Below are positions 1 through 64,000 of a DNA stretch of 64,000 nt, one piece after another; the first letter of the stretch is position 1; each line of letters begins with the position of its first letter. This stretch comes from an uncultured Ectothiorhodospiraceae bacterium. GTDB lineage: Bacteria; Pseudomonadota; Gammaproteobacteria; Nevskiales; Oceanococcaceae. Made by a program: the position numbers and the translations under genes. The stretch is from the NCBI GenBank assembly GCA_937141935.1, contig CAKZQS010000052.1, positions 1 through 64,000 on the forward strand, given 5' to 3'. Under the pieces are notes generated by a model that saw only the letters and a program-made list of their open reading frames with translations, ran no database searches and had not been told where the DNA came from.

Positions 1-1
1 G

Positions 2-871
2 CAGCAGCCCTTCAGCGCCATCCCCCCGGCCGCGATCCCGAAGGATATGATGGAGAGCGACTTCTTCGGCCACGAGCGCGGGGCCTTTACCGGCGCCACC
101 GCGCAGCGGGCCGGGCGCTTCGAGCAGGCCGACGGCGGCACGCTGTTCCTGGACGAAATCGGCGAGATGCCCCCGGATCTGCAGACGCGCTTGCTGCGCG
201 TGCTGGCCGACGGGCAGTTCTACCGCGTGGGCGGCCACGTGCCGGTGCAGGTGGACGTGCGCATCGTCGCCGCCACCAACCAGGATCTGGAAACCGCCGT
301 GGGCGAGGGCCGCTTCCGCGAGGATCTGTTCCACCGGCTCAACGTCATCCGCATCCGCACGCCCTCGCTGCGCGAGCGCCGCGAGGACATCCCGCTGCTG
401 CTGCGGCATTTTCTCAAGCGCAGCGCGGCCGAGCTGGAAACCGAGGTCAAGGAGCTGCTGCCGGAGACCGTGGCCACGCTGCAGGCGCATGATTGGCCGG
501 GCAACGTGCGCCAGCTGGAGAATTTCTGCCGCTGGATCACGGTGATGGCGCCCGGCCATCAGGTGCATGTCGAGGACCTGCCCGACGGGCTGCGCCCCAG
601 CGGCCCGCAGCCGGCGCCGACCGCCGCCGGCAGCGCCGGCGCCGCGGCTCCGGTCGACGCCGACTGGGAGGCCGGCCTGCTGGCCTGGGCCGAGGGCAAG
701 TGGCAGGCCGGCGATTGCGACCTGGTGCCGGCCGCCGTGCGCCGCGTGGAGGAGCGCCTGGCCCGCTTCGCGCTGGACGCCTGCAACGACCACCGCCAGG
801 AGGCCGCACGCCGCCTGGGCTGGGGCCGCAATACGCTGACCCGCAAGCTCAAGGAATTCGGCTGGAGCTGA
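2..871 (+). CDS. ntrC: Nitrogen regulation response regulator NtrC (5'-truncated by window edge)
   Basis: The frame is open from the first bases of the window, so this is the last ~289 codons of a longer gene (NtrC is usually ~470 aa); the receiver domain lies outside. What remains is most of the sigma-54 AAA+ activator domain, with the GAFTGA loop that contacts sigma-54, a Walker B-type stretch ([11 protein letters not shown]) and the arginine-rich LRERREDIP segment. It ends with a Fis-type helix-turn-helix. The run [14 protein letters not shown] at the C-terminus and [18 protein letters not shown] in the AAA+ domain are characteristic of NtrC rather than of other sigma-54 regulators. Known role: activates nitrogen-assimilation promoters when phosphorylated by NtrB. 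A Gly/Ala/Pro-rich linker separates the AAA+ and DNA-binding domains. Confidence 0.93.
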
Positions 872-901
872 TTGCGCGGGCGCTGGCGCGCCCCGGGCCT
901 T

Positions 902-910
902 TGCTAGAAT
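902..910 (+). promoter_or_regulatory. Extended -10 promoter upstream of acyl-CoA dehydrogenase gene
   Basis: TGCTAGAAT carries the TGn extension directly before a TAGAAT hexamer at 905-910. It would start transcription near 917, about 25 nt before the ATG at 942. No good -35 box is visible, as expected for an extended -10 promoter. The same TGCTAGAAT precedes rnpB. Confidence 0.5.
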
Positions 911-941
911 TGTCGGTTCGGTTTTCCCCCCGGACGCAACC

Positions 942-2702
942 ATGGCCCATTACCGTGTGCCGCAGCGTGAGCTGCGCTTCATCCTCAACGACGTGCTCGG
1001 CTTTGCCCGCCTGAGCGAGCTGCCGGTCTTCGCCGACGCCACGCCCGACATCCTCGATGGCGTCATCGACGAGGCCGCGCGTTTCACCGAGGAGCGCCTG
1101 CTGCCGCTGCGCACCATTGGCGACACCGAGGGCTGCAAGCTGGCCGACGGCACCGTCAAGACGCCGCCCGGCTTCACCGAGGCCTACCGCGAATACCAGG
1201 AGGCCGGCTGGGTCGGCCTGGCCACCGATCCCGAATGGGGCGGCCAGGGCCTGCCCTACACGCTGGGCAAGGTGGTCGAGGAGATGGTCTGCGCGGCCAA
1301 TGTGGCCTTCGCGCTGTACCCGGGCCTGACCATCGGCTGCTTCGAGGCGCTGCTGGCACATGCCTCAGAGGAGCAAAAGCAGACCTACCTGCCCAAGCTG
1401 GGCTCCGGCGAATGGACCGGCACCATGTGCCTGACCGAGCCGCAGGCCGGCTCGGACCTGGGCGCCGTGAAGACCCGCGCCGAGCGGCTGGACAACGGCA
1501 ACTACAAGCTCAACGGGATGAAGATCTTCATCAGCTCCGGCGAGCACGAGATGGCCGACAACATCATCCACTACGTGCTGGCCCGGGCCACCGACTCGCC
1601 CGATGGCGTCAAGGGCCTGTCGACCTTCATCGTGCCCAAGTACAAGGTCAACGCCGACGGCTCGCTGGGCGAGCGCAACGGCGTCAAGGTCCAGGCCATC
1701 GAGCACAAGATGGGCCTGCACGGCTCCTGCACCTGCGTGATGGTCTTCGATGACGCCGAGGGCTACCTCGTGGGCGAGCCCAACCGCGGCATCATGAACA
1801 TGTTCACGATGATGAACCTGGCCCGCATCATGGTGGGCTTCCAGGGCCTGGGCCAGGCCGAGCTGGCGCTGCAAAGCTCGCAGAACTACGCCCGCGAGCG
1901 CATTCAGGGCAGGACGCTGACCGGCGGCAGCGGCCCGATTGCCGACCACCCCGACGTGCGCCGCATGCTGCTGAAGATGCGCGCGCTGACCGAGGGCGCG
2001 CGGGCGATGGCCTACGACATCGCAATGCAAGTGGACTTCGCCCACGGTGCCGAGGACCCGGCACAGCGCGAGGCCGCGCAGGACTGGGTGGACCTGTTCA
2101 CCCCGGTGGTCAAGGCTTTTTGCACCGACCTGGGCGTCGAGTCCGGCCTGGACGCGGTGCAGGTCTACGGCGGCCACGGCTTCATTGCCGAGCATGGCGT
2201 CGAGCAGATCGTGCGCGACGCCAAGATCCTGTGCCTGTACGAGGGCACCAACGGCATTCAGGCCATGGACCTGGTGCGGCGCAAGCTGCAGCTCAAGGGC
2301 GGGGCGCTGGTCGAGCAGTTCTACGCCAAGGTCGAGCAGGCGCTGGCCGATGCGCCCGACGAGCGCGCCTTCCTGGTGGAGCCGCTGACCCAGGCGCTGG
2401 CCGAGCTGCGCCAGACCACCACCTGGCTGCGCGAGCGCTTCAACAGCAACCCCAACGACGCCGGCGCCGGCGCGGTGGAATACCAGCGGGCCTTTGCGCT
2501 GGTGGCGCTGGGCTATTACTGGCTGCGCATGCTGGATGCCGCCACCGGCCACCCGGATGCCGACTTCCGCGCCGCCAAGGCCGCCACCGCGCGCTTCTTC
2601 GCCCGCCGCGTGCTGCCCGAGGCCGGTGCCCTGCTGACCCAGGTGCGGGCCGGCTCGGACGAGATGATGGACATCTCCATCGACGCGCTCTGCGCGGCCT
2701 GA
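942..2702 (+). CDS. Acyl-CoA dehydrogenase, long (586 aa) DmdC/FadE-like subfamily
   Basis: FAD-dependent acyl-CoA dehydrogenase, oxidising an acyl-CoA to the trans-2-enoyl-CoA and passing electrons to ETF. The 586-aa length, the N-terminal extension beginning MAHYRVPQRELRFIL and an extra C-terminal domain place it with the ~590-aa class that includes 3-methylmercaptopropionyl-CoA dehydrogenase (DmdC), not the ~380-aa classical enzymes. The core motifs MCLTEPQAGSDLG and IYEGT-like CLYEGTNGIQA are present; Glu434 in the latter is the expected catalytic base. It stands alone on this strand with its own promoter and a strong terminator behind it. Substrate cannot be told from sequence; long- or medium-chain acyl-CoA is as likely as a methylthio substrate, since no other dmd genes are nearby. 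Confidence 0.9.
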   Translation: MAHYRVPQRELRFILNDVLGFARLSELPVFADATPDILDGVIDEAARFTEERLLPLRTIGDTEGCKLADGTVKTPPGFTEAYREYQEAGWVGLATDPEWGGQGLPYTLGKVVEEMVCAANVAFALYPGLTIGCFEALLAHASEEQKQTYLPKLGSGEWTGTMCLTEPQAGSDLGAVKTRAERLDNGNYKLNGMKIFISSGEHEMADNIIHYVLARATDSPDGVKGLSTFIVPKYKVNADGSLGERNGVKVQAIEHKMGLHGSCTCVMVFDDAEGYLVGEPNRGIMNMFTMMNLARIMVGFQGLGQAELALQSSQNYARERIQGRTLTGGSGPIADHPDVRRMLLKMRALTEGARAMAYDIAMQVDFAHGAEDPAQREAAQDWVDLFTPVVKAFCTDLGVESGLDAVQVYGGHGFIAEHGVEQIVRDAKILCLYEGTNGIQAMDLVRRKLQLKGGALVEQFYAKVEQALADAPDERAFLVEPLTQALAELRQTTTWLRERFNSNPNDAGAGAVEYQRAFALVALGYYWLRMLDAATGHPDADFRAAKAATARFFARRVLPEAGALLTQVRAGSDEMMDISIDALCAA

Positions 2703-2722
2703 GGCCGGCGGACGGCAGGCAT

Positions 2723-2751
2723 AAAAAAGCCCCGCTTCGGCGGGGCTTTTT
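2723..2751. terminator. Bidirectional rho-independent terminator
   Basis: A perfect 7-bp stem (GCCCCGC at 2729-2735 with GCGGGGC at 2740-2746) closes a TTCG tetraloop. It is flanked by an A-run on the left and a T-run on the right, so it can work on both strands. It lies between the converging acyl-CoA dehydrogenase and lipoprotein genes. Confidence 0.93.
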
Positions 2752-2766
2752 GTTGTCGTTAGCCAG

Positions 2767-3720
2767 CTAGTTGACGAGCCGGTAAACCTCCAGGGCAGAG
2801 CCGTTTGGCCCTCCGCTGAAGTTGTTGACCGAAACCGAGTCCACAACAACGCCGTCCTGGGTGATAGTGACCGTGAAATTGGTTGGCACGTCGCCGCTGA
2901 AATAATCCACGGCAACGACATATTCGCCCCGTGGCGGATTCTCTGCCCAGAAAATGTTTTCGACCGCGTTCGGCGCATCCTGGTCCCGCCGCTGCGGGCC
3001 GGTGCCGTCAATGTCGTCGAAATCCAGCTGCCCACCACTGGCAGACTCACGATTGGTGAAGTCGATCTGCTCGCCAGAAGGCTCCACCACATAAAGGTCG
3101 AGATCGACTGCGGCGTCCCAGCTCAACGAAAACTGCAGCGCGCCTGTGCCGACGGTGGCGACGTTGACCTGCGTGCTCGTGGGCTCGGAATTCCGCCCCT
3201 GATCATCTTGCGCGGTGAACTGCACATCAAAGCTGCCCTGCTGCAGGTTGGACGGCAGCACGATGTCGAAGTTGATCTGTGCGTCTTGGGCCAGCTTGGC
3301 CTGCGACTGCTGCGCCATCGCCGCCTTGGTGCTGGCGCTGGAGACGTCGACCTCAAAAACCGAATCCGAGCCGGTGACCTTCATCAGCAGGGCGGCAATC
3401 GGGCTGCTGGCATCAAAGCTCAGGCCGACCTTGGCGGTGGCGCCGTTGGCGCTGGAGACCTCGGCGGCGCTGTTGACCTTGGGCGCATTGGCGTCGGTGG
3501 AGGCGGCCGGCAGGTCGCCATCGCGCTGTACGCCCTCGGTGTCGCCAACCTTGACGGTCAGCGAATCCATCACGGCGTTCGAATCGCTGGGTGAGATTGT
3601 GGCCGGTGGCACTGGAACGGTCGGGTCGCCGTCGCCATCGCCGCCACCACCGCCTCCGCCCCCACAGGCCGTTAGCGCCATCGAAAATGCGGCCGCAGCC
3701 AGCAGTGCAAACTTGTTCAT
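2767..3720 (-). CDS. Lipoprotein with C-terminal YfaP/DUF2135-like domain
   Basis: A 317-aa exported protein. The signal peptide ends in the lipobox LTAC (Cys at about residue 19), followed by a flexible Gly/Asp tether that starts with eight glycines, so it is predicted to be lipid-anchored at the periplasmic face. Residues ~40-190 are a beta-rich region I do not recognise. Residues ~195-317 have the pattern of the YfaP/DUF2135 beta-sandwich: LSWDAAVDLDLYVVEPSGE, then SASGGQLDFD, then ENIFW and GEYVVAVDYF. The function of that domain is unknown. The gene is monocistronic, its 3' end facing the bidirectional terminator. Start chosen for the signal peptide. The domain assignment rests on remembered motif pattern, not a search. 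Confidence 0.75.
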   Translation of the reverse strand: MNKFALLAAAAFSMALTACGGGGGGGGDGDGDPTVPVPPATISPSDSNAVMDSLTVKVGDTEGVQRDGDLPAASTDANAPKVNSAAEVSSANGATAKVGLSFDASSPIAALLMKVTGSDSVFEVDVSSASTKAAMAQQSQAKLAQDAQINFDIVLPSNLQQGSFDVQFTAQDDQGRNSEPTSTQVNVATVGTGALQFSLSWDAAVDLDLYVVEPSGEQIDFTNRESASGGQLDFDDIDGTGPQRRDQDAPNAVENIFWAENPPRGEYVVAVDYFSGDVPTNFTVTITQDGVVVDSVSVNNFSGGPNGSALEVYRLVN

Positions 3721-3799
3721 ATCCGACCCCCATCGGAACGGTCCCGCGGCGCGAGACCCGGACGACCATCCTAGCGCGTCGGCCGCCGCGCGGATACGG

Positions 3800-4804
<1,005 letters not shown>

Positions 4805-4895
4805 GGGGCGCACTCCCTCGTGACTATCGGCAGATGTTAACCCGGTGGCGCGAGCGGGTTGGCATACTGCGGGCACACGACAATCGGGCGAAACG

Positions 4896-5696
4896 ATGAG
4901 CGAGGTCCTGGAGCTGGAGCGCCATGGCGCGGTGGCCGAAGTGCGGCTGAACCGCCCCGAGCGGCACAACGCCCTGGACTGGCCGCTGTTTCAGGCCCTG
5001 GTCGAAGTGGGCGAGTCGCTGGCGGCGCAGGCCGACGTGCGCGCCGTGGTGCTGGCCGGCAACGGCCCCAGCTTCTGCTCCGGCCTCGATTACCCGGCGA
5101 TGATGGCCGTGCCCGAGGCCTTCCGCGAGGGCTTCACCCGCGCCGAGGGCGCCGAGGCCAATCGCGTGCAGCAGGCCGCCTGGGTGTGGAAGCGCATGCC
5201 GGTGCCGGTGATCGCCGCGGTGCACGGTGCCTGCTTCGGCGGCGGCATCCAGCTGGCGCTGGCCGCCGACATCCGCCTGGCGCACGCGCAGGCCCGATTG
5301 TCGGTGATGGAAATCAAATGGGGCCTGGTGCCCGACATGACCGGCACCGCCACCTTGCGTGAGCTGGTGCGGCTGGATGTGGCCAAGGAGCTGACCTACA
5401 GCGGCCGCATCGTTGAGGGCACCGAGGCCGCGCAGCTCGGCCTGGTGACCCGGGTCGTGGATGAGCCGCTGGAGGCCGCCCGCGCCCTGGCCGCGGATAT
5501 CGCCGGCCGCAACCCCGATGCCATCCGCCGGGCCAAGCAGCTCTTCGCCGCCAACTGGCAGGAGCCGCAGGCGGCCGCCGCGCTGGCCCGCGAACAGGAG
5601 CACCAGCTGGCGCTGCTGGGCAGCGAGAACCAGCGCGAGGCCGCGACGGCCGCGCTGGAAAAGCGCCCGCCCCGCTTCCGCGACAGCCAGGCCTGA
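4896..5696 (+). CDS. Enoyl-CoA hydratase/isomerase (crotonase) family protein
   Basis: A 266-aa crotonase. The oxyanion-hole segments are FCSGLDY (~60-66) and HGACFGGGIQLALAADIRLA (~110-129). Glu139 and Asp147 in MEIKWGLVPDMTG have the same 8-residue spacing and context as Glu196/Asp204 of mammalian delta3,5-delta2,4-dienoyl-CoA isomerase (ECH1), whereas hydratases have Glu in a GAGGTQRL loop. This favours an isomerase-like chemistry, but crotonase specificity is hard to read from motifs. The start at 4896 follows a weak Shine-Dalgarno; the longer in-frame extension has no family similarity. The stop is two bases before the ATG of the PqiA-like gene, so the two are probably co-transcribed. 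Confidence 0.88.
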   Translation: MSEVLELERHGAVAEVRLNRPERHNALDWPLFQALVEVGESLAAQADVRAVVLAGNGPSFCSGLDYPAMMAVPEAFREGFTRAEGAEANRVQQAAWVWKRMPVPVIAAVHGACFGGGIQLALAADIRLAHAQARLSVMEIKWGLVPDMTGTATLRELVRLDVAKELTYSGRIVEGTEAAQLGLVTRVVDEPLEAARALAADIAGRNPDAIRRAKQLFAANWQEPQAAAALAREQEHQLALLGSENQREAATAALEKRPPRFRDSQA

Positions 5697-5698
5697 GC

Positions 5699-7059
5699 AT
5701 GGCCGGCGTGCAGACCACGCCGTGGCTGCACCTGCGCGGGCTGCTGCTGCTGATGGCCGCCAGCGCCATCGTGCTGGCCATCCTGCTGGTGGAGCAGCTC
5801 GACGAGGTGCAGCGCATGCGGGTGGCCCAGGCCGAGCTGGAGCATGCGCAATATGGGCTGTTCGACGCCCAGGTCTGGACCGACCACCTGGCGCTGATCG
5901 TCAAGGACCGGGTGCGCACCATGGACCTGGGGCCGGCCAACCGCGACGCGCTGGTCAGCAGTTTTACGCGCGTGCTCGACACGCTGATCCGCGAGGTCGA
6001 GGTCTACCTGCGCAAGCAGAACCAGCAGGGCGAATCCTGGTGGCAGCGCGTGCAGGGCCGCGTGCGGCAAAGCGTGCAGGACATGCTGGTGGACTTCGAC
6101 CAGCTGCGCGAAAAGGCCCCCGAGTACGCCGAGGCCGTGCTGGCCGAGCTGGACAAGCCCGAGGCCCGCGCCGAACTCAGCCGCTTTCTGGGCGAGTCGC
6201 TGGACGAGCTGGCCGACAAGACCTTCACCGCCGTGGACCGCAGCACGCTGGACGCGATCTACGCCGAATACGAATGCGAGGAGCCCGACTTCTGCCGCGC
6301 GCTGCTGGAGGCCAAGCAGGGCCGGCTGGAAGACCGCGCCGCCGCCGTGGGCCTGCTGCTGGTCACGCTGGTGGCGCTGATGCTGCTGCTGGCCGCGCTG
6401 GATCAGCGCCGGGCGCAGCCGCTGGACCGCACGGCCTGGCCGGCCGTGTTTGTGCTCATCGGCGCCACCACCCTGATGGCCTGCGGCGTGCTGACGCCAA
6501 TGATGGAAATCGAGGCCCGCGTGTCCGAGCTGCGCATGAGCCTGCTGGGCGGCGAGATCCTGTTCCTGGACCAGGTGCTCTATTTCCAGAGCAAGAGCGT
6601 GCTCGATGTGGTGCTGCTGATGATGCAGGCCGGCGATGCGGCCTCGGTGCTGGTGGGCGTGCTGGTGATGAGCTTTTCGGTGCTCTTCCCGCTGGCCAAG
6701 CTGGGCGCCGCGGCGCTGCTGCTGGCCGGGCGCCTGCGCCACAACGCCGTCGTGCGCTTTTTCGCGCTGAAGTCCTCGAAGTGGTCGATGGCCGATGTGA
6801 TGGTGGTCGCTATCATCATGGCCTACCTGGGCTTCTCCGGGCTGATGGACAGCCAGCTGGGCAAGCTCGATGGCTTGAGCGCCTCGGCGCAGGTGCTGAC
6901 CACCAACGGCACCGAGCTGCAGCCCGGCTTTTACCTCTTCTTCGCCTTCTGCATGGCCAGCCTGTTCGCCTCCAGCCTGCTGGAGGCCCGGCTGGCCAAG
7001 GCCGACGCGGGCGCGGGCCGGAAAGGTGCCAGCGGCAAACGCCGCCCGCCGGCGCCCGC

Positions 7060-7078
<19 letters not shown>
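5699..7078 (+). CDS. PqiA-like integral membrane protein with large N-terminal extracytoplasmic domain
   Basis: A 459-aa inner-membrane protein. TM1 is near residues 10-30, followed by a ~185-residue soluble, charged, partly helical region (many Glu/Arg/Leu, e.g. around residues 100-190). Several TM segments then lie at ~220-240, ~252-275, ~320-350, ~372-392 and ~415-440. The C-terminal half carries the paraquat-inducible protein A pattern: [13 protein letters not shown], then [17 protein letters not shown], then [16 protein letters not shown]. PqiA-type proteins work with MCE proteins in lipid transport between membranes, but no pqiB (MCE) gene is adjacent. The last 19 bp overlap the 3' end of the converging metH C-half gene. 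The zinc-ribbon cysteines of classical PqiA are absent. Confidence 0.72.
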
Positions 7079-9708
<2,630 letters not shown>

Positions 9709-9719
9709 AAGGGGGTGAT

Positions 9720-9750
9720 AACCACAGATTCCGCAGATTTCACAGATTGC
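9720..9750. repeat. Terminal inverted repeat, left, made of three 9-bp units
   Basis: After AA, three contiguous 9-mers read CCACAGATT, CCGCAGATT and TCACAGATT (9722-9748). The inverted copy is at 10129-10156. The stop codon of the enclosed gene (complement of 9740-9742) is in the third unit. Confidence 0.92.
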
Positions 9751-10138
9751 TGGAATGCACGAAACGCTTGATTTGCAAGCTTGGTGCGCCGAAGTTCAGC
9801 AGCAGGCCACGCGGCAAACCAGAAGCCTTGAGGTAGTTCAGCACCTGTGCCTGCTCGTTGACACCGACGGCGGACTGGGCCTTCAGTTCGACCAGCAACG
9901 CGTCGAAGCAGACGAGGTCGGCACGATATCCCAGTTTCAGCGGCGCGCCCCGGTAGAAAATCGCCAGGCCCACCTCCGACCGAAACGGAATGCGGCGAGC
10001 CACAAGCTCGGTTTTCAGCGCAGCGTGATACACGGCCTCCAGAAAGCCGGCGCCAAGTTCCCGGTGCACGGCTAAGGCTGCGCCAATCACCGCATGCGAG
10101 CGCGAGTCCCTGCTTTGGCTTAATCGATATCTGTGCAA
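9740..10138 (-). CDS. GxxExxY protein (PDDEXK_3 family)
   Basis: A 132-aa protein with the family signature GFLEAVY (Gly31, Glu34, Tyr37). A PD-(D/E)XK-like nuclease core follows: Asp74 in YRADLV, Glu84 and Lys86 in VELKA, then QAQVLNYLK and [11 protein letters not shown]. Family function is unknown; the fold suggests nucleic-acid cleavage or binding. The first plausible start is TTG at 10138, inside the right inverted repeat; a GTG at codon 17 is the only other in-frame choice and would remove part of the first helix. The reading frame ends with TGA inside the left repeat. GC content is lower than in the flanking metH genes (visible as AT-rich repeat and 5' end), consistent with acquisition. 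Confidence 0.88.
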
Positions 10139-10156
10139 TCTGCGAAATCTGTGGTT
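10129..10156. repeat. Terminal inverted repeat, right, made of three 9-bp units
   Basis: Read on the minus strand from 10156: AA, then CCACAGATT, TCGCAGATT and GCACAGATA. Against the left repeat it differs at 2 of 28 positions. The likely TTG start of the GxxExxY gene (10136-10138) lies across the second and third units. Confidence 0.92.
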
Positions 10157-10167
10157 CCTCTTCTGTA

Positions 10168-11220
10168 TTAGGCAGTTACGACAAAAGGCTCAAGGCCGGA
10201 CAGGCGCAGGGCCGGGCGGGGTTCGGGGCGTGGGCGGGGGGGCAGGCCGTCGACGGCAGCCGCGATGGCGGCGATGTGCTCGGGCGAGGTGCCGCAGCAG
10301 CCGCCAACGATGTTCAGCAGGCCGGCCTGCGCCCATTCGCGGATCTGCGCGGCCATGGCCTCGGGGCCGAGGTCGTATTCGCCGAAGGCATTCGGCAGGC
10401 CGGCATTGGGGTGCGCCGACACGGCGCACTCGGCAATGCGCGACAGCTCGGCCACGTAGGCGCGCAGCTTGTCCGGGCCCAGCGCGCAGTTCAGGCCGAA
10501 GGACAGCGGCTGGGCGTGGCGCAGCGAGTGGTAGAAGGCCTCGGTGGTCTGGCCGGTCAGCGTGCGGCCCGAGTCGTCGGTGATGGTGCCCGAGATCATC
10601 AGCGGCGGCGCGTCGTCGCCCGGGAACAGCGTGCGCACGGCGTAGACGGCGGCCTTGGCATTGAGCGTGTCGAAGATCGTCTCGACCAGCAGCAGCTGCG
10701 CGCCGCCATCCACCAGGCCCTGCGCGGCCTCGGTGTAGCTCTCGACCAGCGTGTCGAAATCGACATTGCGAAAGCCGGGGTCATTGACGTCCGGCGAAAT
10801 CGACGCGGTGCGGTTGGTCGGCCCGAGCACGCCGGCCACGAAGCGCGGCCGCTCGGGCGTCGCCACGGCTTGCGCCGCCTCGCAGGCCAGCTCGGCGGCG
10901 CGGCGGTTCAGCTCGTAGCACAGCGACTCCATCGCGTAGTCGGCCTGGGCCACGCGCGTGGCGTTGAAGGTGTTGGTGGCGGCGATGTCGGCACCCGCCG
11001 CCAGGTAAGCCTGGTGGATCTCGCGGATCAGGTCCGGCTGCGTCAGCGTCAGCAGGTCGTTGTTGCCGCGCAGGTCCTGCGGCCAGTCGGCAAAGCGTTC
11101 GCCGCGGTAGTCCGCCTCGGCCAGCTGATGCTGCTGGATCTGCGTGCCCATCGCGCCATCCAGCACCAGGATGCGCTCCGCCAGGGCGGCGCTGAGGGCG
11201 TTTTGGCAATCTGTGGGCAT
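10168..11220 (-). CDS. metH: Methionine synthase, homocysteine-binding N-terminal part
   Basis: A 350-aa homocysteine S-methyltransferase domain protein that supplies the zinc/homocysteine half of split MetH. It begins with the conserved [10 protein letters not shown] motif. The zinc ligands are Cys245 (GLNCALG) and Cys308/Cys309 ([10 protein letters not shown]). Length and end point correspond to E. coli MetH residues 1-~350. It is first in the operon, with the C-terminal half (7060-9708) downstream beyond the GxxExxY cassette. The ATG at 11220 has a GGAG ribosome site 9 bases upstream. A 28-bp palindrome 16 bp upstream of the start is a likely operator. Homocysteine methyltransferases such as MmuM or BhmT are alternatives in isolation, but the pairing settles the call. 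Confidence 0.96.
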
Positions 11221-11235
11221 GGGCTAAGGCTCCTG

Positions 11236-11263
11236 TCATCCGCGTATCCGGATATGCGGATGA
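11236..11263. promoter_or_regulatory. 28-bp palindromic operator candidate upstream of metH
   Basis: The half-site TCATCCGCGTATCC is followed immediately by GGATATGCGGATGA. The two halves are reverse complements except for one position each side. It lies 16-43 bp upstream of the metH N-half start. Its size and symmetry fit a homodimeric helix-turn-helix regulator. Methionine-cycle repressors such as the ArsR-family SahR are candidates, but the regulator is not identified here. Confidence 0.6.
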
Positions 11264-11375
11264 TACCCCTCGCGCGCCGCTGCTGCTCGTCACCTGGCCC
11301 GCCGCGGCCCATCGGCTTGTCGGCCGCCGCCCGGTCACAGCCCGCGCGCTCCCAAGCCGCCACGGGGCCTGGCGG

Positions 11376-11381
11376 TATAAT
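11376..11381 (+). promoter_or_regulatory. -10 box for rubredoxin operon
   Basis: A consensus TATAAT hexamer, the only AT-rich hexamer in a GC-rich gap, is 75 bp upstream of the rubA ATG. The -35 region (around 11353) is not recognisable. Confidence 0.5.
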
Positions 11382-11455
11382 CTGCCAGCCAATGGTGGCA
11401 AGGTGCGCCCCAGGCGGCGCCGCCGAGGCCGCCACCATCCCAGCAGGAGTTTGTT

Positions 11456-11629
11456 ATGAAAGGTCAACGCAAATGGCGTTGTCTGGTCTGCGATTTTGTC
11501 TATGACGAGGCCGTCGGCATGCCCGACGAGGGCATCGCCCCCGGCACCGCCTGGGAAGATGTGCCCGAGGACTGGACCTGCCCTGATTGCGGCGCCCCGA
11601 AGTCCGACTTCGAGATGGAAGAGATTTGA
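11456..11629 (+). CDS. rubA: Rubredoxin
   Basis: A 57-aa one-iron electron carrier. The two CxxC knuckles are Cys9-Leu-Val-Cys12 ([10 protein letters not shown]) and Cys42-Pro-Asp-Cys45 ([14 protein letters not shown]), with the usual [12 protein letters not shown] between them. A GGAG ribosome site stands 9 bases before the ATG. The stop codon overlaps the TTG start of the rubredoxin reductase gene, so the pair is translationally coupled. Known roles of this pair include electron supply to alkane hydroxylases or to oxidative-stress enzymes; no alkane hydroxylase is in the window. Confidence 0.97.
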
Positions 11630-12777
11630 GCGGCCTGCTGATCGTTGGCAGCGGCCACGCCGGGCTGACGCTGGCGCGGGAGTGGCGCAAGCGTGACCCG
11701 GACACGGCGCTGACGATCATCACGGCGGACGACGGCGCGGCTTACTACAAGCCCAACCTGTCCAAGTCGCTCGCCGGCGGCAAGTCCGCCGATGACCTGG
11801 TGACGGCCAGCGCCGAGGACCTTGCCGCCACGCATCAGGCCACGCTGCGGGCGCGCACGCGGGTCGTCGCGCTGCACCCGCAGCACAAGCAGGTGGAGCT
11901 GGAGGACGGCGAGCGCCTGGACTACCGCGACCTGGTGCTGGCCCACGGGGCGCGCTGCCGCGAGCTGCCGCTGGCCGGCGACGCGGCCGGGGACGTGCTG
12001 CACGTCAACGATCGGCTGGACTACGCCCGCTTCCGTGATGCCCTGCCCGCCGGGGGCCATGTGCTGTTGATCGGTGCCGGTCTGATCGGCAGCGAATACG
12101 CCAATGACCTGCTGGCCAGCGGCCACCGGGTCACGCTGGTCGACCCGCTGGCCTGGCCGCTGGGCACGCTGCTGCCGCAGGCACTGGGCGAGGACCTGCA
12201 GGCCGCGTTGGCCGAGGCCGGGGCGGGCTTCCACCTGGGCCGCAGCGTGCGCGCCGTGCACCGCGAGGGCGCCGGCCTTGCCGCCGAGCTGGACGACGGC
12301 ACCCGCATCGCCGCCGATGTCGTGCTGTCGGCCGTAGGTCTGCAGCCCAATGTCGACCTGGCGCGTGCGGCCGGCCTGGATTGCGGTCGCGGCATCCGCA
12401 CCGACACGCAGCTGCAAACCAGCGCCGCGCACATCTATGCCCTGGGCGATGTGGCCGAGGTCTGCGGCCATGTGCTGCCCTACATCCTGCCGATCACGAG
12501 CAGCGCCCGCGCGTTGGCGGCCACGCTGGCCGGCGAGCCGACGCCAGTGAACTGGCCGGCGATGCCGGTCATCGTCAAAACGCCGCTGCTGCCCACCATC
12601 GTGTGCCCGCCACCGGCCGGGGCCGCGGGGGCGTGGCAGGTGGAGGGCGACGCGCAGGGCCGCATCGCGCGTTTCGTGGGCGAGGACGGCAGCCAGCTGG
12701 GCTTTGCGCTGACCGGCAGCGCCGTACGCGAACGCGGGCGCCTGGCCGGCGAAACGCAGGCTCCGCAGCTCGGTTAG
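11626..12777 (+). CDS. rubB: Rubredoxin-NAD(+) reductase
   Basis: A 383-aa FAD-dependent reductase passing electrons from NADH to rubredoxin. It has an N-terminal FAD dinucleotide fold ([14 protein letters not shown]), the central NAD fold ([17 protein letters not shown]) and the FAD-closing motif [10 protein letters not shown]; the length matches family members. The TTG start at 11626 is preferred because it lies in a TTGA overlap with the rubredoxin stop and puts the FAD motif four residues in, as is usual. An in-frame TTG at 11587 would add 13 residues with no family likeness. The product partner is rubA immediately upstream. Confidence 0.93.
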
Positions 12778-12908
12778 GGGCCGCTGGCCGCTGTAGCAAA
12801 TACAGCGCATCGTGCCGCAAAGCCTTGGCATGACGGCCGTATTACGGCTAAGTTGCGTTCCGGAGAACATTGGGTGACAGCGTCACCACGTCTGAGGGGA
12901 CACAAACC

Positions 12909-15900
12909 ATGCCGAATATCGCCTCCCTGGCGCGCTGTGCAAGCGCGCTGCTGCTGGGCCTGTGTGCGCAGGCCGCACATGCGCAAACGCCGGATTATTC
13001 CTGTGCCAACGCCACCGAGCCCGGTGGCGGCCGCCACTATCAGGTGGTGCTGGAGTCCGAGGTCGACGGCGTCGACATCAGCTTTGAGCTCTTCGAGCCC
13101 GATGCCATCGACTGCGCGCGGATCGGCGAGGGCGGCGCGCACCCGCTGCTGCTGCAAGGCCACGGTTATGGCGGCTCGCGCAGTACCGGCGACGGCAGCT
13201 TCGGCAACTATCGGGAGGCGGGCTTCGCGGTCATCTCCATCGACCAGCGCGGTTTCGGCGCGTCCGGCGGCACGGTGCGGGTCATGGACCCGGACTTCGA
13301 GGCCAAGGATCTGATTCAGATCCTGGATTGGGCCGAGGACAACCTGGACTACCTGGCCTACCGCGATGGCAACCTGCTCAGCGGGGCCATCGGCGGCAGT
13401 TACGGCGGTGGCTACCAGATGCTGCTGCTGATGACCGACCCCGAGCAGCGCCTGGACGCGATTGCGCCGGATATCACCTGGCACGACCTGCGCTACAGCC
13501 TGAACCCGGGTGACGTCGTCAAGACGGCCTGGGATTTGCTGCTGTCCGGTGCCGGCGAAGCCGCCGCCAGTGCCAGTTCGCTGCAAACGCTGTTTGCCGG
13601 TCGTGCCCCGTTACTCGGCGATGGTCAGGACCCCTTCATCAAGGAAACGCTGGCCCGCGGTGCGGCCACCAACGAATTCCCGCGCCAGGCGCTGGACTGG
13701 TTCCGCTACCACAGCCTCTCGCACTGGTGCGCGGCCGCCGACCTGCCGCATATGGAATACCCCTTCTACGAGCCGGACGCGGTGCCGCTGGTGGGGCCCA
13801 TCGTGCTCGACCCCGCCGGCTTCCCGGGCGACAACGTGCCGCCGCAGGCCGATGGCCGCCCGGGCTTTGGCAGCATGGTCGCGCCGGTCGATGCGGCCAC
13901 GCATTTCGCCGGCCTGGATGTGCTGATCACCCAGGGCATGCCGGATACCTTGTTCAACTTCAACGAGGCCTGGTGGAATACCCAGTGCCTGCAGGCCGCC
14001 GGCGCCGAGGTCTCGCTGTACACCCACAACACCGGCCACCTGCTGCCGGCCTTGCAGGGTGGCGGCAACGGGCGTTGCAATGAGGGCACCTTCGAATGGC
14101 TCAGCTCGCGCCTGCTGCCGAACGGCAACCCGGCCCCGCGCGATGAGGTCTGCTTCGCGCTGGGCGACGACAGCACCGTCAGCATGGCCGAGGCCGATGT
14201 GCTGGCGGCGCAGCCGGAAGCGGGCCTGCGCGGCGGTGAGGCCGCGGGCTACACGCAGCGCAGCGTGACCAGCGCCGGGCCGCTGCCCAATGGCCCGCTC
14301 GCCGTCCCGCAGCTGGCCACGGCGCAGCCCGCGGTGCTGCCGCTGGGCGCCGTGTTCAGCGAAGGCATGATTGCCGGCATCGCGCAGATCGACCTGACCG
14401 TCTCCAGCCTGACGGGCGGAAACGAGCTGGTGCAGGACTGCAGCGCACCGGCCATCCCGCTGCTGCGCACGGGTTGCGACAGCGTGCTCTTCGTCGGCCT
14501 GGGCGTGCAGCCGGCCGGCGGCGGTGGCTACACGCTGCTGGAGTCGCAGCTCACCCCGCTGCGTGGCCTGGGCCAGCACGACGTGGAGCTGGTCGGCGTG
14601 GCCGAGCGGCTGAACGTCGGCGACGAGCTGGCATTGCTGATCTTCTCGGAGCAGATCCAGTTCTTCGGCAGCGTCTCGCGGGATCTGACCATCCCGGCGG
14701 TGACGGTGGCCGGCGACGTGGCCCTGCCGATCTACGGCTTTGCCGAAAACGGCGCGCCGGACGCCTTGCTGGCCGGCGCCGTGCTGGGCGAGGCGGGCGT
14801 GCCCGCCGATATCGATGGCGATGGCCTGAGCAACGACGTCGACAACTGCCCGAACACCGCCAACGCCGACCAGGCGGATGCGGATGGCGACGGTATCGGC
14901 GATGTCTGCGACACGCAGGACAACAACGATGACGACGCCGACGGCGTCGAGAACTTCGAAGATGCCTGCGGCAATACCCCGCCGAACACCGCGGTGGACG
15001 GCAAGGGTTGCACCGCGGCCAGCAGCAACCTCGCCGTGACGCTCAGTGCCGACCCCACCGAGGGTGACGTGACCGATGGCCCGCTGACGGTGACCTTCAC
15101 GGTCACGCCGAGTACCGACGACGAGGACCTCAGCGGCGAGATCACCTACGTCTATTACTTCGGCGATGGCAGCAACTCGGGCGAGACGACCGAGACCAGC
15201 ATCAGCCACGACTACACCGACGCCGGGCGTTACACCGCCACGGTGGCCGCCAGCGACGAGAACCTCGCCGCGGCCCAGGATTCGGTGGAGATTGTCACCC
15301 GCAGCACCGTGACCGTGGCGCCCTCGCGGGACATCGTGATTGATGGCTCGGATCTGGTGTGCACGCTGAACCAGCCGCAGGTGCCGGCCACGCTGACCTG
15401 TGATGCCTCGAGCGCCCAGGCGCCGGACGACGCGGTCTACGACTACGACTTTGGCGACGGCAATGGCCGCGTGTCGACCAACCCCGTCGTCGTGCACACC
15501 TATCTGGAACCGGGCAGCTACAACGTCACCCTGGAGGTCCGCGACCCGCAAGACCCGACGAACTTCGGTACGGCCGCCGCCGCGGTGAGCGTGGGCGACG
15601 TGCAGCAGACCACCGCCCTGCTGACGGTCGCGCCGACGCGCGCCGTTGCCGGGGTCACCGAGGTCACGCTGGATGCCTCCGGTTCGATTGCCGCCGAGGG
15701 CACGACGATCGAGGGCTATGAGTTCGACCCGGGTGACGGCAACGGCCCGCTGACGCCCGCGGCAGGCGAAGCCTCGGTGGTCTATGTCTACCCGGAGGCG
15801 GGCGAGTACGAGCCCAGCGTCACGGTGACCGACAGCGCCGGCAACACCGCCACGGTCAAGACCCTGGTACGGGTGGACCGCGCGGTGGACCCGAACCCGC

Positions 15901-16010
15901 CGGGCGAGCCGCCGGTACAGCCGCCGGGCCGGAGCAGCGGCAGTGGCGCCACCGGTGGCCTGCTGTTGCTGGCCGGCCTGCTGCTCGGCCTGCGCCGCCG
16001 CCTGCGCTAA
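12909..16010 (+). CDS. Secreted X-Pro dipeptidyl-peptidase/S15-like hydrolase with TSP3 and PKD repeats and GlyGly-CTERM-like tail
   Basis: A 1033-aa exported protein. A signal peptide (cleavage after AHA, residue 25) precedes an alpha/beta hydrolase domain (~30-420) with a probable triad Ser164 (GGSYGG), Asp346 (GMPD) and His377 (NTGH). Residues ~425-630 are a beta-rich region like the S15 C-terminal domain. Calcium-binding thrombospondin type-3 repeats (~634-690; DIDGDGLSNDVDNCPN and DADGDGIGDVCD) follow, then about three PKD domains (~695-995; YYFGDGS, YDFGDGN, EFDPGDGN). The end, a Gly/Ser stretch, a hydrophobic run and RRRLR, resembles the GlyGly-CTERM sorting signal processed by rhombosortase after type II secretion. 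Start chosen for the signal peptide and the GAGGGG ribosome site. Substrate (peptide, ester) is unknown. Confidence 0.85.
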   Translation: MPNIASLARCASALLLGLCAQAAHAQTPDYSCANATEPGGGRHYQVVLESEVDGVDISFELFEPDAIDCARIGEGGAHPLLLQGHGYGGSRSTGDGSFGNYREAGFAVISIDQRGFGASGGTVRVMDPDFEAKDLIQILDWAEDNLDYLAYRDGNLLSGAIGGSYGGGYQMLLLMTDPEQRLDAIAPDITWHDLRYSLNPGDVVKTAWDLLLSGAGEAAASASSLQTLFAGRAPLLGDGQDPFIKETLARGAATNEFPRQALDWFRYHSLSHWCAAADLPHMEYPFYEPDAVPLVGPIVLDPAGFPGDNVPPQADGRPGFGSMVAPVDAATHFAGLDVLITQGMPDTLFNFNEAWWNTQCLQAAGAEVSLYTHNTGHLLPALQGGGNGRCNEGTFEWLSSRLLPNGNPAPRDEVCFALGDDSTVSMAEADVLAAQPEAGLRGGEAAGYTQRSVTSAGPLPNGPLAVPQLATAQPAVLPLGAVFSEGMIAGIAQIDLTVSSLTGGNELVQDCSAPAIPLLRTGCDSVLFVGLGVQPAGGGGYTLLESQLTPLRGLGQHDVELVGVAERLNVGDELALLIFSEQIQFFGSVSRDLTIPAVTVAGDVALPIYGFAENGAPDALLAGAVLGEAGVPADIDGDGLSNDVDNCPNTANADQADADGDGIGDVCDTQDNNDDDADGVENFEDACGNTPPNTAVDGKGCTAASSNLAVTLSADPTEGDVTDGPLTVTFTVTPSTDDEDLSGEITYVYYFGDGSNSGETTETSISHDYTDAGRYTATVAASDENLAAAQDSVEIVTRSTVTVAPSRDIVIDGSDLVCTLNQPQVPATLTCDASSAQAPDDAVYDYDFGDGNGRVSTNPVVVHTYLEPGSYNVTLEVRDPQDPTNFGTAAAAVSVGDVQQTTALLTVAPTRAVAGVTEVTLDASGSIAAEGTTIEGYEFDPGDGNGPLTPAAGEASVVYVYPEAGEYEPSVTVTDSAGNTATVKTLVRVDRAVDPNPPGEPPVQPPGRSSGSGATGGLLLLAGLLLGLRRRLR

Positions 16011-16352
16011 CGTGCCGGTCGCGCCGCCTGGCCTGCGCGCCGGGCGGCGCGTCTCGGGCCGAGGCCTGGGGCGCTTCGCCGCGGCCGCGCCGTGGGTGGC
16101 CCACCGAGGGCCCGAGCCATAATGAGTACAGCCCCCGGCCGCCACAGCGGCGCCGGGGGCTTTCTTTTGCGCCCGCTGCCGCGCGCCCCTGGCGCCGCGG
16201 TTGGCTGCGGCGGCCCGACTGACGGGGCTGGCCGGGCAGGCCGGGCGCTCTTGCAGGCCCGGGGCCGGTGGACGGTCGTCGGAGGGTCGGCGGAGGGCTG
16301 GCCGACGGCCGGCAGGGCGCGACGGCGGGAGCCGGCGCCGTTGCGGTCCGGC
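16011..16352. other. Gene-free GC-rich gap between converging genes
   Basis: 342 bp between the secreted hydrolase and the RND adaptor gene. Apart from the terminator hairpin at 16131-16164 I see no open frame with family likeness, no RNA gene and no clear promoter, only very GC-rich sequence with many short self-complementary stretches. Confidence 0.7.
16131..16164 (+). terminator. Rho-independent terminator after the S15-like hydrolase
   Basis: The stem GCCCCCGGC (16131-16139) with GCCGGGGGC (16152-16160) is followed by TTTCTTTT. It lies 120 bp after the hydrolase stop. Confidence 0.85.
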
Positions 16353-17495
16353 TCAGCCGGCGCCGGCGCCCGGGCTGAGGTCCGGTGACCGGCCTTCGGC
16401 ACGGTCGGCCAGTATCTGCACCGCCTGGCCGGGCTGCAGGCGCTCGGCGCCGCGGATGGCCACGCGCTCGCCGGCCGCCAGCTCTCCCTCGACGGCAATC
16501 CAGTCGCCGCGGCCGGCGCCCAGCGTCACCGGGACCCATTCGGCCCGCCCCGCGCCGTCGATGCGCACCACGCGGTGCCCCTCGCGGCGCAGCACCAGGG
16601 CATCGCGCGGCACCAGCAGGCTGCGCTGCGCCTGGCGCTGCGGCAGCACCAGGCTGACCAGCTGCCCGGCCGGCCAGCCGTCGGCGCCGCCGGGCAGGTC
16701 CGCGAGCAGCACGAAGGTTTGCGATTCACTGTCGGCGGCCGGGATCAGCGCGCGGATCGTGGCCGTCGCCTCGCGGCCGGCCGCGCGCACGCCAATCGGC
16801 AGCCCCGGGCGCAGCGCCTGCAGCCAGCTCAGTGGCAGCTGCGCGCGCACCTGCATCTGCTCGCGCCCGGCGAACTCGGCCAGCACATCGCCGATGGCCA
16901 CCTGCTCGCCGGCATCCCGGCGCCGCTCCAGCACGACGCCGGCGAAGGGTGCGCGTACCACCATGCGCTCGCGGCGATCCTCCAGCTGCGCGATCTGGGC
17001 CTGGGCGATGGCGATGTCGGCGCGGATCAGCTCGCGCTCGGTCTGCAGGTCGTCGAGGTCGGTGGGCGAGACGAAGGCGCGCTGATCCAGCGTGTCGAAG
17101 CGCGCGATCTGCTGGCTGATGCGGCGCAGCTGCACCTCGCTGCGGCGCAGCCGCGCCTGGCGCTCGGCCAGGTCCAGCAGCAGCGGGCCGTCGTCGATGC
17201 GCGCCAGCGGCGCCCCGGCCGCCGCGCTCTCGCCGCTGTCGAGGATCCACGCCAGCTGCCCGGCCTGTGCGGCCATCACCGTCATCTGCTGGCGCGGCTC
17301 GATGTGCGCGCTGAGCTGGGTCAGCACGCCCTGCACGTCGGCGCGCACCTCGTCGACCACCACCGGCGCGGGTGGGGTGTCTGCCGGGCCGCTGGCCAGC
17401 GTGGGCGGCGCCAACGCGCTGCCCAGGCCCAGCAGGGTCCAGGCCAGCCAGGGCGCGGGGCGGCGCGTCATCGGGGCAATTGCGGCGGTGGGCAT
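16353..17495 (-). CDS. RND efflux periplasmic adaptor (membrane fusion protein)
   Basis: A 380-aa HlyD/AcrA-type adaptor with an N-terminal export signal (hydrophobic run LAWTLLGLGSALA). A lipoyl half-motif is followed by a long helical hairpin rich in Arg/Gln/Leu (~105-175), the second lipoyl half (VRAPFAGVVLERR), and beta-barrel and membrane-proximal domains (VPRDALVLRREGHRVVRI). It would bridge the RND permease and an outer-membrane channel. It is the distal gene of a two-gene operon, 10 bp after the permease stop; adaptors more often come first. An in-frame ATG eight codons in is also a possible start. No TolC-type gene is adjacent. Confidence 0.88.
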   Translation of the reverse strand: MPTAAIAPMTRRPAPWLAWTLLGLGSALAPPTLASGPADTPPAPVVVDEVRADVQGVLTQLSAHIEPRQQMTVMAAQAGQLAWILDSGESAAAGAPLARIDDGPLLLDLAERQARLRRSEVQLRRISQQIARFDTLDQRAFVSPTDLDDLQTERELIRADIAIAQAQIAQLEDRRERMVVRAPFAGVVLERRRDAGEQVAIGDVLAEFAGREQMQVRAQLPLSWLQALRPGLPIGVRAAGREATATIRALIPAADSESQTFVLLADLPGGADGWPAGQLVSLVLPQRQAQRSLLVPRDALVLRREGHRVVRIDGAGRAEWVPVTLGAGRGDWIAVEGELAAGERVAIRGAERLQPGQAVQILADRAEGRSPDLSPGAGAG

Positions 17496-17505
17496 GGCGG
17501 GCTCC

Positions 17506-20500
17506 TCAGGGGGCAGCGGTTTGCGGGGTGGCTTCGACCGGCAGTGCGCGCCCGGCGCCCATGCGCAGCAGGCTGGGCAGCAGCAGCAGCGTCAGCAGTG
17601 CCGAGGCGAACAGGCCGCCGACGATGATCGTCGCCAGGCCGCGGTAGATCTCGGCGCCGGTGCCCGGCACCAGCATCAGCGGCAGCATGCCGAACAGGCT
17701 GGTGGTCGTGCTCATGAAGATCGGCCGGGCGCGCTCGCGCACGGCCAGCCGAACCGCGTCGTGGCGGCCGTGGCCCTCGGCCTCGGCGGCGCGCGTGCGG
17801 TCGACCAGCAGGATGGCGTTGTTGACCACCAGCCCGAGCAGGATCACGAAGCCGCTCATCGTCAGCAGGTCCAGCGACTGGTAGGAAACGCGGTTCAGCA
17901 GCCACAGAGCCAGCACGCCGCCGGCGCAGGCCAGCGGCATCACGGCGACGACATACAGCGCATCGCGCGCCGAGCGGAACATCGCGCTGAGGATCAGCAA
18001 CAGGATCAGCAGCGCCCACAGCAGGTTGCGGCCCATCGCCTGCAGCGCCTCTTCGAGGCCGTCGGCGCTGCCGCGGTAGCGCACGCTGCCGCGGCCTTCG
18101 AGCGCCTCCATCACGGCCGGCTCCACCTCGCTGCGCAGCAGGGCGATGATGTCCTCCAGCGTGCGGTCCTCGGGCGGGAAGATGCGCAGCGTCAGCGTGC
18201 GCTGGCCGTCGATGCGGCGCAGTTCGCTGGGCCCCACGGTGCGCTCGAAACGGGCCAGCTCGCCGAGCTGCTGCACGCCGGCCCGCGGCGTGTGCAGCGG
18301 CATCTCGGCCAGCGCCTCGGGGTGCGCCCAGGGTTCGGCCTTGAGCAGCATCGTCAGCCGCTCGTTGCCGTCGAAGTACTCGCCGACATACAGCCCGTCG
18401 GTATAGGCCCGTACGGCATCGCCCAGCGCCCGTCGCGACAGGCCGGCCTGGGCCAGCCGGGTGCGGTCGGGGTGGATCTGCAGCTCCGGTTCGGCCAGGT
18501 CCAGCTCGGGCCGCGCCCGGACCGGCACGCCGGGCAGGAGTTCGCCGATGCGCTCCTGCGCCAGCCTTGCGGCGTCGATCAGCCGATCCAGCTCGGCGCC
18601 CTGGATGTCGAAGTCGATCTGCCGGTTGCCGCCCCCGGCAAAGTTCAGCAGCGAGCCGGGGCTGACGAAGGCCCGGGTGTCCGGCAGCCCCACCAGGATC
18701 TCCTCGCGCAGCACCCGCATCATCTCGTCGGCCTGCGCCGGGTCGGCCGGGTAGAGCGCCATGCCGGTCCAGTCGCGGTTCCACGAGGACAGGTTGTAAT
18801 AGGCCACGGCCGGCTCGCGTTCGCCCCGCATGTAGGGCTCCAGCCGCTCGACCACGACGGCGGCCAGGTCCTCGCGGATGGCGCGACCGGAGGCCCCGGG
18901 CGGCACGGAGAAGTTGGCCCAGACATTGTCCGAGCGGGCCTGCGGCAGGTAGTCGGCCGAGGGCAGCAGCGACCAGGCCAGCGCACCGGCACCCAGCGTG
19001 CAGCCGAGCACGATGCCGGCCCGGCCCGCGGGCTTGGCGGTCAGGCGCATCGCCAGTTCGGTCAGCCGCTCCCATTGGGCCGCCAGCGGGTCGGGGCGGG
19101 GGCGGTGCCCGGCGGCCTCGCGCAGCAAGCGGCCGGCGGCCACCGGCAGCAGCGTCAGCGCGAGCAGCAGCGAGAGCACGACGGCAACCGACATCGTCAG
19201 GGCCAGGTCGGCGAAGAGCTGCCCCTCCGGGCCGGTCATGAACAGGATGGGCAGGAAAATCGCGACCGAGGTCGCCGTCGAGGCCAGCAGCGCGGGCGCC
19301 ACTTCCGGCGCGCCGGCGGCGATGGCCTGCGGCAGCGTCTGGCCCAGCTGGCGGCGGCGCACGATGTTTTCCAGCACGATGATCGCCGCGTCCAGCACCA
19401 GGCCCACGGCAAAGGCCATGCCGGCCAGCGAGATGACGTTCAGGCTGCGCCCGGTCAGCTGCAGCGTGGCGAAGGCGCCGAGCAGGCACACCGGGATGGC
19501 CAACCCCACCAGCAGTGTGGCCCGCCAGCGGCGCAGGAAGACATACAGCACCAGGGTCGCCAGCAGCCCGCCGAGCACGAGGTTGTTGCGCACCAGCGCG
19601 ATGGCGCGGCGGATATGCACGGAGGCGTCATAGGACAGCTCGATGGCCAGCCCCGCCGCGGCCAGCGGCCCGGCATTGAGCGTGTCGATGGCCGCGTTGA
19701 CCTCGTCGAGGATCTCGACGGTGTTCGAGCCGCTCTCGCGCGCCAGCGTCAGGTAATAGGCGGGAAAGCCGTTGCGCAGTGTGAAACCGCGCGCCTCCTG
19801 CCGTTGCACGCCGACGCGGGCGATGTCGCCCAGCATCACCGGCCGGCCATCGCGGTAGGTGACGATCAGGCTGCCAAGCTCCTCGACCGACACCTGGCCC
19901 AGCACACGCACGGTGTATTGGCGGCGGCCGACGTCGGCGAAGCCGCCGGAAACATCGGTGGCCGAGCCCAGCGTCGCCACGACGTCGCTCAGCGCGATGC
20001 CCATGGCCGCCGCGCGCTCGGCGTCCAGCGTGATGCGCACGTCTTCGGGGCGGCCGCCCTGCAGGTTGACCTCGGCCACGCCGGGGATGCGCGCCAGCAG
20101 CGGCTCGACCTCGCGGCGGATCAGCTCATGAAATTCGGCCGGGTCGCGCGGGTCGTCGGCGCGCTGGGTGCGCACCAGCAGCGAGGCCGCATTGCCGCCG
20201 GAAAAATCGTTGCCGCCCATGTTGACCCAGGGGCCGTCCGCGTCGCGCGGCAGCGGCGGGGTCTGCTGCAGGCGGTTCAGCACGTCCAGGTAGGCGCGCT
20301 GCATGTCGGCGCCGAAGGGAAAGACGAGGTTGATGCGGCCGTTGCCCGGGCCGATGTTGCTTTGCAGCTGGCGCACGCCGGGCACGTTGCGCAACACGCG
20401 CTCCTGCTGCTCGACGATGACCGCCTCCATCTCGCTGGGGGCAGCGCCGCGCCAGTTGGTGAAGACCGTGATTTCGGGCTCTTCGATCGGCGGCAGCAGC

Positions 20501-20604
20501 TGCACCGGGAGGCCCATCAGGGCCACGCTGCCGGCGGTCAGCAGCAACAAGGTCAGTACGACGCAGGCGGCCGGATTGCGCAGCGCGACGGCGGTCAGAT
20601 TCAT
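17506..20604 (-). CDS. RND-family efflux permease
   Basis: A 1032-aa inner-membrane RND transporter (12 TM, two large periplasmic loops). The N-terminus (LRNPAACVVLTLLLLTAGSVALM) and the internal repeat are typical. In TM4 the sequence GLVLDAAIIVLENI keeps Asp405, but the second Asp of the AcrB DD pair is Ala. In TM10, GLVVNNAILLVD has Asn where AcrB has Lys940, so the proton relay must differ from AcrB's; related permeases of the CusA and other clades also have a single Asp here. The ATG at 20604 has AGGGGGA upstream. Substrate is unknown. It is followed by its adaptor gene (16353-17495) in one operon. Confidence 0.92.
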   Translation of the reverse strand: MNLTAVALRNPAACVVLTLLLLTAGSVALMGLPVQLLPPIEEPEITVFTNWRGAAPSEMEAVIVEQQERVLRNVPGVRQLQSNIGPGNGRINLVFPFGADMQRAYLDVLNRLQQTPPLPRDADGPWVNMGGNDFSGGNAASLLVRTQRADDPRDPAEFHELIRREVEPLLARIPGVAEVNLQGGRPEDVRITLDAERAAAMGIALSDVVATLGSATDVSGGFADVGRRQYTVRVLGQVSVEELGSLIVTYRDGRPVMLGDIARVGVQRQEARGFTLRNGFPAYYLTLARESGSNTVEILDEVNAAIDTLNAGPLAAAGLAIELSYDASVHIRRAIALVRNNLVLGGLLATLVLYVFLRRWRATLLVGLAIPVCLLGAFATLQLTGRSLNVISLAGMAFAVGLVLDAAIIVLENIVRRRQLGQTLPQAIAAGAPEVAPALLASTATSVAIFLPILFMTGPEGQLFADLALTMSVAVVLSLLLALTLLPVAAGRLLREAAGHRPRPDPLAAQWERLTELAMRLTAKPAGRAGIVLGCTLGAGALAWSLLPSADYLPQARSDNVWANFSVPPGASGRAIREDLAAVVVERLEPYMRGEREPAVAYYNLSSWNRDWTGMALYPADPAQADEMMRVLREEILVGLPDTRAFVSPGSLLNFAGGGNRQIDFDIQGAELDRLIDAARLAQERIGELLPGVPVRARPELDLAEPELQIHPDRTRLAQAGLSRRALGDAVRAYTDGLYVGEYFDGNERLTMLLKAEPWAHPEALAEMPLHTPRAGVQQLGELARFERTVGPSELRRIDGQRTLTLRIFPPEDRTLEDIIALLRSEVEPAVMEALEGRGSVRYRGSADGLEEALQAMGRNLLWALLILLLILSAMFRSARDALYVVAVMPLACAGGVLALWLLNRVSYQSLDLLTMSGFVILLGLVVNNAILLVDRTRAAEAEGHGRHDAVRLAVRERARPIFMSTTTSLFGMLPLMLVPGTGAEIYRGLATIIVGGLFASALLTLLLLPSLLRMGAGRALPVEATPQTAAP

Positions 20605-20738
20605 TGGCGATCCCCCTGCGCCGGCGTGGCGCCCCTGCCTGCACGCGCCAAGACGCGCTCCCGCGCGCCGCGAAAGGCCGCGGCGCGATGGGCGCTCAGA
20701 TCACAGGTAGCGGCAAAAAGTTCCCGCCGCGCGGGCGC

Positions 20739-21074
20739 TCAGTCCTGGTATTCGGGGACGTAGAGCGGGCCGGACATCTGCGCGTAGTAGGCGGCCAGCT
20801 CGGCGATTTCGTCGTCGCTGAGGTTCGTGGCCTGCGCCGCCATGATGGCGTTCTTGCGCTTGCCGCTGCGGTATTCGCGCAGCGCATGGGCCAGGTAGGA
20901 GGCGTGCTGGCCAGCCAGAGTCGGGTAGGTCGGGATTTGGCTGACGCCGTCGCCGCCATGGCAGGCGGCGCAGGTGGCGGCGATTTCCTCAACGCTGCGG
21001 CTCGGGGCCTCGGCGGTGTCGGCCAGGGCGGCGGCGGGCAGCAGCAGGGCAGCGGCGGTCAGGGCGATGCGCAT
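20739..21074 (-). CDS. Monoheme class I cytochrome c
   Basis: A 111-aa periplasmic cytochrome. A signal peptide (MRIALTAAALLLPAAALA) precedes a single heme motif CAACHGGDG, then PTLAGQ, and a Met-containing C-terminal region (KRKNAIMAAQA) likely to give the distal axial ligand. The pattern is that of one half of cytochrome c4/c553. It is 23 bp downstream of a similar cytochrome gene on the same strand; the two together mimic a split diheme c4. The electron partner is not evident. Confidence 0.9.
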   Translation of the reverse strand: MRIALTAAALLLPAAALADTAEAPSRSVEEIAATCAACHGGDGVSQIPTYPTLAGQHASYLAHALREYRSGKRKNAIMAAQATNLSDDEIAELAAYYAQMSGPLYVPEYQD

Positions 21075-21097
21075 CGTGCGGGTCCTCGGGTCCGGGT

Positions 21098-21403
21098 TCA
21101 GCGCTGCTGGCTGAGGAAGGCGGCGATGTCGGCGATGTCCTCATCGCTCATCGAAACCGCTTGCGAATGCATCGTGGCGTGCGGGCGCTCGCCGCTGCGA
21201 TAGGCCTTCAGTGCGGCCTCGAGGTAGGCGGCGGGCTGGCCCCCCACCTTGGGTACGTCGTAGGTCGGGTAGGCATTGGTGTAGCTCGGGATGCCGTGGC
21301 AACCCATGCAGGTATCGAACTTCACCTTGCCGGCCGCGGCATCGCCGGCGGCTTGCGCGGACAGGGCGCTGCCGACCAGCGCAATCAGAGCGATCAGACG
21401 CAT
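21098..21403 (-). CDS. Monoheme class I cytochrome c
   Basis: A 101-aa periplasmic cytochrome. A signal peptide (MRLIALIALVGSALSAQA) precedes heme motif CMGCHGIPSY, then PKVGGQPAAYLEAALKAYRSG and a Met-rich HATMHSQAVSM ligand region. The start at 21403 gives a clean signal peptide; longer in-frame readings add a Pro/Ala/Arg-rich stretch with no likeness. It is the first gene of a two-cytochrome operon and is divergent from the ppx gene. Role inferred only as a soluble electron carrier. Confidence 0.9.
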   Translation of the reverse strand: MRLIALIALVGSALSAQAAGDAAAGKVKFDTCMGCHGIPSYTNAYPTYDVPKVGGQPAAYLEAALKAYRSGERPHATMHSQAVSMSDEDIADIAAFLSQQR

Positions 21404-21561
21404 GTTTGTGCAGTTTCGCGGGGGTAATCCCACGAATTTTCGCCCCTGGCGGCGGGTCGCGTCAAACCCGCGGCGGGCACCCGGGCCGGCCGCCCGGGCC
21501 AGCAGCCCTGCTGGCTCCGTGCCGGACCGTAGCCGGCGGTGGCGCTGTCGGGCCACGCGGT

Positions 21562-21567
21562 TATGAT
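21562..21567 (+). promoter_or_regulatory. -10-like TATGAT immediately before ppx
   Basis: TATGAT ends six bases before the ATG at 21574. If used, transcription would begin at about the start codon, giving a leaderless mRNA. No -35 box is seen, so confidence is low. Confidence 0.3.
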
Positions 21568-21573
21568 CCGTGC

Positions 21574-23133
21574 ATGACTGCACCGGCTTCTTCCTCACCG
21601 GTCTCGCCCGCGGCGGGCGCGAGCGCCGCCACCGCGGACGAGCCCCTGACGCTGGCTGCCGTGGACCTGGGCTCGAACAGCTTTCATATGGTGGTGATGC
21701 GCCAGTCCGGCGCCGGGCTGCAGGTGCTGGACCGCATTCGCGAGCCGGTCCGGCTGGCCTCCGGGCTGGGGCCGGACAAGCGGCTGACGCCGGCGGTGGA
21801 GGCCCGGGCGCTGCAATGCCTGGAGCGATTCGGGCAGGTGCTGCGCGGGATTCCCGCCGCACAGGTGCGGGTGCTGGGCACCAACACGCTGCGCCGCCTG
21901 GGGCCGGCCGCGCCCTTCATCCGTGCCGCCGAGCGTGCGCTGGGCAAGCCGGTCGAGGTGATTTCCGGCGTCGAGGAGGCCCGCCTGATCTATGGCGGCG
22001 TGGTGCACGCGCTGAACGGCCAGGACGAGCGCCGGCTGGTCGTCGACATTGGCGGCGGCAGCACCGAGCTGATCGTCGGCCAGGGCCAGCGCCCCGAGCT
22101 GATGGAAAGCGTGCACATGGGCTGCGTGACCTGGACGCAGCGCTATTTCGCCGACGGCAAGATCACGGCCCGGCGCCTGCAGCGCGCCCGGCTGGCCGCC
22201 GCGGCCGAGCTGGACTTTCTTGAGGCGCGCTACCGCCGGGCCGGCTGGGCGCGCGGCATCGGCGCCTCGGGCAGCGTGCGCTCCGTCTGGCGTGTCGCCG
22301 CCGAGCTGGGCCATGGCGATGACCACCTCAGCGCCGCCGGGCTGGAGGCCGTGGGCGAGGCGCTGGCCGAGCGTGGGCGTATCGACAAGGTGGCCTTCGA
22401 GGGCCTGCGCGAGGACCGCCAGCCGGTGTTCATCGGCTCCTGGTGCGTGCTGGCCGGGGTCTTCGACGCCTTGCGACTGAAGCGCATGGACGTGTCGGAT
22501 CGCGCGCTGCGCGAAGGCATCATTTACGACCTGCTGGGGCGGCTGCAGGATGCCGACGTGCGCGAAAGCTCGGCTCAGCAGATGGCCGAGCGCTTTGCCG
22601 TCGATGGCGCGCAGGCCGAGCGCGTCTGGCAGATGGCCCGGCACTTGTTCGAGCAGGTGGCGCGCGACTGGGGCCTGAGCCGCCGCGAGCACCTGCCCTA
22701 TCTGCGCTGGGCCTGCCGCCTGCACGAGCTGGGCCTGGCGATCTCGCATGCCGGTTTTCACAAGCACGGCGCTTACGTGCTGGCCAAGGCCGACATGCAT
22801 GGCTTCTCCCGCCGCGACCAGATGCTGGTGGCGGCGCTGGTGCGGGTGCACCGCGGCCGGCTGGCCCGCGGCGTGCTGGACGAGCTGCCCGGCGACTGGC
22901 CGCAGCACGCCTTGGCGCTGGCGCTGCTGCTGCGCCTGGCCGTGGTGCTCTGTCGCGCCCGTTGCGAGATCGAGGGCGTCGAGGCCCTGCGCCTGAGCGG
23001 CACACGCGAGGCGCTGCGGCTGACGCTGCCGCCGGACTGGCTGCAGCGCTACCCGCTGACCGTCGCCGACGTCGAGGCCGAAGGCGAGCGCCTGTCGGCC
23101 CAGGGCCTGGGGCTCGCGCTGCAGGTCGACTGA
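21574..23133 (+). CDS. ppx: Exopolyphosphatase / guanosine pentaphosphate phosphohydrolase family
   Basis: A 519-aa Ppx/GppA protein hydrolysing polyphosphate ends (or pppGpp). The actin-like ATPase-fold domain carries the phosphate 1 motif AAVDLGSNSFHMVV, the VLGTNTLRR segment, the catalytic Glu region (GVEEARLIYGGV) and VVDIGGGSTELIVG. The C-terminal HD-like helical domain contains RLHELGLAISHAGFHKHGAYVL. Total length fits proteobacterial Ppx. About 25 N-terminal residues rich in Ala/Ser/Pro precede the domain. Start taken at the first in-frame ATG after the stop-containing region; ribosome site weak. Confidence 0.93.
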   Translation: MTAPASSSPVSPAAGASAATADEPLTLAAVDLGSNSFHMVVMRQSGAGLQVLDRIREPVRLASGLGPDKRLTPAVEARALQCLERFGQVLRGIPAAQVRVLGTNTLRRLGPAAPFIRAAERALGKPVEVISGVEEARLIYGGVVHALNGQDERRLVVDIGGGSTELIVGQGQRPELMESVHMGCVTWTQRYFADGKITARRLQRARLAAAAELDFLEARYRRAGWARGIGASGSVRSVWRVAAELGHGDDHLSAAGLEAVGEALAERGRIDKVAFEGLREDRQPVFIGSWCVLAGVFDALRLKRMDVSDRALREGIIYDLLGRLQDADVRESSAQQMAERFAVDGAQAERVWQMARHLFEQVARDWGLSRREHLPYLRWACRLHELGLAISHAGFHKHGAYVLAKADMHGFSRRDQMLVAALVRVHRGRLARGVLDELPGDWPQHALALALLLRLAVVLCRARCEIEGVEALRLSGTREALRLTLPPDWLQRYPLTVADVEAEGERLSAQGLGLALQVD

Positions 23134-23139
23134 TACACT
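23131..23139 (+). promoter_or_regulatory. Extended -10 promoter for the membrane protein-ubiE genes
   Basis: TGATACACT has the TGn extension plus a TACACT hexamer (23134-23139). It overlaps the ppx stop codon and lies 57 bp before the next gene. Confidence 0.4.
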
Positions 23140-23195
23140 GCCGCCCCGGGCCCGCGGGCGACGCGCGTGCCGCGTCTGCGCGACAGGAGTAAACG

Positions 23196-23771
23196 ATGCT
23201 GCGGATCTTTGGTGGGGCGGCCCTGGCGGCGACCCTGGTGTTCTTCTGGGGATTTCTGTTCTGGACCGTGCTGCCGGTCGGCAGCGGCGCCGTGCAGGGC
23301 GCGCCGGATGGCGCCGCGCTGCAGGCTGCTCTGGATGCCGAGCTGCCCGCCAGCGGCAGCTACATGGTTCCCTACAGCGAGCAGCCCGACAGCGACACCG
23401 CCTATCACGAGGCGCATACCGCCGGCCCGATCGCGCTGATTTACTTTCGCAAGAACGGCGCCGAGCCGATGGCGCCCGGCGTGCTGCTGCGCGGCTGGCT
23501 GCACGGCTTTGCCACGCTGCTGCTGATGGCGGTGCTGGTGCGCCTGCTGGCCGGCAACGGGGGCTTCGGGCTGCGCTTTGGCATTGCCGCCGGCGGCGGC
23601 ATCGTGGGCAGCGTGTTCGCCCACCTGGGCGCGCCGATCTGGTGGTACCAGCCCTGGGACTTCGCGCTGACCCAGCTCAGCTATGAGGCCGGCGCCTGGG
23701 TGCTCGGTGGCCTGGTGCTGGCCGCGCTGCTGCGCTCGGGCCCGCCCAAGCCCTCGCTGACGCAGCTCTAG
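23196..23771 (+). CDS. Conserved membrane protein of unknown function
   Basis: A 191-aa inner-membrane protein with four predicted TM segments: ~5-28, ~98-118, ~128-145 and ~165-185. A periplasmic or cytoplasmic loop (~30-90) contains ELPASGSYMVPY and a GPIALIYFRKNGAEPM motif. I recognise the general pattern of an unnamed conserved bacterial membrane family (short loop containing a small acidic stretch followed by YF/YH..G.EPM), without known function. AGGAG stands at good spacing before the ATG. Its stop is seven bases before the ubiE ATG, so it is likely co-transcribed with the ubiquinone genes. Confidence 0.8.
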   Translation: MLRIFGGAALAATLVFFWGFLFWTVLPVGSGAVQGAPDGAALQAALDAELPASGSYMVPYSEQPDSDTAYHEAHTAGPIALIYFRKNGAEPMAPGVLLRGWLHGFATLLLMAVLVRLLAGNGGFGLRFGIAAGGGIVGSVFAHLGAPIWWYQPWDFALTQLSYEAGAWVLGGLVLAALLRSGPPKPSLTQL

Positions 23772-23777
23772 CCCGGG

Positions 23778-24524
23778 ATGGCACAGGACAAGACCACCCA
23801 TTTCGGTTACGAGGACGTGCGCTGGGAGGACAAGGCCCGGCGCGTCGAGCAGGTCTTCGATTCGGTCGCCGGTCGCTATGACCTGATGAACGACCTGATG
23901 TCGATGGGCGTGCACCGTGTGTGGAAGCGCTTCGCCATCGGCCTGGCCGCCGTGCGCCCCGAGGACGCGGTGCTGGACCTGGCCGCCGGCACCGGCGACC
24001 TGGCGCTGGCCATGGCCGGCCGCCTCGGGCCGCGTGGCCGCATGACGCTGGCCGACTACAACGGCAACATGCTGGCGCTGGGCCGCGACCGCATGCTCAA
24101 CGCCGGCCACAGCGACGCCACCTTCGTGCAGGGCGATGCCGAGGCCTTGCCCTTCGCCGACGACAGCTTCGACCTGGTCACGATGGCCTTCGGGCTGCGC
24201 AATGTGCGCGACAAGGATGCGGCGCTGGCCTCGATCTACCGCGTGCTGCGCCCGGGCGGGCGGCTGCTGGTGCTGGAGTTCTCCAAGCCGCGCAATCCGC
24301 TGCTGGCGCGGGCCTACGATGCCTATTCCTTCTCGGTGCTGCCGCGCCTGGGTCAGGCGGTGGCCGACGACGCCGACTCCTATCGCTACCTGGCCGAGTC
24401 GATCCGCCGCCACCCCGACCAGGACACGCTGCAGGGCATGTTCGAGCTGGCCGGCTTCGAGCGCACCCAGGTCTACAACCTGACCGGCGGCATCGTCGCG
24501 GTGCACCGGGGCTACAAGCTGTGA
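23778..24524 (+). CDS. ubiE: Ubiquinone/menaquinone C-methyltransferase UbiE
   Basis: A 248-aa SAM-dependent methyltransferase that C-methylates the benzoquinol ring in ubiquinone synthesis. Family signatures: [25 protein letters not shown] at the N-terminus (read as two overlapping motifs), SAM-binding [15 protein letters not shown], ANMLxxGR-like NMLALGRDR and [14 protein letters not shown], and a C-terminal [14 protein letters not shown]. It is first of ubiE-ubiJ-ubiB, and its TGA stop overlaps the GTG start of ubiJ. Confidence 0.97.
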
Positions 24525-25138
24525 CGCCGCCCGCGCTGCTGCTGGGCGCGCTGGAATCCTTGCTGAACCGGCTGCTGGCGCGGGACCCGCATGCGCTGGC
24601 GCAGCTGCAGGCGCTGGGCGGTGGCGTGGTGCTGCGGCTGACCGAGCTGGACTGGGAGCTGGGCGTGTACCCGGTGGCGCATGGCGTGGTGCTGGGGCCG
24701 GCCGAGCGCGGCGCGCGCGCCCAGGTGGAACTGCAGACCAAGGCCGTATTCGCGCTGTTGCGTGACCCCCGCGCGGGCCGCGCGGTGCCCGGCATGCATG
24801 TGGCGGGCGATGCCGAATACCTGCAACGCTTCGTCGAGGTCTTCCAGGGCCTGGAGGCCGACCTCGCCGGCCTGCTGGAGCCCTGGCTGGGTGAGCAGGC
24901 CGCGCCGGCCGCGGCCGGCTTGCGCCGCGTGCAGGGCTTCTTGCGGCGCGGCTTGTCGGGGCTGGAGGCCAGCGGCGCCGAGTTTCTGGCCGAGGAGTCG
25001 CGCGACCTGGTGCCGGCTGCCGAGCTGGAGGACTGGATGCGCGAGGTCGAGGAGCTGGATCTGGACGTGGAACGCTTCGAGGCGCGCCTGCGCCGCGTGG
25101 AGCGCCGGGCGGGCCACGGCGGCGAGCCGGTCGCCTGA
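24521..25138 (+). CDS. ubiJ: Ubiquinone biosynthesis accessory factor UbiJ
   Basis: A 205-aa protein in the position and size of UbiJ, the lipid-binding SCP2-domain partner of UbiK that helps assemble the cytosolic Ubi complex. Residues ~1-110 carry the SCP2-like core ([17 protein letters not shown], then [17 protein letters not shown]). A helical, acidic C-terminal region ([21 protein letters not shown]) follows. The GTG start at 24521 sits in a GTGA overlap with the ubiE stop; no in-frame ATG lies nearby. It ends with TGATG overlapping the ubiB start. Confidence 0.9.
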
Positions 25139-26757
25139 TGCTGCGCTCGGGCTCCCAATGGCTGCGCCTGTGGCGCATCTGGCGCGTGCTGCGCCGGCAC
25201 GGTGTGGACCAGGCCTGGGGCTGGCGCGCCGGGCGCCAGTTTGATGCGCCGCTGGGCGCGCGCATCCGGGCCGCGCTGGAAGAACTGGGCCCGGTGTTCA
25301 TCAAGTTCGGCCAGGCGCTGTCGACGCGGCCGGATCTGCTGCCGCCGGACATCGCCGCCGAGCTGGCCCTGCTGCAGGACGCGGTAACGCCCTTCCCCGG
25401 CGCCGAAGCGGTGGCGCTGGTCGAGCGCGAGCTGGGCATGCCGGTGGCGCAGGCCTACGCCGAGTTCGACATCGAGCCGCTGGCCTCGGCCTCGGTGGCC
25501 CAGGTGCATACCGCGCGGCTGCATGGCGAGGAGGGCGAGCCGGGGCTGGAGGTCGTGGTCAAGGTGCTGCGGCCCGGCATCCACGAGCGGGTGGCGCGCG
25601 ATGTGGCCCTGCTGCACTTCCTGGCCGGCCTGGCCGAGCGCCTGCGGCCCGAGCTGTCGCGCCGGCTGCGCCCGCGCGAGGTGGTGGCCGAATACGAGAA
25701 AGTCATCACCGACGAGCTGGACCTGCTGCGCGAAGCCGCCAACGCCAGCCAGCTGCGCCGCAACTGGCTGGGCTCGGAGCTGATCTACCACCCCATCGTG
25801 TTCTGGCAGCACACCCGCGCCTCGGTGCTGACGCTGGAGCGCCTGCACGGCCTGCCGGTCGATGAAATCGCGCAGCTGCGGGAGCTGGGCGCCGATTTCT
25901 CGGTGCTGGCCGAGCGCGGGGTCGAGATCTTTTTCACCCAGACCTTCGTGCACAACTTCTTCCACGCCGACATGCACCCGGGCAATGTCTACGTAGACCC
26001 GGCCAACCCGGCGGCGCCGCGCTACCTGGCGCTGGATTTCGGCATCGTCGGCTCGCTGACCCCGGCCGACCAGCGCTACCTGGCCGAGAACTTCCTGGCC
26101 TTCTTCAATCAGGACTACCGGCGCGTGGCCGAGCTGCACATCGAGTCCGGCTGGGTGCCCCGGGAGACGCGGCTGGACGAGTTCGAGGGCGCGATCCGCG
26201 CCGTCTGCGAGCCGATTTTCGACAAGCCGCTGAAGGATATTTCCTTCGGCCTGGTGCTGATGCGGCTGTTCGCCGTGGCGCGGCGCTTCGAGATGCGCGT
26301 GCAGCCGCAGCTGGTGCTGCTGCAGAAAACGCTGCTGAATATCGAGGGCCTGGGCCGTCAGCTTTACCCCGAGCTGGACCTGATGCGCACCGCCAAGCCC
26401 ATCCTCGAGCGCTGGATGCGCGAGCGGCTGTCGCCGCGCTTCGCCTTCGAGCGGGTCAAGCCGCAGCTGCCGGCGCTGGCCGATGCCCTGCCGGCGCTGC
26501 TGCAGCGCCTGGGCGAAGAGCCGGCCACCGCGCGGCTGGCACGCGAGGTCGCCGAACTGCGCGCCGAGCAGCGCCGGCAGGCCGCGACCCAGGGCTGGGT
26601 GCTGGCGGGCAGCGCCGCGCTGGTCGGCGTCGCCATCAGCCTGGGGCTGGATAATCTGGCGCCGCTGCGGGTGGGCGGGCTGCCGCTGTCGGCCTGTGTC
26701 TTCGCCGTGGTCGCCGCCTGGTGCGGCCTGCGCGCCTGGCGGGCCGGCCGCGCCTGA
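25138..26757 (+). CDS. ubiB: Ubiquinone biosynthesis protein kinase-like ATPase UbiB
   Basis: A 539-aa ABC1/ADCK-type atypical kinase-like ATPase needed for ubiquinone synthesis. It shows the KxGQ motif ([16 protein letters not shown]), the alanine-rich nucleotide loop ([11 protein letters not shown]), the catalytic-loop equivalent [10 protein letters not shown] and the metal-binding DFG (ALDFGIVG). Two C-terminal hydrophobic segments (~482-500 and ~510-530) anchor it to the inner membrane. It is the last gene of the ubiE-ubiJ-ubiB operon, joined to ubiJ by a one-base overlap. Confidence 0.97.
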
Positions 26758-26782
26758 GCCCCGCGCCCCCAGTCCTGCTCCG

Positions 26783-27661
26783 ATGAGCCCCGCAGACGAG
26801 GCGGCGCAGGCGCGCCGGCAGGCCTATGGGCTGATGCATGCCTGCGTGGTGCTGTGGGGCTTCACCGCCATCCTGGGCAAGCTGATCACGCTCTCCGCGG
26901 TAGTGCTGGTTGCCTGGCGCCTGCTGCTGGTGCTGGCGGTGCTGGTCTTGCTGCCGCGTACCTGGCGCGGCTGGCGGGCGATGGCGCCGGCGCTGCGCGC
27001 CCGGGCCGCACTGGCCGGGGTCTTCGTGGCGCTGCACTGGTGGACCTTTTACGGCGCGATCAAGCTGGCCAATGCCTCGGTTGCGGCGGCCTGCATCGCC
27101 GCGGCGCCGGTGTTCCTGGCCATCGTCGAGCCCTTGCTGACCCGGCGGCCCTTCCAGCGGCGCGAGCTGTGGCTGGCGACGCTGGCGATCCCGGGCGTGT
27201 GGCTGGTGGCCGGCGGCACGCCGCCGCAGATGGGCCTGGGCATCGCCGTGGGGCTGCTGTCGGCCTTCCTGGTCGCCATTTTCGGCGCGCTGAACAAGAC
27301 GCTGGCGCGCGAGGCCGACCCCTACACGCTGACCGCGGTGGAGTTCGTCGCCGGTTTGGGCGTGCTGGGCCTGGGCATCGCGCTGACCAGCCCGGCCGTG
27401 CTGCTGCCGGGGCCCACCGACCTGGGCTGGCTGCTGCTGCTGGCGCTGGGCTGCACGCTGGCGCCCTTCGTCATGGCCTTCGTCGCGCTGCGCACGCTGT
27501 CGGCCTGGGCCGCCCAGCTGGTGGTCAACCTGGAGCCCGTGTACGCGGTGGCGCTGGCGGCACTGTTGCTGGGCGAGGGCGCGCAGCTGAACTGGCCCTT
27601 CTACCTGGGCCTGGCCCTGCTGATTGCGGTGACGGCCAGCGCCGCACGCGCACCGCGTTAG
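26783..27661 (+). CDS. EamA/DMT-family transporter
   Basis: A 292-aa drug/metabolite transporter-type protein with ten predicted TM helices arranged as two EamA repeats (~15-140 and ~160-285). Recognisable are HACVVLWGFTAILGKL at the start, ANASVAAACIAAAPVFLAIVEPLL in the first repeat, and WAAQLVVNLEPVYAVALAALLLGE at the end of the second. Start at 26783 (MSPADEAAQ) gives a short cytoplasmic N-terminus. It is 25 bp after ubiB. Substrate unknown; such proteins export amino acids or metabolites. Confidence 0.88.
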   Translation: MSPADEAAQARRQAYGLMHACVVLWGFTAILGKLITLSAVVLVAWRLLLVLAVLVLLPRTWRGWRAMAPALRARAALAGVFVALHWWTFYGAIKLANASVAAACIAAAPVFLAIVEPLLTRRPFQRRELWLATLAIPGVWLVAGGTPPQMGLGIAVGLLSAFLVAIFGALNKTLAREADPYTLTAVEFVAGLGVLGLGIALTSPAVLLPGPTDLGWLLLLALGCTLAPFVMAFVALRTLSAWAAQLVVNLEPVYAVALAALLLGEGAQLNWPFYLGLALLIAVTASAARAPR

Positions 27662-27724
27662 GCCAGCGCCGAATTTGCGCGCGAAGGGGCCGCAGGCGGT
27701 CAGGCCGGCGGCTTGCGCGCGGGT

Positions 27725-29044
27725 TCAGCGCGTGCCGTTGTGCGCGATGACCAGACCCTTGAGCACATTCAGCGCCTCATACAGCGCGAAGTCGGTCTGC
27801 GCCAGTTGCAGCGAGGAGTTTGCCGGCGCGCCCGCGCCCGGCGTCGCCGGGTTGGCGGCGTCGCGGGTGTCATTGTCCAGGCGGTTGTCCAGGTCGGCCT
27901 CGGTCACCGGCTCGAAGGAGCGCTCGCGTTCGGTCACGTTCAGCGCCGCGATCTCGATGTCGGGCTTGATGCCCTCGGCCTGGATCGAGCGCCCGCTCGG
28001 CGTGTAGTAGCGCGCGGTGGTCAGCTTGATCGCGGCATCGTTGCGGATCGGCACGATGGTCTGCACCGAGCCCTTGCCGAAGGTGCGCTCGCCGACGATC
28101 ACGGCGCGGTTGTGGTCCTGCAGCGCGCCGGCCACGATTTCCGAGGCCGAAGCCGAGCCGGCGTTGACCAGCACGACGACCGGCCGCTCGTCGACCTCGT
28201 CACCCGGGCGGGCGGTGAACTCGCGGCCTTCGTTCTCGCCGCGGCCGCGAATCGAGACGATGGTGCCGCTGTTGAGGAAGGCGTCGGAGACCTCGACGGC
28301 CGCATTCAGCACGCCGCCGGGGTTGTTGCGCAGGTCCAGCACATAGCCCTGCAACTGCGGGTTTTCCTGCTGCAGCGTGCGCAGCTCGTCGGACAGCGAC
28401 TCGCCGGTGGCGCCGGTGAAGGTCGAGATGCGCACGTAGCCATAGCGCTCGTCCAGGGTGCGCGTGCGTACGCTCTTGACCTGGATGATGGCACGGGTCA
28501 GTTCGATGTCCAGCGGCTTGCGCTCGCCTTCGCGCATGACCAGCAGGCGGATGTCGGTGCCGGGCTTGCCGCGCATCATCTTGACGGCCTCGCGCAGGGT
28601 CATGCCCTTCACCGGCTTGTCGTCGATGCGGATGATCAGGTCGCCCGGCTCCATGCCGGCGCGGCTGGCGGGCGTGTCGTCGATCGGGGCCACGACGCGC
28701 ACGAAGCCGTCGGCCATCTGCACCTCGATGCCCAGCCCGCCGAACTGGCCGGAGGTGGACACGCGCATGTCCTTGAACTCCTCGACGTCCAGGTAGGCCG
28801 AGTGCGGGTCCAGCCCGGCCAGCAGGCCGCGGATCGCGTTCTCGATCAGCACCTCGTCCTCGACCTCTTCGACATAGGTCGCCTTGACCTGGCTCAGGAT
28901 CTCGGCAAAGGCCTGCAGATCGGCCAGCGGCAGGTCGATGGTCTGGTCGTCACGGGCGGCAAAAACGCCGGAGGCCAGGGCCAGGCACAGCCCGAACAGG
29001 GCACCAATGCTGACGAGGCCGAAGGCGCGGGGGGAGTTCTTCAT
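27725..29044 (-). CDS. ctpA: C-terminal processing peptidase (S41 family)
   Basis: A 439-aa periplasmic serine protease. An N-terminal signal/anchor (residues ~8-29) is followed by a helical cap, a PDZ domain (~98-180; GGLGIEV, then SRAGMEPGDLIIRIDD) and the S41 catalytic domain. The nucleophile lies in GSASASEI (296-303; probably Ser299) and Lys324 (TFGKGSVQT) is the general base. It ends in a disordered Asn/Pro/Ala-rich tail. Known homologues degrade peptidoglycan hydrolases or process exported proteins. It is immediately downstream of envC, the order seen in Pseudomonas, consistent with a role in cell-wall hydrolase control. Confidence 0.94.
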   Translation of the reverse strand: MKNSPRAFGLVSIGALFGLCLALASGVFAARDDQTIDLPLADLQAFAEILSQVKATYVEEVEDEVLIENAIRGLLAGLDPHSAYLDVEEFKDMRVSTSGQFGGLGIEVQMADGFVRVVAPIDDTPASRAGMEPGDLIIRIDDKPVKGMTLREAVKMMRGKPGTDIRLLVMREGERKPLDIELTRAIIQVKSVRTRTLDERYGYVRISTFTGATGESLSDELRTLQQENPQLQGYVLDLRNNPGGVLNAAVEVSDAFLNSGTIVSIRGRGENEGREFTARPGDEVDERPVVVLVNAGSASASEIVAGALQDHNRAVIVGERTFGKGSVQTIVPIRNDAAIKLTTARYYTPSGRSIQAEGIKPDIEIAALNVTERERSFEPVTEADLDNRLDNDTRDAANPATPGAGAPANSSLQLAQTDFALYEALNVLKGLVIAHNGTR

Positions 29045-29187
29045 AGGGGACTCAGGGCAAGCCCAATGGGTGTCGGGGCTTTGACAGCGAAAACGTCCAG
29101 ACATTAGCACAGGGGCCGCGCCGCCCCGGGTGGCGCTGACCACAGTCACGCCTGCAGGCTTTGGGCCCTGGCAGCCGGCCTGTCGAC

Positions 29188-30513
29188 TCAGGGCGCGTCG
29201 GCGAACCAGACGCGCGGGTCCAGCGATTCACGGCCGCGGCGCAGCTCGAAGTACACGGCGGGGCGCTCCAGCCCGCCGGTTTGTCCGCTGCGAATCACCG
29301 CTTCCCCCTCGGGCACGACATCGCCGACGCCGTGCAGCGCGGCCTGGGCGTGGCCATACAGGCTGAAATAGCCCTCGCCGTGATCCAGAATCACCGTCAG
29401 GCCGCGCTGCGGCAGCCAGCCCACCCAGGCGACCGTGCCCGGGTGCACCGCGGCCACGGCGGTGCCCGGCGGGCTGCCGACCAGCGTGCCGCGGCTGCGC
29501 TCGAGCCAGTTGCGGCTGCCGTAGCGGCGCAGCAGCGGGCCGGACAGCGGCCAGCGCAGCCGCCCCTTGCGCCGCGCGAGCGGCGTGCCGGCGGGCGCGG
29601 CGGCGGGGGCCGCCGCGGCGCGTTCGAGGCGGGTGATCAGCTCTTCGAGTTCGGCCAGCCGCGCCTGCGCCCGCTGGCTGTCGCGGTCCTCGCGGTCCAG
29701 CTTGCGCTCCAGGGCCGCCAGCACCTCGCGGTGCTCGGCCTCCAGCCTGGCCAGCTGCGCCTCGCGCTGTTTCAGGCTGCTGCGGTCGGCGCGCAGCGTT
29801 TCCAACAACTCTTGTTGCTCCGTGCGCAAAGCGGCGCTGCGCGTGGCCGCCCGCGCCAGCTCGGCCTGCAGCGTGCTGCGCTGGCGGCCGATTTCGCGCA
29901 GCCAGGCCTGCTGCCGCGCCTGCGCCATCGCGGCACTCGCCGCCCTGCCGGCGTCGTTGTCTTCGGGTCCCGGCGCGGGGCCGGGATCGCGACTGGGTGT
30001 GCGACTGGGATCGCCACCGGGCTCGCTGCTCGGTTTGCGACTCGATGGGCTCATGGGGCCGCTCGTGGCGCCGCCGGCCTTGGCGGTCAGCGCGGCCAGC
30101 TCGCGCAGCTGGGCCAGCCCGGCCTGGCGCTGGCGCTGCAGCGCCGCGGCTTCGGCGGCGAGGGCGGCCTCGCGCTGCGTGGCGTCGTCGATGCGCGCGT
30201 TCAGTGCACGCGCCTGCCGCCGCAGCTCGCCCTGGCGGCGCAGCAGCTTGTGCAGCTGCTCCTGCTCGCGTGCCTGCGCCTGCTGGCCGCGGCGGTGTTC
30301 CTCGGCGATCTGCTCCAGCTTGGCGCGCAGCGCCTCGCGTTCGGCCCGCGCGGCCGCCGCCCCGCCGCCGGTGTCGGCGAGCGCGACGCCGCTGCCGAGC
30401 AGCGCAGCGAGCAGCAAAGCCCTGGGCGCGCGCGCCAGGACCGGCCGCGCGCAGGCCGGCCTGCGCGGCGAGCCGGCGGGCTGCGATAATGCGCGATGAA
30501 ATTCGTCAAACAT
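29188..30513 (-). CDS. envC: Murein hydrolase activator EnvC
   Basis: A ~441-aa periplasmic protein: signal peptide (hydrophobic LLLAALLGSGVALA), long coiled coil (~55-300; Gln/Glu/Arg/Leu heptads) and C-terminal degenerate LytM domain (~315-435). In the LytM domain the metal-binding HxxxD is replaced (RGTLVGSPPG) while SLYGHAQA and VYFELRRG remain, as in EnvC, which activates AmiA/AmiB rather than cutting itself. The coiled coil is interrupted by a low-complexity Ser/Arg/Pro/Asp insert (~150-180). Start is uncertain: ATGs at 30513 and 30519 both overlap the divergent rhodanese gene start and promoter; no later ATG preserves the signal peptide. Confidence 0.88.
   Translation of the reverse strand: MFDEFHRALSQPAGSPRRPACARPVLARAPRALLLAALLGSGVALADTGGGAAAARAEREALRAKLEQIAEEHRRGQQAQAREQEQLHKLLRRQGELRRQARALNARIDDATQREAALAAEAAALQRQRQAGLAQLRELAALTAKAGGATSGPMSPSSRKPSSEPGGDPSRTPSRDPGPAPGPEDNDAGRAASAAMAQARQQAWLREIGRQRSTLQAELARAATRSAALRTEQQELLETLRADRSSLKQREAQLARLEAEHREVLAALERKLDREDRDSQRAQARLAELEELITRLERAAAAPAAAPAGTPLARRKGRLRWPLSGPLLRRYGSRNWLERSRGTLVGSPPGTAVAAVHPGTVAWVGWLPQRGLTVILDHGEGYFSLYGHAQAALHGVGDVVPEGEAVIRSGQTGGLERPAVYFELRRGRESLDPRVWFADAP
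30482..30490 (+). promoter_or_regulatory. Extended -10 promoter for rhodanese-secB-gpsA
   Basis: TGCGATAAT combines a TGn extension with GATAAT (30485-30490). It would start transcription ~20 nt before the rhodanese ATG, inside the envC 5' coding region. Confidence 0.5.
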
Positions 30514-30517
30514 CACC

Positions 30518-31024
30518 ATGAGCCTGCCTGAATTCCTGGCCGAGCAATGGCTGCTGCTGCTGCTCGCGTCCGCGCTGCTCATAGCCCTCATTGTGAATGA
30601 ATGGGTGCTGTCCAGCCGTAGTGGCCCGCGCGTGGGGCCGGCGGCCGCCGTACGCCTGATCAACGACCGCCAAGCGCGCATCATCGACCTGCGCAGTGCG
30701 CAGGACTTCAAGCGCGGGCGCATTCTGGGCGCCGAGAATGCGCCGCCCAACCGCATCGCCGAAGTCGAGGCCGAGCTGCTGAAAAGCCCGGACAGCCCCG
30801 TGCTGCTGGTCGACGCGCTGGGTTCGCAGGCCGCCTCGGTGGCGCGCCGCCTGCGCAGCGCCGGCCACCGCGCCGTGCACCCGCTGGGTGGGGGGCTGAA
30901 CGCCTGGGAGGCGGCCGGCATGCCGCTGACCCGCCAGACCAACAGCAAGAGTGGCAGCAAGGGCGGCGCCAAGCCGGCCAAGGTTGCCAAGCCGCAGAAC
31001 CGTAAAGAGAACGCCAAATCATGA
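30518..31024 (+). CDS. Membrane-anchored rhodanese-like protein (YibN type), catalytic Cys replaced
   Basis: A 168-aa protein: an N-terminal TM helix (~11-30), a rhodanese domain (~40-140; RIIDLRSAQDFKRGRILGAENAP and GGGLNAWEAAGMPL) and a basic Lys/Ala/Ser tail. At the active-site loop, where rhodaneses have Cys-x-x-Gly, this protein reads VLLVDALGSQ with Asp99, so sulfur transfer by the usual mechanism is not possible. The position upstream of secB and gpsA matches yibN of other gammaproteobacteria, although grxC is missing between them. The stop overlaps the secB ATG (ATGA). Confidence 0.87.
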   Translation: MSLPEFLAEQWLLLLLASALLIALIVNEWVLSSRSGPRVGPAAAVRLINDRQARIIDLRSAQDFKRGRILGAENAPPNRIAEVEAELLKSPDSPVLLVDALGSQAASVARRLRSAGHRAVHPLGGGLNAWEAAGMPLTRQTNSKSGSKGGAKPAKVAKPQNRKENAKS

Positions 31025-31533
31025 GCGAAAATTCCACCGACGCCGCCGCGGGCGCCGCGGCCGCGGGCGAGGGCCCGCGCGTCCAGTTGCAGAAGGTGTA
31101 CCTGAAGGATGCCTCGGTCGAAGTGCCGGGCGCGCCGCAGGTCTTTACCCGGGCCTTCCAGCCCAAGGTCGACGTCGCGCTGAACACCGAGGTGCAACCG
31201 CTGGCCGAGTCCTCGCACCATGTGGTGCTGGCCGTCACGGTGACGGCCAAGCAGGACGACGAGGTGGCCTACCTGGTCGAGGTGCAGATGGCCGGCGTGG
31301 TCGCCCTCTCCGGCGTGCGCAACGACGCCGAGAAGCAGGCGCTGCTGGGCGCCTGGGCGCCGAACCAGATCTTCCCCTTCGTGCGCGAGGCCATCAGCGA
31401 CTTCGTGCAGAAGGCCGGCTTCCCGCCCTTTTTGCTGCAACCGGTCAATTTTGACGCGGCGCTGCGCGACCACCTGCGCAAGCAGCAGGGCCAGGCCGGC
31501 GCCGCCGGGCAGGAGCCGCCGGTCGCCCACTAG
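31021..31533 (+). CDS. secB: Protein-export chaperone SecB
   Basis: A 170-aa homotetrameric export chaperone that holds precursor proteins unfolded and delivers them to SecA. Family segments: VQLQKVYLKDASVEVPGAPQVF, PKVDVALNTEVQPL, VTVTAKQDDEVAYLVEVQMAG and PFVREAISDFVQKAGFPPFLLQPVNFDA (each read separately). It has a short alanine/glycine-rich N-terminus. It is translationally coupled to the rhodanese gene and followed by gpsA after 27 bp, with a GGGGAGGAG ribosome site for the latter. Confidence 0.97.
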   Translation: MSENSTDAAAGAAAAGEGPRVQLQKVYLKDASVEVPGAPQVFTRAFQPKVDVALNTEVQPLAESSHHVVLAVTVTAKQDDEVAYLVEVQMAGVVALSGVRNDAEKQALLGAWAPNQIFPFVREAISDFVQKAGFPPFLLQPVNFDAALRDHLRKQQGQAGAAGQEPPVAH

Positions 31534-31560
31534 GGCGGCTGCGGCCCACGGGGAGGAGAC

Positions 31561-32553
31561 ATGACACAGCCGGACATCAGCGTCTTCGGCGCGGGCTCCT
31601 ATGGCACCGCGCTGGCGATCCAGCTCGCCCGCAACGGGGCGCGGGTCGCACTGTGGGGCCGCGACGCAGCCGCGCTGGAGCGCATCGGCGCCGAAGGCGT
31701 CAATGCGCGTTACCTGCCGGACTGCCCCTTTCCCGAGGGCCTGGAGGTCTGCGCCGACCTGGCCACGGCGGCGGCCGCCGGGCGCTGGCTGCTGGCGGTG
31801 CCCAGCCACGCGCTGCAGGCGATGCTGGCGCAGCTGGCGCCCTGCTGGCGGCCGGGCGTGGACATCGTGTCCGCGGCCAAGGGCTTCGCCCCGGACAGCG
31901 CGCAGATGCCGCATGAGTTGGTCGCCGCGGCGCTGCCGCAGGCCCGCTTCGTGGCCATCAGCGGGCCCACCTTCGCCCGCGAGGTCGGCCGCGGCGTGCC
32001 CTCGGCCGTCACCATCGCCGCGCGTGACGCGGAGCTGGCCGGCGACGTGGCCGAGCAGCTGCACGGGCCGGGCATGCGCGCCTACACCAGCGACGACGTC
32101 ATCGGCGTCGCCGTCGGCGGCGGGGTCAAGAACGTGGTGGCCATCGCCGTGGGCGCGGCCGATGGCCTGGGCCTGGGCGCCAACACCCGGGCGCTGCTGA
32201 TCACCCGCGGGCTGTCCGAGATGGGCCGGCTGGCCGAGGCCCTGGGCGGGCGCGGCGAAACGCTGCGTGGCCTGGCCGGGCTGGGCGACCTGGTGCTGAC
32301 CTGCACCGACGACCAGTCGCGCAACCGCCGCTTTGGCAAGGCGCTGGGGCGCGGCGACGACCTGGACGAGGCCGCCCGCGAAATCGGCCAGGTGGTCGAA
32401 GGCGTGCGCAACGCCGTCGAGGTGCACACGCTGGCCGAGCGCCACGGCGTGGACATGCCGATTGCCAGCGAGGTCTACCGGGTGCTGCACCAGGGCTCGC
32501 CGGTGCTGGAGGCCTTCCACCGCCTCGCCGCGCGCCCGCAGCGCGCGGAGTAG
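31561..32553 (+). CDS. gpsA: Glycerol-3-phosphate dehydrogenase [NAD(P)+]
   Basis: A 330-aa cytosolic enzyme reducing dihydroxyacetone phosphate to sn-glycerol 3-phosphate for phospholipid synthesis. N-terminal Rossmann motif FGAGSYGTALAIQLA; substrate/catalytic region SGPTFAREVGRGVP and GGGVKNVVAIAVGAADGLGLGANT (Lys in GGGVKN); C-terminal helical domain with LAGLGDLVLTCTDDQSRNRRFG. Ribosome site GGAGGAG 5 bases before the ATG. Distal gene of the rhodanese-secB-gpsA unit; its stop is five bases from the converging lptB stop. Confidence 0.97.
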   Translation: MTQPDISVFGAGSYGTALAIQLARNGARVALWGRDAAALERIGAEGVNARYLPDCPFPEGLEVCADLATAAAAGRWLLAVPSHALQAMLAQLAPCWRPGVDIVSAAKGFAPDSAQMPHELVAAALPQARFVAISGPTFAREVGRGVPSAVTIAARDAELAGDVAEQLHGPGMRAYTSDDVIGVAVGGGVKNVVAIAVGAADGLGLGANTRALLITRGLSEMGRLAEALGGRGETLRGLAGLGDLVLTCTDDQSRNRRFGKALGRGDDLDEAAREIGQVVEGVRNAVEVHTLAERHGVDMPIASEVYRVLHQGSPVLEAFHRLAARPQRAE

Positions 32554-32558
32554 CGGCG

Positions 32559-33281
32559 CTACATGCGGAAGCTTTCGCCCAGGTAGACGCGGCGCACTTC
32601 CGGGTTGGACAGCACGGCCTCGGGCGCGCCCTCGGCGATGACCTGGCCCTCGCTGAGGATGTAGGCCCGCGAGCAGATGCCCAGCGTCTCGCGCACGTTG
32701 TGGTCGGTAATCAGCACGCCGATGCCGCGCTGCTGCAGGTGCGCCACGATCTGCTGGATGTCGCCGACCGCAATCGGGTCCACGCCGGCAAAGGGCTCGT
32801 CGAGCAGGATGTACTGCGGCTTGGCCGCCAGCGCGCGGGCGATCTCGGCCCGGCGCCGCTCGCCGCCCGACAGCGCCATGCCCACCGAGTCGCGGATGTG
32901 GCCGATGTGCAGCTCTTCCAGCAGCTGATCCAGCTCGGCGCGACGGCCGGCCGCGTTCAGGTCGCGGCGCAGCTCGAGGATGCCGAGGATGTTCTCGGCC
33001 ACCGTCAGCTTGCGAAAGATCGAGGCCTCCTGCGGCAGGTAGCCGATGCCCAGCCGCGCGCGGGCATACAGCGGCAGGTCGGTAATCGGTTGCTCGCCGA
33101 GCAGGATCTGGCCCTGGTCGGCGCCGATCAGGCCCACGATCATGTAGAAGGAGGTGGTTTTGCCGGCACCGTTGGGGCCGAGCAGGCCGACCGTTTCGCC
33201 CGGGGCGACGCTCAGGCTGACCCCGCGCACCACCGCGCGGCCCTTGAAGCTCTTGTGCAGATCCTGCGCGGCCAGCGTCAC
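32559..33281 (-). CDS. lptB: LPS export ABC transporter ATP-binding protein LptB
   Basis: A 240-aa ABC ATPase powering LPS extraction by LptFG. Walker [17 protein letters not shown], signature [16 protein letters not shown], Walker [17 protein letters not shown], and the LptB-specific [17 protein letters not shown] and [11 protein letters not shown]. The ATG overlaps the lptA stop (ATGA). It is the last gene of the yrbG-kdsD-kdsC-lptC-lptA-lptB run; rpoN, which often follows, is absent here. Confidence 0.97.
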
Positions 33282-33850
33282 GGGCTGCGGCCCTCGGCGT
33301 TCTCCGGCGGCTGGATCACGATACGCACGCGCTCGTTGCCGCCGTCGGCCTGGATGCGGGCCTGCGGGATGTCGTAGCGCACCGACTCGCCCTCCAGGCG
33401 GTCCTCACCACGGCGGATCGACGCACCGCCCTCCAGCCGCAGCAGCTCGACGATGGTGGTGTATTCGATCGCGCGGGCCTGGGCGACCACCGGCTGCGCG
33501 GGGTTGGCCGGGTCGGTGTACTCGGCGCGGGCCGGGCTGCCGCGCAGTTCGGCGCGGATGCGGCCGCTGTCGGGCTCGCGGGCGATGCGCAGCACCTCGC
33601 CGCGCATCACCAGCGGGCCGCGCTCCAGCACCACGTTGCCGCGGTAGATCGAGACATTGTTCTCCTGCGACAGCTCGGCCGAATCGGCCTCGACCGACAG
33701 CGCGAGATTCGGGTCCAGAAAGGCCGGCCGATCCTGCGCCAGCGCCGGCAGGCTGGCGGCCAGCGCCAGCAGCAGCGCGCCAAGCAGGCCGTGGCCGGGG
33801 CGCAGGCGGGAGGGGCGGCCGGGCCGCAACTCAGGGCTGGTGTTCGACAT
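33278..33850 (-). CDS. lptA: LPS transport periplasmic protein LptA
   Basis: A 190-aa periplasmic bridge protein of the Lpt machine. Signal peptide (hydrophobic [18 protein letters not shown]) followed by the OstA/LptA beta-jellyroll repeats ([50 protein letters not shown]). Starts 20 bp inside lptC and overlaps lptB by 4 bp. Ends with a short acidic/basic tail. Confidence 0.93.
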
Positions 33851-34388
33851 GCACGTTTCCGTTCAGCGCGAAGCCCCGGCTGGCCAGGTCGGCCTCCAGG
33901 GTGTCGGCGCGGGCGGCCACACGGGCCGATTCGACCCGCACCGGAGCCAATGAGACCAGCGTTTGCTGCTGCAGATCCACGCGCAGCGCCTCGGTGTACA
34001 GCCGCGCCTGCGAGCCGGGGCTGACCTCGGTGCTGAGCACCACGTCGCCGTGCAGTTCCAGGCTGCGCAGCCCCGAGGGCGCCATGCCGCGTGCGGCCGT
34101 CAGCTCCCAGGGGCCGGGCAGGCGCTCGACGGCCACGTCCAGCAGGCGCGCCGAATCGTCCGGGTAATGCGCGACGGAGCTGGCGTTGAGGCTGTGCAGC
34201 AGCCGGTCGTCCGGCCCGTAACTGCGGATCTGCGCGCCGCGCAGGAAGTAATCCGGCTCGGTCTGCGGCGGCGCGCTGGGCACCCGCGGCGGGGCCTGCC
34301 GGTAGTGGTAGCTGACGCCAACGATGACCAGCGTGATCGCGGCCAGCGGCAGCACGGCCGCCAGGCGGCGCCAGGAGGGCAGCCTCAT
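33831..34388 (-). CDS. lptC: LPS export ABC transporter periplasmic protein LptC
   Basis: A 185-aa bitopic inner-membrane protein of the Lpt bridge: TM helix at ~8-26 (LAAVLPLAAITLVIVGVSY), then an LptC-type periplasmic jellyroll (PDYFLRGAQIRSYGPDDRLLHSL, then LELHGDVVLSTE and LYTEALRVDLQQQTLVSLAPV). Start at 34388 lies in an ATGA overlap with the kdsC stop and gives the correct membrane anchor; a longer in-frame extension into kdsC lacks similarity. It hands LPS from LptBFG to LptA, encoded next. Confidence 0.9.
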   Translation of the reverse strand: MRLPSWRRLAAVLPLAAITLVIVGVSYHYRQAPPRVPSAPPQTEPDYFLRGAQIRSYGPDDRLLHSLNASSVAHYPDDSARLLDVAVERLPGPWELTAARGMAPSGLRSLELHGDVVLSTEVSPGSQARLYTEALRVDLQQQTLVSLAPVRVESARVAARADTLEADLASRGFALNGNVHVEHQP

Positions 34389-34846
34389 GCCAGCAGCCAC
34401 TCGGCCGCCTCGCGCACGGCGCCCTGGCCGCCGCAGCTGGGGCTGACGAAGTCGGCGCGCGCGCGCACGGCCGGGATCGCATCGGCGGGGCACAGCGCCA
34501 GGCCCACCTGCTGCATCAGCGCCAGGTCCGGCTCGTCGTCGCCCATCACGCCGGCCTGCGCGGGCGTCAGGCCGCGATCTTCGAGCAGCCGCTCCAGCGT
34601 GGGCCATTTGTCCTCACAGCCCCAGTGCTGTTCGGTCACGCCCAGGCTGCGCAGGCGCTCGGCCAGGCCGCCGGCCGGGCGGCCGCTGATGACCACCGGT
34701 TCGATGCCGGCGCGGATCAGTTTTTTCAGCCCCAGGCCGTCGCGCACGTGGGTGCTGCGCCATTCCTGGCCGTCGGGGCCGTGGTAGAGCTTGCCGTTGG
34801 TCAGCACGCCGTCGACATCGAGCACCAGCAGGGCGATGCGGCTCAT
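34385..34846 (-). CDS. kdsC: 3-deoxy-D-manno-octulosonate 8-phosphate phosphatase KdsC
   Basis: A 153-aa HAD-superfamily phosphatase releasing Kdo from Kdo-8-P. HAD motif I is LDVDGVLTNG (Asp10 nucleophile, Asp12); motif II lies in VVISGRPAGG; motif IV is GVMGDDEPDLALM. The compact size without cap domain is typical of KdsC, which is a tetramer. Overlaps both kdsD (4 bp) and lptC (4 bp). Confidence 0.95.
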   Translation of the reverse strand: MSRIALLVLDVDGVLTNGKLYHGPDGQEWRSTHVRDGLGLKKLIRAGIEPVVISGRPAGGLAERLRSLGVTEQHWGCEDKWPTLERLLEDRGLTPAQAGVMGDDEPDLALMQQVGLALCPADAIPAVRARADFVSPSCGGQGAVREAAEWLLA

Positions 34847-35811
34847 GCCACCCCCGCCGCGAGCAGGTCGTGCATGTTCAGCGCGCCGTCCAGGTGCTCG
34901 CCGTCGCGCGAGACCAGCAGCGCATTGATCTTGCGCGCCTGCATCTGCGCAACGGCCTCGGCGGCCAGGGCCTCGGGCGAAATCGTCTGCGGCCGGGCCG
35001 ACATCACCTCGTCGATGCGCGTGCCGTGTACGTCGACGCCCGCCTCGAAACTGCGGCGCAGGTCGCCATCGGTGTAGATGCCGGCGATGCGCTCGCCGTC
35101 GAGCACGGCCGTCATGCCCATGCCCTTGCTGGTGATTTCCAGCAAGGCGGCCGACAGCGTGACGCCCAGCGCGACCTGGGGCACCGCCTCGCCGCTGCGC
35201 ATGATGTCGCCCACGTGCACCAGCAGCCGCCGGCCCAGGCTGCCGCCGGGGTGCGAGCGGGCGAAGTCCTCGGCGGTGAAGCCGCGCGAGTCCAGCAGGG
35301 CCACGGCCAGCGCGTCGCCCATCGCCAGCGTGGCGGTGGAGCTGGCGGTGGGCGCCAGGTTCAGCGGGCAGGCCTCCTTGGCCACCGACACGTCCAGGTG
35401 CACATCGGCCGCGCGTGCCAGCGTCGAGTCGGGGCGGCCGGTCATCGCCACCAGCGGCACGCCCTGGCGCTTGATGATGGGCAGCAGCGTCGACAGCTCG
35501 GCCGTCTCGCCGGAATAGGACAGCGCCAGCAGCACATCCTGCCGCGTGATCATGCCCAGGTCGCCGTGGCTGGCCTCGCCGGGGTGCACGAAGAAGGCCG
35601 GGCTGCCGGTGCTGGCCAGCGTCGCCGCGATCTTGCTGCCGATGTGGCCGGACTTGCCCATGCCGGTCACGACGATGCGCCCACGGCAGGCTTCGAGCAG
35701 GCGGCAGGCGCGCACGAAGTCGGGCCCCAGGCGCGCGCGCAGCGCGGTGATGGCCTGGGCTTCGGTATCCAGCACGGCCTCGGCCATGCGCAGCAGCGTG
35801 GTGTCGCTCAT
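34843..35811 (-). CDS. kdsD: Arabinose-5-phosphate isomerase KdsD
   Basis: A 322-aa enzyme converting ribulose 5-phosphate to arabinose 5-phosphate, the first step to Kdo. SIS domain (~45-180; VVTGMGKSGHIGSKIAATLASTG, then PGEASHGDLGM and SYSGETAEL) followed by two CBS domains (~205-322). The start at 35811 (MSDTTLLRMAEAVLD) matches family members; in-frame codons upstream do not. It is 28 bp after yrbG and overlaps kdsC. Confidence 0.95.
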   Translation of the reverse strand: MSDTTLLRMAEAVLDTEAQAITALRARLGPDFVRACRLLEACRGRIVVTGMGKSGHIGSKIAATLASTGSPAFFVHPGEASHGDLGMITRQDVLLALSYSGETAELSTLLPIIKRQGVPLVAMTGRPDSTLARAADVHLDVSVAKEACPLNLAPTASSTATLAMGDALAVALLDSRGFTAEDFARSHPGGSLGRRLLVHVGDIMRSGEAVPQVALGVTLSAALLEITSKGMGMTAVLDGERIAGIYTDGDLRRSFEAGVDVHGTRIDEVMSARPQTISPEALAAEAVAQMQARKINALLVSRDGEHLDGALNMHDLLAAGVA

Positions 35812-35839
35812 CGAGTCGGGGGCAAGATCAGGGGCGGGC

Positions 35840-36796
35840 TCAGACCAGCAGTATAGAAATGTAGGCGGCAAAGCTGAGCAGCAGGGCCGCGCCGCCGCGC
35901 GGGCCCAGGCGGCCGCGAACGCCGGCCAGCAGGTAGATCGCGATGGTCAGCGCCAGCATCACCGGCACGTCGCGGCGCAGCAGTTCCGGGCTCAGCGCGA
36001 TGCTGCTGATGGCCCCCGGCACCCCGAACACGATCAGCGCATTGAACAGGTTGGAGCCGAGCACATTGCCCAGCGCCATCTCGACCTCGCCGCGGCGCAC
36101 GCTGGCCAGCGAGGCCGCCAGCTCCGGCAGCGAGGTGCCCAGCGCCACCACCGTCAGGCCGATGACCAGCTCGCTGATGCCCAGCCCGCGGGCGATGCCG
36201 CCGGCGCCCTGGACGAAGAGTTCGGCCGACAGCGGCAGGCCGATCAAGCCTACCACCAGCCACAGCAGCGCCGCGCGCATGCCCAGCTCGGCGGTGGCGT
36301 GGCTGCGGATCTCGTCCAGCAGCGGGTCGGGCTCGTCGCCGCTGTCGCCACCGCGCGCGCGGCGGGCCAGCCAGCCCAGCACGCCCACGAACAGCAGCAG
36401 CAGACCCAGGCCCTCCCAGCGGGCGTAGTAGTCATCGGCGCAGATCAGCAGCAGCAGCACGGCCGTGCCCAGCACCGCGGGGAACTCGCCACGCAGCGCG
36501 CTGCCGGTGACCGGCAGCGGCCGGAACAGCGCGCACACGCCCAGCACCAGGGCGATGTTGGTGATGTTCGAGCCCACGGCATTGCCCAGCGCGATGTCCG
36601 GCGCGCCGCGCAGGCTGGCCGCAATGGACACCGCGATCTCCGGGGCCGAGGTGCCCACGCCCAGCACGAAGATGCCGATCAGCATCGGCGACACGCCCCA
36701 GTGGCGCACCAGACTGGCGGCGGCGGCGATGAAGCGGTCGGCCGACCAGGTCAGCAGGGCCAGCCCCGCGAGGAGCAGGACCAGGTTGAGCAACAT
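35840..36796 (-). CDS. yrbG: Calcium/sodium antiporter (YrbG/CaxA type)
   Basis: A 318-aa K+-independent Na+/Ca2+ exchanger-family protein with about ten TM helices in two inverted repeats. The two alpha-repeat signatures are visible: GVGTSAPEIAVSIAASLRGAPDIALGNAVGSN (read in parts) and ALGTSLPELAASLASVRRGEVEMALGNVLGSN (read in parts). A charged cytoplasmic loop (~140-160) separates the halves. First gene of the minus-strand kds-lpt operon; yrbG occupies the same place in E. coli. Start at 36796 places the first TM at the N-terminus. Confidence 0.93.
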   Translation of the reverse strand: MLLNLVLLLAGLALLTWSADRFIAAAASLVRHWGVSPMLIGIFVLGVGTSAPEIAVSIAASLRGAPDIALGNAVGSNITNIALVLGVCALFRPLPVTGSALRGEFPAVLGTAVLLLLICADDYYARWEGLGLLLLFVGVLGWLARRARGGDSGDEPDPLLDEIRSHATAELGMRAALLWLVVGLIGLPLSAELFVQGAGGIARGLGISELVIGLTVVALGTSLPELAASLASVRRGEVEMALGNVLGSNLFNALIVFGVPGAISSIALSPELLRRDVPVMLALTIAIYLLAGVRGRLGPRGGAALLLSFAAYISILLV

Positions 36797-36833
36797 CGGG
36801 TGCAAGCCGTCCTCGGCGATTCGAGTCGATCGA

Positions 36834-36839
36834 TATACT
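36834..36839 (+). promoter_or_regulatory. -10 box for ABC exporter genes
   Basis: TATACT lies 27 bp before the ABC ATPase ATG, in the 70-bp gap between it and divergent yrbG. No clear -35 box. Confidence 0.4.
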
Positions 36840-36866
36840 GTGCCATTTTTGCACTGCACAAGCGCG

Positions 36867-37781
36867 ATGCCCGCGGCCCTGCACATCGACCAGGTCAGCA
36901 AATCCTTCGGCAGCCTGAAGGCGCTGGACGGCGTGAGCCTGGAGGTCGCGCAGGGGGATTTCTTCGCCCTGCTCGGCCCCAATGGCGCCGGCAAGTCGAC
37001 GTTGATCGGCTGCATTGCCGGGCTGCTGCAAAAGGATGCCGGCCACATTGCCGTGCTGGGCCACGACACCGTTCGCGCCTACCGGCAGGCCCGCCGCCAC
37101 CTGGGCGTGGTGCCGCAGGAGCTGGTCTACGACCCCTTTTTCACCGTCGAGAAGATGCTGCGCATCCAGGCCGGCTATTTCGGCTGCGGGCGCGACAGCT
37201 GGCCGTGGATCGATGAGCTGATCGAGGGGCTGGAGCTGGGCGACAAGCGCGAGTCCACGCTGCGGGCGCTGTCCGGCGGCATGAAGCGGCGGGTGCTGAT
37301 CGCGCAGGCGCTGGTGCACCGCCCGCCGGTGGTGATCCTGGACGAGCCCACGGCCGGCGTGGACGTCGAGTTGCGCCGCGGCCTGTGGCATTTCACCCGG
37401 CGCCTGCACGACGAGGGCCACACCATCGTATTGACGACGCACTACCTCGAAGAGGCCGAGAGCCTGTGCCGCAACATCGCGATCCTGGATCGCGGCCAGG
37501 TCATCGCCCGCGAGAGCACCCGCGACCTGCTGGCGCGCCACCCCTACCGTTTCCTCGAGGTCAAAACCGGCAGCCAGACGCTGCCGGAGACGCTGCAGCC
37601 GCTGCAGGTGGGCGGCACGCAGGGGCAGTGGGAACTGCGCCTGGACAAGACCCGCGATGACATGGGCGCCGTGCTGGATACGCTGAACAGCCAGGCCGGC
37701 GGCATCCGCGATGTGCGCACCCGCGACGCCCGCCTGGAGGATGTCTTCGTCGAGATGACCAGCCGCGAGGCGCGCCGATGA
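36867..37781 (+). CDS. ABC-2 type exporter ATP-binding protein (YadG-like)
   Basis: A 304-aa ABC ATPase. Walker [17 protein letters not shown]-loop VVPQELVYDPFFTV, signature LSGGMKRRVLIAQAL, Walker B VVILDEPTAGVDVELR and H-loop TTHYLEE are intact. A C-terminal ~80-residue extension (from ~225) is like that of YadG/DrrA-type exporters. Overlaps the permease gene by 4 bp (ATGA). The pair sits between yrbG and ibaG-murA, the site where many relatives carry the Mla lipid-transport genes, so a role in envelope export is plausible. Substrate unknown. Confidence 0.93.
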   Translation: MPAALHIDQVSKSFGSLKALDGVSLEVAQGDFFALLGPNGAGKSTLIGCIAGLLQKDAGHIAVLGHDTVRAYRQARRHLGVVPQELVYDPFFTVEKMLRIQAGYFGCGRDSWPWIDELIEGLELGDKRESTLRALSGGMKRRVLIAQALVHRPPVVILDEPTAGVDVELRRGLWHFTRRLHDEGHTIVLTTHYLEEAESLCRNIAILDRGQVIARESTRDLLARHPYRFLEVKTGSQTLPETLQPLQVGGTQGQWELRLDKTRDDMGAVLDTLNSQAGGIRDVRTRDARLEDVFVEMTSREARR

Positions 37782-38548
37782 GCGGCCTGAACTGGATCGG
37801 CCTGCGCACGCTGCTGGCCAAGGAAATCGGCCGCTTCATGAAGGTGGCCGGGCAGACGATCACCTCGCCGGTCATCACGGCCGTGCTCTACCTGGTGGTC
37901 TTCCAGCAGGTGCTGGCCGACCGCGTCGAGGTCTACCCCGGCGTGGACTACGTCGCCTTCCTGATCCCCGGCCTGATCATGATGAGCGTGATCCAGAACG
38001 CCTTCGCCAACAGCGCCTCGAGCCTGACGCAGTCGAAGATCATGGGCAATGTGGTCTTCATCCTGCTGCCGCCGCTGTCGGCGCTGGAGATCTTCCTGGC
38101 CTTCACCGGCGCGGCGATCCTGCGCGCGCTGCTGGTGGGGCTGGTGCTGTACCTGGTGGGCTGGCTGTTCACGCCGCTGCCCATCGCCGCGCCGCTGCAC
38201 GCGCTGACCGCGGCCATACTCGCGGCCGGCTGCCTTGCGGTGATGGGCATCATCGCCGGCATCCTGGCCGACAAATTCGAGCACATGGCGGCCTTCCAGA
38301 ATTACCTGATCATGCCGCTGTCGTTTTTGTCCGGCGTGTTCTACTCGGTGCAGGACCTGCCGCCCTTCTGGGCCCAGGCCTCCGCCTTTAACCCCTTTTT
38401 CTACATGATCGACGGGCTGCGGCATGGCTTTTTTGGCTATTCCGACGCCCCGGGCTGGCTGGGCCTGGTGGTGGTGGCGGGCTTTTTGGCGCTGCTCTCG
38501 GCCATTGCCCTGACGATGCTGGCGCGCGGCGTGCGCCTGCGGCCCTGA
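37778..38548 (+). CDS. ABC-2 type exporter permease (YadH-like)
   Basis: A 256-aa inner-membrane permease with six predicted TM helices. Features of the ABC-2 family: LLAKEIGRFMKVAGQTITSPVI at the N-terminus, VDYVAFLIPGLIMMSVIQNAF, and the C-terminal SFLSGVFYSVQDLPPFWAQASAFNPFFYMIDGLR region read in parts. Forms a dimeric transporter with the ATPase encoded just upstream. Ends 71 bp before ibaG. Confidence 0.93.
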   Translation: MSGLNWIGLRTLLAKEIGRFMKVAGQTITSPVITAVLYLVVFQQVLADRVEVYPGVDYVAFLIPGLIMMSVIQNAFANSASSLTQSKIMGNVVFILLPPLSALEIFLAFTGAAILRALLVGLVLYLVGWLFTPLPIAAPLHALTAAILAAGCLAVMGIIAGILADKFEHMAAFQNYLIMPLSFLSGVFYSVQDLPPFWAQASAFNPFFYMIDGLRHGFFGYSDAPGWLGLVVVAGFLALLSAIALTMLARGVRLRP

Positions 38549-38619
38549 AGCCGGCCGCGCCCGCGGCAGGTGCCGGGTGTAAGCTGTGGAAAACTCAAGA
38601 CTTTTGGATGTGAGCGAGC

Positions 38620-38856
38620 ATGACGACTGCTGAAGACATTGCCGGCTGGATTCGCGCCGGCCTCCCGGAAGCCCAGATCGACGTGCGTGGCGACGATGGC
38701 GCCCACTTCGAGGCCGTGGTGGTCAGCGAGCAGTTCGCCGGCCAGAACACCGTGGCCCGGCACCGCCTGGTCTACGCGACGCTGGGCGAGCGCATGGGCC
38801 GCGAGATTCACGCGCTGGCGCTGAAAACGAAGACCCCCGCGGAGGCGGCCGGCTAG
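38620..38856 (+). CDS. ibaG: BolA-family protein IbaG
   Basis: A 78-aa BolA-fold protein. The pattern DAHFEAVVVSE-like GAHFEAVVVSEQFAG, RHRLVYATLGERMGREIHALALKT fits IbaG (YrbA) rather than BolA, and the location directly before murA (6 bp gap) is the conserved IbaG position. BolA-type proteins pair with monothiol glutaredoxins in Fe-S trafficking; IbaG is linked to envelope and acid stress. Confidence 0.93.
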   Translation: MTTAEDIAGWIRAGLPEAQIDVRGDDGAHFEAVVVSEQFAGQNTVARHRLVYATLGERMGREIHALALKTKTPAEAAG

Positions 38857-40750
<1,894 letters not shown>

Positions 40751-40754
<4 letters not shown>

Positions 40755-42058
40755 GCCTGCAGATTCGTCGCCTGCGCAGCGATGCGCCGGAGTTTGCCGC
40801 CGAGCTGGACGCGCTGGCCGCCACCGAGCCGGTGGCCGACCCGGCGCTGACCCGCGCCGTGGCCGACATTCTGGCCCGCGTGCGCGCCGAGGGCGATGCG
40901 GCGCTGCTGGACTATGCCCGCCGCTTTGACGCCAGCCAGGCCGAATCGGCCGCCGCGCTGGAGGTGCCGCGCAGCGCCTGGCAGGGCGCGCGCGCAGGCC
41001 TGCCCGCGCAGCTGCGCGAGGCGCTGGAGACCGCCGCCGAGCGGGTCCGCGCCTATGCCCAGGCCCAGCGGCCCGAGGACTTCTGGATCGAGGATGCGCA
41101 GGGCAACCGCTTCGGCCAGCGGCATACGCCGCTGGACCGCGTGGGCATCTACGTGCCCGGCGGCAAGGCCAGCTACCCCTCCTCGGTGCTGATGAATGCC
41201 ATCCCGGCCCGGGTGGCGGGCGTGGCCGAGGTCATCATGACCGCGCCGGCGCCCGAGGGCGCGCTGAACCCGGCCGTGCTGGCCGCGGCCGACATCGCCG
41301 GCGTCGACCGCCTGTTCCAGGTGGGCGGTGCGCAGGCGGTGGCCGCGCTGGCCTATGGCACGCAGACCGTGCCCGCCGTCGACAAGATCGTCGGCCCCGG
41401 CAATGCCTGGGTGGCGGCGGCCAAGCGCCAGGTGTTTGGCCAGGTGGGCATCGACATGATCGCCGGGCCCTCCGAGGTGCTGATCATCGCCGACGGCAGC
41501 GCGCCGGCCGAATGGATGGCCTGGGACCTGTTCGCCCAGGCCGAGCACGACGAACAGGCGCAGTCGATCCTGATCAGCCCCGACGGCGACTACCTGGACG
41601 CCGTGGCCGCGGCGATGGATGCGCTGCTGGCCGAGCAGCCGCGCGCGCAGACCATCCGCGGCGCGCTGGCCGCGCGCGGCGCACTGATTCAGGTCGCCGA
41701 CCTGGCCGAGGCCTGCGTGCTGGCCAACCGCCTGGCGCCGGAGCACCTGGAGCTGGCGCTGGCCGCGCCGCGCGACTGGCTGCAGCACATCCGCCATGCC
41801 GGCGCGATCTTCCTGGGCGCCTGGTGCCCGGAGAGCTTCGGCGACTACTGCGCCGGCCCGAACCACGTGCTGCCCACCGCGGGCACGGCGCGCTTTGCCT
41901 CGCCGCTGGGGGTGCATGACTTCATCAAGCGCTCCAGCCTGCTGGAAGTGGCCGGCCGCGAGGGCGCGGCGCCGCTGGCGCGCATCAGCGCCGACCTGGC
42001 CCGCAGCGAGGGCCTGCACGCGCATGCGCAGTCCGCGGCCGTGCGCGGGAGCGACTGA
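40751..42058 (+). CDS. hisD: Histidinol dehydrogenase
   Basis: A 435-aa zinc enzyme oxidising L-histidinol to histidine with two NAD. Recognised by [24 protein letters not shown], the NAD/zinc region [46 protein letters not shown] (zinc-binding Gln/His) and [20 protein letters not shown]. Overlaps hisG by 4 bp; hisC starts two bases after its stop. Confidence 0.97.
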
Positions 42059-42060
42059 GC

Positions 42061-43116
42061 ATGGCCGACTCGCTGTGGAACCCGGCGCTGGGCGCGATGG
42101 GCGCCTATGCGGTGCCGGCGGCCGAGGGGCTTGTCAAGCTCGACGCGATGGAGAACCCCTACGGGCTCCCCGCGCCGGTGCTCAAGGCCTTCATCGAGCG
42201 GCTGCCGGCGCTGGCCGTCAACCGCTACCCGGATGCCGGGGGCACGGCGCTGAAGGCCGCGCTGGGCCGCGCGTTTCCGGTCGACGCGGCCTTTGCCAGC
42301 GTGCTGGGCAATGGCTCGGACGAGCTGATCGCGATGCTGATGCAAAGCGTGCTGCAGCCGGGCGCCTGCGTGCTGGCCCCGGAGCCGGGCTTTGTCATGT
42401 ACCGGCGCTGCGCCGAACTGCTGGGCCTGCGCTACGTCGGCGTGCCGCTGCGCGAGGACTTCGCCCTGGACCTGCCGGCGATGCTGGCGGCCATCGACCG
42501 CGAGCAGCCGCAGCTGGTCTTCGTGGCCAGCCCCAACAACCCCACCGGCAACGCCTTCGCGGCCGCGGAGCTGGCCGAGCTGGCGCGGGCCACGCCGGGG
42601 CTGTTCGTGCTCGACGAGGCCTACATCCCTTATGCCGAGGGCGACGGCGCGGACTTCGCCGCCGGCGAAGACAACGTCGTGCTGCTGCGCACGCTGTCCA
42701 AGTGGGGCCTGGCCGGGTTGCGCCTGGGCTTCGTGCAGGCGCGCAAGCCGGTCTGCGAGGCGCTGGAAAAGCTGCGCATGCCCTACAACGTCAATGCGCT
42801 GAGCCAGGAGCTGGGCCGTATCTGCCTGGAGCAGGCCGGCGCCTTCGCGCCACAGATCGACACGCTGAAAACCGAGCGCGCGCGCCTGGCCCAGGCCTTG
42901 GCGGCGCCCGGCGTCGAGGTCTACCCCAGCCAGGCCAATTTCCTGCTGGTGCGGGTGCCGGATGCGGTGGCGGCCAACGCCCGCCTGCGCGAGGCCGGGT
43001 TGCTGCTGAAGTGCCTGCATGGGACCCACCCGCTGCTGCGCCAGTGCCTGCGGATCAGTGTGGGTCGGCCGGAAGAAAACGAGGCGCTGCTGGCCGCCTG
43101 GCCGGGGGCGCTCTGA
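42061..43116 (+). CDS. hisC: Histidinol-phosphate aminotransferase
   Basis: A 351-aa fold-type I PLP enzyme converting imidazole-acetol phosphate and glutamate to histidinol phosphate. Signatures are LDAMENPYGLP, NRYPDAGG, LGNGSDELI, VASPNNPTGNAF, LDEAYIPYAEGD, and the PLP lysine in RTLSKWGLAGLRLGF. The Arg near the C-terminus (LRISVGRPEENEALL) binds the substrate carboxylate. Last gene of ibaG-murA-hisG-hisD-hisC. Confidence 0.96.
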   Translation: MADSLWNPALGAMGAYAVPAAEGLVKLDAMENPYGLPAPVLKAFIERLPALAVNRYPDAGGTALKAALGRAFPVDAAFASVLGNGSDELIAMLMQSVLQPGACVLAPEPGFVMYRRCAELLGLRYVGVPLREDFALDLPAMLAAIDREQPQLVFVASPNNPTGNAFAAAELAELARATPGLFVLDEAYIPYAEGDGADFAAGEDNVVLLRTLSKWGLAGLRLGFVQARKPVCEALEKLRMPYNVNALSQELGRICLEQAGAFAPQIDTLKTERARLAQALAAPGVEVYPSQANFLLVRVPDAVAANARLREAGLLLKCLHGTHPLLRQCLRISVGRPEENEALLAAWPGAL

Positions 43117-43141
43117 GGGCGGTCGTCGCGGCGGCCGCCCA

Positions 43142-43150
43142 TGCTAAAAT
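43142..43150 (+). promoter_or_regulatory. Extended -10 promoter for petABC
   Basis: TGCTAAAAT combines TGn with TAAAAT (43145-43150), 80 bp upstream of petA. -35 region GTCGTC at 43122 is poor. Confidence 0.5.
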
Positions 43151-43230
43151 TTCGGGGTTCCGCGGGTGCGTGCCCGTTCCAATCCACAAGAACTGGCGGG
43201 CGAGCGTGCCCGTGTGGCAGAGGTGCCTGA

Positions 43231-43824
43231 ATGAGCACAGCAGGTGTCGACGAGAGTAAGCGTCGCTTTCTGACCTTGACCGGCGTGGCCGTAGGCGGCG
43301 TTGGCGCCGTGGCCGCTGCCACACCTTTTTTGGCCTCGATGGCGCCCAGTGAACGGGCCAAGGCGCTCGGCGCCCCGGTGACCGTCGACATCTCCAAGCT
43401 CGAGCCCGGTCAGCTGCTGATCGCCACCTGGCGCGGCAGCCCGGTGTGGATCGTGCGCCGCACCGAAGAGATGCTGGCGACGCTGGACGATGTCACGCCG
43501 CAGCTCAGCGACCCCGAGTCGGCCGCCGAGCAGCAGCCCGAGTACGCCGAAAACCAATACCGTTCGCTGCGCCCGGAAGTGCTGGTCATGGTGGGGCGCT
43601 GCACCCACCTGGGCTGCTCGCCGACCTTCCGCCCGGAATATCCGGCCGAGGATCTGGGCAAGAACTGGTACGGCGGCTTTTTCTGCCCCTGCCACGGCTC
43701 CAAGTTTGACCTGGCCGGCCGCGTGTACAAGGGCGTGCCCGCGCCGCTGAACATGCCGGTGCCGCCCCACCACTACCTCGATGACAACACCGTCGTCGTC
43801 GGCGAAGACCCGGAGATCGCGTAA
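43231..43824 (+). CDS. petA: Ubiquinol-cytochrome c reductase Rieske iron-sulfur subunit
   Basis: A 197-aa [2Fe-2S] protein of the bc1 complex. A KRRFL twin-arginine motif (residues 10-14) precedes an uncleaved TM anchor (~15-36). The Rieske boxes are CTHLGC (Cys124, His126, Cys129) and CPCHGS (Cys152, Cys154, His155); Cys129-Cys154 form the usual disulfide. It takes the first electron from ubiquinol and passes it to cytochrome c1. The TAA stop overlaps the petB ATG by one base. A GAGGTG ribosome site is 5 bases before the start. Confidence 0.97.
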   Translation: MSTAGVDESKRRFLTLTGVAVGGVGAVAAATPFLASMAPSERAKALGAPVTVDISKLEPGQLLIATWRGSPVWIVRRTEEMLATLDDVTPQLSDPESAAEQQPEYAENQYRSLRPEVLVMVGRCTHLGCSPTFRPEYPAEDLGKNWYGGFFCPCHGSKFDLAGRVYKGVPAPLNMPVPPHHYLDDNTVVVGEDPEIA

Positions 43825-45062
43825 TGGGTATCCAGGCCAACCCCCATGGCACGACCGGCTTTCTGGGCTGGATTGACGATCGCTTTCCGCTGACGAAGAT
43901 CTGGAAGGATCACGTCGCCGAGTACTACGCGCCGAAGAACTTCAACTTTTGGTACTACTTCGGCTCGCTGGCGATGCTGGTGCTGGTCAACCAGCTGCTG
44001 ACCGGCATCTTCCTGGCGATGCACTACAAGCCCTCGGCGGCGGAGGCCTTCTCCTCGGTCGAGTACATCATGCGCGACGTGCCCTTTGGCGACTTGCTGC
44101 GCTACCTGCACTCGACCGGCGCCTCCGCCTTCTTCATCGTCGTCTACCTGCATATGTACCGGGGCCTGATCTATGGCTCCTACCGCAAGCCGCGCGAGCT
44201 GATCTGGATCTTCGGCTGCCTGATCTACCTGGTGCTGATGGCCGAGGCCTTCGCCGGCTACGTGCTGCCCTGGGGCCAGATGAGCTACTGGGGGGCGCAG
44301 GTGATCATCTCGCTGTTCGGTGCCATCCCGGTCATCGGGCCGGATCTGGTGATCTGGATCCAGGGCGACTACGTGCCCTCGGATGCCACGCTGAACCGCT
44401 TGTTCTCGCTGCACGTGGTGGCCTTGCCCTTCGTGCTGGTCGGCCTGGTCGTGGCGCACCTGATGGCGCTGCACGAGGTGGGCTCGAACAACCCCGACGG
44501 CATCGACATCAAGGAAAACAAGGACGAGAACGGCGTGCCGCGTGATGGCATTGCCTTCCACCCCTACTACACGGTCAAGGACCTGTTCGGCGTTTCGATC
44601 TTCCTGACGCTGTTCCTGGGCGTGGTGTTCTTCCTGCCGGACGCCGGCGGCTATTTCCTGGAGAAGCCGAACTTCGAGGAAGCCAACCCGGCGGTGACGC
44701 CGGAGCACATCGCGCCGGTGTGGTACTTCACGCCCTTCTACGCGATGCTGCGCGCCGTGCCGGACAAGCTCGGCGGCGTCATCGTGATGTTCGCCGCGGT
44801 GCTGATCCTGTTCGTGCTGCCCTGGCTCGACCGCTCCAAGGTGCGTTCGATCCGCTACAAGGGCTGGATCTCCAAGGTGGCGATGATCACCTTCGCGATC
44901 AACTTCGTCGTGCTGGCCTGGCTGGGCCTGGAGCCGCCCTCGGACGCCAAGACCCTCGCGGCGCGTGTCGGCACCGTGATTTACTTCCTGTTCTTCCTGT
45001 TGATGCCGATCTACACGAAGATGGAATCGACCAAGCCTGTACCTGCGCGGGTGACCTCATGA
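43824..45062 (+). CDS. petB: Ubiquinol-cytochrome c reductase cytochrome b subunit
   Basis: A 412-aa integral membrane diheme cytochrome b with eight TM helices. The N-terminal part contains the heme-binding His pairs in FLAMHYKPSAAEAFSS-type helix B (YLHSTGASAFFIVVYLHMYRG) and helix D (LFSLHVVALPFVLVGLVVAHL). The Qo-site PEWY equivalent here reads APVWYFTPFYAMLR, so Glu of PEWY is Val in this position and the local motif is P-V-W-Y. Overlaps petA by one base and petC by four (ATGA). Confidence 0.96.
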   Translation: MGIQANPHGTTGFLGWIDDRFPLTKIWKDHVAEYYAPKNFNFWYYFGSLAMLVLVNQLLTGIFLAMHYKPSAAEAFSSVEYIMRDVPFGDLLRYLHSTGASAFFIVVYLHMYRGLIYGSYRKPRELIWIFGCLIYLVLMAEAFAGYVLPWGQMSYWGAQVIISLFGAIPVIGPDLVIWIQGDYVPSDATLNRLFSLHVVALPFVLVGLVVAHLMALHEVGSNNPDGIDIKENKDENGVPRDGIAFHPYYTVKDLFGVSIFLTLFLGVVFFLPDAGGYFLEKPNFEEANPAVTPEHIAPVWYFTPFYAMLRAVPDKLGGVIVMFAAVLILFVLPWLDRSKVRSIRYKGWISKVAMITFAINFVVLAWLGLEPPSDAKTLAARVGTVIYFLFFLLMPIYTKMESTKPVPARVTS

Positions 45063-45805
45063 CTGTGCGCCATCTCCTGGCCGGGCTCGTGCTCGGTGCC
45101 ATCGCCCCGCTGAGCCTGGCCGCCGGTGGCGGCGCGCTGATGGATTACACGCCCGATGTCAGCAACAGCGCGTCGGTGCAGCGCGGCGCCGCCAACTTCA
45201 TGAACTACTGCTCCGGCTGTCACTCGCTGCGCTTTTTGCGCTACCAGACGCTGGCCGAAGATCATGAGGTGCCCGAGGACCTGCTGGCCGAGAACCTGAT
45301 GTTCACCAGCGAAAAGCCCGGCGACCATATCCTGACCGCGATGCCCAGCGAAGCGGCCACGGGCTGGTTTGGCCAGGCGCCGCCGGATCTGAGCCTGACC
45401 GCCCGCGCTCGCGGCGCCGATTGGGTGTACAGCTTCCTGATGACCTTCTACGTCGACCCGAGCAAGGCCACGGGCGTCAACAACCTGCAGCTCAAGGGTG
45501 CCTCGATGCCGCATGTGCTGGGCCACCTGGAGGGCTACAAGGTGGTCGCCGAGGGCGAGCCCAAGGAAGACAAGGGCGGTCACGGCGCGCACAAGGGCCC
45601 CGAGTTCGAATATGTGCAGGCGGGTGCGCTGACGCCGAAGGAATACGAGGCCTTCGTGCGTGACATCACCAACTTCCTGAGCTACGCCGCCGAGCCGGGC
45701 GCCAAGGAGCGCCACGCGCTGGGCCGCTGGGTGCTGCTGTACCTCTTTTTGCTGATTCCGCTGACCTGGCTGATCAAGAAGGAGTACTGGAAGGACGTGC
45801 ACTGA
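45059..45805 (+). CDS. petC: Ubiquinol-cytochrome c reductase cytochrome c1 subunit
   Basis: A 248-aa membrane-anchored cytochrome. It has a signal peptide (~1-22), a heme c motif CSGCH (Cys51-His55), the probable axial Met150 (KGASMPHVLG), and a C-terminal TM helix (~225-243; LLYLFLLIPLTWLIKK) that anchors it. A His/Gly/Lys-rich insert (~168-182) lies before the anchor. Start at 45059 sits in an ATGA overlap with petB. Completes the bc1 complex. Confidence 0.97.
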   Translation: MTVRHLLAGLVLGAIAPLSLAAGGGALMDYTPDVSNSASVQRGAANFMNYCSGCHSLRFLRYQTLAEDHEVPEDLLAENLMFTSEKPGDHILTAMPSEAATGWFGQAPPDLSLTARARGADWVYSFLMTFYVDPSKATGVNNLQLKGASMPHVLGHLEGYKVVAEGEPKEDKGGHGAHKGPEFEYVQAGALTPKEYEAFVRDITNFLSYAAEPGAKERHALGRWVLLYLFLLIPLTWLIKKEYWKDVH

Positions 45806-45820
45806 GGCGGCCTTCCGGCC

Positions 45821-45842
45821 GGCCGGCGCCCGCGCGCCGGCC
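45821..45842 (+). other. Strong GC hairpin between petC and sspA
   Basis: GGCCGGCGC (45821-45829) pairs perfectly with GCGCCGGCC (45834-45842) over a 4-base loop. No T-run follows, so this is at most an attenuating or RNA-stabilising hairpin. Confidence 0.45.
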
Positions 45843-45878
45843 GCGCCCCGCCCGCGTTGCGCCCTTGCCGCTAGGCCC

Positions 45879-46493
45879 ATGGCCCGCATGACCCCCGGCA
45901 ACACCGGCCTGACGCTGTTCACCGACGCCGATGATCTCGACGGTCAGCGCCTGCGCTGGCTGGTGGCCGAGAAGGGCATCGAGACGCTGCGCCATGTGCC
46001 GGTGAGCGCCGGGCAAACCAATGAGGACCTGCTGGTCTTCAACGCCCGCCACGACCTGCCGACGCTGGTTGAGCGCAGCCTGGTGGTGGCCGGCATCGAC
46101 ATCGTGGCCGAGTACCTGGACGCCCGCTATCCCTACCCGGCAATGATGGCCTCGGACCCGGCCGGGCGCGCGCGCATGCGCATGATCCTGCGCACGCTGC
46201 AGCTCGACCTGGAAACGCCCCTGCTGGCCAGCCGGCGCCGGGCCAAGGACGTGGACGCCGCGCTGCACCTGTTCGATGACCTGCTCGGGCGGCGCAAATA
46301 CATGGTGGGAGGCAGCATCACGCTGGTGGACATCTACCTGCTGCCGCTGTTGTGGCGGCTGGGCCATCACGGCCATCGCTGGCCCAAGGTGCCCGCGCTG
46401 CACGACTACGCGCTGCGTCTGTCGCAGCGCCCCGCCTTTCGCGCTTGCCTGAACCGGCGCGAGGCCACGATGAGCCTGGAGGCCCCGGCATGA
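45879..46493 (+). CDS. sspA: Stringent starvation protein A (SspA)
   Basis: A 204-aa GST-fold RNA-polymerase-associated regulator. N-terminal thioredoxin-like half (TLFTDADDLDGQRLRWLVAEKGI, NARHDLPTLVERSLVVAGIDIVAEYLDARYP in parts) and C-terminal helical half (GGSITLVDIYLLPLLWRL) are typical. In E. coli SspA modifies polymerase at stationary-phase and phage promoters. Followed by sspB with a 4-bp overlap, downstream of petABC as in other gammaproteobacteria. An ATG at codon 4 (MTPGNTG) is an equally possible start. Confidence 0.93.
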   Translation: MARMTPGNTGLTLFTDADDLDGQRLRWLVAEKGIETLRHVPVSAGQTNEDLLVFNARHDLPTLVERSLVVAGIDIVAEYLDARYPYPAMMASDPAGRARMRMILRTLQLDLETPLLASRRRAKDVDAALHLFDDLLGRRKYMVGGSITLVDIYLLPLLWRLGHHGHRWPKVPALHDYALRLSQRPAFRACLNRREATMSLEAPA

Positions 46494-46963
46494 TTCCGCG
46501 CAAACCCTATTTGCTGAACGCGCTGTGCGACTGGGCCGAGGACAACGGCTGGACGCCGATGATCGTGGTGCGCGCCGACGTGCCCGGCACCGTGGTGCCC
46601 ACCGCGCAGGTGCGCGAGGGCCAGATCACGCTGAACATCAGCCAGCAGGCGACCCGCGAACGCCAGATCGACCCCGAGGGTGTGCGCGCGCTGGCGCGCT
46701 TCGCTGGCGAAATTCAGCGCCTGCGGGTGCCGCTGGAGGCCATCGAGGCCTTCGTGGTGCGCGAAACCGGCGAGGGCACGCTGTTCCCGCCCGAGCCCGA
46801 GGCGCCGGCCGAGCAGGGCGCGGATGCTGACCCGGGCCCGGACGCCGCGCCGGACGGTGATACGGAGTCCGGCCCCCGCAGCGAAGACGGCGAGGGCCCC
46901 GACGACGAGCCGCCCCCGGGCGGCAGCCGGCCACGCCGGGGCCCCCTGAAGCTGGTCAAGTAG
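46490..46963 (+). CDS. sspB: ClpXP protease specificity-enhancing factor SspB
   Basis: A 157-aa adaptor that delivers ssrA-tagged proteins to ClpXP. Residues ~1-112 form the substrate-binding domain (PRKPYLLNALCDWAEDNGWTP, GQITLNISQQATRE, FAGEIQRLRVPLEAIEAFVVRE). A ~35-residue acidic Pro/Asp/Glu/Gly linker leads to the C-terminal ClpX-binding motif RRGPLKLVK. Start at 46490 overlaps the sspA stop. A 13-C tract follows the stop immediately. Confidence 0.94.
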   Translation: MIPRKPYLLNALCDWAEDNGWTPMIVVRADVPGTVVPTAQVREGQITLNISQQATRERQIDPEGVRALARFAGEIQRLRVPLEAIEAFVVRETGEGTLFPPEPEAPAEQGADADPGPDAAPDGDTESGPRSEDGEGPDDEPPPGGSRPRRGPLKLVK

Positions 46964-46976
46964 CCCCCCCCCCCCC
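46964..46976. repeat. Homopolymeric C13 tract
   Basis: Thirteen consecutive C residues directly after the sspB stop codon, in the gap between converging sspB and the FAD-linked dehydrogenase gene. Length may be variable or a sequencing-sensitive site. Confidence 0.9.
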
Positions 46977-47030
46977 GCCGGCCGGATTGGCCGGGTCGGC
47001 AGGGCAGCCAGCCCCTGCGGGCCGCGCGGC

Positions 47031-48401
47031 TCAGTCGGGCGGCGGCAGCCCCTTGTCGGGATTCAGGATGCCGGCCGGGTCCAGCGCCCGCTTGACCGCA
47101 TGCATGGCCGCCAGCGTCGCCGCGTCCAGCTCCAGCCCCACATGGTCGCGCTTGGCCAGACCCACGCCGTGTTCGCCGGAGAGTGAGCCCCCCAGCTCCA
47201 GCGTCAGGGCAAACACGCCCTCCAGGCAGGCGTCGTGTTCGGCGGCCTGCGCCGGGTTGGCGCGGTCGTGCATCAGGTTCACGTGCAGGTTGCCATTGCC
47301 GGCGTGGCCGAAGCAGACGATGGGGATGCCGTGGCGCTCCGACAGCGCGGCGACGCCCGCCACCAGTTCGGGGATGCGCGACACCGGCACCACCACGTCC
47401 TCGTTGGTCTTGTCCGGCGCCAGCGAGCGCAGCCGGGGCGAGAGCGCCTTGCGCGCCGCCCAGACGGCCGCCGCCTCCTCGCCACGGCCGCTGTCCCAGC
47501 CGCGCAGCCCCGGGCCGCAGGCGCCCCGCCAGCCCTCCAGAATCTCATCGCTCAGGCTCGCCGGCGCATGGCATTCCAGCAGCAGAATGGCCTGGCAGTC
47601 CGGCGCCAGGGCCACATCCTCGCGGATCAGGCCGACGGCGCGGTTATCCAGAAACTCGCAGACGGCAGGGCCCTCGGCGCCGGCCAGCAGCGCGCTGACG
47701 GCCTGCGCGGCGCTGGCCACGCTGTCGAACTGCGCCCGCACCGCGGTGCGCGCCGGCGGCAGCGGCCGCAGCAGCAGCGTGGCCTCGGTAATGATGCCCA
47801 GCGTGCCCTCCGAGCCCACCAGCAGCCGGGTCAGGTCCAGCCCCACCACGCCCTTGGTGGTACGGCTGCCGACGCGGATCAGGCTGCCATCGCCGAGCAC
47901 GGCCGACAGCCCCAGGATGTTGTCCCGGCAGGTGCCGTAGCGCACCGCGCGCGGCCCGCCGGCATTGCAGCCCAGGTTGCCGCCGATGCTGGAGTAGGCG
48001 GCGCTGGTGGGGTCGGGCGGCCAGAACAGTCCGTCTTCCGCCGCCACCTCCTGGACCTGGGCATTGAGTGCGCCGGCCTCGACGCGGATATAGCGGTCCG
48101 CCGGGCGGTACTCCAGCACCCGCTGCATGCGCTCCAGGCTCAGCACCACGCCACCCTCGAGCGGCACCGTTGCGCCAACCGTGTTCGTGCCGCGGCCGCG
48201 TACCGTCAGCGGCCGGCCCTGCGCGGCACACCAGCGCACGACGGCCTGTACCTGCGTCGCATTCTCGGCCAGCGCCACGGCCAGCGGCTGGCGCGCCCGC
48301 CGCGAATTGTCGAAGCCATAGGCGCAGCATTCCGCCGGGTCGGTCAGCAGCGCGAGTTGCGGCGCCGCCTCACGCAGGCCGGCGAGCGGGTCAGCGGCCA
48401 T
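47031..48401 (-). CDS. FAD-linked 2-hydroxyacid dehydrogenase (GlcD/D-lactate dehydrogenase type)
   Basis: A 456-aa flavoprotein of the VAO/PCMH family. FAD_binding_4 domain (~40-220; RPLTVRGRGTNTVGATVPLEGG, then SSIGGNLGCNAGGPRAVRYGT and LLVGSEGTLGIITEATL) and a C-terminal FAD-oxidase domain with CFGHAGNGNLHVNLMHD and the terminal SGEHGVGLAKRD, RALDPAGILNPDKGLPP (typical of GlcD, D-lactate and D-2-hydroxyglutarate dehydrogenases). No glcE/glcF genes are adjacent, so a single-subunit D-lactate or D-2-hydroxyglutarate dehydrogenase is more likely than glycolate oxidase. Start at 48401 overlaps yraN by 11 bp. Confidence 0.88.
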   Translation of the reverse strand: MAADPLAGLREAAPQLALLTDPAECCAYGFDNSRRARQPLAVALAENATQVQAVVRWCAAQGRPLTVRGRGTNTVGATVPLEGGVVLSLERMQRVLEYRPADRYIRVEAGALNAQVQEVAAEDGLFWPPDPTSAAYSSIGGNLGCNAGGPRAVRYGTCRDNILGLSAVLGDGSLIRVGSRTTKGVVGLDLTRLLVGSEGTLGIITEATLLLRPLPPARTAVRAQFDSVASAAQAVSALLAGAEGPAVCEFLDNRAVGLIREDVALAPDCQAILLLECHAPASLSDEILEGWRGACGPGLRGWDSGRGEEAAAVWAARKALSPRLRSLAPDKTNEDVVVPVSRIPELVAGVAALSERHGIPIVCFGHAGNGNLHVNLMHDRANPAQAAEHDACLEGVFALTLELGGSLSGEHGVGLAKRDHVGLELDAATLAAMHAVKRALDPAGILNPDKGLPPPD

Positions 48402-48735
48402 CGAACTGCAGCACGTCGCGGCGCCAGCCGCCGCGCTCGCCGGCAAAGTGCACCAGGTCAAAGCGCATCGGTTCCTCGGCCAATTCCGGGTGCAGGGCCA
48501 GGTAGCGCTGGGCGGCCGCCTGCAGCCGCCGGCACTTGTGCGCATCGACGCTGTCGATGGCGGCCACCCGGGCCCCGGCGGCACGGGCGCGCACCTCAAC
48601 AAAGACCAGCGTGGGCCCGTCGCGCATCACCAGGTCGATCTCACCGCGGCGGCTGCGCACATTGCGCGCCAGCAGGCGCAGGCCGCGGCGCTCCAGCAGC
48701 GCACAGGCGCGGTCTTCGGCCTCCGCGCCGGTCAC
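48391..48735 (-). CDS. yraN: YraN family protein (UPF0102, endonuclease-like fold)
   Basis: A 114-aa protein of the YraN family: GAEAEDRACALLERRGLRLLARN, then RRGEIDLVMRDGPTLVFVEVRARAAG, which carries the E-D-xxx-ExR/K arrangement of a PD-(D/E)XK nuclease fold, and a C-terminal basic MRFDLVHF. Function unproven; the fold resembles Holliday-junction resolvases. Located directly downstream of lpoA with a 4-bp overlap, its conserved neighbour in gammaproteobacteria. Confidence 0.94.
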   Translation of the reverse strand: MTGAEAEDRACALLERRGLRLLARNVRSRRGEIDLVMRDGPTLVFVEVRARAAGARVAAIDSVDAHKCRRLQAAAQRYLALHPELAEEPMRFDLVHFAGERGGWRRDVLQFDGR

Positions 48736-50573
48736 GGCACCGAAACCAGCTCCGGCCGGCCATCGCGGTAGACGGCGCAGGGCAACTGGCGCGAGATGCG
48801 TGAACCCTCGATGCGCAGATCGCCACTGGCGCCGGCCAGGCTCAGCCCATTCGGCCAGCCGCCGCCGCGCACCTGGCGCGACAGCAGGTAGGCGTCGTGG
48901 CCCAGCGCATGGAAACGCGCCCAGGCCGAATCGCCGCCGGGCTGCCAGCGCTGGAAGCTGCCGCGGGCATCGCGCCAGCCCTCGGTGCTGCCGAGCAGCC
49001 AGGGGCTGGTGCAGAAATGCACCCCGTCGAGGTCGCGCTCGACCGCCTCGGGGTCGCCCTCGAACAGACGGCCGCTGGCGTAGACGGGCAGGTCCGCGCC
49101 TTGGAAAAACCGAATCTGCGGGCGGATCTGGCGTGCGTCGTCGACGCTGGCGGCGAGATACAGCGCCTGCGCGTCCTGGCGCCGGGTCTGCTCGTATTCC
49201 ACCCGTTGGCCCAGCGCATTGCGCACCCGCTCGGCGCGGTCGCGGCTGCGCTCCAGCTGCAGCAGCCGCTGAATGGCATCGGAGTAATCGCTTTGGCCGG
49301 CGAAGCTGCCGCTGTCCAGCAGCGCGCCGCCCTCGGCCTCCAGCGTCGCGCCCAGCGCCTCGGCCGAGCGCTGCGCCCAGCTCTCCGCCTCGTGCAGGGC
49401 CACCAGCTGCGCGTGGCCCTGGCTCAGCGCCAGCCGCGCCGCCGCCGTGGCATCGTCCTCGGGGGGCAGCGACAGGGCCAGCAGCCAGGGGCGCTCGGGG
49501 CCGGTCTCCGGCGCGCTGTTCAGCGCCAGGTGCGGCAGCCCGAAGCCGTTATGCCGGGCCACGGCGGCCACGGCCTCCTTCTGCAGCGGGCCGACGATCA
49601 GGTCGGCGCCCGCCGCCACGGCGGCATCGAAGGCCGTGCTGGAGCCCTGGGCTTCGGTGTCGTACAGGCTGATGTCCAGCCGGCCTTCGCCATAGCGGTA
49701 ATAGGCCGCGAAATAGCCGTCGCGGATGGCCTGGCCGGCGGGTTCCAGGCGCCCGCTGAGCGGCAGCAGCAGGGCCACGCGGCGCGGGGCGCTGGCGATG
49801 ACCTCGCGGGCGCGGGTGGCCAGCTCGGCCAGCATCGGCTCGCCCGGGTGGCCGGGGTATTGCTGCTGCCAGCGTTGCAGCGCGGCGTCGAGTTCGGCGG
49901 GCGAGGCCCACAGGCGACGGCCGATCTCGCCCAGCGCCAACCAGCCTTCGGTGCGCGGCTCCAGGCCGCCCGGAGGCCGCAGCCAGAGCAGGTCCGGGGC
50001 CAGCAGCAGGTCGCGGATCTGCCGCTGGCGGGCGCTTTCCAGTGCCGGGCCCAGCTCGGCGCGCACGTCGATCAGCGTCTGCAGCGCGGCGACGCCATCC
50101 TGCAGCTGGGCCAGGGCCTCGGCGCGGACGACCGCGGTGCGCAGCGCCAGGAGCGGCGCCAGGCCCCGGTCGTTGCGCAGATCCTGGATGCGCGCCAGCG
50201 CCAGCAGCGGCTCCTGGCGCAGCAGGTGCCAGCGCGCCTGCAGCAGGCGCAGTTGGCGCTGCTCCTCGGCCGAGGTCAGCTGCGCCTCCAGCCGGCCGAT
50301 CAGGCGCAGCAGCTCGGCCGGCTCGCCGGCGCGGGCCCAGGCATGCGCGGCCTCGATCAGCAGCCGGCGTTGCTCGGCGGGCTGGCTCTGGGCGAGCGCA
50401 CGCTCCTCCAGTTGCCGGGCCGCCGCGACGGGGTCGCCTTGCGCCAGCAGGTCCTCGGCGCTGGGCAGGCCCTCCTCGGCGGGCGAGGGGTCCGCGCGGT
50501 CACGCTTCGGGGCGCTTTCGCAGGCCACCAGGGCAAGCGTCAGCAGGGTGCAGGCCAGGCCGTGATATCTCAT
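48732..50573 (-). CDS. lpoA: Penicillin-binding protein activator LpoA
   Basis: A 613-aa outer-membrane lipoprotein that activates PBP1A. Lipobox LALVAC (Cys ~18), N-terminal TPR-like helical domain (~35-260) and C-terminal periplasmic-binding-protein fold (~275-600; RRVALLLPLSGRLEPAGQAIRDGYFAAYY, ADLIVGPLQKEAVAAVARH, in parts). Start at 50573 gives the lipoprotein signal peptide; in-frame sequence further upstream belongs to the divergent rsmI gene. Operon lpoA-yraN-FAD dehydrogenase; divergent from rsmI, as in E. coli. Confidence 0.94.
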   Translation of the reverse strand: MRYHGLACTLLTLALVACESAPKRDRADPSPAEEGLPSAEDLLAQGDPVAAARQLEERALAQSQPAEQRRLLIEAAHAWARAGEPAELLRLIGRLEAQLTSAEEQRQLRLLQARWHLLRQEPLLALARIQDLRNDRGLAPLLALRTAVVRAEALAQLQDGVAALQTLIDVRAELGPALESARQRQIRDLLLAPDLLWLRPPGGLEPRTEGWLALGEIGRRLWASPAELDAALQRWQQQYPGHPGEPMLAELATRAREVIASAPRRVALLLPLSGRLEPAGQAIRDGYFAAYYRYGEGRLDISLYDTEAQGSSTAFDAAVAAGADLIVGPLQKEAVAAVARHNGFGLPHLALNSAPETGPERPWLLALSLPPEDDATAAARLALSQGHAQLVALHEAESWAQRSAEALGATLEAEGGALLDSGSFAGQSDYSDAIQRLLQLERSRDRAERVRNALGQRVEYEQTRRQDAQALYLAASVDDARQIRPQIRFFQGADLPVYASGRLFEGDPEAVERDLDGVHFCTSPWLLGSTEGWRDARGSFQRWQPGGDSAWARFHALGHDAYLLSRQVRGGGWPNGLSLAGASGDLRIEGSRISRQLPCAVYRDGRPELVSVP

Positions 50574-50649
50574 GCGCGCTAGTATGCCGGGCCGCCGGCG
50601 CCACCGGGCCCGGCGCATGGGCACGCGACTGGCGGGGCAGCGAGTACGG

Positions 50650-51501
50650 ATGACAGGCACCTTGTATATCGTCGGCACGCCGATCGGCAACCTCGGCGAC
50701 ATGTCCAGCCGTGCGGTGGACACGCTGCGCGCCGCCACGCTGATCCTGGCCGAGGACACCCGCCACAGCGCGACGCTGACCCGGCACTTCGGCATTGCCA
50801 CGCCGCTGCACGCGCTGCACGCGCACAACGAGGCGCAGGCGCTGCCGGGTCTGCTCGCGCGGCTGCAGGCCGGCGAGACGCTGGCGCTGATCTCCGATGC
50901 CGGCATGCCGCTGATCTCCGACCCTGGCTTCCCGCTGGTGCGCGCCTGCCACGAGGCCGGCCTGCCGGTGCGCGTGGTGCCCGGACCGAGCGCCGTCGTC
51001 GCGGCGCTGGCCGTCAGCGGCCTGCCGGCCGAGCGTTTCGCCTTCGAGGGCTTCCTGCCGGCCAAAAGCAGTGGCCGCCAGCGCGCGCTGCGCGCCCTGG
51101 CCGGCGAGGCCCGCACGCTGGTGTTTTACGAGGCCCCACACCGGCTGGCCGCGACACTGGCCGACGCGGCCGCGGTCATTGGCGGCGAGCGGCCGGCGGC
51201 CCTGGCACGCGAGCTGACCAAGATGCACGAGAGCGTGCACCGTGGCGCGCTGGGTGAACTCGCCGCCTGGGCGGCCGGCAAGGGCCCGGACCGGCGCGGC
51301 GAGTTCGTGCTGCTGATCGGCCCGGCGCCGGCGGCGCAGGTGCAGGCCAGCGACCTGCCGGATGCCTTGCGCGGGCTGGCCGCGGAGCTGCACGGCAGCA
51401 TGCCGCCGCGGGCCCTGGCCAAATTGCTGGGCCGGCATTTCCAGCGCCCCAGCGCCGAGGTCTATGCGCTGCTTGAGGCGTTGTCGGCGCGCGGGGACTA
51501 G
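50650..51501 (+). CDS. rsmI: 16S rRNA (cytidine-1402 2'-O)-methyltransferase RsmI
   Basis: A 283-aa SAM methyltransferase of the tetrapyrrole-methylase fold, acting on C1402 of 16S rRNA together with RsmH (encoded at 53042), which methylates N4 of the same base. Signatures: LYIVGTPIGNLGDMSSRAV, LAEDTRHSATLTRHFGI, ISDAGMPLISDPGFPLV, VVPGPSAVVAALAVSGLP and FYEAPHRLAATLAD. Start at 50650 (MTGTLYIVG) fits the family; upstream in-frame ATGs overlap lpoA. Confidence 0.96.
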   Translation: MTGTLYIVGTPIGNLGDMSSRAVDTLRAATLILAEDTRHSATLTRHFGIATPLHALHAHNEAQALPGLLARLQAGETLALISDAGMPLISDPGFPLVRACHEAGLPVRVVPGPSAVVAALAVSGLPAERFAFEGFLPAKSSGRQRALRALAGEARTLVFYEAPHRLAATLADAAAVIGGERPAALARELTKMHESVHRGALGELAAWAAGKGPDRRGEFVLLIGPAPAAQVQASDLPDALRGLAAELHGSMPPRALAKLLGRHFQRPSAEVYALLEALSARGD

Positions 51502-51559
51502 CGGCGGCCGCGGCCCCGGCCGGGGTCGGTGCGGCGCGGCGGGCCCGGGTCCATGCGAT

Positions 51560-51568
51560 TGCTAGAAT
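51560..51568 (+). promoter_or_regulatory. Extended -10 promoter for rnpB
   Basis: TGCTAGAAT (hexamer TAGAAT at 51563-51568) ends six bases before the predicted RNA 5' end. It is identical to the promoter element at 902-910. Confidence 0.65.
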
Positions 51569-51574
51569 GGCGGC

Positions 51575-51924
<350 letters not shown>

Positions 51925-51930
51925 ACTTGA

Positions 51931-52331
51931 TTTGGCGCTGAACGCCCCCGTCCGGGGGGCGTCAGCGCACGCGAACCGCGGCGCGTGTCCGCGGTTCGCT
52001 TCGTCGGCGGCTGTGCGCCGACGGGCGGGCCGTCCTTGGCCCGCTTGAGGCTACGGAGCCTGGGGTTGGCGCTGAAGGCCTCCGCCTGTGGGGCGTCAGC
52101 GCACGCGAACCGCGGCGCGTGTCCGCGGTTCGCTTCGCCGGCGGCTGTGCGCCGGCGGGCGGGCCGTCCTTGGCCCGCTCCAGGCTTTCGCCTGGGTTTG
52201 GCGCTGAACGCCCCCGTCCGGGGGGGGGCGTCAGCGCACGCGACCCGCGGCGCATGTCCGTGGGCCGCTTCGCCGGCGGCTGTGCGCCGGCGGGCGGGCC
52301 GTCCGTGGCCCGCTCCGGGCTGAGGCCTGGG
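51931..52331 (+). repeat. Three tandem ~131-135-bp multi-hairpin repeats directly behind rnpB
   Basis: Copies at 51931-52065, 52066-52196 and 52197-52331, each beginning (T)TTGGCGCTGAA, and a fourth stub (TTTGGCGCCG) from 52332. Each unit folds into up to five hairpins. In copy 1, GCGAACCGCGG (51971-51981) pairs with CCGCGGTTCGC (51989-51999), and CGTCGGCG (52002-52009) pairs with CGCCGACG (52016-52023). In copy 2 the latter T-A pair is C-G, a compensatory change. A GCGGGCC/GGCCCGC stem follows in all copies, and a last stem of different sequence in each copy (AGGCT/AGCCT, CCAGGC/GCCTGG) still pairs. No terminator separates the array from rnpB, so it is probably part of the primary transcript. 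Confidence 0.85.
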
Positions 52332-52360
52332 TTTGGCGCCGTGGCGCCGGTCGGGCCGTT

Positions 52361-52383
52361 GGGGGTGGTGGCGCCCCCTTTTT
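52361..52383 (+). terminator. Rho-independent terminator ending the rnpB-repeat transcript
   Basis: GGGGG (52361-52365), 8-base loop, CCCCC (52374-52378), then TTTTT. It is the first hairpin plus T-run after rnpB and lies just past the third repeat. Confidence 0.75.
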
Positions 52384-52519
52384 CCCCACCGCGGCGGCTC
52401 TTCTTCTCGTGTATCGCCTGAAGTGTGTGCCTCAAGTGGTTGTTTATGCACGAGCTTTCGGGCATGAAAATCGCTGGCGAAAGTCGCTCTAAGCCTCTGT
52501 TTTCTCAGCAAAAAATCAC
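52384..52519. other. AT-richer leader region upstream of the mra promoter
   Basis: 136 bp without a credible gene, noticeably lower in GC than anything nearby. It may hold activator sites or an UP element (A-run at 52510-52515 just before the -35 box), but I recognise no specific site. Confidence 0.5.
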
Positions 52520-52548
52520 TTGACCCGGGGCCGTTGCGAGCCTATAGT
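52520..52548 (+). promoter_or_regulatory. Sigma-70 promoter of the dcw cluster (Pmra)
   Basis: TTGACC (52520-52525), a 17-bp spacer and TATAGT (52543-52548). This is the best full -35/-10 promoter in the window; it would start transcription near 52555, ~50 nt before mraZ. Confidence 0.85.
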
Positions 52549-52582
52549 GGGGCGAAATGGTGTGATGTGGAGTGAAAGGGAA
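52548..52582 (+). promoter_or_regulatory. MraZ operator: TGGNG repeats at exact 10-bp spacing
   Basis: TGGGG at 52548, TGGTG at 52558, TGGAG at 52568 and GGGAA at 52578 lie in direct orientation exactly 10 bp apart. They start on the last base of the -10 box. MraZ proteins are known to bind TGGGN-N5 direct repeats in front of their own gene, so this is the autoregulatory site. Confidence 0.85.
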
Positions 52583-52605
52583 GTCTCTCTGCACAGGTGG
52601 AAGGA

Positions 52606-53037
52606 ATGTACAGCGGCAAGAGCGAGCTGACGGTCGATGAAAAGGGTCGCTTTGCGATCCCGGCCCGCTATCGCCCGGCGCTCCAGGAACAGTGTGCCGG
52701 TCGGCTGGTGGTCACCATCGACGTCGAGCCCTGCCTGCTGATCTACCCCGCCGACACCTGGAAGGTCTTCGCCGAGCGCATCTTGCAGCTGGCCGAGTTC
52801 AACCCGCAGGCCAAGGGGGTGCGCCGCCACTTCCTGGGCCACGCCGAGGAGGTCGAGATGGACCGCCAGGGCCGCGTGCAACTGACCTCGGCCCTGCGTG
52901 CCCACGCCGCGCTGGAGCGCCAGGCCGTACTGGCCGGGCAGGGCAACAAGTTCGAGCTGTGGGCGGCGTCGTCCTGGCAGACGCAGATGGACGAGGCACC
53001 GATCGATGGGCAACTGCTGGCCGAACTGGGTCTTTAG
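52606..53037 (+). CDS. mraZ: Transcriptional regulator MraZ
   Basis: A 143-aa AbrB-like DNA-binding protein with two SpoVT-AbrB-type halves, each carrying the DxxxR signature: VDEKGRFAIPARYRP near residue 11 and MDRQGRVQLTSALRA near residue 86. It forms a ring and represses the dcw cluster by binding the 10-bp-spaced repeats upstream. Start at 52606 (MYSGKSEL) matches family N-termini and follows AGGTGGAAGGA; a GTG three codons upstream is possible but less likely. Confidence 0.96.
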   Translation: MYSGKSELTVDEKGRFAIPARYRPALQEQCAGRLVVTIDVEPCLLIYPADTWKVFAERILQLAEFNPQAKGVRRHFLGHAEEVEMDRQGRVQLTSALRAHAALERQAVLAGQGNKFELWAASSWQTQMDEAPIDGQLLAELGL

Positions 53038-53041
53038 TCCC

Positions 53042-53974
53042 GTGGCGACCGACCTTCCGGACGGCGCCCACGTGCCGGTCATGCTCGCGCCCGTGCTGGC
53101 GCGACTGGCGCCGCGCGACGGCGGCCGCTACCTGGACCTGACCTTTGGCCGCGGCGGCTATGCCCGGGCGCTGCTGGGCCAGTTCCAGGGTGGCGCGCTG
53201 CTGGCTTGCGACCGCGACCCCAGCGCCATCGCCGCCGCGCAGGCCCTGGCCGAAGACGACCCACGGCTGCAGCCGCTGCATGCGAACTTCGGTGAGCTGG
53301 CCGGCCACCCCAAGATTGCGCCCGAAAGCTTCGACGGCATCGTGGCCGATCTGGGCGTGTCCAGCCCGCAGCTCGACGAGGCCGAGCGTGGCTTTTCGTT
53401 TCTGCGTGATGGCCCGCTGGACATGCGCATGGACACCAGCCGCGGCGAGAGCGCGGCGCAGTGGCTGGCGCGGGTCGAGCCCGGCGAGCTGATCGGCGCG
53501 CTGCGCCGCTACGGCGAGGAGCCGCAGGCGCGGCGCATCGCGCTGGCTATCCTGCGGGGCCGCGAGGCCGAGCCCATCACGCGCACCGCCCAGCTGGCCA
53601 ACATCATCGCCAACGCCGTCGGCGGCCGGCGCGGCAAGCGCACCCACCCCGCCACCCGTAGCTTCCAGGCGATCCGCATGGCGGTGAACGGCGAGCTGGA
53701 GGCCCTGGCCGCGCTGCTGGAGCAGGTGCATGGCTGGCTCAAGCCCGGCGGGCGGCTGGTCGTGGTCAGCTTCCACTCGCTCGAAGACCGCGCGGTGAAG
53801 CGCATGCTGCAGCAGGGCGCCCGCCCGCGCGCCGCGCACCCGGCCCTGCCCGACCCGCAGCCGCTGTGGGCGCAGATCGGCCGCGAGCTGTGCTCGGAGC
53901 TGGAGGCGCAACGCAACCCGCGGGCGCGCAGCGCCGTGCTGCGCTGGGGGTGCAAATGGCCGGGCGAGGGCTGA
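53042..53974 (+). CDS. rsmH: 16S rRNA (cytosine-1402 N4)-methyltransferase RsmH
   Basis: A 310-aa SAM methyltransferase. Signatures: HVPVMLAPVLARLAP, YLDLTFGRGGYARALL (SAM motif; FGRGGY where many have TGGGGH), GIVADLGVSSPQLDEAERGFSF, GPLDMRMD, RRIALAIL, FQAIRMAVNGELEALAALL and VVVSFHSLEDRAVKRML. GTG start at 53042 is the only one just after the mraZ stop that gives a family-like N-terminus. Its last 19 bp overlap ftsL. Confidence 0.95.
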   Translation: MATDLPDGAHVPVMLAPVLARLAPRDGGRYLDLTFGRGGYARALLGQFQGGALLACDRDPSAIAAAQALAEDDPRLQPLHANFGELAGHPKIAPESFDGIVADLGVSSPQLDEAERGFSFLRDGPLDMRMDTSRGESAAQWLARVEPGELIGALRRYGEEPQARRIALAILRGREAEPITRTAQLANIIANAVGGRRGKRTHPATRSFQAIRMAVNGELEALAALLEQVHGWLKPGGRLVVVSFHSLEDRAVKRMLQQGARPRAAHPALPDPQPLWAQIGRELCSELEAQRNPRARSAVLRWGCKWPGEG

Positions 53975-54234
53975 TCGTGTTCCTGGCGCTGTACCTGGCC
54001 GTCGCGCTGTCCGCGCTGGCCGTCGTGCGCATGCGGCATGAGGCCCGCCAGGCGCAGTCGCGCCTGACCGAGGCCCAGCAGCGCGCGCAGGACCTCGCCG
54101 CCGAGGCCCGGCAGATCGAGCTGGAGCGGGCCACGCTGGCGGCGCCCGCGCGCATCGAGGCCCTGGCCCGGAAGCAGCTGCAGATGCGCACCCCGCCGCA
54201 GGTCACGGTGCTACCGCCGGAGGGCGCGCCATGA
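53956..54234 (+). CDS. ftsL: Cell division protein FtsL
   Basis: A 92-aa bitopic membrane protein: TM helix ~6-24 (LIVFLALYLAVALSALAVV) and a periplasmic leucine-zipper-like coiled coil (~28-65; RHEARQAQSRLTEAQQRAQ). The C-terminal segment IEALARKQLQMRTPP is typical. It forms the FtsQLB complex that activates FtsWI. Position between rsmH and ftsI confirms the call. Overlaps both neighbours (19 bp and 4 bp). Confidence 0.92.
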   Translation: MAGRGLIVFLALYLAVALSALAVVRMRHEARQAQSRLTEAQQRAQDLAAEARQIELERATLAAPARIEALARKQLQMRTPPQVTVLPPEGAP

Positions 54235-55907
54235 TCGCCACCTGGCGCCTGCAGGCCGTCGCCGGCGGCTTGCTGTTGCTGCTACTGGCCTGCGGCCTGC
54301 GCAGCTATGAGCTGCAGGTCCACAAGCAGGACTTCCTGCGTTCCGAGGGCGCGCGCCGTCATGTGCGCGTGCTGGTCGAGCCGGCCCAGCGCGGCGCCGT
54401 GCGCGATCGCCACGGCGAGGTGCTGGCGCTGAGCGCGCCGTCGGAGTCGGTCTGGGTCGTGCCCAGCGCCCTGCTGCGCGATGCCGACAAGGTCGCGCCG
54501 CTCGCCTCGCTGCTGGGGCGCGACGCGGGCCGCCTGCGCGCCGAGCTGGAGCAGCGCTCGGGCCGCCAGTTCTATTACCTGGCCCGCCAGCAGCCGCCGG
54601 CGGTCGCGCGCCGCATCATGGCGCTGGAGGCGCAGGGCGTGTTCCTGCAGCGCGAGTATCGGCGCTATTACCCGGCGGCCGAGGCCGCGGCGGCGCTGGT
54701 CGGGCTGACCGACATCGACGGCCACGGCCAGGAGGGGCTGGAGCGGGTCTTTGATGACAACCTGGCCGGGGCGCCGGGCCGGCGACGGGTGATACAGGAC
54801 AGCCGCGGTCGCGTGGTCGAGGACCTGGCCGATTACCGCCCCGCGCGCAACGGCGAGGACCTGGCGCTGACGCTGGACCTGCGCCTGCAATATGCCGCCT
54901 ATGCCGCGCTGAAGGCGGTGGCCGAGCGCGAGCGCGCCCGCAGTGGCCAGGCGCTGTTCATCGATGTCGAGCAGGCCAGCGTTCTGGCCGCAGCCTCCTG
55001 GCCGGGGGTCAACGCCAACGACCGCACCGACCCGCAGGCCCTGCGCGAGGGCCTGCGCAACCGGGTGGCCATGGATGTCTTCGAGCCGGGCTCGACCATC
55101 AAGCCCTTCGTCGTGGCCGCCGCGCTGGAGGCCGGCAAGGTGGCGCTGGACGACACCATCGACACCGGCAATGGCTACCTGCGCGTGCGCGGCCAGGACA
55201 TCCGCGACCTGCATGGCTATGGCGAGCTCAGCCTGGAGCGCCTGCTGGCCAAGTCCAGCAACATCGGCGCGGTGCGGCTGGGCATGCGGCTGGGCTCCGA
55301 GGCGCTGTTCGGCGCCTATCGCGACCTCGGCTTTGGCATGCCCACCGGCAGCTTCGCCGGCGACGAAAGCGGCGGCTTCGTGCCCGGCCCCACGCGCCTG
55401 GGCGATACGGTGGCCGCCTTCGGCTACGGCTTCAACGTGACCCTGCTGCAGCTGGCCCGGGCCTGGATGGCGCTGGCCACCGATGGCGCGCCGCGCGCGC
55501 CCACGCTGTTCGCCGGCCTGCCGGCCCCGGTCGCCGAGCCGATCTACACGCCGGCAACCGCCCGCGCCGTGCGCGAGATGCTGGCCGCCGTGGTCGCGCC
55601 GGGCGGCACCGCCACCCGCGCGGCGATCCCCGGCTGGCGAGTGGCCGGCAAGACCGGCACCGTGCGCAAGGTCGTTGACGGCAGCTACGACGCCGAGCGC
55701 CATCAGGCGCTGTTTGTCGGCATGGTGCCGGTCGAGTCGCCGCGCGTGCTCGGCCTGGTGCTGGTCGACGACCCGCGCAGCGAGGACTACTACGGCGGCG
55801 AGCTGGCCGCACCGGTCTTCGCCGAGGTGGCCGCCCTGGCCTTGCGCCGGCTGGGCGTGGCGCCGCAGCAGACCCAGGTCGCGCTGGCCGACGGGGGGCG
55901 CTCATGA
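54231..55907 (+). CDS. ftsI: Septal peptidoglycan transpeptidase FtsI (PBP3)
   Basis: A 558-aa class B penicillin-binding protein. An N-terminal TM anchor (~6-22) is followed by the pedestal domain (VEPAQRGAVRDRHGEVLALSAP, then GREGLE-like GHGQEGLERVFDDNLAG). In the transpeptidase domain the nucleophile is Ser288 in GSTIKPF, the SxN motif is SSN (KSSNIGAVRL) and the KTG motif is AGKTGTVRK. Cross-links septal peptidoglycan with FtsW, encoded at 61104. Joined to ftsL and murE by ATGA overlaps. Confidence 0.96.
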   Translation: MIATWRLQAVAGGLLLLLLACGLRSYELQVHKQDFLRSEGARRHVRVLVEPAQRGAVRDRHGEVLALSAPSESVWVVPSALLRDADKVAPLASLLGRDAGRLRAELEQRSGRQFYYLARQQPPAVARRIMALEAQGVFLQREYRRYYPAAEAAAALVGLTDIDGHGQEGLERVFDDNLAGAPGRRRVIQDSRGRVVEDLADYRPARNGEDLALTLDLRLQYAAYAALKAVAERERARSGQALFIDVEQASVLAAASWPGVNANDRTDPQALREGLRNRVAMDVFEPGSTIKPFVVAAALEAGKVALDDTIDTGNGYLRVRGQDIRDLHGYGELSLERLLAKSSNIGAVRLGMRLGSEALFGAYRDLGFGMPTGSFAGDESGGFVPGPTRLGDTVAAFGYGFNVTLLQLARAWMALATDGAPRAPTLFAGLPAPVAEPIYTPATARAVREMLAAVVAPGGTATRAAIPGWRVAGKTGTVRKVVDGSYDAERHQALFVGMVPVESPRVLGLVLVDDPRSEDYYGGELAAPVFAEVAALALRRLGVAPQQTQVALADGGRS

Positions 55908-57373
55908 AGCTCGACGCCCTGCTCGCCCCCTGGGCCCTGCCGGTCCCCGCCGGCATCGAGATTTCCGACCTGACGCTGGACAGCAGCGCGGTGGCCCGCG
56001 GCAGCCTGTTCTGCGCCGTGGCCGGCGGCCGCCACCACGGCCTGGATTTCGCCGCGGACGCGGTCGAGGCCGGCGCCGTGGCCGTGCTCTACGAGCCGGC
56101 CGAGGGCGTGCAGCCGCCGACGCTGCCGGTGCCGCTGCTGGCGCTGCCCGGCCTGCGCGACGCGCTGCCGGCGCTGGGCGCGCATTTTTATGGCGAGCCG
56201 GCGGCGGCGCTGACGCTGGTTGGCGTGACGGGCACCGATGGCAAGAGCTCGGTGGTGCACCTGCTGGCGCAGCTGCTGCGTGCCTGCGACATCCCCACCG
56301 CCACGCTGGGCACGCTGGGCCTGGATCTTGGGGCGGGCCCGCGGGCGGGCAGCCATACCACGCCGGATGCGCTGCGCCTGCAGGCCGAACTGGCCGCGGC
56401 GCGCGATGCCGGCTGCCAGGTGCTGGCGATGGAGGTCTCCTCGCATGCGCTGGATCAGGGCCGCGTGGCCGGCCTGCCCTTCGCCCACGCCGCGCTGACG
56501 ACGCTGGGTCGCGACCACCTGGACTACCACGCCAGCATCGCCGACTACTACGCCGCCAAGCGCAAGCTGCTGGCCTGGCCGGGGCTGCGCAGCGTGCACG
56601 CCAACGGCGACGCGCCGCTGGTGCGTCGCGCGGTGGCGCAGGCGGCCAGCGATGCCGGGCGCGAGGTACCGGTGGCGTGGTATGGCGGCAGCGACGATGC
56701 GCGCTGGCGCAGCGCCGAGGTGCGCCCCAGCGCCGAGGGCCTGGCGCTGAGCCTGCAAAGCCCGCTGGAGGCCACGCTGACGCTGGGCCTGTATGGCGAC
56801 TTCAACGCCGGCAACGTGCTGGCCGCGGCCAGCCTGGCCGAGGCCTGCGGGGCCGCGCCGCAGGCCATCGTCGATGCGCTGCCGACGCTGCGCACCGTGC
56901 CCGGCCGCATGGACTGCCTGCGGGCACCGGGCCGGCCCACGGTGCTGGTCGATTACGCGCACACGCCGGATGCGCTGGAGGCCGCGCTGTCGGCGCTGCG
57001 CGTGCACCGCCCCGCGGCGCTGCATTGTGTCTTTGGCTGCGGCGGCGACCGCGACCGCGGCAAGCGCCCGCTGATGGCCGCGGCCGCCGAGAAGCATGCC
57101 GACGCCATCGTGCTGACCGACGACAACCCGCGCGGCGAAGACCCCGAGCAGATCTTCGCCGACACCCGGGCCGGCTTCAGTGGCCGCCGCCCGGTGCAGG
57201 AGGTGCACGACCGCGCCCTGGCGATCCGCCGTGCCATCGCCGCAGCCGGCCCCGAGGACATCGTGCTGATCGCCGGCAAGGGCCACGAGGACTACCAGCT
57301 GGTCGGCGGCCAGCGCCGCGCCTTCTCCGACCACGCCATCGCGCGGGTCGCCCTCGACGAGGCCGAGACATGA
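55904..57373 (+). CDS. murE: UDP-MurNAc-tripeptide synthetase MurE (meso-DAP adding)
   Basis: A 489-aa Mur ligase adding the third residue to the peptidoglycan stem. ATP loop VGVTGTDGKSSVVHLLAQLL, the carbamylated-lysine region DYHASIADYYAAKRKLL, and the C-terminal DNPRGEDPEQIF, whose DNPR motif indicates meso-diaminopimelate as substrate. KGHEDYQ near the C-terminus is a family hallmark. Overlaps ftsI and murF by 4 bp each. Confidence 0.96.
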   Translation: MKLDALLAPWALPVPAGIEISDLTLDSSAVARGSLFCAVAGGRHHGLDFAADAVEAGAVAVLYEPAEGVQPPTLPVPLLALPGLRDALPALGAHFYGEPAAALTLVGVTGTDGKSSVVHLLAQLLRACDIPTATLGTLGLDLGAGPRAGSHTTPDALRLQAELAAARDAGCQVLAMEVSSHALDQGRVAGLPFAHAALTTLGRDHLDYHASIADYYAAKRKLLAWPGLRSVHANGDAPLVRRAVAQAASDAGREVPVAWYGGSDDARWRSAEVRPSAEGLALSLQSPLEATLTLGLYGDFNAGNVLAAASLAEACGAAPQAIVDALPTLRTVPGRMDCLRAPGRPTVLVDYAHTPDALEAALSALRVHRPAALHCVFGCGGDRDRGKRPLMAAAAEKHADAIVLTDDNPRGEDPEQIFADTRAGFSGRRPVQEVHDRALAIRRAIAAAGPEDIVLIAGKGHEDYQLVGGQRRAFSDHAIARVALDEAET

Positions 57374-58719
57374 TCCCGCTGCAGGTCTTGCAAGCGGCGC
57401 TGCCGCAGGGCCAGTGGCAGGGCGCGCCGCCGCCGGCGCTGGGCGATGCCAGCATCGACGCGCGCCGCATCGGCGAGCAGGGTCTGTTCGTCGCGCTGCC
57501 CGGCCGCAACGCCGATGGCCACAGCTTTCTTGCCCAGGCCCGCGAGAACGGCGCCGCCGCGGCCTTGGTCACGCGCTACATCGAGGACCCCCTGCCGCAG
57601 TACCGGGTCGCCGATGCGCAGGCGGCGCTGCAGGACCTGGCCACGGCCTGGCGCGCGCAGTGGCATGGCACGCTGCTGGCGCTGACCGGCAGCAACGGCA
57701 AGACCACGGTCAAGGAAATGCTGGCGGCGATCCTTGAGGGCGTGGCGCCGGCCTGCGTGACCCGCGGCAACTACAACAACCACCTGGGCGTGCCGCTGAC
57801 GCTGACACGGCTGCGCCACCAGCACCGCTATGCGGTGATCGAGATGGGCGCCAACCACGCCGGCGAAATCGCCAGCTATGTGCGCTGGGCGCGGCCGGAC
57901 GTGGGGCTGATCACGCTCGCCGCGGCCGCCCACCTGGAGGGCTTTGGCTCGATCGAGGGCGTGGCCCATGCCAAGGGCGAGCTGTTCACCGCGTTGGGCG
58001 CCGCCGATTGCGCCGTCATCAACGCCGAGGACCGCTATGCGACGCTGTGGCAGCAGATGGCCGCACCGGCGCGACAGCTCCTGTTTGGCGCTGGCGGTGA
58101 TGTCGAGGCGGCCGAGGTCGAAGCCGGCGCCGAGGGCAGCCGCTTCACGCTGTGCCTGGATGGCCAGCGCCGGCCGCTGACGCTGGGTGTGGCCGGGCCG
58201 CACAATGTGCACAACGCGCTGGCCGCGGCGGCCGGCGCGCATGCGCTGGGCGTGGACATCGAGGCGATCGTCGATGGCCTGCAGCGCTTTCGGCCGGTCA
58301 GCGGCCGCCTGGCCGCGCAGACCCTGCCCGGCGGGCTGCGCCTGATCGACGACAGCTACAACGCCAACCCCGGCTCGGTGGCGGCCGCCATCGGCGTGCT
58401 GGCCGCACAGCCCGGCCCGCGGCTGCTGTGCCTGGGCGACATGGCCGAGCTGGGGGGCGAGGTCGAGGCACACCACGCTGCCGTCGGCCGGCAGGCCCAG
58501 GCGGCGGGCATCGAGGCCCTGTGGAGCTGCGGCACGCACGCCCGTGCCGCCAGCGCCGCCTTCGGCCCCAACGGCCGGCATTACGACAGCCTGGCCGAGC
58601 TGAACGCCGCGCTGCGCGCGCAGGCGGCCGGCTTCGGCGCGATTTTGGTCAAGGGCTCGCGCAGCGCGGGCATGGATGCCGCGGTGGCGGCGCTGCAGCA
58701 GGACACCCCCGATGCTTAA
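57370..58719 (+). CDS. murF: UDP-MurNAc-pentapeptide synthetase MurF
   Basis: A 449-aa Mur ligase adding D-Ala-D-Ala. ATP loop [51 protein letters not shown], and the C-terminal [18 protein letters not shown] and [13 protein letters not shown] in a 4-bp overlap with murE (ATGA); a very long in-frame extension upstream runs through murE in another frame and is not coding. Ends eight bases inside the following mraY gene. Confidence 0.96.
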
Positions 58720-59794
58720 TCACCTGGCCGCATGGCTGGCCGCCGACTTCTCGCCGCTGAACGCGCTGCAGTACATCACGCTGCGCGCGATTCTGGCGGC
58801 GTTGACGGCCTTCGTCGTGTCGCTGCTGCTGGGGCCGCGCTTCATTTCCTGGCTGGTCTACGCCCGGGTCGGTCAGCCGATCCGCGACCTGGGCCCGGAG
58901 AGCCACCAGTCCAAGGCGGGTACGCCCACGATGGGGGGCACGCTGATCATCGCCGCCGTGTTTGTCAGCACCGTGCTCTGGGCCGACTGGACCAACAGCG
59001 CGATCTGGATCGCCCTGCTGTGCACCCTGGCCTTCGCCGCCATCGGCTTTCTGGACGACTGGCTCAAGCTCAAGCGGCGCAGCTCGGACGGGCTGTCCGC
59101 CAAGCAGAAGTACGCCGGCCAGTCGGTCGCCGCGCTGGCCGCGGGCATCGCCATCATGGCGCTGGCGCCCGGCGAGGTCAGCACCACGCTGTTCGTGCCG
59201 GTGTTCAAGGACATCGCGATCCCGCTCGGCGCGGCCTTCATCGTGCTGGCCTATCTGGTCATCGTTGGCTCCAGCAACGCGGTCAACCTGACCGACGGCC
59301 TGGACGGGCTGGCGATCATGCCCTGCGTGATGGTGGCCGCCGCGCTGGCGGTCTTCGCCTATGCCTCGGGCCATGCCAGCTTTGCCAGCTACCTCGGCAT
59401 CCCCGCGGTGCCCGGCGTGGGCGAGCTGACGATCTTCTGCGCCTCGATCTGTGGCGCGGGGCTGGGCTTTCTGTGGTTCAACGCCTACCCGGCGCAGATG
59501 TTCATGGGCGACGTGGGCGCGCTGGCGCTGGGCGCCGCGCTGGGCGTCGTGGCCGTGCTGGTGCGCCAGGAGCTGGTGCTGTTCGTGATGGGCGGCGTGT
59601 TCGTGGCCGAGACCCTGTCGGTGATCCTGCAGGTCGGCAGCTACAAGCTGCGCGGCAAGCGCATCTTTCGCATGGCGCCGCTGCACCACCACTTTGAGCT
59701 GGCCGGCTGGGCCGAGCCCAAGATCATCGTGCGCTTCTGGATCATCACGCTGGTGCTAGTGCTGATCGGCCTGGCCACGTTGAAGGTGCGCTGA
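58712..59794 (+). CDS. mraY: Phospho-N-acetylmuramoyl-pentapeptide transferase MraY
   Basis: A 360-aa, ten-TM enzyme making lipid I from UDP-MurNAc-pentapeptide and undecaprenyl phosphate; length equals that of E. coli MraY. Hallmarks are KAGTPTMGG, the aspartates in [51 protein letters not shown] and [15 protein letters not shown]. Start at 58712 overlaps murF by 8 bp; stop TGATG shares one base with murD. Confidence 0.97.
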
Positions 59795-61107
59795 TGCGGA
59801 CGCGCGGCGACCATGTTCTCGTCTGCGGCCTGGGGCTTACCGGGCAAAGCCTGGTGCGGCGCCTGGGCGCCGAGGGCTATGCGCTGCGCGCCTGGGACTC
59901 GCGCGCGGTGCCGCCGCTGCTGGACGCCGTGCGCGCCGAGCAGCCGGGGCTGGACCTGCAGCTGGGCGCGCCGCGCATCGAGGCCCTGCTCGACGGCGTC
60001 GACTGGCTGGCCGTGTCACCCGGACTGCCGCTGCAGCACCCGCTGTTGGCGGCGGCGCGCGCACGCGGCCTGCCGCTGGTGGGCGACATCGAGCTTTTCG
60101 TCGAGCGTGCCGAGGCGCCGGTGGTCGGCGTGACCGGCTCCAACGGCAAGAGCACCACCGTCAGCGCGCTGGGCGCCATGGCCGATGCGCTGGGCCTGCG
60201 GGCGCCGGCCGGCGGCAACCTGGGGCCGCCGGCGCTGGACCTGCTGGACGCGCGTGCCGAGCTGTACCTGGTCGAGATGTCCAGCTTTCAGCTGGAGCTC
60301 TGCGAGCACCTGCCCTTGGCCGTCGGCGCCATCTTGAATATCAGCCCCGACCACCTCGACCGCCACGGCACGCTGGACAACTACGTGGCGGCGAAGGCAC
60401 GCATCCTGCGCGAGGCCGATACCGCCCTGCTGAATGCCGATGACCCCCTGCTGGCGCCGCTGACGGCGCCGGGGCAGCGGCTGGACTTTGGCCGGCCGGC
60501 AACGGCCGCCGCGCGGCTGGGCGATGCGCAGTTGCAGCTCGGGCACTGGTCGGCCGACTGGAGCGACCTGCGCCTCTACGGTGCGCACAACCGCGAGAAC
60601 GCCGCCGCGGCGATGGCCGTGGCGCAGGCGCTGGGCTGGGATCTGGATGCCGCCTGGCAGGCGCTGTGTGCCTTCCCGGGCCTGGCGCACCGCTGCGAGC
60701 ACGTCGCCAGTCAGGGCGGCGTGGAGTGGATCAACGACTCCAAGGGCACCAATGTGGGCGCGCTGGAGGCGGCCGTGCGCGGCGCCGGCGACGCGCCGCT
60801 GATCCTGCTGGCCGGCGGCCAGACCAAGGGTGGGGACTTCGCGCCGCTGGCGCCCCTGCTGGCGGCGCACACCCGGATGGTGCTGCTGTACGGCCAGGAT
60901 GCCGCCACCATCGCCGCGCAGCTGGGGACCGAGGTCCACAGCCGCTGCCTGCCCGATCTGCAGGCGGCCGTCGCCGCCGCCCGGGCGCTGGCCACGGCGG
61001 GCGATACGGTGCTGCTGTCGCCCGGTTGCGCCAGCTTCGATCTATACTCCGGCTATGCGGCCCGCGGCGAGCACTACCGCCGTCTGGTCGCCGAGGGGGC
61101 CGCATGA
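59794..61107 (+). CDS. murD: UDP-MurNAc-L-alanine:D-glutamate ligase MurD
   Basis: A 437-aa Mur ligase adding D-Glu. N-terminal Rossmann-like GLGLTGQSLVRRL, ATP loop VGVTGSNGKSTTVSAL, SSFQLELCEHLPLAVGAILNISPDHLDRH (in parts), HRCEHVASQGGVEWINDSKGTN and C-terminal LLSPGCASFDLYSGYAARGEHY. The order mraY-murD-ftsW is standard. The stop overlaps ftsW (ATGA). Confidence 0.97.
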   Translation: MRTRGDHVLVCGLGLTGQSLVRRLGAEGYALRAWDSRAVPPLLDAVRAEQPGLDLQLGAPRIEALLDGVDWLAVSPGLPLQHPLLAAARARGLPLVGDIELFVERAEAPVVGVTGSNGKSTTVSALGAMADALGLRAPAGGNLGPPALDLLDARAELYLVEMSSFQLELCEHLPLAVGAILNISPDHLDRHGTLDNYVAAKARILREADTALLNADDPLLAPLTAPGQRLDFGRPATAAARLGDAQLQLGHWSADWSDLRLYGAHNRENAAAAMAVAQALGWDLDAAWQALCAFPGLAHRCEHVASQGGVEWINDSKGTNVGALEAAVRGAGDAPLILLAGGQTKGGDFAPLAPLLAAHTRMVLLYGQDAATIAAQLGTEVHSRCLPDLQAAVAAARALATAGDTVLLSPGCASFDLYSGYAARGEHYRRLVAEGAA

Positions 61108-62237
61108 CGGCGGCCATGCGGCAACGCGTGCAGCGCCTGGACGGCGAGCTGCTGCTGATCGTGGCCCTGCTGCTCGGCGCCGGGCTGGTCATGGTCGCCT
61201 CGGCCTCGGTGGCCGTCGCCGACCGCGCCTGGGGCGAGCCGGAGCGCTATTTCGACCGCCAGCTGCTGTACACCGGGCTGGGCCTGCTGGTGGGCCTGGC
61301 CGTGCTGCGGGTGCCGCTGGCGCTGTACCAGCGCTTCAGCTTCGCGCTGCTGGGCCTGGCCCTGGGCGGCCTGCTGCTGGTGCTGCTGCCGGGCGTCGGC
61401 GTCAGCGTCAACGGCGCGCAGCGCTGGCTGGACCTGGGCCTGATGCGCTTGCAGGTCAGCGAATTCGCCCGCCTGGGGCTGTTTCTGTACGTCGCCGCTT
61501 ACGCCGTGCGCCAGCGCGAGGCGCTGCTGGCCGGCGGCTGGGGGCTGTTCAAGCCGCTGCTGCCCATCCTGCTGGCGGCGTTGCTGCTGCTGGCCGAGCC
61601 GGATTTTGGTGCCGCCGCCGTGCTGCTGGCCGTCGTGCTGGCCTTCCTGTTCGTGGCCGGCGCACCGCTGCTGCATTGCGCCGCGCTGGTGGCGATGACC
61701 GTGGTGGCGATGTACCTGCTGGCGGTCATCGAGCCCTACCGGGTGGAGCGGCTGCTGTCCTTCCGCGACCCTTGGGCGCAGCCGTTCGACGGCGGCTTTC
61801 AGCTCACCCAATCGCTGATCGCCATCGGCCGCGGGCACCTCTTCGGCGAGGGGCTGGGCAACAGCGTGCAAAAGCTGCTGTACCTGCCGGAGACCCATAC
61901 CGACTTCATCTTCGCCGTGTTTGCCGAGGAGTTCGGCCTGGCCGGCGTGCTGCTGCTGCTGGCCGGCTTCACGCTGCTGCTGCGGGCGGGCTGGCGCTTG
62001 GCCGGCCGCGCCTACGACGCCGGCGCCGACTTCGCCGGCCATGTCTGTGTGCTGATGACGCTGTGGCTGGTGCTGCAGGCCGGGCTGAACCTGGGCGTCA
62101 ACCTGGGCCTGCTGCCGACCAAGGGCCTGCCCTTGCCCTTCTTCAGCTATGGCGGCAGCCACCTCTGGGCCTGCCTGATCGCCGTGGCCCTGCTGCTGCG
62201 TGCCGGCTACGAGACGGCGCCGGAGACGGGCCGATGA
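61104..62237 (+). CDS. ftsW: Septal peptidoglycan glycosyltransferase FtsW
   Basis: A 377-aa SEDS-family polymerase with ten TM helices. Markers are [13 protein letters not shown] in TM1, [34 protein letters not shown] (catalytic Asp of the SEDS family expected in this or the following loop), [41 protein letters not shown] (in parts) and [18 protein letters not shown]. Works with FtsI. Coupled to murD and murG by 4-bp overlaps. Confidence 0.96.
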
Positions 62238-63310
62238 GCGTGCTGATCATGGCCGGCGGCACCGGCGGGCACATCATGCCGGGCCTGGCCCTGGCTCAGG
62301 CCTTGCGCGAGCGCGGCCAGACCGTGGACTGGCTGGGCACGGCCGCCGGCATGGAGGCGCGGCTGGTGCCGCAGGCCGGGCTGCCGCTGCACACGATCAG
62401 CGTGGCCGGCGTGCGCGGCAAGGGCTGGGCGGCCCGCCTGGCGCTCCCCTGGACGCTGGCGCGCAGCGTCTGGCAGGCCTGGCGCCTGCTGCGCAAGCTG
62501 AAGCCGCGTCTGGTCTTCGGCTTTGGCGGCTATGCCGCCGCGCCGGGTGGGCTGGCGGCGGCGCTGGCCGGCGTGCCGCTGCTGATCCACGAGCAGAATG
62601 CGCGGGCCGGCTCGACCAACCGGCTGCTGGCGCGTTTCGCCCGTGGGGTCTATGCCGCCTACCCGCACACCTTTGCCGATTCGTCGCGGGTGCGCGTCGT
62701 GGGCAACCCGGTGCGCGCGCAGATTCTGGCCCTGCCGGAGCCGCAGGCGCGTGGCGTTGGCGCGCAACAGCCGCTGCGTCTGCTGGTGTTGGGCGGGAGC
62801 CAGGGCGCGCAGGTGCTGAACGAGATCGTGCCCGCGGCGCTGGCGCAGCTGCCCGAGGCCCTGCGGCCACAGGTGCGCCACCAGGCCGGACGCACGCTGG
62901 CGGCGGCGCAGCAGGCCTACGCCGCAGCCGGCCTGGACGCCGCGCCGGAGGCCTTTATCGACGACATGCCGGCCGCCTATGCGCAGGCGGACCTGGTGAT
63001 CTGCCGCGCCGGCGCGCTGAGCCTGGCCGAGCTGGCGGCCGTGGGTCTGGCCGCGATCCTGGTGCCGCTGCCCAACGCGATCGACGACCACCAGCGCGCC
63101 AATGCCGAGCATCAGGTCGCCGCCGAGGGCGGCTGGCTGCTGCCGCAGGCCGAGCTGAGCGCCGAGCGCCTGGCGGCGCTGCTGGGCGAGATCGCCGCGG
63201 CGCCGCAGCAACTGCAGGACAAGGCGACGGCCCTGCGCGCCAGCGCCAAGCGCCAGGCCACCGAGGCGCTGCGCGACGCGGCCCTGGAATTCATGGGAGA
63301 CCCGCGATGA
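62234..63310 (+). CDS. murG: Undecaprenyl-PP-MurNAc-pentapeptide:GlcNAc transferase MurG
   Basis: A 358-aa GT28 glycosyltransferase at the inner face of the membrane, converting lipid I to lipid II. G-loops [16 protein letters not shown] and [52 protein letters not shown], and the UDP-GlcNAc site [25 protein letters not shown] (in parts). ATGA overlap with ftsW and with murC. Confidence 0.97.
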
Positions 63311-64000
63311 TCGATGCCGACGCCATCAGCAAGATGCTCGACCGGCGCCTGCGCAAGATCGCGCGGGTGCACTTCGTGGGCATCGGCGGCTCGGGCATGG
63401 CCGGCATCGCCGAGGTGCTACTGAACCTGGGCTACAGCGTCAGCGGCTCGGACCAGCGCGAGTCGCCGGCCGTGCAGCGCCTGCGCGACATGGGCGCGCA
63501 GGTGCGCATCGGCCATGCCGCCGAGGCCATCGAGGGCGTCGACGTCGTGGTGCGCTCGACCGCCGTCGGCGTCGAGAATCCCGAGGTGGCCGCCGCGATG
63601 GCCGGGCGCATCCCGGTGATCCGCCGCGCGGAAATGCTGGCGGAGCTGATGCGCTTTCGTTTTGGCATTGCCATCGCGGGCACCCATGGCAAGACCACCA
63701 CCACCAGCCTGACGGCCACGCTGCTGGCCGCCGGCGGGCTGGACCCGACCTACGTCATCGGCGGCCTGCTGAAGAGCTCGGGCGCCAACGCGGCCCTGGG
63801 CGCCGGCCCCTACCTGGTGGCCGAGGCCGACGAGAGCGATGCCTCCTTCCTGCACCTGTCGCCGATGCTGTCGGTGGTGACCAATGTGGACCTGGACCAC
63901 ATGGACACCTACGGCCAGGACCCGCAGCGCCTGCACGAGAGCTACCTGCAGTTTTTGCAGCAGCTGCCCTTTTATGGCCTGGCGCTGCTCTGCGCCGATG
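63307..64000 (+). CDS. murC: UDP-MurNAc:L-alanine ligase MurC (3'-truncated by window edge)
   Basis: The first 231 codons of a ~470-aa Mur ligase; the frame is still open at the window end. The N-terminal Rossmann motif [17 protein letters not shown], the [11 protein letters not shown] segment, ATP loop [18 protein letters not shown] and [16 protein letters not shown], then [13 protein letters not shown], identify MurC. ATG in a 4-bp overlap with murG. Adds L-Ala, the first residue of the peptide stem. ftsQ-ftsA-ftsZ would be expected beyond the edge. Confidence 0.97.

Follow-up and report, generated by a model that had tools for sequence, protein, structure and literature searches.

A probable compact mobile element formed by a lone GxxExxY nuclease gene and inverted arrays of short tandem units

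A 437-bp cassette between two metH genes is probably a compact mobile element, in which terminal arms made of unit triplets enclose a sole PD-(D/E)XK nuclease gene whose product is matched to the units and would cut at or near them. The cassette lies in the window, i.e., the whole stretch of 64,000 nucleotides analysed here, and its gene encodes a protein of the GxxExxY family.

The cassette and its protein

The inverted arms (9720-9747 and 10129-10156) are 28 nt long, complementary at 26 of 28 positions and separated by 381 nt. Each holds three contiguous 9-bp units, as the initial annotation had described: CCACAGATT, CCGCAGATT and TCACAGATT at 9722-9748 on the left, and CCACAGATT, TCGCAGATT and GCACAGATA at 10154-10128 on the right, where the innermost unit has one mismatch. 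The siting between two genes, also claimed at the outset, is equally clear, with metH parts at 7060-9708 and 10168-11220 and a gap of 459 bp between them. The features are:

9720..10156, minus strand: whole element, 437 bp
9720..9748, plus strand: left terminal inverted repeat, AA followed by three 9-bp units (9722-9730, 9731-9739, 9740-9748) with core CRCAGATT
10128..10156, minus strand: right terminal inverted repeat, three 9-bp units (10146-10154, 10137-10145, 10128-10136) and outer AA
9740..10138, minus strand: GxxExxY PD-(D/E)XK nuclease gene, 132 aa, TTG start, TGA stop; E34, D74 and E84-x-K86 intact
9709..10167, no strand: intergenic gap hosting the element, between two metH genes; some relatives have just about 10 bp here

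Between the arms we found no gene beyond GxxExxY: only PF13366 and TIGR04256 matched, and no transposase did. Rfam gave no match for the region 9600-10300. The only in-frame start ahead of the conserved core is the TTG at 10138-10136, within one arm, and the TGA stop at 9742-9740 falls within the opposite arm.

The assignment to the GxxExxY proteins of PD-(D/E)XK type, for which Asp74 and Glu84-x-Lys86 had been pointed out, is confirmed by the profile matches (PF13366, E 2.6e-35; TIGR04256, E 1.2e-37), which lie far above the curated cut-offs (121.8 bits against 22 for Pfam and 128.8 against 35 for NCBIfam), and by the conserved residues: an alignment of 60 relatives shows no variation at G31, E34, Y37, D74 or K86 and almost none at E84. 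The AlphaFold2 model is confident (pLDDT 91.8, pTM 0.86) and has the PD-(D/E)XK fold. Its best match among solved structures is chain 4ic1 (SSO0001, a Cas4-family protein), with Z 9.6 and rmsd 4.4 over 100 residues; the remaining PD-(D/E)XK nuclease folds match with Z below 8, I-Bth0305I being among the weak ones. The closest folds appear to be Cas4/lambda-exonuclease-like rather than those of transposases. By sequence, no relative was found in the PDB.

Arms as a trait of the family

The initial annotation had named rarity of such repeats among homologues as a point that would count against it. Inverted arms in fact flank 101 of 117 GxxExxY loci from many phyla, compared with 3 of 567 displaced controls (Mann-Whitney p 1e-57 for the arm scores). 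Here the arms are the top-scoring inverted repeat, without gaps, that pairs one flank with the other, counted when its score is at least 14, and the controls are windows of equal geometry displaced by 700-1300 bp within the same loci. The arms usually consist of three units of the general form CRC-NRA-K. The unit length of 9 bp in the cassette does not hold as a fixed value, since units across the family measure 8-10 bp, and the unit sequence also varies by locus (CACAGAT, CACGAAG, CACGAAT, CACAGAG, CGCAAAG, CGCCAAG, CACGGA and others). From arm to arm the elements have a median length of 481 bp (range 345-761). Start and stop codons placed inside the repeats, a proposed hallmark, are real in the window cassette but incidental in general: the stop lies within an arm at only 17 of 101 loci, and at 84 of 101 a possible start is available between arm and core.

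The unit type follows the protein tree. With 78 rows labelled automatically by the triplet after CRC, the tree requires 15 changes of unit type, against at least 31 (mean 38) in 300 shuffles; a smaller, hand-labelled set requires 6 against at least 15. About ten named phyla are represented in the AGAT clade alone. Unit and protein subfamily thus change together. A residue-by-residue search for specificity positions using independent pairs was unpowered, with just 2 pairs on supported branches. In Chloroploca Khr17 (L109:2180-3000) we also observed a second GxxExxY-like gene, which has an early stop, is flanked by many CGCGAAG units and lies upstream of a nucleotidyltransferase-like frame and of the CAGATT element of L109 whose internal deletion is described below.

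Gene-less copies

The window's genome (3.57 Mb) has one GxxExxY gene. The pattern CAGATTNCNCAGATTNCNCAGATT, allowing up to 3 mismatches, matches it 31 times and the reversed pattern 0 times, so the repeats are not due to chance. These CAGATT-triplet matches fall into 15 places, the window cassette included; a few are single or compound, and most form opposed pairs of 59 to about 420 bp with AACCAC...GTGGTT ends and without a GxxExxY gene. Five of the places were tested for their neighbours, among which are ATP synthase beta, S-adenosylhomocysteine hydrolase, an NADH-reductase-like protein, enolase with a DAHP-synthetase-family enzyme beside it, and an acyl-CoA dehydrogenase with an adjacent carboxyltransferase. 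The elements L009 and L011 (C29:78976 and 82139), which are similar, measure about 415 bp each and lie 3.2 kb from one another, have degenerate CAGATT units inside and hold no recognised gene.

Across 274 genomes of the class the gene is patchily distributed, with 42 carriers. Carriers make up all 5 of the genomes that have the CAGATT triplet (Fisher p 7e-5), 7 of the 11 with the CACGAAG triplet (p 2.6e-4) and 10 of the 21 with the CACAGAG triplet (p 2.5e-4). Gene-less pairs do outnumber those with the gene, as the initial annotation had feared, but they occur mainly in carriers (19 of 33 genomes for the three motif types pooled, compared with 42 of 274 overall; p 1e-9, a statistic that, like the others, treats genomes as independent although related ones such as G123 and G246 are not), and for this reason they look like derivatives rather than a refutation. 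The CAGAG triplet is present in 8 of 8 carriers with AGAG-type ends and in 2 of 34 carriers of other types; the count of 8 includes the gene's own ends, which 5 of the 8 clearly exceed with 9-56 copies.

Some genomes are rich in the motif and have no gene: G166 has 50 CAGAG triplets and G121 has 24, while G278, with 24 CAGAG and 11 CGAAG triplets, has GxxExxY only as a sub-threshold fragment. A relaxed PF13366 search of eight motif-rich, GxxExxY-free genomes gave sub-threshold fragments only. The copies in G166 and G121 therefore persist, or spread, without the gene. Dozens of CACAGAG-triplet hairpins, mostly of 60-170 bp, are seen in G166, G121 and G278 (L283-L285, L287-L301), and the three near-identical CACAGAG elements in a row in G278 (L284, L285) suggest local tandem amplification.

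Homology that stops at the arms

On one Ignavibacteriales contig, two loci (L079 and L081) are homologous from arm to arm over 584 bp (78%), with unrelated flanks. Two loci on one contig of Asticcacaulis biprosthecium (L061 and L068) are likewise homologous from arm to arm over 582 bp (73%) and not beyond, and another Asticcacaulis (L047) has the same unit at a different site. Because homology between paralogous copies is confined to the arm-to-arm region in two genomes, the arms bound a moving unit, which supports the earlier proposal of a minimal element made of a nuclease-like gene and its ends. The copies L079 and L081 differ by 40 synonymous and 15 nonsynonymous substitutions, so the protein has been maintained; in this one informative pair examined, the substitution counts show the gene as being under purifying selection. 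A Chloroploca element (L109) corresponds to that of L037 minus 178 bp inside the gene, with the arms kept and 95-99% identity otherwise, and such internal deletion is one route to gene-less copies.

A search of 81 elements detected no target-site duplication: direct repeats of at least 4 nt were observed 28 times against 23.9 expected. A 2-nt AT excess is confounded with continuation of the inverted repeat, which runs about six bases further outward (TTTTAT-CCRC). The flanks at different insertion sites are unrelated, and no shared target was seen. Viral contigs, searched with two patterns, gave no relative; the sole GxxExxY relative in phage records is in Halogranum tailed virus 1 (KC292026.1:91528-91860), and 8 of 72,556 plasmid records have one. 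Given this rarity, phages or plasmids are not the usual vehicle.

Nesting and turnover in one genome

The genome G123 has 113 CAGATT and 103 CGAAG triplet matches together with five GxxExxY matches. Three of its genes each lie between different arms: CACGAAG, ACAGGAT, and a mixture of CGCAGATT and CGTTGATT. Its CAGATT pairs have near-identical ends and unrelated interiors, which do not cross-match save for one duplicated pair. Many of these pairs sit concentrically within outer arms of the CACGAAG or ACAGGAT type, from which about 20 bp separate them at either end; this concentric order may arise when an element inserts in the middle of a palindrome that is already there. Nested sites with CAGATT or ACAGGAT as inner arms include L229:7163-7420, L234:10255-10520, L237:6686-7020 and L227:10470-10680. 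The unrelated interiors of gene-less elements L225-L235 (140-210 bp) are strongly foldable.

We compared four sites with the congener G246, where the flanks are about 90-97% identical, and found no clean empty site among them. One is a scar of about 20 bp, and the other three, from a reading of the alignments, appear occupied by a decayed element whose units are of another type; the sites have therefore been reused. A further repeat, about 270 bp long (L233:10546-10815), forms a family of its own with some 25 copies in G246 (74-91% identity).

The metH junction

A check of this junction in relatives, as the initial annotation had proposed, gave cassettes with differing ends and lengths in nine genomes (G000, which is the window's genome, G001, G005, G008, G011, G027, G029, G031 and G039), in the same orientation in several, and a junction of about 10 bp in G006, G013 and G016; in many others it is short or without the gene. 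In L148 (G019) and L158 (G021) it has apparent remnants of element ends and the gene is missing. The metH flanks of the window's genome and a congener are 83-86% identical at the DNA level, while the window protein is only 51% identical to the congener's metH copy and 59-61% identical to proteins of Rhodospirillales, Sumerlaeota and Caulobacteraceae, a combination that favours replacement or re-insertion. A single metH clade was not rejected in a tree test (p 0.38), and one ancient insertion followed by fast change is compatible with this result. For G000 plus G001 and for a five-row group the constrained tree outscored the free tree, so the roughly 120 columns resolve the GxxExxY family poorly.

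The same design around an unrelated protein

As an unrelated control we tested the four-helix-bundle family 23S_rRNA_IVP (PF05635), and found inverted arrays of short units flanking 25 of 30 loci (L303-L332), compared with 1 of 110 controls. The units mostly have a 7-bp period (GTTCAGT, AGGGAGT, GTTCTGA, CAAGATT and others). The element design is thus common to two unrelated small proteins. We also considered IVP genes as an explanation for the CAGAG triplets of GxxExxY-free genomes, and rejected them because IVP arms use other units.

Interpretation and alternatives

We infer that the GxxExxY nuclease recognises the units and mobilises both its own element and matching gene-less copies. Binding of the units by the protein is suggested by their co-segregation, which could instead reflect common inheritance of arms and gene. 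The protein would bind the unit triplets, probably as a dimer that bridges both arms, and cut in or beside them, perhaps when they are extruded as a hairpin; this cut would start the movement. Its completion would fall to host repair or replication rather than to a DDE-type strand transfer, given that neither a transposase nor a target-site duplication was found. The enzyme would also act in trans on gene-less pairs, a part of which would arise through internal deletion. Counting against a nuclease-driven process are the interiors of the gene-less copies, which unlike those of classical MITEs are unrelated, the lack of a target-site duplication, and folds that are not those of transposases.

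The first two of these points also fit an unlikely alternative, namely that the elements move by another route, in which hairpins are processed by replication, repair or recombination or a different enzyme acts, and that GxxExxY is a passenger, an autoregulator or an arm-binding stabiliser. The abundance of CAGAG triplets in G166 and G121, the nested arms, and an unrelated IVP protein in the same kind of element would fit as well. What speaks for the nuclease is that the unit type tracks the GxxExxY tree, that the motifs are enriched in carriers, and that GxxExxY is the sole gene fitting a unit of about 480 bp. A homing-like process is quite improbable; in it the nuclease would cut one specific target while empty, for example the metH junction, the element would be copied in by repair, and the arms would serve mainly as hairpins. 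PD-(D/E)XK homing enzymes exist, I-Bth0305I is among the weak fold matches and the metH junction has been occupied repeatedly by different cassettes, but copies lie at unrelated sites with no common target, and the conserved, co-varying sequence is in the element ends and not in the flanks, so that homing, which the initial annotation had entertained, gains no specific support. It is more improbable still, and disfavoured, that the gene is a vertically inherited member of the metH operon whose hairpin arms serve RNA processing or message stability: the shared junction and orientation in several relatives and the unrejected metH clade are what such inheritance would give, but the window protein is nearer to those of distant taxa than to the congener's metH copy, and most GxxExxY loci are not at metH at all.

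Paired repeats of this kind have been read before as binding sites of global regulators. In Geobacter metallireducens, the passages of PMC2700814 (BMC Microbiol 2009) that describe them annotate as such both class 2 sites, i.e., 21 opposed and variably spaced pairs of three TCTCCGTS[Y] repeats in tandem, and class 3 sites, i.e., five tandem MTYCTGA heptamers. Extending that proposal to our elements would make GxxExxY an ordinary nearby host gene. Opposed triplet pairs in intergenic regions, a class 2 motif that is the complement of CACGGAGA, and several gene-less pairs adjoining housekeeping genes (ATP synthase beta, AdoHcyase, enolase) would agree with it. The reading is nevertheless disfavoured and very unlikely to be correct, given duplicated units that are homologous from arm to arm with the gene inside, the arms that flank most GxxExxY genes across many phyla, and a patchy presence.

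Returning to the nuclease-driven element, we lean slightly towards a broader view, that of an unrecognised class of mobile elements in many phyla, in which a lone PD-(D/E)XK nuclease would recognise iterated ends and move itself and gene-less copies without a known transposase, and of which 23S_rRNA_IVP would independently share the end design. If true, this would add a class that moves with a nuclease alone. Repeats of the CACAGAG, CACGAAG and CAGATT kind occur in many bacterial genomes, and a link to the gene would explain repeats annotated as regulator sites. It would also offer a testable role for the GxxExxY family, which is widespread and has no stated function, and the natural protein/unit pairs are ready material for a recognition code.

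Comparison with known systems

The unit strings had no match in the open-access literature that was searched, where 'GxxExxY' occurs in two papers and is, in one of them, only an annotation. The family of elements is very widespread and apparently undescribed as mobile. By their published description, the Geobacter metallireducens class 2 sites, as triplets of the CACGGAG type (complement CACGGAGA), look like GxxExxY arms, and the class 3 heptamers resemble IVP arms; the difference is that the passages of PMC2700814 treat them as regulator sites, without a link to GxxExxY or IVP genes. The 23S_rRNA_IVP elements likewise enclose a small gene within inverted arrays of short units in tandem, but their protein is all-helical and unrelated, and their units, mostly of 7 bp, have another sequence.

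Freestanding homing endonuclease genes, PD-(D/E)XK types included, are similar in being lone, selfish-looking nuclease genes with a patchy distribution, whereas the cassette has protein-matched inverted arms, dispersed gene-less copies and no fixed target. REP/BIME sequences with RAYT are likewise numerous palindromic repeats of intergenic regions, in many cases within operons, and are tied to one gene type; the nuclease of the cassette has another fold, and unit triplets to either side of the gene form the ends. The likeness to insertion sequences and MITEs consists in one gene between terminal inverted repeats, in dispersed gene-less copies with matching ends (the opposed CAGATT pairs of G000 and G123 share the ends of the autonomous element), and in homology between copies at different sites that stops at the arms, as in L079/L081 and L061/L068. 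Unlike insertion sequences, the cassette has no transposase of the DDE, HUH, serine or tyrosine type, no detected target-site duplication, and ends made of tandem short units; unlike MITEs, its gene-less copies have unrelated interiors (in G123, save one duplicated pair). In the way it would work, the element is like an insertion sequence with non-autonomous copies.
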